In this document: positions 1 through 14,553 of the stretch, piece after piece | Numbering within the stretch: the stretch's first letter is position 1 | How the letters are laid out: every line of letters starts with the position of its first letter | DNA from: Deltaproteobacteria bacterium | Lineage (GTDB): Bacteria > Desulfobacterota > Syntrophia > Syntrophales > UBA5619 | DNA length: 14,553 nt | Assembly: GCA_021372695.1 (NCBI GenBank) | Contig: JAJFTY010000205.1 | Coordinates: 1-14,553, forward strand | Direction of reading: 5' to 3' | Notes under the pieces: model-generated | What the model was told of the DNA's origin: nothing | Database searches by the model: none | What the model saw: the letters and a program-made list of their open reading frames with translations, nothing else | Position numbers and translations under genes: made by a program

Positions 1-3000
1 CTGGCCGTGGAGGAGCGGCTCAAGAAAGGTGAGCTTAAGGCCATCGTGGCCACGAGTTCACTGGAACTCGGGATCGACATCGGAGAGCTCGACGAGGTCA
101 TTCTCATCCAGACGCCGCCGTCCATCTCGGCCGCGATCCAGCGGATCGGGCGCTCCGGCCACGGCGTCGGCGGCACGAGTCGCGGCCGCCTCTTCCCCAC
201 CCACGGCCACGATTTTCTCTATGCCGCCGTCCTGGCCCGGTGCGCGGCCGATCGGGAGATCGAGGCCGTGACCCCCGTCGAGGGCCCGCTCGACGTCCTG
301 GCCCAGGTGATCCTCGCCATGACGGGCGTCGAGACGTGGGACATCGACGCACTTTATGCCTTCCTCAGGCAGTCCGCCCCCTACCGCCGCGTCCCCCGCC
401 GGCAGTACGACCTGGTGCTCCGGATGCTCGCCGGCAGGTATGCCGACACCCGGCTCCGGGAGTTGAAGCCGCGGCTCTTCCTGGATGCGATCGACAACAC
501 CGTCCACGCTCGCGAGGGGGCGCTCCGCCTGGTCTACCTGGCCGGCGGGACCATCCCGAACCGGGGCTATTACGACCTGAGAATCGAAGAGAGCCGCGCC
601 AAGATCGGCGAGCTCGACGAGGAGTTCGTCTGGGAGCGGAGAGTCGGCGACACCTTCACCCTCGGGACCCAGGTCTGGCGGATCCGGAAGGTGACCCACA
701 ACGACGTCGAGGTGGTTCCCGTCGACGTGATCCCGGGGATCATCCCCTTTTGGCGAGCCGAGGAGCAGAACCGCGATTTTCACTTCTCTGAAAAAATCCT
801 CCTCTTCCTGGAAAAAATGAACAGCCACCTCGACGATCCGTCGCTCGCGGAGAAACTCCGCCGCGACTGCTTCCTGGACGGGCCGGCGGCGGACGAGCTG
901 ATCGGCCACCTGACCCGGCAGAGGGCAGCAACCGGGGCGGAGCTCCCCCATCGTGGGCACCTCCTGATCGAGCACTTCGACGACCCGCAAAACGCCTCGG
1001 ACCGCAAGCAGGTGGTCCTCCACACCTTCTGGGGCGGCCGGGTCAACCGGCCCTTTTGCCTCGCCATCCAGGCGGCCTGGCAAGAGAAGTACGGCTACCA
1101 CCTTGAAACCTTCGTCAACAACGACGCGATCCTCCTGATGCTACCCCACGACTTCTCGGCCCAGGAGCTCTTTTCGCTCGTCACTCCGGAGACGATCGAA
1201 CGGCAGCTCCGGCGGATTCTGGAGACGAGCGGATTTTTCGGGGCGAAGTTCCGAGAAAATGCGGGCCGGGCGCTTCTCCTCCCCTGCGGCGATTTCAAGC
1301 GGCGCCTGCCGCTCTGGCTGAACCGCCTCCGTTCGAAGAAGCTCCTCGACGCCGTCCTCCCCTACCCCGATTTTCCGATCCTGCTGGAGACCTGGCGGGA
1401 CTGCCTGAAGGACGAGTTCGACCTGGACCACTTGAAGGGGCTCTTGGACGAGGTGCGCGATGGCCGGATCCGGGTCACCGAAACGACGACGACCGCGGCT
1501 TCCCCATTCTGCGACGGCCTGATCTGGAAGCAGACCAACACCCACATGTACGCAGACGACACGCCCGCTGCGGGGAAGACCTCGGGCCTCGGCGAGGAGT
1601 TGATCCGGGAGGCCGCGCTTTCCGGCCAGCTCAGGCCGCGGATTCCCGCGGAGCTCGTGGCGCAGCTTGCGGCCCGGGTCCAGCGGACGGCCCCGGGCTA
1701 CGCCCCACGGTCTGGAGAGGAGCTCCTCGACTGGAGCCGGGAGCGGCTCTTCATTCCCTGGTGCGAGTGGGAGGCGCTCTGCGCGGCGATCGATCGCGAC
1801 GGGGAGGTTGCGGCCGCCGAGGCCGGGGCCGGGGTGCGGACGAAGATTGCGCGGGTCCGGCTCCCCGGCGCCGCCGCGGACGGGGTCTGCGCCCTGGAAA
1901 ACCTCGGCCGGCTCGCCGCGGTCTTCGGAGCCACTCCCAAAAGGCTTCGGCCAAGGGAGATCCTCTCCGGCAAGCCCTTGGGCGCCACGGCCGCCCTTTC
2001 GACCTCAGCCGTTGCTCCGGCGACGCCCTATGACAAGACCGTCAATCCGGCGGACCCCGGATCGGAGTCCGGGTCAGGTGCCGGAATCCAGGATCCAGGC
2101 AGCGATGCCCTTCTCACCTCGGAAGCGGAGGACGAGTACGACTTCGCCGACTTTCTCCGCCGCTGGCTTGCCTTCTACGGCCCGGTCCCGAAATCCTCCA
2201 TCGCGGAGGCCCTGGGCCCGGACGAAACCCGGCTCGACGAAACGCTCGCGGACCTGGCCGAATCGCAGGAGGTGATCCTCGATCTCCTGACGCAGGACGC
2301 ACCAGAGGTCGAGGTGTGCGACCGGGAAAACCTGGAGATCCTCCTCCGGATGGCCCGCAAGGCCAGGCGACCTGCGTTCAGGGCCCTCCCGGCCGAGGCG
2401 CTCCCCCTCTATCTCGCCGCCTGGCAGGGGATCGCCACGCCCGGCGATTCGCCCGACGACCTCAAGGGGCGGCTCGAACAGCTCTTCGGATTCCCGGCCC
2501 CGGCCGCAGCCTGGGAGGAGCACCTCCTGCCGGCGCGGCTTTCGCCCTACTATGGCGCCTGGCTGGACACCCTGATGGCCACGAGCGAGCTCATGTGGTT
2601 CGGCTGCGGGAAAGAGCGGATCAGCTTCGCCTTTGCCGAAGACCTGGAGCTCTTCCGGGCCGGGCAGGGCGGCGCAGGGACGGGCGCCCCGGAACCGGGC
2701 GGAGAGCCCGCGCCGGACGGGCTCGCCGGCCTGATGCCCGGGCGGTTCGGCCGTTACAGCCTCTTCGACATCGCCCGCCATGCGAAGCTGGACAGCGCCG
2801 CCGCCACGAAGCGGATCTGGGAGCTCGCCTGGCAGGGCAGGGTGACCAACGACGCCTTCGCGGCCCTGCGCCAGGGGATCATGACGGAGTTCGCCCCCTT
2901 CACCCCGCTGCCGGGGCGGGGCCGGCCGTCCCGCTCGGGGTACAACCGCTGGGCCGCGACGCGGCCCCTGGCCGGCAACTGGCATGCGATCGGGCCGGAA

Positions 3001-3627
3001 GGCGCAGAGCATGACCCGGTCGAAGAGACGGAGCTGGCCAGGGACCGGGTCCGCCAGCTGCTTAGCCGCTACGGGCTCCTCTTCCGGGAGCTTCTCGCCT
3101 ACGAGCTGCCGCCGCTCCAGTGGGGGGCGGTCTTCCGGGCTCTGCGGCTCATGGAGCTTTCGGGCGAGATCCTCTCGGGCCACTTCTTCGAGGGGATCCC
3201 CGGGGCCCAGTTCATCTCCCACGAGGCGTTCCGCTTCCTGAACGACCCCCTGCCGGAGGAGGCGATCTACGGGATGAACGCGACCGACCCCGCCTCCCTC
3301 TGCGGCGTCCGCTCCGAGGCGCTCCGGAACGGCCTCCCCACCCGCATTCCCTCGTCGCACCTCGTCTATTGCGGCAAGCGGCTCGCCCTGGTCTCGCGCC
3401 GGAACGGCCGGGTCCTGGATTTCTTTTTGCCGCCGGACAATCCGCGCCTCCTGGAATGCCTCCGCTTTGCGAAGGTCCTCCTCGGCCGGGAGTTCCTCCC
3501 CGAGAAGATCCTTTCCGTGGAGACGATCAACGGCAAACCGGCCCTGGAGAGCGAGTACGGACAAGCGCTCAAGGAATTCGGCTTCCAGCGATATCACAAG
3601 GGGTGGGAGCTGAGCCGGATGTATTGA
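1..3627 (+). CDS. lhr: Lhr-family ATP-dependent helicase, 5'-truncated by window edge
   Basis: The open frame runs from base 1 to a TGA at 3625-3627 and gives 1208 codons; the N-terminal RecA domain (Walker A, DExH) lies upstream of the window. Superfamily 2 motif V (ATSSLELGIDIG, fragment residues 17-28) and motif VI (QRIGRSGH, residues 47-54) are clear. The sequence after them fits the winged-helix and beta-barrel core of Lhr, followed by a long C-terminal region. Proteins of this family are 3'-5' DNA translocases/helicases linked to DNA repair; E. coli Lhr is about 1538 aa, so the visible part fits a full-length 'long' Lhr. Two low-complexity Gly/Pro/Ser linkers (about 2040-2105 and 2659-2736) separate C-terminal modules. 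The gene is very GC-rich, like the host backbone. It is followed after 42 bp by the convergent end of the ygjP fragment. Family assignment is firm; the exact cellular role is not visible here. Confidence 0.92.
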   Translation: MAVEERLKKGELKAIVATSSLELGIDIGELDEVILIQTPPSISAAIQRIGRSGHGVGGTSRGRLFPTHGHDFLYAAVLARCAADREIEAVTPVEGPLDVLAQVILAMTGVETWDIDALYAFLRQSAPYRRVPRRQYDLVLRMLAGRYADTRLRELKPRLFLDAIDNTVHAREGALRLVYLAGGTIPNRGYYDLRIEESRAKIGELDEEFVWERRVGDTFTLGTQVWRIRKVTHNDVEVVPVDVIPGIIPFWRAEEQNRDFHFSEKILLFLEKMNSHLDDPSLAEKLRRDCFLDGPAADELIGHLTRQRAATGAELPHRGHLLIEHFDDPQNASDRKQVVLHTFWGGRVNRPFCLAIQAAWQEKYGYHLETFVNNDAILLMLPHDFSAQELFSLVTPETIERQLRRILETSGFFGAKFRENAGRALLLPCGDFKRRLPLWLNRLRSKKLLDAVLPYPDFPILLETWRDCLKDEFDLDHLKGLLDEVRDGRIRVTETTTTAASPFCDGLIWKQTNTHMYADDTPAAGKTSGLGEELIREAALSGQLRPRIPAELVAQLAARVQRTAPGYAPRSGEELLDWSRERLFIPWCEWEALCAAIDRDGEVAAAEAGAGVRTKIARVRLPGAAADGVCALENLGRLAAVFGATPKRLRPREILSGKPLGATAALSTSAVAPATPYDKTVNPADPGSESGSGAGIQDPGSDALLTSEAEDEYDFADFLRRWLAFYGPVPKSSIAEALGPDETRLDETLADLAESQEVILDLLTQDAPEVEVCDRENLEILLRMARKARRPAFRALPAEALPLYLAAWQGIATPGDSPDDLKGRLEQLFGFPAPAAAWEEHLLPARLSPYYGAWLDTLMATSELMWFGCGKERISFAFAEDLELFRAGQGGAGTGAPEPGGEPAPDGLAGLMPGRFGRYSLFDIARHAKLDSAAATKRIWELAWQGRVTNDAFAALRQGIMTEFAPFTPLPGRGRPSRSGYNRWAATRPLAGNWHAIGPEGAEHDPVEETELARDRVRQLLSRYGLLFRELLAYELPPLQWGAVFRALRLMELSGEILSGHFFEGIPGAQFISHEAFRFLNDPLPEEAIYGMNATDPASLCGVRSEALRNGLPTRIPSSHLVYCGKRLALVSRRNGRVLDFFLPPDNPRLLECLRFAKVLLGREFLPEKILSVETINGKPALESEYGQALKEFGFQRYHKGWELSRMY
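2040..2105 (+). repeat. Low-complexity linker with imperfect inverted repeat inside lhr
   Basis: In-frame stretch coding for a Pro/Gly/Ser/Asp-rich linker (reads PADPGSESGSGAGIQDPGS). The DNA contains an imperfect inverted repeat, GACCCCGGA (2053-2061) against TCCGGGTC (2068-2075), with one extra C in the left arm. It may be an interdomain linker or an in-frame insertion of a dispersed repeat. Only the inverted repeat and the composition are seen directly. Confidence 0.35.
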
Positions 3628-3669
3628 CTCCACAGCCGGACAAACACAACTCTCCGTTTTGCTTCCTTT

Positions 3670-3891
3670 TCAGTAAGCCCAGTCTTCGTGGCTGACCGGC
3701 AGTCGATTCAACTGACCACGATAGAACTGCCATTTCGGCAGGAATTGATCCATCAGCGCGACGAACCGGGCGCTGTGCGTCGGCTCCCGCAGATGGATCA
3801 TCTCATGAACCACGATGTATTCCAGGCATTCGCGCGGTTTCTTGGCGAGATCGGTATTGAGGCGGATGCTCCCTGCGATGGGATTGCAGCT
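3670..3891 (-). pseudogene. C-terminal fragment of YgjP/DUF45 zinc metallopeptidase
   Basis: Read leftward from 3891, this encodes 73 residues plus a TGA stop (3672-3670) with the hallmarks of the C-terminal half of YgjP/DUF45 (SprT-like, M48-type) metallopeptidases: SCNP, then a zinc-binding HEMIH, a following EPTH, and a terminal LPVSHEDWAY. The frame is open back to 3966, but upstream residues are antisense to the hsdS remnant and do not look like the family, so homology starts at the Ser codon at 3891-3889. The missing N-terminal 165 residues are present at 8107-8601 on the opposite strand and end exactly before this Ser (Trp-Gly | Ser-Cys). No start codon or RBS belongs to this piece, so it is a gene fragment. 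YgjP-type genes often accompany type I R-M operons; their role there is not established. Confidence 0.87.
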
Positions 3892-3979
3892 TGCCGCGTT
3901 GGAGGCAAAGCTGGGGAAGGCCCGGCAGATAAAACAGGGCATGATGCAGGAACTGCTGACCGGCAAGATTCGCTTAATT
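3890..3979 (+). pseudogene. hsdS: C-terminal remnant of type I R-M specificity subunit HsdS
   Basis: About 30 codons read LAALEAKLGKARQIKQ followed by GMMQELLTGKIRLI. The signature KQGMMQELLTGKIRL is the typical extreme C-terminus of HsdS, the end of its second conserved coiled-coil/helical region. Nothing of the two target-recognition domains or the central conserved region is present; upstream DNA is the reversed ygjP end. No HsdS stop is seen: the frame runs on into the regulator sequence, out of that gene's frame, to 4174. The remnant therefore sits between two junctions, one with ygjP at about 3889-3897 and one with the ATPase gene at about 3978-3990. It cannot give the R-M complex any DNA specificity. 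Confidence rests on one short but very characteristic motif. Confidence 0.78.
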
Positions 3980-5060
3980 GATCAGGCGGTGGCATTACCG
4001 GGGCGAGTATTACTACCGGAGCGGCAGCACCAATCAGCTTCTGAAAGGCGCGGCCCTGGACCGTTTCCTGTTGCGCAAGCATGGACGAACCTGGGATGGG
4101 GTGCCGCTGCCGGGCGTGCGGCCGGCCGACCTGGACAGCAAAGCGCTGAAAACATTCCGCAGGCTGGCCCTTAAAAGCCAACGCTTGCCCGAATCTGTGC
4201 TGGATGAGCCCAATCAGGCGCTCCTGGAGAAGCTGCACCTTGTCGAAGGCCATTACCTCACCCATGCCGCTGTCCTGATGTTTCACCCGGAGCCGGAGCA
4301 TTTTTTTACCGGCGCATACGTGAAGATCGGCTATTTCGAAAACAACGTGGATTTGCGGTACCAGGATGAGGTGCAGGGCGATCTGATCGCCCAGGTGAAT
4401 CAGACCATCGAGGTCTTGAAGGCCAAATACCTGAGAGCCTGGATCAGCTACGAAGGGCTTCAACGCATCGAAACCTGGCCGCTGCCCATGGCCGCCTTGC
4501 GCGAAGCGGTTCTCAATGCCGTGATCCACAAGGACTACACCTGTGGCACGCCCATCCAGATCAGCGTCTATCCCGACAAACTGATGCTCTGGAACCCCGG
4601 CGAGCTTCCGCCGGATTGGACGGTTGAAAAACTGCTGGGCAAGCATGCCTCCATCCCCTTCAACCCGGATGTCGCCAATGTATTCTTCCGGGCAGGGATG
4701 ATCGAGGCTTGGGGACGCGGCTTTGAACGCATCCTCGAAGCCTGCCTGGAGGCTGACACGCCCGCGCCGGAGGTGAGGTATGAACACACGGGCTTGTGGG
4801 TGGTCTTTCCTTTCACGGCTTTTGAGCCCGGCGCAGGGGAGGGAACCGGGGGAACTACCCAAGAAACTACCCAAGAAACTACCCAAGAAAAGATCCTCGC
4901 GCAGTTGAGAGCCCAGCCTTCCATCACCCGCCGGGACATGGCCGCCAGGATCGGCATCAGCAGCGACGGCATCAAGTATCACCTGGAGAAGATGAAGTCT
5001 GCCGGGAGGATTCGGCACGTCGGCCCGACCAAAGGCGGTCATTGGGAGATACTGAGATGA
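3978..5060 (+). pseudogene. AlbA/GHKL-ATPase-type regulator of type I R-M locus, N-terminally truncated
   Basis: The frame is open from a TTG at 3978, just after a TAA at 3975, to TGA 5058-5060. It matches the ATP-binding, putative DNA-binding proteins often found between hsdS and hsdR: an AlbA_2 (SLFN-like) N-terminal domain, a GHKL-type ATPase (HATPase_c_4) and a C-terminal winged helix. Here homology begins abruptly inside the protein at about WHYRGEYYYRSGS (about 3990), so most of the AlbA_2 domain is missing. The GHKL N-box-like REAVLNAVIHKDY (about 4500-4538), a glycine-rich IEAWGRGFERIL (about 4702-4737) and a C-terminal HTH (about 4920-5040) remain. A TTQE tripeat lies between ATPase and HTH. 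The end overlaps hsdR by ATGA, so the original operon coupling survives. No plausible RBS precedes 3978; the piece is probably not functional as the original protein, although a shorter ATPase-HTH product cannot be excluded. Confidence 0.85.
4854..4889 (+). repeat. Three perfect 12-bp tandem repeats (TTQE x3)
   Basis: Three identical copies of ACTACCCAAGAA lie in frame in the regulator gene and encode TTQE three times, in the linker between the ATPase and the C-terminal winged helix. Because the unit is 12 bp, copy-number change alters linker length without shifting the frame. Confidence 0.9.
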
Positions 5061-8000
5061 GCGATATCGGTAAACCCGAACGCGCCACGCAGGACCGGGT
5101 CATCGCCCTCTTCCGCGACGAGTTGGGCTACCGCTTCCTCGGCGACTGGACGGACCGGGAGGCCAACAGCAACATCGAGGAGGGGCTGCTGACCACCTGC
5201 CTGATAAAATGTGGTTACGGCCCGGGCCAGATCGGCAGCGCCCTCTTCAAGCTGCGCGCCGAGGCGGACGATCACCACCGCGGCCTCTACGGGAACAACC
5301 AGGCCGTCTACAACCTGCTGCGTTACGGGGTTCCGGTGAAGATCGAGGCGGGCAAGGTGACGGAGACCGTCCACCTCATCAATTGGCAGAAGCCGGAGAA
5401 GAACGACTTCGCCGTTGCCGAGGAGGTCACCCTGCGCGGCAACCATGAGCGGCGGCCCGACCTCGTGCTCTATGTCAACGGCATCGCGATCGCCGTGCTG
5501 GAGATCAAGAACAGCCGGGTCAGCATCGGCGACGGCATCCGCCAGAGCCTCTCCAACCAGCAGCCCGAGTTCAACGCGTGGTTCTTCAGCACCGTGCAAT
5601 TCATCTTTGCCGGAAACGACTCCGAGGGCCTGCAATACGGCGCCATCGGCACGCCGGAGAAGTATTTTCTGAAATGGAAGGAAGAGGAGGAGGACAACAG
5701 CCGCTTCAAGCTGGACAAGTACCTCCTCAAAATGTGCGAAAAGAACCGCCTTATCGAGCTGATGCACGACTTCGTCCTTTTCGACGGGGGCATCAAGAAG
5801 CTGCCGCGGGTGCACCAGTATTTCGGGATCAAAGCGGCCCAGCAGCATGTGCGCGACCACAAGAGCGGTATCATCTGGCACACCCAGGGGAGCGGCAAGA
5901 GCATCGTCATGGTGCTTCTGGCCAAGTGGATTCTGGAGAACAACCCCAACGCCCGCGTGGCCATCATCACCGACCGCGACGAGTTGGACAAACAAATCGA
6001 GCGGGTCTTCACCGAGGCGGGCGAGGCGATCAAGCGCACCGGGAGAGGCCGCGAGCTGCTCAGCCAGCTCGGCCAGGCCAAGCCGCGCCTGCTCTGTTCG
6101 CTGATCCACAAGTTCGGCCGGAAGGACGTGGACGACTTCGATCAGTTCATCAAGGACTTGGAGGCCAAACCCAGCCAGACCGTGGGTGAGATCTTCGTTT
6201 TCGTGGACGAATGTCACCGCACCCAGAGCGGCAAGCTCCACCGCGTGATGAAAGCGATGATGCCCAACGCGGTCTTCATCGGCTTTACCGGGACGCCGCT
6301 GCTCAAAGAGGACAAACAAACCAGCCTGGAGGTCTTCGGCGGCTACATCCACACCTATAAGTTCAGCGAAGGCGTCGAGGACGGTGTGGTGCTCGATCTG
6401 ATCTATGAGGCGCGGGACATCGACCAGCACCTGGGCTCCGGGGAGAAGATCGACGCCTGGTTCGAGGCCAAGACCAAGGGGCTCAACGACTGGCAAAAGG
6501 ACGAACTGAAGAATCGCTGGGGCACGATGCAGCACGTGCTCAGCTCCAAGTCCCGCATGGACCGGGTGGTGAGCGACATCATCTTCGACTTCAGCGTGAA
6601 GCCCCGCCTTGCCAATGAACGGGGCAACGCCATCCTGGTGGCCTCCAGCATCTACGAGGCCTGCAAATATTTTGTCCTGTTCCGGAAGACCCCCTTCAAG
6701 GGCCGCTGCGCGGTCGTGACCTCCTACAATCCGCAGGCCGGGGACATCACGCTGGAGGAGACCGGCGCGCACACGGAGACGGACAAGGAGTTCATCTACA
6801 ACACCTACACCGAACTCCTCAAAGAGGTCGACGCCAAGCCGGGCATGACCAAGACGGAGGCCTACGAGGAACGGGCCAAGTCCCTCTTTACCAAGGAACC
6901 CGCTAACATGCAGCTCCTCGTGGTGGTGGACAAGCTCCTCACCGGTTTCGACGCGCCGCCCTGCACCTACCTCTACATCGACAAGTCCATGCAGGACCAC
7001 GGCCTGTTCCAGGCGATCTGCCGGGTCAACCGGCTGGACGGCGACGACAAGGAGTTCGGCTACATCGTGGACTACAAGGACCTCTTCAAGAAGGTCGAGA
7101 ACGCCATCGCTGTCTACACCTCCGAACTGGACCACAGCGCCGGGGGCGTAGCTCCGGAGGTGATGCTCCAGGACCGGCTCAAGAAGGGCAAGGAACGGCT
7201 CGACAATGCACTGGAGGCCATTACCCTGCTCTGCGAGCCGGTGGAGCCGCCCAAGGGCGAACTGGAACACATCCACTACTTCTGCGGCAACACGGAGATC
7301 TCGGCAGACCTCAAGGAGCGAGAACCGCAACGGGCCGCCCTCTACAAGGCGACCGTGGCCCTCGTGCGCGCCTATGCCAACATCGCCGACGAACTGCAAC
7401 CGGCCGGTTATGGTGATGCAGACATCAGCCGCATCAAGCAGCAGCTCGACCACTACCTGGATGTCCGTGAGATCGTCCGCAAAGCGAGCGGCGAAAGCCT
7501 GGATCTGAAGGCCTACGAGGCCGACATGCGCCACCTCATCGACACCTACATCGAGGCCGACGAGCCGCGGAAGATTTCCCCCTTCGACAACATGAGCCTG
7601 CTGGATTTGATCGTGAAGACCGGCATCGCCGATGCCGTCAACTCGCAGCTCGGCGGGCTGAAGGGCAACAGAAACGCCATTGCCGAGACGATCGAGAACA
7701 ACGTCCGCAGCAAGATCATCAAGGAGCACCTGAACGACCCGGCCTACTACGAGAAGATGTCGGCCCTGCTGGACGAAATCATCAAGTTTCGCAAGGAACA
7801 GGCTGACAAGTATGAGGAATACCTGAAACGCATCGCCGAACTGGCCAAAAGGGTGGAGGCCGGTCAGGCGGAAGAGACCCCGGCAAAGCTGGACACGCCG
7901 GGAAAGCGCGCCCTTTACAACAACCTGGGCCAGGACGAGGGGCTGGCGCTCAAGATCAGTGAGCAGGTGATGAAAGTACGTCACGACGCGTGGCGGGGGG

Positions 8001-8107
8001 TGCATACCCGCGAACAGGTCATCAGGGCCGCCCTATATCAAGAATTGCAGGACGAAGCCGAGGTGGAGCGGATCTTTCGCATCATCAAGCAGCAGAAGGA
8101 ATACTGA
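5057..8107 (+). CDS. hsdR: Type I restriction endonuclease subunit R (HsdR)
   Basis: 1016 aa, full length for HsdR. ATG 5057 is chosen because it overlaps the preceding stop (ATGA) and follows a purine-rich GGGAGA; the frame is open a few codons further upstream. The N-terminal nuclease domain carries D135 ... E149-I-K151, with the same D-to-E spacing (14) as the PD-(D/E)xK site of EcoR124I HsdR. The motor has Walker A GSGKS (K281), a DECH box (D384), motif III FTGTP and motif VI ICRVNRL (about 7017-7037), followed by a helical C-terminal region that normally docks on HsdM. In a complete enzyme HsdR translocates DNA and cuts distant from an unmethylated site recognised by M2S. No internal stop or frameshift is visible. 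The gene overlaps the next ATG (8107) by one base. Its partners hsdM and hsdS survive only as fragments, so restriction is not expected unless trans-acting subunits exist. Confidence 0.96.
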   Translation: MSDIGKPERATQDRVIALFRDELGYRFLGDWTDREANSNIEEGLLTTCLIKCGYGPGQIGSALFKLRAEADDHHRGLYGNNQAVYNLLRYGVPVKIEAGKVTETVHLINWQKPEKNDFAVAEEVTLRGNHERRPDLVLYVNGIAIAVLEIKNSRVSIGDGIRQSLSNQQPEFNAWFFSTVQFIFAGNDSEGLQYGAIGTPEKYFLKWKEEEEDNSRFKLDKYLLKMCEKNRLIELMHDFVLFDGGIKKLPRVHQYFGIKAAQQHVRDHKSGIIWHTQGSGKSIVMVLLAKWILENNPNARVAIITDRDELDKQIERVFTEAGEAIKRTGRGRELLSQLGQAKPRLLCSLIHKFGRKDVDDFDQFIKDLEAKPSQTVGEIFVFVDECHRTQSGKLHRVMKAMMPNAVFIGFTGTPLLKEDKQTSLEVFGGYIHTYKFSEGVEDGVVLDLIYEARDIDQHLGSGEKIDAWFEAKTKGLNDWQKDELKNRWGTMQHVLSSKSRMDRVVSDIIFDFSVKPRLANERGNAILVASSIYEACKYFVLFRKTPFKGRCAVVTSYNPQAGDITLEETGAHTETDKEFIYNTYTELLKEVDAKPGMTKTEAYEERAKSLFTKEPANMQLLVVVDKLLTGFDAPPCTYLYIDKSMQDHGLFQAICRVNRLDGDDKEFGYIVDYKDLFKKVENAIAVYTSELDHSAGGVAPEVMLQDRLKKGKERLDNALEAITLLCEPVEPPKGELEHIHYFCGNTEISADLKEREPQRAALYKATVALVRAYANIADELQPAGYGDADISRIKQQLDHYLDVREIVRKASGESLDLKAYEADMRHLIDTYIEADEPRKISPFDNMSLLDLIVKTGIADAVNSQLGGLKGNRNAIAETIENNVRSKIIKEHLNDPAYYEKMSALLDEIIKFRKEQADKYEEYLKRIAELAKRVEAGQAEETPAKLDTPGKRALYNNLGQDEGLALKISEQVMKVRHDAWRGVHTREQVIRAALYQELQDEAEVERIFRIIKQQKEY

Positions 8108-8655
8108 TGGTCGCGAAGCTCAAGTTGGGCGACATCGCTGTGGATGTGACGTTAAAGGACATTAAAAATATCCATCTGAGCGTCTATCCCCCGACGGGCA
8201 GGGTGCGAATTTCGGCGCCGGCGCATATGAGCCTTGACACAATCCGCGTCTTCGCCATTTCCAAGCTGGGCTGGATCAAGGAGCAGCAAAAGAAACTAAA
8301 GGGACAGGAACGCGAAACGCCGCGCGATTATCTCGACCGCGAAAGCCATTACCTCTGGGGCAGGCGTTATCTGCTGGCGATCTCGGAGGGCGAGCAAGCT
8401 CCTTCCGTGGCGTTGAAGCACCGCCGGATGCTCTTGCAGGTGCGTCCCGGGGCCGACGAGGGGAAGAGGCGGGCTGCGGTGGAGGAATGGTATCGCGAGC
8501 AGCTCAAGAAGGTGCTGCGTCCCCTGATCGCCAAATGGGAGCCGCTAATGGGCGTGAAGGTCAGACGGTTTTTCGTGCAGCGGATGAAGACCAGATGGGG
8601 AACGCCCGCGTATTTGTCGCTGATGTACTTGATGAAGAGCAGGACGAGGATGTAG
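8107..8655 (+). pseudogene. N-terminal fragment of YgjP/DUF45 zinc metallopeptidase
   Basis: ATG 8107 overlaps the hsdR stop (TGATG), showing the ancestral hsdR-ygjP operon. Residues 1-165 (8107-8601) match the N-terminal part of YgjP/DUF45 proteins: a beta-rich start with LSVYPPTGRVRISAP, a helix with SKLGWIKEQQKKL, and the RMKTRWG that leads into the conserved W-G-S-C motif. Homology stops at Gly165; the last 17 codons to TAG 8653-8655 are antisense to the hsdM fragment. The metal-binding HExxH half is absent here but lies at 3670-3891 on the other strand, in exact register. Without the zinc site the product cannot be an active peptidase. The two pieces together would give 238 aa. Confidence 0.88.
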
Positions 8656-8744
8656 TCCTTGTATTGGCTGGCGTCCATGCCGCCGCGCAGTTCGTCGCAG
8701 CTTTGCCAGAGGGAGGAGTAGAGTTCGGATTTCTTGATCGCCAT
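8598..8744 (-). pseudogene. hsdM: N-terminal fragment of type I DNA methyltransferase HsdM
   Basis: From ATG 8744 leftward the first 49 residues read as a typical HsdM N-terminus: MAIKKSELYSSLWQSCDEL, then GGMDASQYKDYIL and FIKYISDKYAG. An RBS-like AAGGGGTG lies just upstream on the same strand, so the authentic start is preserved. After about V48-P49 (8603-8598) the frame runs antisense into the ygjP fragment and resembles nothing in HsdM; the N6-adenine methyltransferase domain, with its SAM-binding and NPPF-type motifs, is entirely absent from the window. This is the other breakpoint of the proposed inversion. Any transcript from the old hsdM promoter now runs antisense to ygjP' and hsdR. 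Confidence 0.87.
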
Positions 8745-8766
8745 GACACCCCTTGTTCAAAAGAAC

Positions 8767-8796
8767 TTAATAGCTTAGGAAGACGTAGGCGCGCAA
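8767..8796 (-). promoter_or_regulatory. Possible hsdM promoter
   Basis: On the minus strand TTGCGC (8796-8791) and TATTAA (8772-8767) are separated by 18 bp and lie about 25 bp upstream of the hsdM start codon. Both boxes are imperfect sigma-70 matches, so this is only a candidate. If active, it would now direct antisense transcription into ygjP' and hsdR. Confidence 0.25.
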
Positions 8797-8825
8797 TCGC
8801 CTGGTGGATTTGTCAGGCGATTTTT
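8795..8825 (+). terminator. Hairpin with T-tract, possible rho-independent terminator
   Basis: AATCGCCTG (8795-8803) and CAGGCGATT (8814-8822) form a perfect 9-bp stem with a 10-nt loop, running into TTTTT (8821-8825) on the plus strand. It could end plus-strand transcription coming from hsdR/ygjP', or be an operator-like inverted repeat upstream of hsdM. The stem is moderate in GC, so strength is uncertain. Confidence 0.45.
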
Positions 8826-9064
8826 ATACCGTTCTGGCGGTGGTGTCAAACCCCGAAGTGAAAGAGGTGATTTGCAGTGGCCTTCACCGGCCATTGAACA
8901 GACCGATCGAATCGCTATCTAGAGAGAACTCATGCGGCCACTTACGCGTACCCAGCGGATACTGAAATTCACGTCCATACCGGTAACCGGCAATACGATT
9001 GTCGGCGCTCCTAAGCGCGGTCGGACCGGTTGGCGCATCTCGTGATACCCCAATCCCGAACCAA

Positions 9065-9080
9065 TATCGACGCGTCGATA
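9065..9080. repeat. Perfect 16-bp palindrome, candidate ParB-binding site
   Basis: TATCGACGCGTCGATA is identical to its reverse complement over all 16 bases. It lies about 130 bp past the stop codon of the orphan parB. The length equals that of canonical chromosomal parS, but the sequence is different, so a role as the cognate site of this ParB is inference. Confidence 0.4.
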
Positions 9081-9159
9081 CGATTTATCCATACGACATA
9101 ATTACGATTATACCGATGGCGCCATCCGTTTTTGCTTCTCTTCGTTCTGCCAAATTCTG

Positions 9160-9203
9160 CGGATGAGCTTCGCCGGTCCTTCGGATGAACTTCGCCGATC
9201 CTG
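9160..9203. repeat. Two tandem copies of a 22-bp repeat
   Basis: Copies at 9160-9181 and 9182-9203 match at 19 of 22 positions (differences at unit positions 8, 17 and 22). Each begins CGGATGA and contains CTTCGCCG. They abut the 3' end of parB. Function unknown. Confidence 0.75.
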
Positions 9204-9208
9204 CGACC

Positions 9209-10009
9209 TCACGTCGGCTTCCTCTTGTTACTCACGGCCCGGGGGATGGCCTCGTCCAGGGTCTCTTTCAGGGAATTCATGGCCCCGATGAGGCCGGCCC
9301 GATCCTCCGCCGAGAAGTCGGGAAATTCCAGATTGCCGATCTTTTCAGCAAAGACGCCGATGCTGTCGATCAGGACCGCTGCCTTGCTCCGCTTCTGCGC
9401 CGGTGGAACGGCATCGCCGGTCTCCCTGGCGGCGATCCTGGCCTGCTGCTCCCGGTATTTCCTGAATTGGGTCAGCATGCTCCGTTCCTGCTTCTTGCGC
9501 GCGATGTCGATCAGGGTCCTTTTGGGGACGGAGGGGTCCTTGCGACACTCGTCCCGGATCTCCCTGGGAAGCCGGTTCAGGGAGAGGGTCTCCGAGATGG
9601 TGGGTTGGGATTTGCCGATGATGGTCGCCAACTGCCCCTGCTCATAGGCATGTTCGTCCATGAGGCGCTGGAGAGCTTCAGCCTCTTCGACAGGATTGAG
9701 GTCCTGCCGGAGGAGATTCTCCACGAGCGCGATCTCGGCGCAGTTGCCGCCGTCGATGAAGATGGCGGGAATGGCCGGGAGGCCCGCCTTGCGCGCCGCG
9801 GCGCAGCGCCTCTCGCCGGCAACGGCATAGACCAGACCGGTGGCCGGGTCCTGGCGGCAGACGACGGGCTCTATGATCCCCATCTGCTTAACGGAGGCGG
9901 TCAGTTCGTCGAGAGCCGCGGGGTCCATGTACTTGCGGGGTTGGCCGGGGTCCGGCTGGACTTCGGCCAGGGGCACCATGTAAAGCTGGTTCTTCATGTA
10001 CATTGCCAT
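9209..10009 (-). CDS. Orphan ParB/RepB/Spo0J-family protein
   Basis: 266 aa. ATG 10009 is supported by AAGGAGG eight bases upstream; ATGs at codons 3 and 5 are alternatives. The N-terminal ParB/Srx-like nucleotide-binding domain shows GERRCAAARKAG (residues 65-76, box II) and ENLLRQDLNPVEEAEAL (97-113, box III). A helix-turn-helix follows at about 122-146 (QLATIIGKSQPTISETLSL). The C-terminal third is charged, with a KR-rich tail, and could mediate dimerisation. ParB proteins are CTP-dependent DNA clamps that load at palindromic parS sites and usually work with a ParA ATPase. No parA is adjacent on either side, so this is not a standard chromosomal parAB operon; it may be an accessory or mobile-element ParB or a ParB-like transcription regulator. 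A 16-bp palindrome lies just downstream. Family assignment is secure, role is not. Confidence 0.9.
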   Translation of the reverse strand: MAMYMKNQLYMVPLAEVQPDPGQPRKYMDPAALDELTASVKQMGIIEPVVCRQDPATGLVYAVAGERRCAAARKAGLPAIPAIFIDGGNCAEIALVENLLRQDLNPVEEAEALQRLMDEHAYEQGQLATIIGKSQPTISETLSLNRLPREIRDECRKDPSVPKRTLIDIARKKQERSMLTQFRKYREQQARIAARETGDAVPPAQKRSKAAVLIDSIGVFAEKIGNLEFPDFSAEDRAGLIGAMNSLKETLDEAIPRAVSNKRKPT

Positions 10010-10017
10010 GCTCCGTT

Positions 10018-10024
10018 CCTCCTT
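10018..10024 (-). promoter_or_regulatory. parB ribosome-binding site
   Basis: AAGGAGG on the minus strand, eight bases before ATG 10009, a near-perfect Shine-Dalgarno sequence. It favours the first of three closely spaced in-frame ATGs. Confidence 0.85.
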
Positions 10025-10059
10025 TCGGGGTGAAAGTCACCCCCACCCTCCCCCCGGCC

Positions 10060-10075
10060 CCTCCCGTCGAGGAGG
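10060..10075. repeat. Small hairpin upstream of parB, possible dispersed repeat
   Basis: CCTCC (10060-10064) and GGAGG (10071-10075) flank a 6-base loop CGTCGA inside a C-rich context. Similar C-rich hairpins occur as dispersed intergenic repeats in many proteobacteria; whether this one is repeated in the genome cannot be seen here. Confidence 0.35.
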
Positions 10076-10295
10076 AGGAATGAGAGGTGATGGCCGGTCA
10101 GCCACGGGGCGATTGCCCCGCGCTGCGATCCGGATTCCGGTACGCACTTCAGCTCCGATGATGGCTCGGCGACGGGGGAAGAGAGCGAATGGTTGCCGAG
10201 GCGGCACGCAAACGCCAAAGATATTCGCATGGTTCGTTTGGCAGGACGATACAGAAAAGCCGGAGGGTAATCAAGAAAAAACTTTCGCAAAGCGG

Positions 10296-10339
10296 GGGGA
10301 GAGATTGATGAAATCCATATCATTTTCCCAATCTCCCCC
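10296..10339. repeat. Bulged inverted repeat in the parB-nhaA intergenic region
   Basis: GGGG-A-GAGATTG (10296-10307) can pair with CAATCTCCCCC (10329-10339), giving an 11-bp stem with one bulged A and a 21-nt loop. No T-tract follows, so it is not a typical terminator. It could be a repeat remnant or regulatory structure. Confidence 0.4.
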
Positions 10340-10413
10340 TCAATCCCCTCAATAATCAATGCATCGTCTATGCAACAAAACGGACGGCCTCGCCGTATGA
10401 TGCTTATGATGCC

Positions 10414-10441
10414 TTGTGATTTATCCGGTGCCGGGTATAAA
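10414..10441 (+). promoter_or_regulatory. Candidate sigma-70 promoter of nhaA
   Basis: TTGTGA (10414-10419) and TATAAA (10436-10441) are separated by 16 bp. Transcription would start near 10448, just before the structured leader, and give a 5' UTR of about 80 nt before nhaA. Matches are good but not perfect; no experimental support. Confidence 0.5.
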
Positions 10442-10448
10442 ATGGAGC

Positions 10449-10485
10449 GCCGCATCGGGCGAGCCCGGCCGCATTTTTGGGCGGC
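10449..10485 (+). promoter_or_regulatory. Structured nhaA leader with alternative pairings (possible cation-responsive element)
   Basis: GCCGC occurs twice (10449-10453 and 10468-10472), and both copies can pair with the single GCGGC at 10481-10485, so the two foldings exclude each other. Between them CGGG-CGAG-CCCG (10456-10467) forms a 4-bp stem with a tetraloop. The second folding is a short hairpin with the loop ATTTTTGG. Metal-ion riboswitch classes are known upstream of nhaA genes (Na+ and Li+ classes), but I cannot match this leader to a class consensus from memory. It may also be a simple GC-rich UTR. Confidence 0.35.
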
Positions 10486-10529
10486 AGCGGACGACGGGAT
10501 GTCCGGATGGCGATGGCGGAGGCAGGGTC

Positions 10530-11927
10530 ATGCAGGTCGAGGAGCGAAAAGAGAGCGGAGGGCTGGAAACGGCAGACCACCTGTTCTTCTACCCCTGGGA
10601 GCGTCAGTTCGAACGGCTCATCACCCCCTTCGAGGAGTTCATCCACCGGCAGACGACGAGCGGCATCATCCTGATGATCACGACGCTGATCGCCCTGATC
10701 CTCTCCAACTCGCCGTTGAGCGAGGTCTACGGCCGGATCGTCCACACCCCCTTTTCCCTCTCCCTGGGCGGCCTGGGCTTCGGGAAGGATCTGGGCCACT
10801 GGATCAACGAAGGGCTGATGGTCTTCTTCTTCCTCCTCGTCGGCTGCGAGATCAAGCGGGAGATCCTCGTGGGGGATCTGGCCGACATCCGGGCCGCCGT
10901 CCTGCCGATCGTCGCGGCAACGGGCGGGATGCTGATGCCGGCCCTGATCTACCATCTGCTCAACCCTGGCGGCGATACGGCCCATGGATGGGGGATCCCC
11001 ATGGCCACCGACATCGCCTTCTGCGTCGGCGCCCTGGTCTTGCTGGGAAAGCGGGTGCCGGCGGCCTTGACCCTCTTTCTCGTTTCCCTGGCGATCGTGG
11101 ACGATCTGGGGGCGGTCCTGGTCATCGCCCTCTTTTACACCGAGCAGATCCACCTCCTGTCGCTGGCGATGGCCGGTTTGGCCCTCCTGGTCCTGATGCT
11201 CTTGAACCTGGCCGGCGTCCGCCTACTGACCCCTTACGGCGTGGCGGGCCTCGGCCTCTGGATGGCCCTGCTCTCCTCGGGCGTCCACGCCACGATTGCC
11301 GGTGTCCTGCTGGCCTTCTGTCTGCCCGCCCGCCCGCGCCACGATTGCCTCTCCTTTTCCGTGCGGATGAAGGGACTCGTCGACGATGTCCGCAACTCCT
11401 GCCGTCCGGGGACGAACCTCCTGAAGGATACGGAGCAATACAGCCTGCTGAAGGCCATGATGGAAGAGGTGCGTCTGGCCGAGGCGCCGCTGCAGCGGGT
11501 CCAGAACGCCCTGCACATCCCGACCTCGCTGCTCGTCATCCCGTTCTTTGCCCTGGCCAACGCGGGGATCCCCGTCGATCCCTCGGCCTTCACCCAGCTC
11601 CTTTCCGAGGAGGTGACGCTGGGGGGGGTGCTGGGGCTGGTGGCGGGCAAGTTTGTCGGCGTCGCCGGTTTCAGCTGGCTGGCCCTGAAAACGGGTCTGG
11701 GCAGGCTCCCGTCGGGCCTGCGGATGGCCCACCTGGCGGGCGCGGGCCTCCTCGCCGGGATCGGTTTCACGATGTCCATCTTCATCGCGGAACTTTCCTT
11801 TCCCGGGAACGCCGCCCATCTGAATATCGCCAAGTCGGGGATTATCTTCGGCTCTCTGGTCTCGGGCCTCCTCGGTGTGGCCTGGTTGTGGCTGCTCTCG
11901 GCAACGGGCGGCGCCGGGAAGCCCTGA
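10530..11927 (+). CDS. nhaA: Na+/H+ antiporter NhaA
   Basis: 465 aa from ATG 10530, chosen because GGAGG (10518-10522) lies seven bases upstream and homology starts soon after; the frame is open to 10416 but that extension is low-complexity and falls over the leader. It is an inner-membrane protein with about 12 hydrophobic segments exchanging cytoplasmic Na+ (or Li+) for external protons. Key residues are present: D161 in MATDIAF, D191-D192 in VDDLGA, and K374 in the GK of the tenth-helix region. These correspond to E. coli D133, D163/D164 and K300, and the spacing D161 to D191 equals that of D133 to D163. The GIGFTMSIFIAELSF segment near the end is also typical. It is longer than E. coli NhaA (388 aa) because of an N-terminal extension and a long charged cytoplasmic loop (about residues 285-325), a form common outside the enterobacteria. 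It appears to be monocistronic with its own promoter and leader. Confidence 0.95.
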   Translation: MQVEERKESGGLETADHLFFYPWERQFERLITPFEEFIHRQTTSGIILMITTLIALILSNSPLSEVYGRIVHTPFSLSLGGLGFGKDLGHWINEGLMVFFFLLVGCEIKREILVGDLADIRAAVLPIVAATGGMLMPALIYHLLNPGGDTAHGWGIPMATDIAFCVGALVLLGKRVPAALTLFLVSLAIVDDLGAVLVIALFYTEQIHLLSLAMAGLALLVLMLLNLAGVRLLTPYGVAGLGLWMALLSSGVHATIAGVLLAFCLPARPRHDCLSFSVRMKGLVDDVRNSCRPGTNLLKDTEQYSLLKAMMEEVRLAEAPLQRVQNALHIPTSLLVIPFFALANAGIPVDPSAFTQLLSEEVTLGGVLGLVAGKFVGVAGFSWLALKTGLGRLPSGLRMAHLAGAGLLAGIGFTMSIFIAELSFPGNAAHLNIAKSGIIFGSLVSGLLGVAWLWLLSATGGAGKP

Positions 11928-12194
11928 AGACTCCGCCGGTGAGCCCATCGGATACGGCCTCCGCCCTGGCCGGGAGCCGCAATCATCCGTTCGTTCGATC
12001 CGGTTTCATCTCCCTCGCGATTCCCGGAAGGCTCCCGACCGTATCGGAATGGGAGGCAGCCTGTTCGAACAGCTCCCTGACGAGCCTCATTTCCTGCCTC
12101 ATGCGGGCGCCAAAGCCGCACCAACTCCTTTTATTTTTTGGCCGATCGTGCTAGGCGTGCCTGTCGGACCCATTCATGCAAACGGAGGATAACG
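11928..12194. other. Intergenic region between nhaA and the Cys-rich gene
   Basis: No gene is recognised. A T-rich TTTTATTTTTT tract (12128-12138) is present but without a convincing preceding stem, so no terminator is called. The GGAGG at 12184-12188, six bases before ATG 12195, is the RBS of the next gene. Confidence 0.5.
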
Positions 12195-12494
12195 ATGGAG
12201 ATGAAGGAGATCTGTCCGTGCGTCGTTCTGGACTGCCCGAACCACGGCATCTGTGCGAAATGCAACAGCCGACACCTGAAGAAAGGCTCCCTGAACTATT
12301 GCGCTTTTTATGCGGTGCTGCCGGAGCTTCAGGCGGCCGTTGCCGCATCACCCGAATCGCCGGCGGCGAAAAAGGTGGCGCTGATGGTGGAAACGAGGCT
12401 CGCGCTCTATGACAAGCTCATGGACAAGCACGGCCTCTCCCGGGAGAGGCAGGAGAAATTGCGGAAAGAGGTCGCCGATTTCAGCGATTATTAG
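12195..12494 (+). CDS. Small Cys-rich protein, possible metal-binding (DUF6485-like N-terminus)
   Basis: 99 aa from ATG 12195, with GGAGG six bases upstream; longer upstream starts in the frame lack an RBS. The N-terminal 40 residues contain six cysteines and two histidines: C7-P-C9, C14-PNH17, C20-x2-C23, H27 and C36. This pattern (CPNHGIC-x2-C ... H ... YC) suggests a small zinc- or iron-sulfur-binding knuckle and recalls short Cys-rich proteins of the DUF6485 type, by memory only. Residues 40-99 carry an Ala-rich segment and two charged helices, likely a helical hairpin or coiled coil. No signal peptide or membrane segment is seen. It stands alone between nhaA and the sucCD-type pair with intergenic gaps on both sides. 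Function unknown; that it is a real gene is supported by the RBS, the conserved-looking motif and the clean frame. Confidence 0.8.
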   Translation: MEMKEICPCVVLDCPNHGICAKCNSRHLKKGSLNYCAFYAVLPELQAAVAASPESPAAKKVALMVETRLALYDKLMDKHGLSRERQEKLRKEVADFSDY

Positions 12495-12608
12495 TCCGGA
12501 CGGGGTGAGGAGCCGGTTCCCGGAACCCGCTTCGCCGTACGGCCCTGTTTGATTGAATTTGTGATATAAAACGCACCCAACATCGACGGACGATTTTCCG
12601 GATGGCAA

Positions 12609-12683
12609 ACTTTGGCGACTTCGAAAGAAGTCGCCGGAACGGCGTCTGGATTGCGGCTTTCGCCGGTATCACGTTCGGGTGGA
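12609..12683. repeat. REP-like dispersed repeat with perfect hairpin ('VIPAKA(A)IQ' type)
   Basis: GGCGACTTC (12614-12622) and GAAGTCGCC (12627-12635) form a perfect 9-bp stem closed by a GAAA tetraloop. On the minus strand 12672-12646 reads VIPAKAAIQ, the well-known spurious-ORF signature of a dispersed intergenic repeat in many proteobacteria. The element fills much of the gap upstream of sucC. A TATAAA at 12565-12570 just before it could be a -10 box for sucC, but no good -35 accompanies it. Confidence 0.65.
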
Positions 12684-12732
12684 TTTCGGACGTTTTGCGA
12701 GTTCGGCAAGCCTTTCCTGTTGAGGAAGAAAG

Positions 12733-13878
12733 ATGAGGCTTCACGAATACGAAGTGCTGGATATTTTCGAACAGGCCGGGATTCCCGTGCCGCGCCGTGG
12801 ACTCGCAGCCACGGTGGACGAGGCCCTGCGGGCGGCGCGGGAGATCGGCTACCCCGTCGTCCTGAAGGCCCAGGTCCTGGTCGGGGGCCGGGGCCTGGCC
12901 GGCGGCATCAAGGCGGTCGAGTCGCCCGATGAGCTGGAGGCGGCGGCCGGGGCCCTTCTCTCTGCCGACATCAAGGGGTTCCCTGTCCACAGACTCCTGG
13001 TCTGTGATAAGGTGGAGGTCACCCAGGAACTCTACCTGGGGATGACGATCGACGGCTATTCGGGAAAGCCGGTCATCGTCGTGAGCACGGAGGGCGGAGT
13101 CCTCATCGAGAAAACGGCGCGCAGCGCCCCCGGAAAGATCGCATCGCTCCGCATCGATCCCGCCTTCGGCCTCTATCCCTACCAGGCACGCAACCTCCTG
13201 CGGCAGCTGGGCGTCCGGAGGCAGCTCATCGCCCCCTGGGCCGAGGTCATCGGGCAGCTGTACACGGTGTCGACCGGCTATGAGGCGCTCATCTGTGAGA
13301 TCAACCCGATCGCGGTCCAGCCTGACGGCCGGCTCGTGGCCGTGGACGCGGTTCTGGAGGTGGACGATTCGGCCCTCTCGCGGATCCCTTTCCCCCTCCC
13401 CGACCCGATCGACCGGATCGAGAACCCGCTGGAACGGCGCGGCCGGGAGATCGGCGTCACCTACGTGGACCTCGACGGGAACATCGGACTGATCGCCTCG
13501 GGTGCGGGGCTGGGGATGGCCTCCATGGACATCATCGGCGGGAGGATGAAGCCTGCCAACTTCCTCGAGACGGGCGGCGGGATCACCGCCGACCAGCTCT
13601 ACAAGAGCATGGAGCTGATCATGATGAAACCGGGGCTTCGGGGCATCTTCATCAACGTCTACGGCGGCATCAACCCCATCCATGAGGGGGCCAGGGGAAT
13701 TGCCCGTTACATCCGGGAGCACCATCTCAAAATTCCCGTCGTCGCCAAGGCCCTGGGCAACCGCCAGGAGGAGACCTGGGAGATCCTCCGGGCCGCCGGC
13801 GTCCATGTGGTGACGGAAGCGGCGACGGAAAGGGCGGTGGCGCGCCTGTACGAACTGGTCGGCGGAGGTGAGAAATGA
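12733..13878 (+). CDS. sucC: SucC-like ADP/GDP-forming CoA ligase, beta subunit
   Basis: 381 aa, close to the 388 aa of E. coli SucC. ATG 12733 is preceded by GAGG with 7-bp spacing and begins with the family's MRLHEYEVLDIFEQAGIPVP. The ATP-grasp half shows VVLKAQVLVGGRGLAGGIK (about residues 41-59), ELYLGMTID and an EINPIAV metal/nucleotide motif. The C-terminal flavodoxin-like half has DGNIGLIASGAGLGMASMDI and PANFLETGGG. The beta subunit binds nucleotide and acid and, with the alpha subunit, interconverts acyl-CoA + ADP + Pi and acid + CoA + ATP. One departure is the stretch N308-VYGGINPIHEGARG, where canonical SucC has NIFGGI(V/T)RCD; the usual Arg-Cys-Asp is absent. The substrate may therefore not be succinate. 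Its stop overlaps the sucD-like start (ATGA), so the two are translationally coupled. Confidence 0.9.
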   Translation: MRLHEYEVLDIFEQAGIPVPRRGLAATVDEALRAAREIGYPVVLKAQVLVGGRGLAGGIKAVESPDELEAAAGALLSADIKGFPVHRLLVCDKVEVTQELYLGMTIDGYSGKPVIVVSTEGGVLIEKTARSAPGKIASLRIDPAFGLYPYQARNLLRQLGVRRQLIAPWAEVIGQLYTVSTGYEALICEINPIAVQPDGRLVAVDAVLEVDDSALSRIPFPLPDPIDRIENPLERRGREIGVTYVDLDGNIGLIASGAGLGMASMDIIGGRMKPANFLETGGGITADQLYKSMELIMMKPGLRGIFINVYGGINPIHEGARGIARYIREHHLKIPVVAKALGNRQEETWEILRAAGVHVVTEAATERAVARLYELVGGGEK

Positions 13879-14553
13879 GCGTCCTGATGAACGACTCCAC
13901 GCGCGTGATCGTCCAGGGCATCACCGGTCGGATCGGCAGCATGCAGGCGCACTGGATGCTCGAATACGGCACCAGGGTCGTTGGCGGCGTGACCCCCGGC
14001 AGGGGCGGCGCCTTTGTCGAGGGGGTGCCCGTGTTCGACAGCGTGGCGGAGGCCGTGCAGCAGACCGGGGCCAACGCCTCGGTGTTCTTCGTCCCGGCCG
14101 CCTTCGTCCTCGACGCCTTCCTGGAGACCGTCGATGCCGGCGTGAAGCTCCTGGTTGTCGTGCCCGAGCATATCCCCGTGCGCGACGTGATGAAAATGCG
14201 CGACTACGCCTTGGAAAAGGGCGCCTTTGCCCTGGGACCGACCACCCCGGGGATCCTCGTTCCCGGCCGGGGAAAGATGGGGATCATGCCCGCCTCCATG
14301 TACACTCCCGGGCGGGTGGGAATCATCTCGCGCAGCGGGACGCTCTCCTACGAATTCGCCGGGATCCTCTCGGAAAAGAAGGTGGGGCAGAGCACCGTCG
14401 TCGGCATGGGGGCTGACCCCGTGGTCCTGAGAAACCTCGCCGACATCCTGGAGCTGTTCGAGGAGGACGGGTCGACCGATGCCGTGATCGTCGTCGGCGA
14501 GGTGGGAGGCGAGCAGGAGGAGAAGGCGGCCGGCTTCATCGCCCGGAGGATGA
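13875..14553 (+). CDS. sucD: SucD-like CoA ligase, alpha subunit, 3'-truncated by window edge
   Basis: The frame is open from ATG 13875 to the end of the window, 226 complete codons of about 290. It starts MSVLMNDSTRVIVQGITGR, with a GGAGG (13863-13867) seven bases upstream inside the end of sucC. The CoA-binding Rossmann domain (YGTRVVGGVTPGRGG, residues about 31-45) and the ligase domain with VGIISRSGTLSYE are typical of SucD. The catalytic histidine of the MGHAGA motif lies beyond the window, so activity cannot be judged. Residues 121-126 read GPTTPG, where E. coli SucD has GPNCPG; the Cys near the CoA site (Cys123 in mature numbering) is replaced by Thr124. The usual TEGIP is PEHIP, and GGDP is GADP. 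Together with SucC these suggest a divergent paralogue acting on another acyl-CoA, or a diverged succinyl-CoA synthetase. Confidence 0.9.
   Translation, partial: MSVLMNDSTRVIVQGITGRIGSMQAHWMLEYGTRVVGGVTPGRGGAFVEGVPVFDSVAEAVQQTGANASVFFVPAAFVLDAFLETVDAGVKLLVVVPEHIPVRDVMKMRDYALEKGAFALGPTTPGILVPGRGKMGIMPASMYTPGRVGIISRSGTLSYEFAGILSEKKVGQSTVVGMGADPVVLRNLADILELFEEDGSTDAVIVVGEVGGEQEEKAAGFIARRM

Follow-up and report, generated by a model that had tools for sequence, protein, structure and literature searches.

A type I restriction-modification island with an intact hsdR among broken genes, probably reorganised by inversion and deletion

The window analysed here, a stretch of 14,553 nucleotides of contig JAJFTY010000205.1 from Deltaproteobacteria bacterium, carries the pieces of a type I restriction-modification (R-M) island flanked by a gene for an Lhr-type helicase (1-3627, +) on one side and by a ParB-like gene (9209-10009, -) on the other. 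Read from the helicase side, the island consists of ygjP 3' piece (-), hsdS tail (+), regulator (+), hsdR (+), ygjP 5' piece (+) and hsdM 5' end (-), with three junctions that we call J1, J2 and J3 (Table 1). The GC content of the island pieces is 55-61%, against 63-68% in the flanking genes. No ParA-type match was found among the window proteins scanned to accompany the adjoining ParB/Noc-like gene.

Table 1. Genes, gene remnants and junctions of the island, in window coordinates
Feature	Position	Strand	Description
ygjP 3' piece	3670-3891	-	last 73 codons (SCN...WAY) + stop; PF01863 positions 145-206, E 5e-23
junction J1	3888-3893		ygjP codon 166 (inverted) joined to hsdS tail; up to 5 nt (AGCTT, 3888-3892) ambiguous
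hsdS remnant	3890-3979	+	last ~30 codons (LAALEAKLGKARQIKQGMMQELLTGKIRLI); from alignments to relatives' tails
junction J3	3980-3995		hsdS end joined to regulator codon ~93; up to 16 nt assigned to neither partner
regulator remnant	3996-5060	+	HATPase_c_4 and winged helix kept; PF13749 E 3e-20, PF13412 E 3e-9
hsdR	5057-8107	+	intact, 1016 codons; PF04313, PF18766, PF22679; PADLOC REase_I 1440 bits
ygjP 5' piece	8107-8601	+	codons 1-165 (...KTRWG); PF01863 positions 3-144, E 6e-32
junction J2	8598-8603		ygjP codon 165 joined to hsdM codon ~49 (inverted); up to 5 nt (GGGAA, 8598-8602) ambiguous
hsdM remnant	8598-8744	-	codons 1-49 of ~799; PF12161 E 1e-12; PADLOC MTase_I E 6e-28

The whole survivor is hsdR. 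Both the nuclease and the ATPase motor domains of its product are present, with PD...ExK and DECH found by pattern; the Walker A pattern G..GSGK gave no match because the sequence reads TQGSGKS. Two of 331 near-invariant positions are changed in HsdR, which is also the median of its 79 relatives (range 0-13). Changes at such positions number 0/32 and 0/16 in the two ygjP halves, 0/30 in the hsdM remnant and 1/48 in the regulator (median of 12 relatives, 1). This lack of excess change suggests a recent event, DNA that is still selected or an artefactual arrangement; frames without damage would be expected equally from an artefact on a live locus and from a recent event. Type I enzymes need R, M and S together for restriction, and M and S for methylation. 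Since M and S are absent from the window, this HsdR should not restrict, and the island copy as a whole should neither restrict nor methylate.

For comparison, we used 80 related loci (L001-L080), the best of 530 from a scan of genome contigs, with HsdR identities of 74-84%; fragments were sought in them at E 1e-4, or at 0.05 for short pieces. As far as their DNA extends, these loci have the order hsdM-hsdS-regulator-hsdR-ygjP on one strand, and at the thresholds used none of the 80 contains a minus-strand fragment. hsdR is present in 80/80, the N half of ygjP in 79 and both halves in 76, in all of which ygjP is a single gene directly after hsdR. The gap between the halves is 0 nt in 75 loci and -1 in one (L060), and in the four loci without both halves the contig edge lies 0-8 nt beyond the match. 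The hsdM start lies upstream of hsdR on the same strand wherever it was found (51/51). Among the 29 loci without it, 26 have less than 3.3 kb of DNA upstream of hsdR; the available DNA ends inside hsdM in L043 and L047, and L077 matches hsdM only from codon ~33-41 on, although its DNA extends further. Later parts of hsdM are found upstream, again on the same strand, in ten of these 29 (L011, L019, L031, L037, L039, L043, L047, L067, L077 and L080). In 71 loci an hsdS tail is found upstream of hsdR and on its strand; the other nine have at most 2.3 kb of upstream DNA. A regulator match was found upstream of hsdR in 18, some of them only 27-37% identical.

The hsdR stop and the ygjP start overlap by one base in 71 of 79 loci, an overlap that recurs, by record titles, across many phyla. 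On this pattern, the metallopeptidase-like YgjP seems to be a constant accessory of the type I family. Searches of the literature on YgjP or DUF45 with restriction or hsdR yielded no paper on ygjP accompanying this family, and among the titles listed in the wider literature searches none concerned this gene set in this broken state. The paper listed for YgjP and restriction deals, judging by its title, with E. coli promoters; an excerpt of PMC5587805, considered as a DUF45 and hsdR paper, matches only through DUF450 and an E. coli genotype. Five plasmid records were matched: two from Sinorhizobium meliloti, with 64% of the query covered at 76%, and three others with 3-4% covered. The 64% corresponds to hsdR and the start of ygjP, and both S. 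meliloti plasmids have hsdR followed by an intact SprT-type gene. Viral contigs contributed two distant HsdR loci (65% and 47%). Several of the related loci show irregularities of their own. There are apparent hsdM frameshifts in L001, L002 and L044, which could also be assembly errors, and L052 (7217-8853) has an hsdM that apparently lacks codons ~403-651, with no inversion, which could be an assembly error as well. The hsdR start is also present twice in L052 (10001 and 10841), and this locus is perhaps another decaying copy; in two Nitrospira loci (L006:8582-8984 and L073:120-524) the first ~35 hsdR codons are doubled, ~400 bp apart.

In the window, the frame of the YgjP-like metallopeptidase (PF01863) is split between the strands. 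The 5' piece, whose ATG overlaps the hsdR stop (TGATG), ends in ...MKTRWG; the 73-residue 3' piece starts with SCNPIAG... and is the only one to carry the HExxH motif (HEMIH). When joined, the pieces give a YgjP of 238 residues that aligns over 99-100% with relatives of 237-238 residues, at identities of up to 91%. Residues 165 and 166 are adjacent in 120/120 relatives, the best 120 listed of 8000 scored, which were found with the joined query. Among the matches listed, the same seven relatives (P0001-P0007) are closest to both pieces, at 82-91% identity for the N piece and 89-95% for the C piece; over the best 120 listed relatives, the two identities correlate only moderately (r 0.44). The same seven again ranked first when the query consisted of the N piece followed by its out-of-frame tail and did not contain the C piece. 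No codon is lost or gained at the break and the ends are reciprocal; two A's (8601-8602; 3892-3891) were possibly kept by both pieces, in which case up to ~2 nt would be doubled. Because the halves are complementary, share their nearest relatives and leave no gap, we conclude that they stem from one gene and abut. The shared seven relatives rule out an origin of the pieces from different homologues. P0121, a truncated YgjP relative of 195 aa, resembled another instance of this break, but its sequence indicates a frameshift directly behind GSCNP.

The hsdM remnant is 84-96% identical to 51 relatives, and no further significant match to hsdM or hsdS was found in the window beyond the two remnants. 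A functional type I system requires an HsdM methyltransferase, of which 49 of ~799 codons are left, and an HsdS specificity subunit, of which ~30 C-terminal codons are left; the latter are 48-88% identical to the hsdS tails of relatives over the matched part. Upstream of 3890, tblastn carried hsdS on to 3848, and we took these 14 extra residues as chance because the opposite strand there encodes the ygjP piece, with its 89-95% identity to relatives. The DNA missing between hsdM codon 50 and the hsdS tail amounts to ~3.3 kb by comparison with L004, 4.5 kb with L001 and 4.7 kb with L005. A candidate promoter-like site lies at 8849-8820 (-), in a scan that gave 2 sites where 1.5 are expected by chance; it is only a thought that this site would fit the old hsdM promoter, now pointing against hsdR. 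A sequence-only reading of this DNA had described ygjP as two complementary pieces meeting exactly between Trp-Gly and Ser-Cys, had kept hsdM only as codons 1-49 on the minus strand, and had proposed aligning the joined YgjP to homologues. The alignment returned a single homologue set with no gap at 165/166, and the pieces of both genes are as that reading placed them.

The regulator remnant is 76% identical to its counterpart in L005 and 80% to that in L072. Homology begins at YRGEYYYRSGS (3996), so that the native start and the N-terminal ~92 residues are missing. In 9 of the 11 relatives inspected, the frame extends upstream through a conserved domain of ~90 residues; L033 is seemingly frameshifted inside this domain, and the L072 frame is truncated where its contig stops. 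J3 is a distinct join, ~90 bp from J1, and comparison with L038 and L005 puts the loss there at roughly 260-365 bp. These alignments indicate that the regulator start was lost in a second deletion, separate from the inversion and missing from the sequence-only reading.

At J1, ygjP identity can reach 3892 and the hsdS frame starts at 3890. Allowing for the third codon positions of the lost DNA, the certain shared sequence at J1 and J2 is smaller than 5 nt. We found no inverted repeat at J1/J2: the best 12-base window has 9/12 matches, against 8-11 in 200 random pairs. None of the 25 longest of the 91 inverted pairs found connects J1 to J2; the pair among these 25 that comes closest to doing so (15 nt, 87%) falls outside both breaks, by ~120 bp at J1 and ~80 bp at J2. 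The inverted piece is thus not bounded by inverted repeats at both ends in the manner of an invertible locus. A Pfam scan of ten window proteins gave no match to a recombinase or integrase.

With respect to the host, SucC relatives at 74-76% occur in seven of 297 sampled genomes and Lhr relatives at 60-62% in three of 395; all of these belong to the same phylum as L030 (Desulfatitalea), which we take to be Desulfobacterota. In the class of G121, one genome out of 46 has Lhr at 59%, and in that of G191 no Lhr relative was found in 23 genomes; within the G121 family, NhaA reaches at most 49%. The four Lhr regions inspected contain none of the other window genes sought near Lhr. We found no close relative with or without the island, in either arrangement, the nearest YgjP being 91% identical.

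How did the island come to its present state? Flipping ~3892-8601 restores the common order apart from the missing parts, as the sequence-only reading had claimed, and the ancestral order that it had taken from knowledge of the family is now shown by the 80 loci as far as their DNA extends (76/76 with ygjP after hsdR, 51/51 with the hsdM start upstream). We consider it likely that the arrangement is a real rearrangement, produced in one event or several, and that a living cell would carry it. The starting state would have been a type I R-M island in the order hsdM-hsdS-regulator-hsdR-ygjP, probably acquired. Breaks would have occurred between ygjP codons 165 and 166, around hsdM codon 49 and close to the hsdS end; the segment from the hsdS tail to ygjP codon 165 would have been put back in inverted orientation, a stretch of ~3.3 kb beginning with hsdM codon 50 and running up to the hsdS tail would have been lost, and a further deletion would have taken the regulator start. 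The outcome would be a loss of function: (i) no methyltransferase and no specificity subunit would be made; (ii) YgjP would be cut before HExxH and the regulator deprived of its N-terminal domain; and (iii) HsdR, although whole, would be partnerless within the window.

One compound end-joining event, with little or no homology, appears to be the most likely route. The hsdM/hsdS deletion abuts the inversion junction J1 within ~5 nt, which favours one compound event, since two events would need a coincidence; a compound event thus appears more parsimonious than an inversion with an unrelated deletion. The earlier scheme of one inversion and one hsdM/hsdS deletion therefore survives in part: both changes are upheld by the order in the 80 loci and by the remnants, the deletion that abuts the inversion argues against their separateness, and the regulator deletion makes the scheme incomplete. 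A point against the reading that we prefer is that a single natural event would seldom be expected to leave as many as three junctions in 5 kb.

Alternatively, a real rearrangement may have proceeded stepwise, with either the deletion from hsdM codon 49 to the hsdS tail or the inversion coming first and the other change later. We regard this course, one of the forms that a real rearrangement could take, as possible if rather doubtful. Because J3 is a separate join ~90 bp from J1, more than one change is plausible, and L052 shows that hsdM can apparently be deleted internally without inversion; however, this course requires the later break to fall only a few bases from the junction left by the earlier event.

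It is unlikely, in our judgement, that the cell's locus is intact and that the inverted joins, with the DNA missing between them, were created by template switching during whole-genome amplification or by misassembly. Inverted joins with loss of intervening DNA and short complementarity are described in an excerpt of PMC1855051 as the main artefact of multiple displacement amplification, a profile that J1 and J2 fit, and the undamaged open frames also speak for a chimera. The J2 join appears in no other sequence among the 120 listed matches to the N piece and its tail, which says little and does not speak against the junction, given that the closest N piece there is only 90% identical. Against a chimera, the ygjP ends are reciprocal, and two independent switches meeting at one bond would need a template broken there; J3 would require a third artefact, and the junctions have no inverted repeat able to mislead an assembler.

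A real rearrangement could also have had a cause within the island, and we hold it very improbable that the island destroyed itself in a burst of double-strand breaks made by its own endonuclease after modification failed; if true, such self-destruction would fit the clean ygjP break, the abutting deletion, the 90-bp hsdS splinter and the undamaged hsdR as one recent event. A programmed, reversible inversion as in phase-variable type I loci has next to no likelihood: type I specificity genes shuffle by rearrangement in other bacteria (excerpt of PMC3874165), but the lack of an inverted repeat at J1/J2 makes a programmed switch unlikely, the scanned proteins offer no recombinase or integrase, one end has lost DNA, and the break sites are in hsdM, ygjP and the hsdS tail rather than between the hsdS recognition domains.

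How does the island compare with known systems? It shares with the type I operons of L001-L080 their gene set, an HsdR at 74-84% and, in 71/79, the hsdR/ygjP overlap; in contrast to them, its hsdM, hsdS, regulator and ygjP are all broken and its middle is inverted. It resembles decayed type I R-M loci in which hsdR is whole and the partners are lost or truncated, although in the relatives compared here the apparent damage, which may also be assembly error, consists of hsdM frameshifts (L001, L002, L044) or an internal hsdM deletion (L052), whereas the loss in the window would be by inversion and deletions. In Helicobacter pylori, Furuta et al. 2011 reportedly linked gene change to chromosomal inversion. 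That case is similar in that inversion and gene change fall at the same breakpoints, but an excerpt of PMC3120642 has duplication accompany the inversion, whereas the island here loses DNA and has at most ~2 nt doubled. Chimeras of multiple displacement amplification, as excerpted from PMC1855051, share with it the inverted joins, the intervening deletion and the short complementarity; however, two reciprocal ends at one site would not be expected from independent chimeras.

The island is probably a clear example of ordinary decay of a known kind, and not a new machine. As such, it offers a well-resolved case of type I R-M island inactivation, in which four broken genes can be read base by base; if it is an artefact, it illustrates the way in which chimeras from amplification can mimic gene decay. 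It also carries a warning for annotation, because an intact-looking hsdR may be scored as a defence system when M, S and YgjP have been lost.
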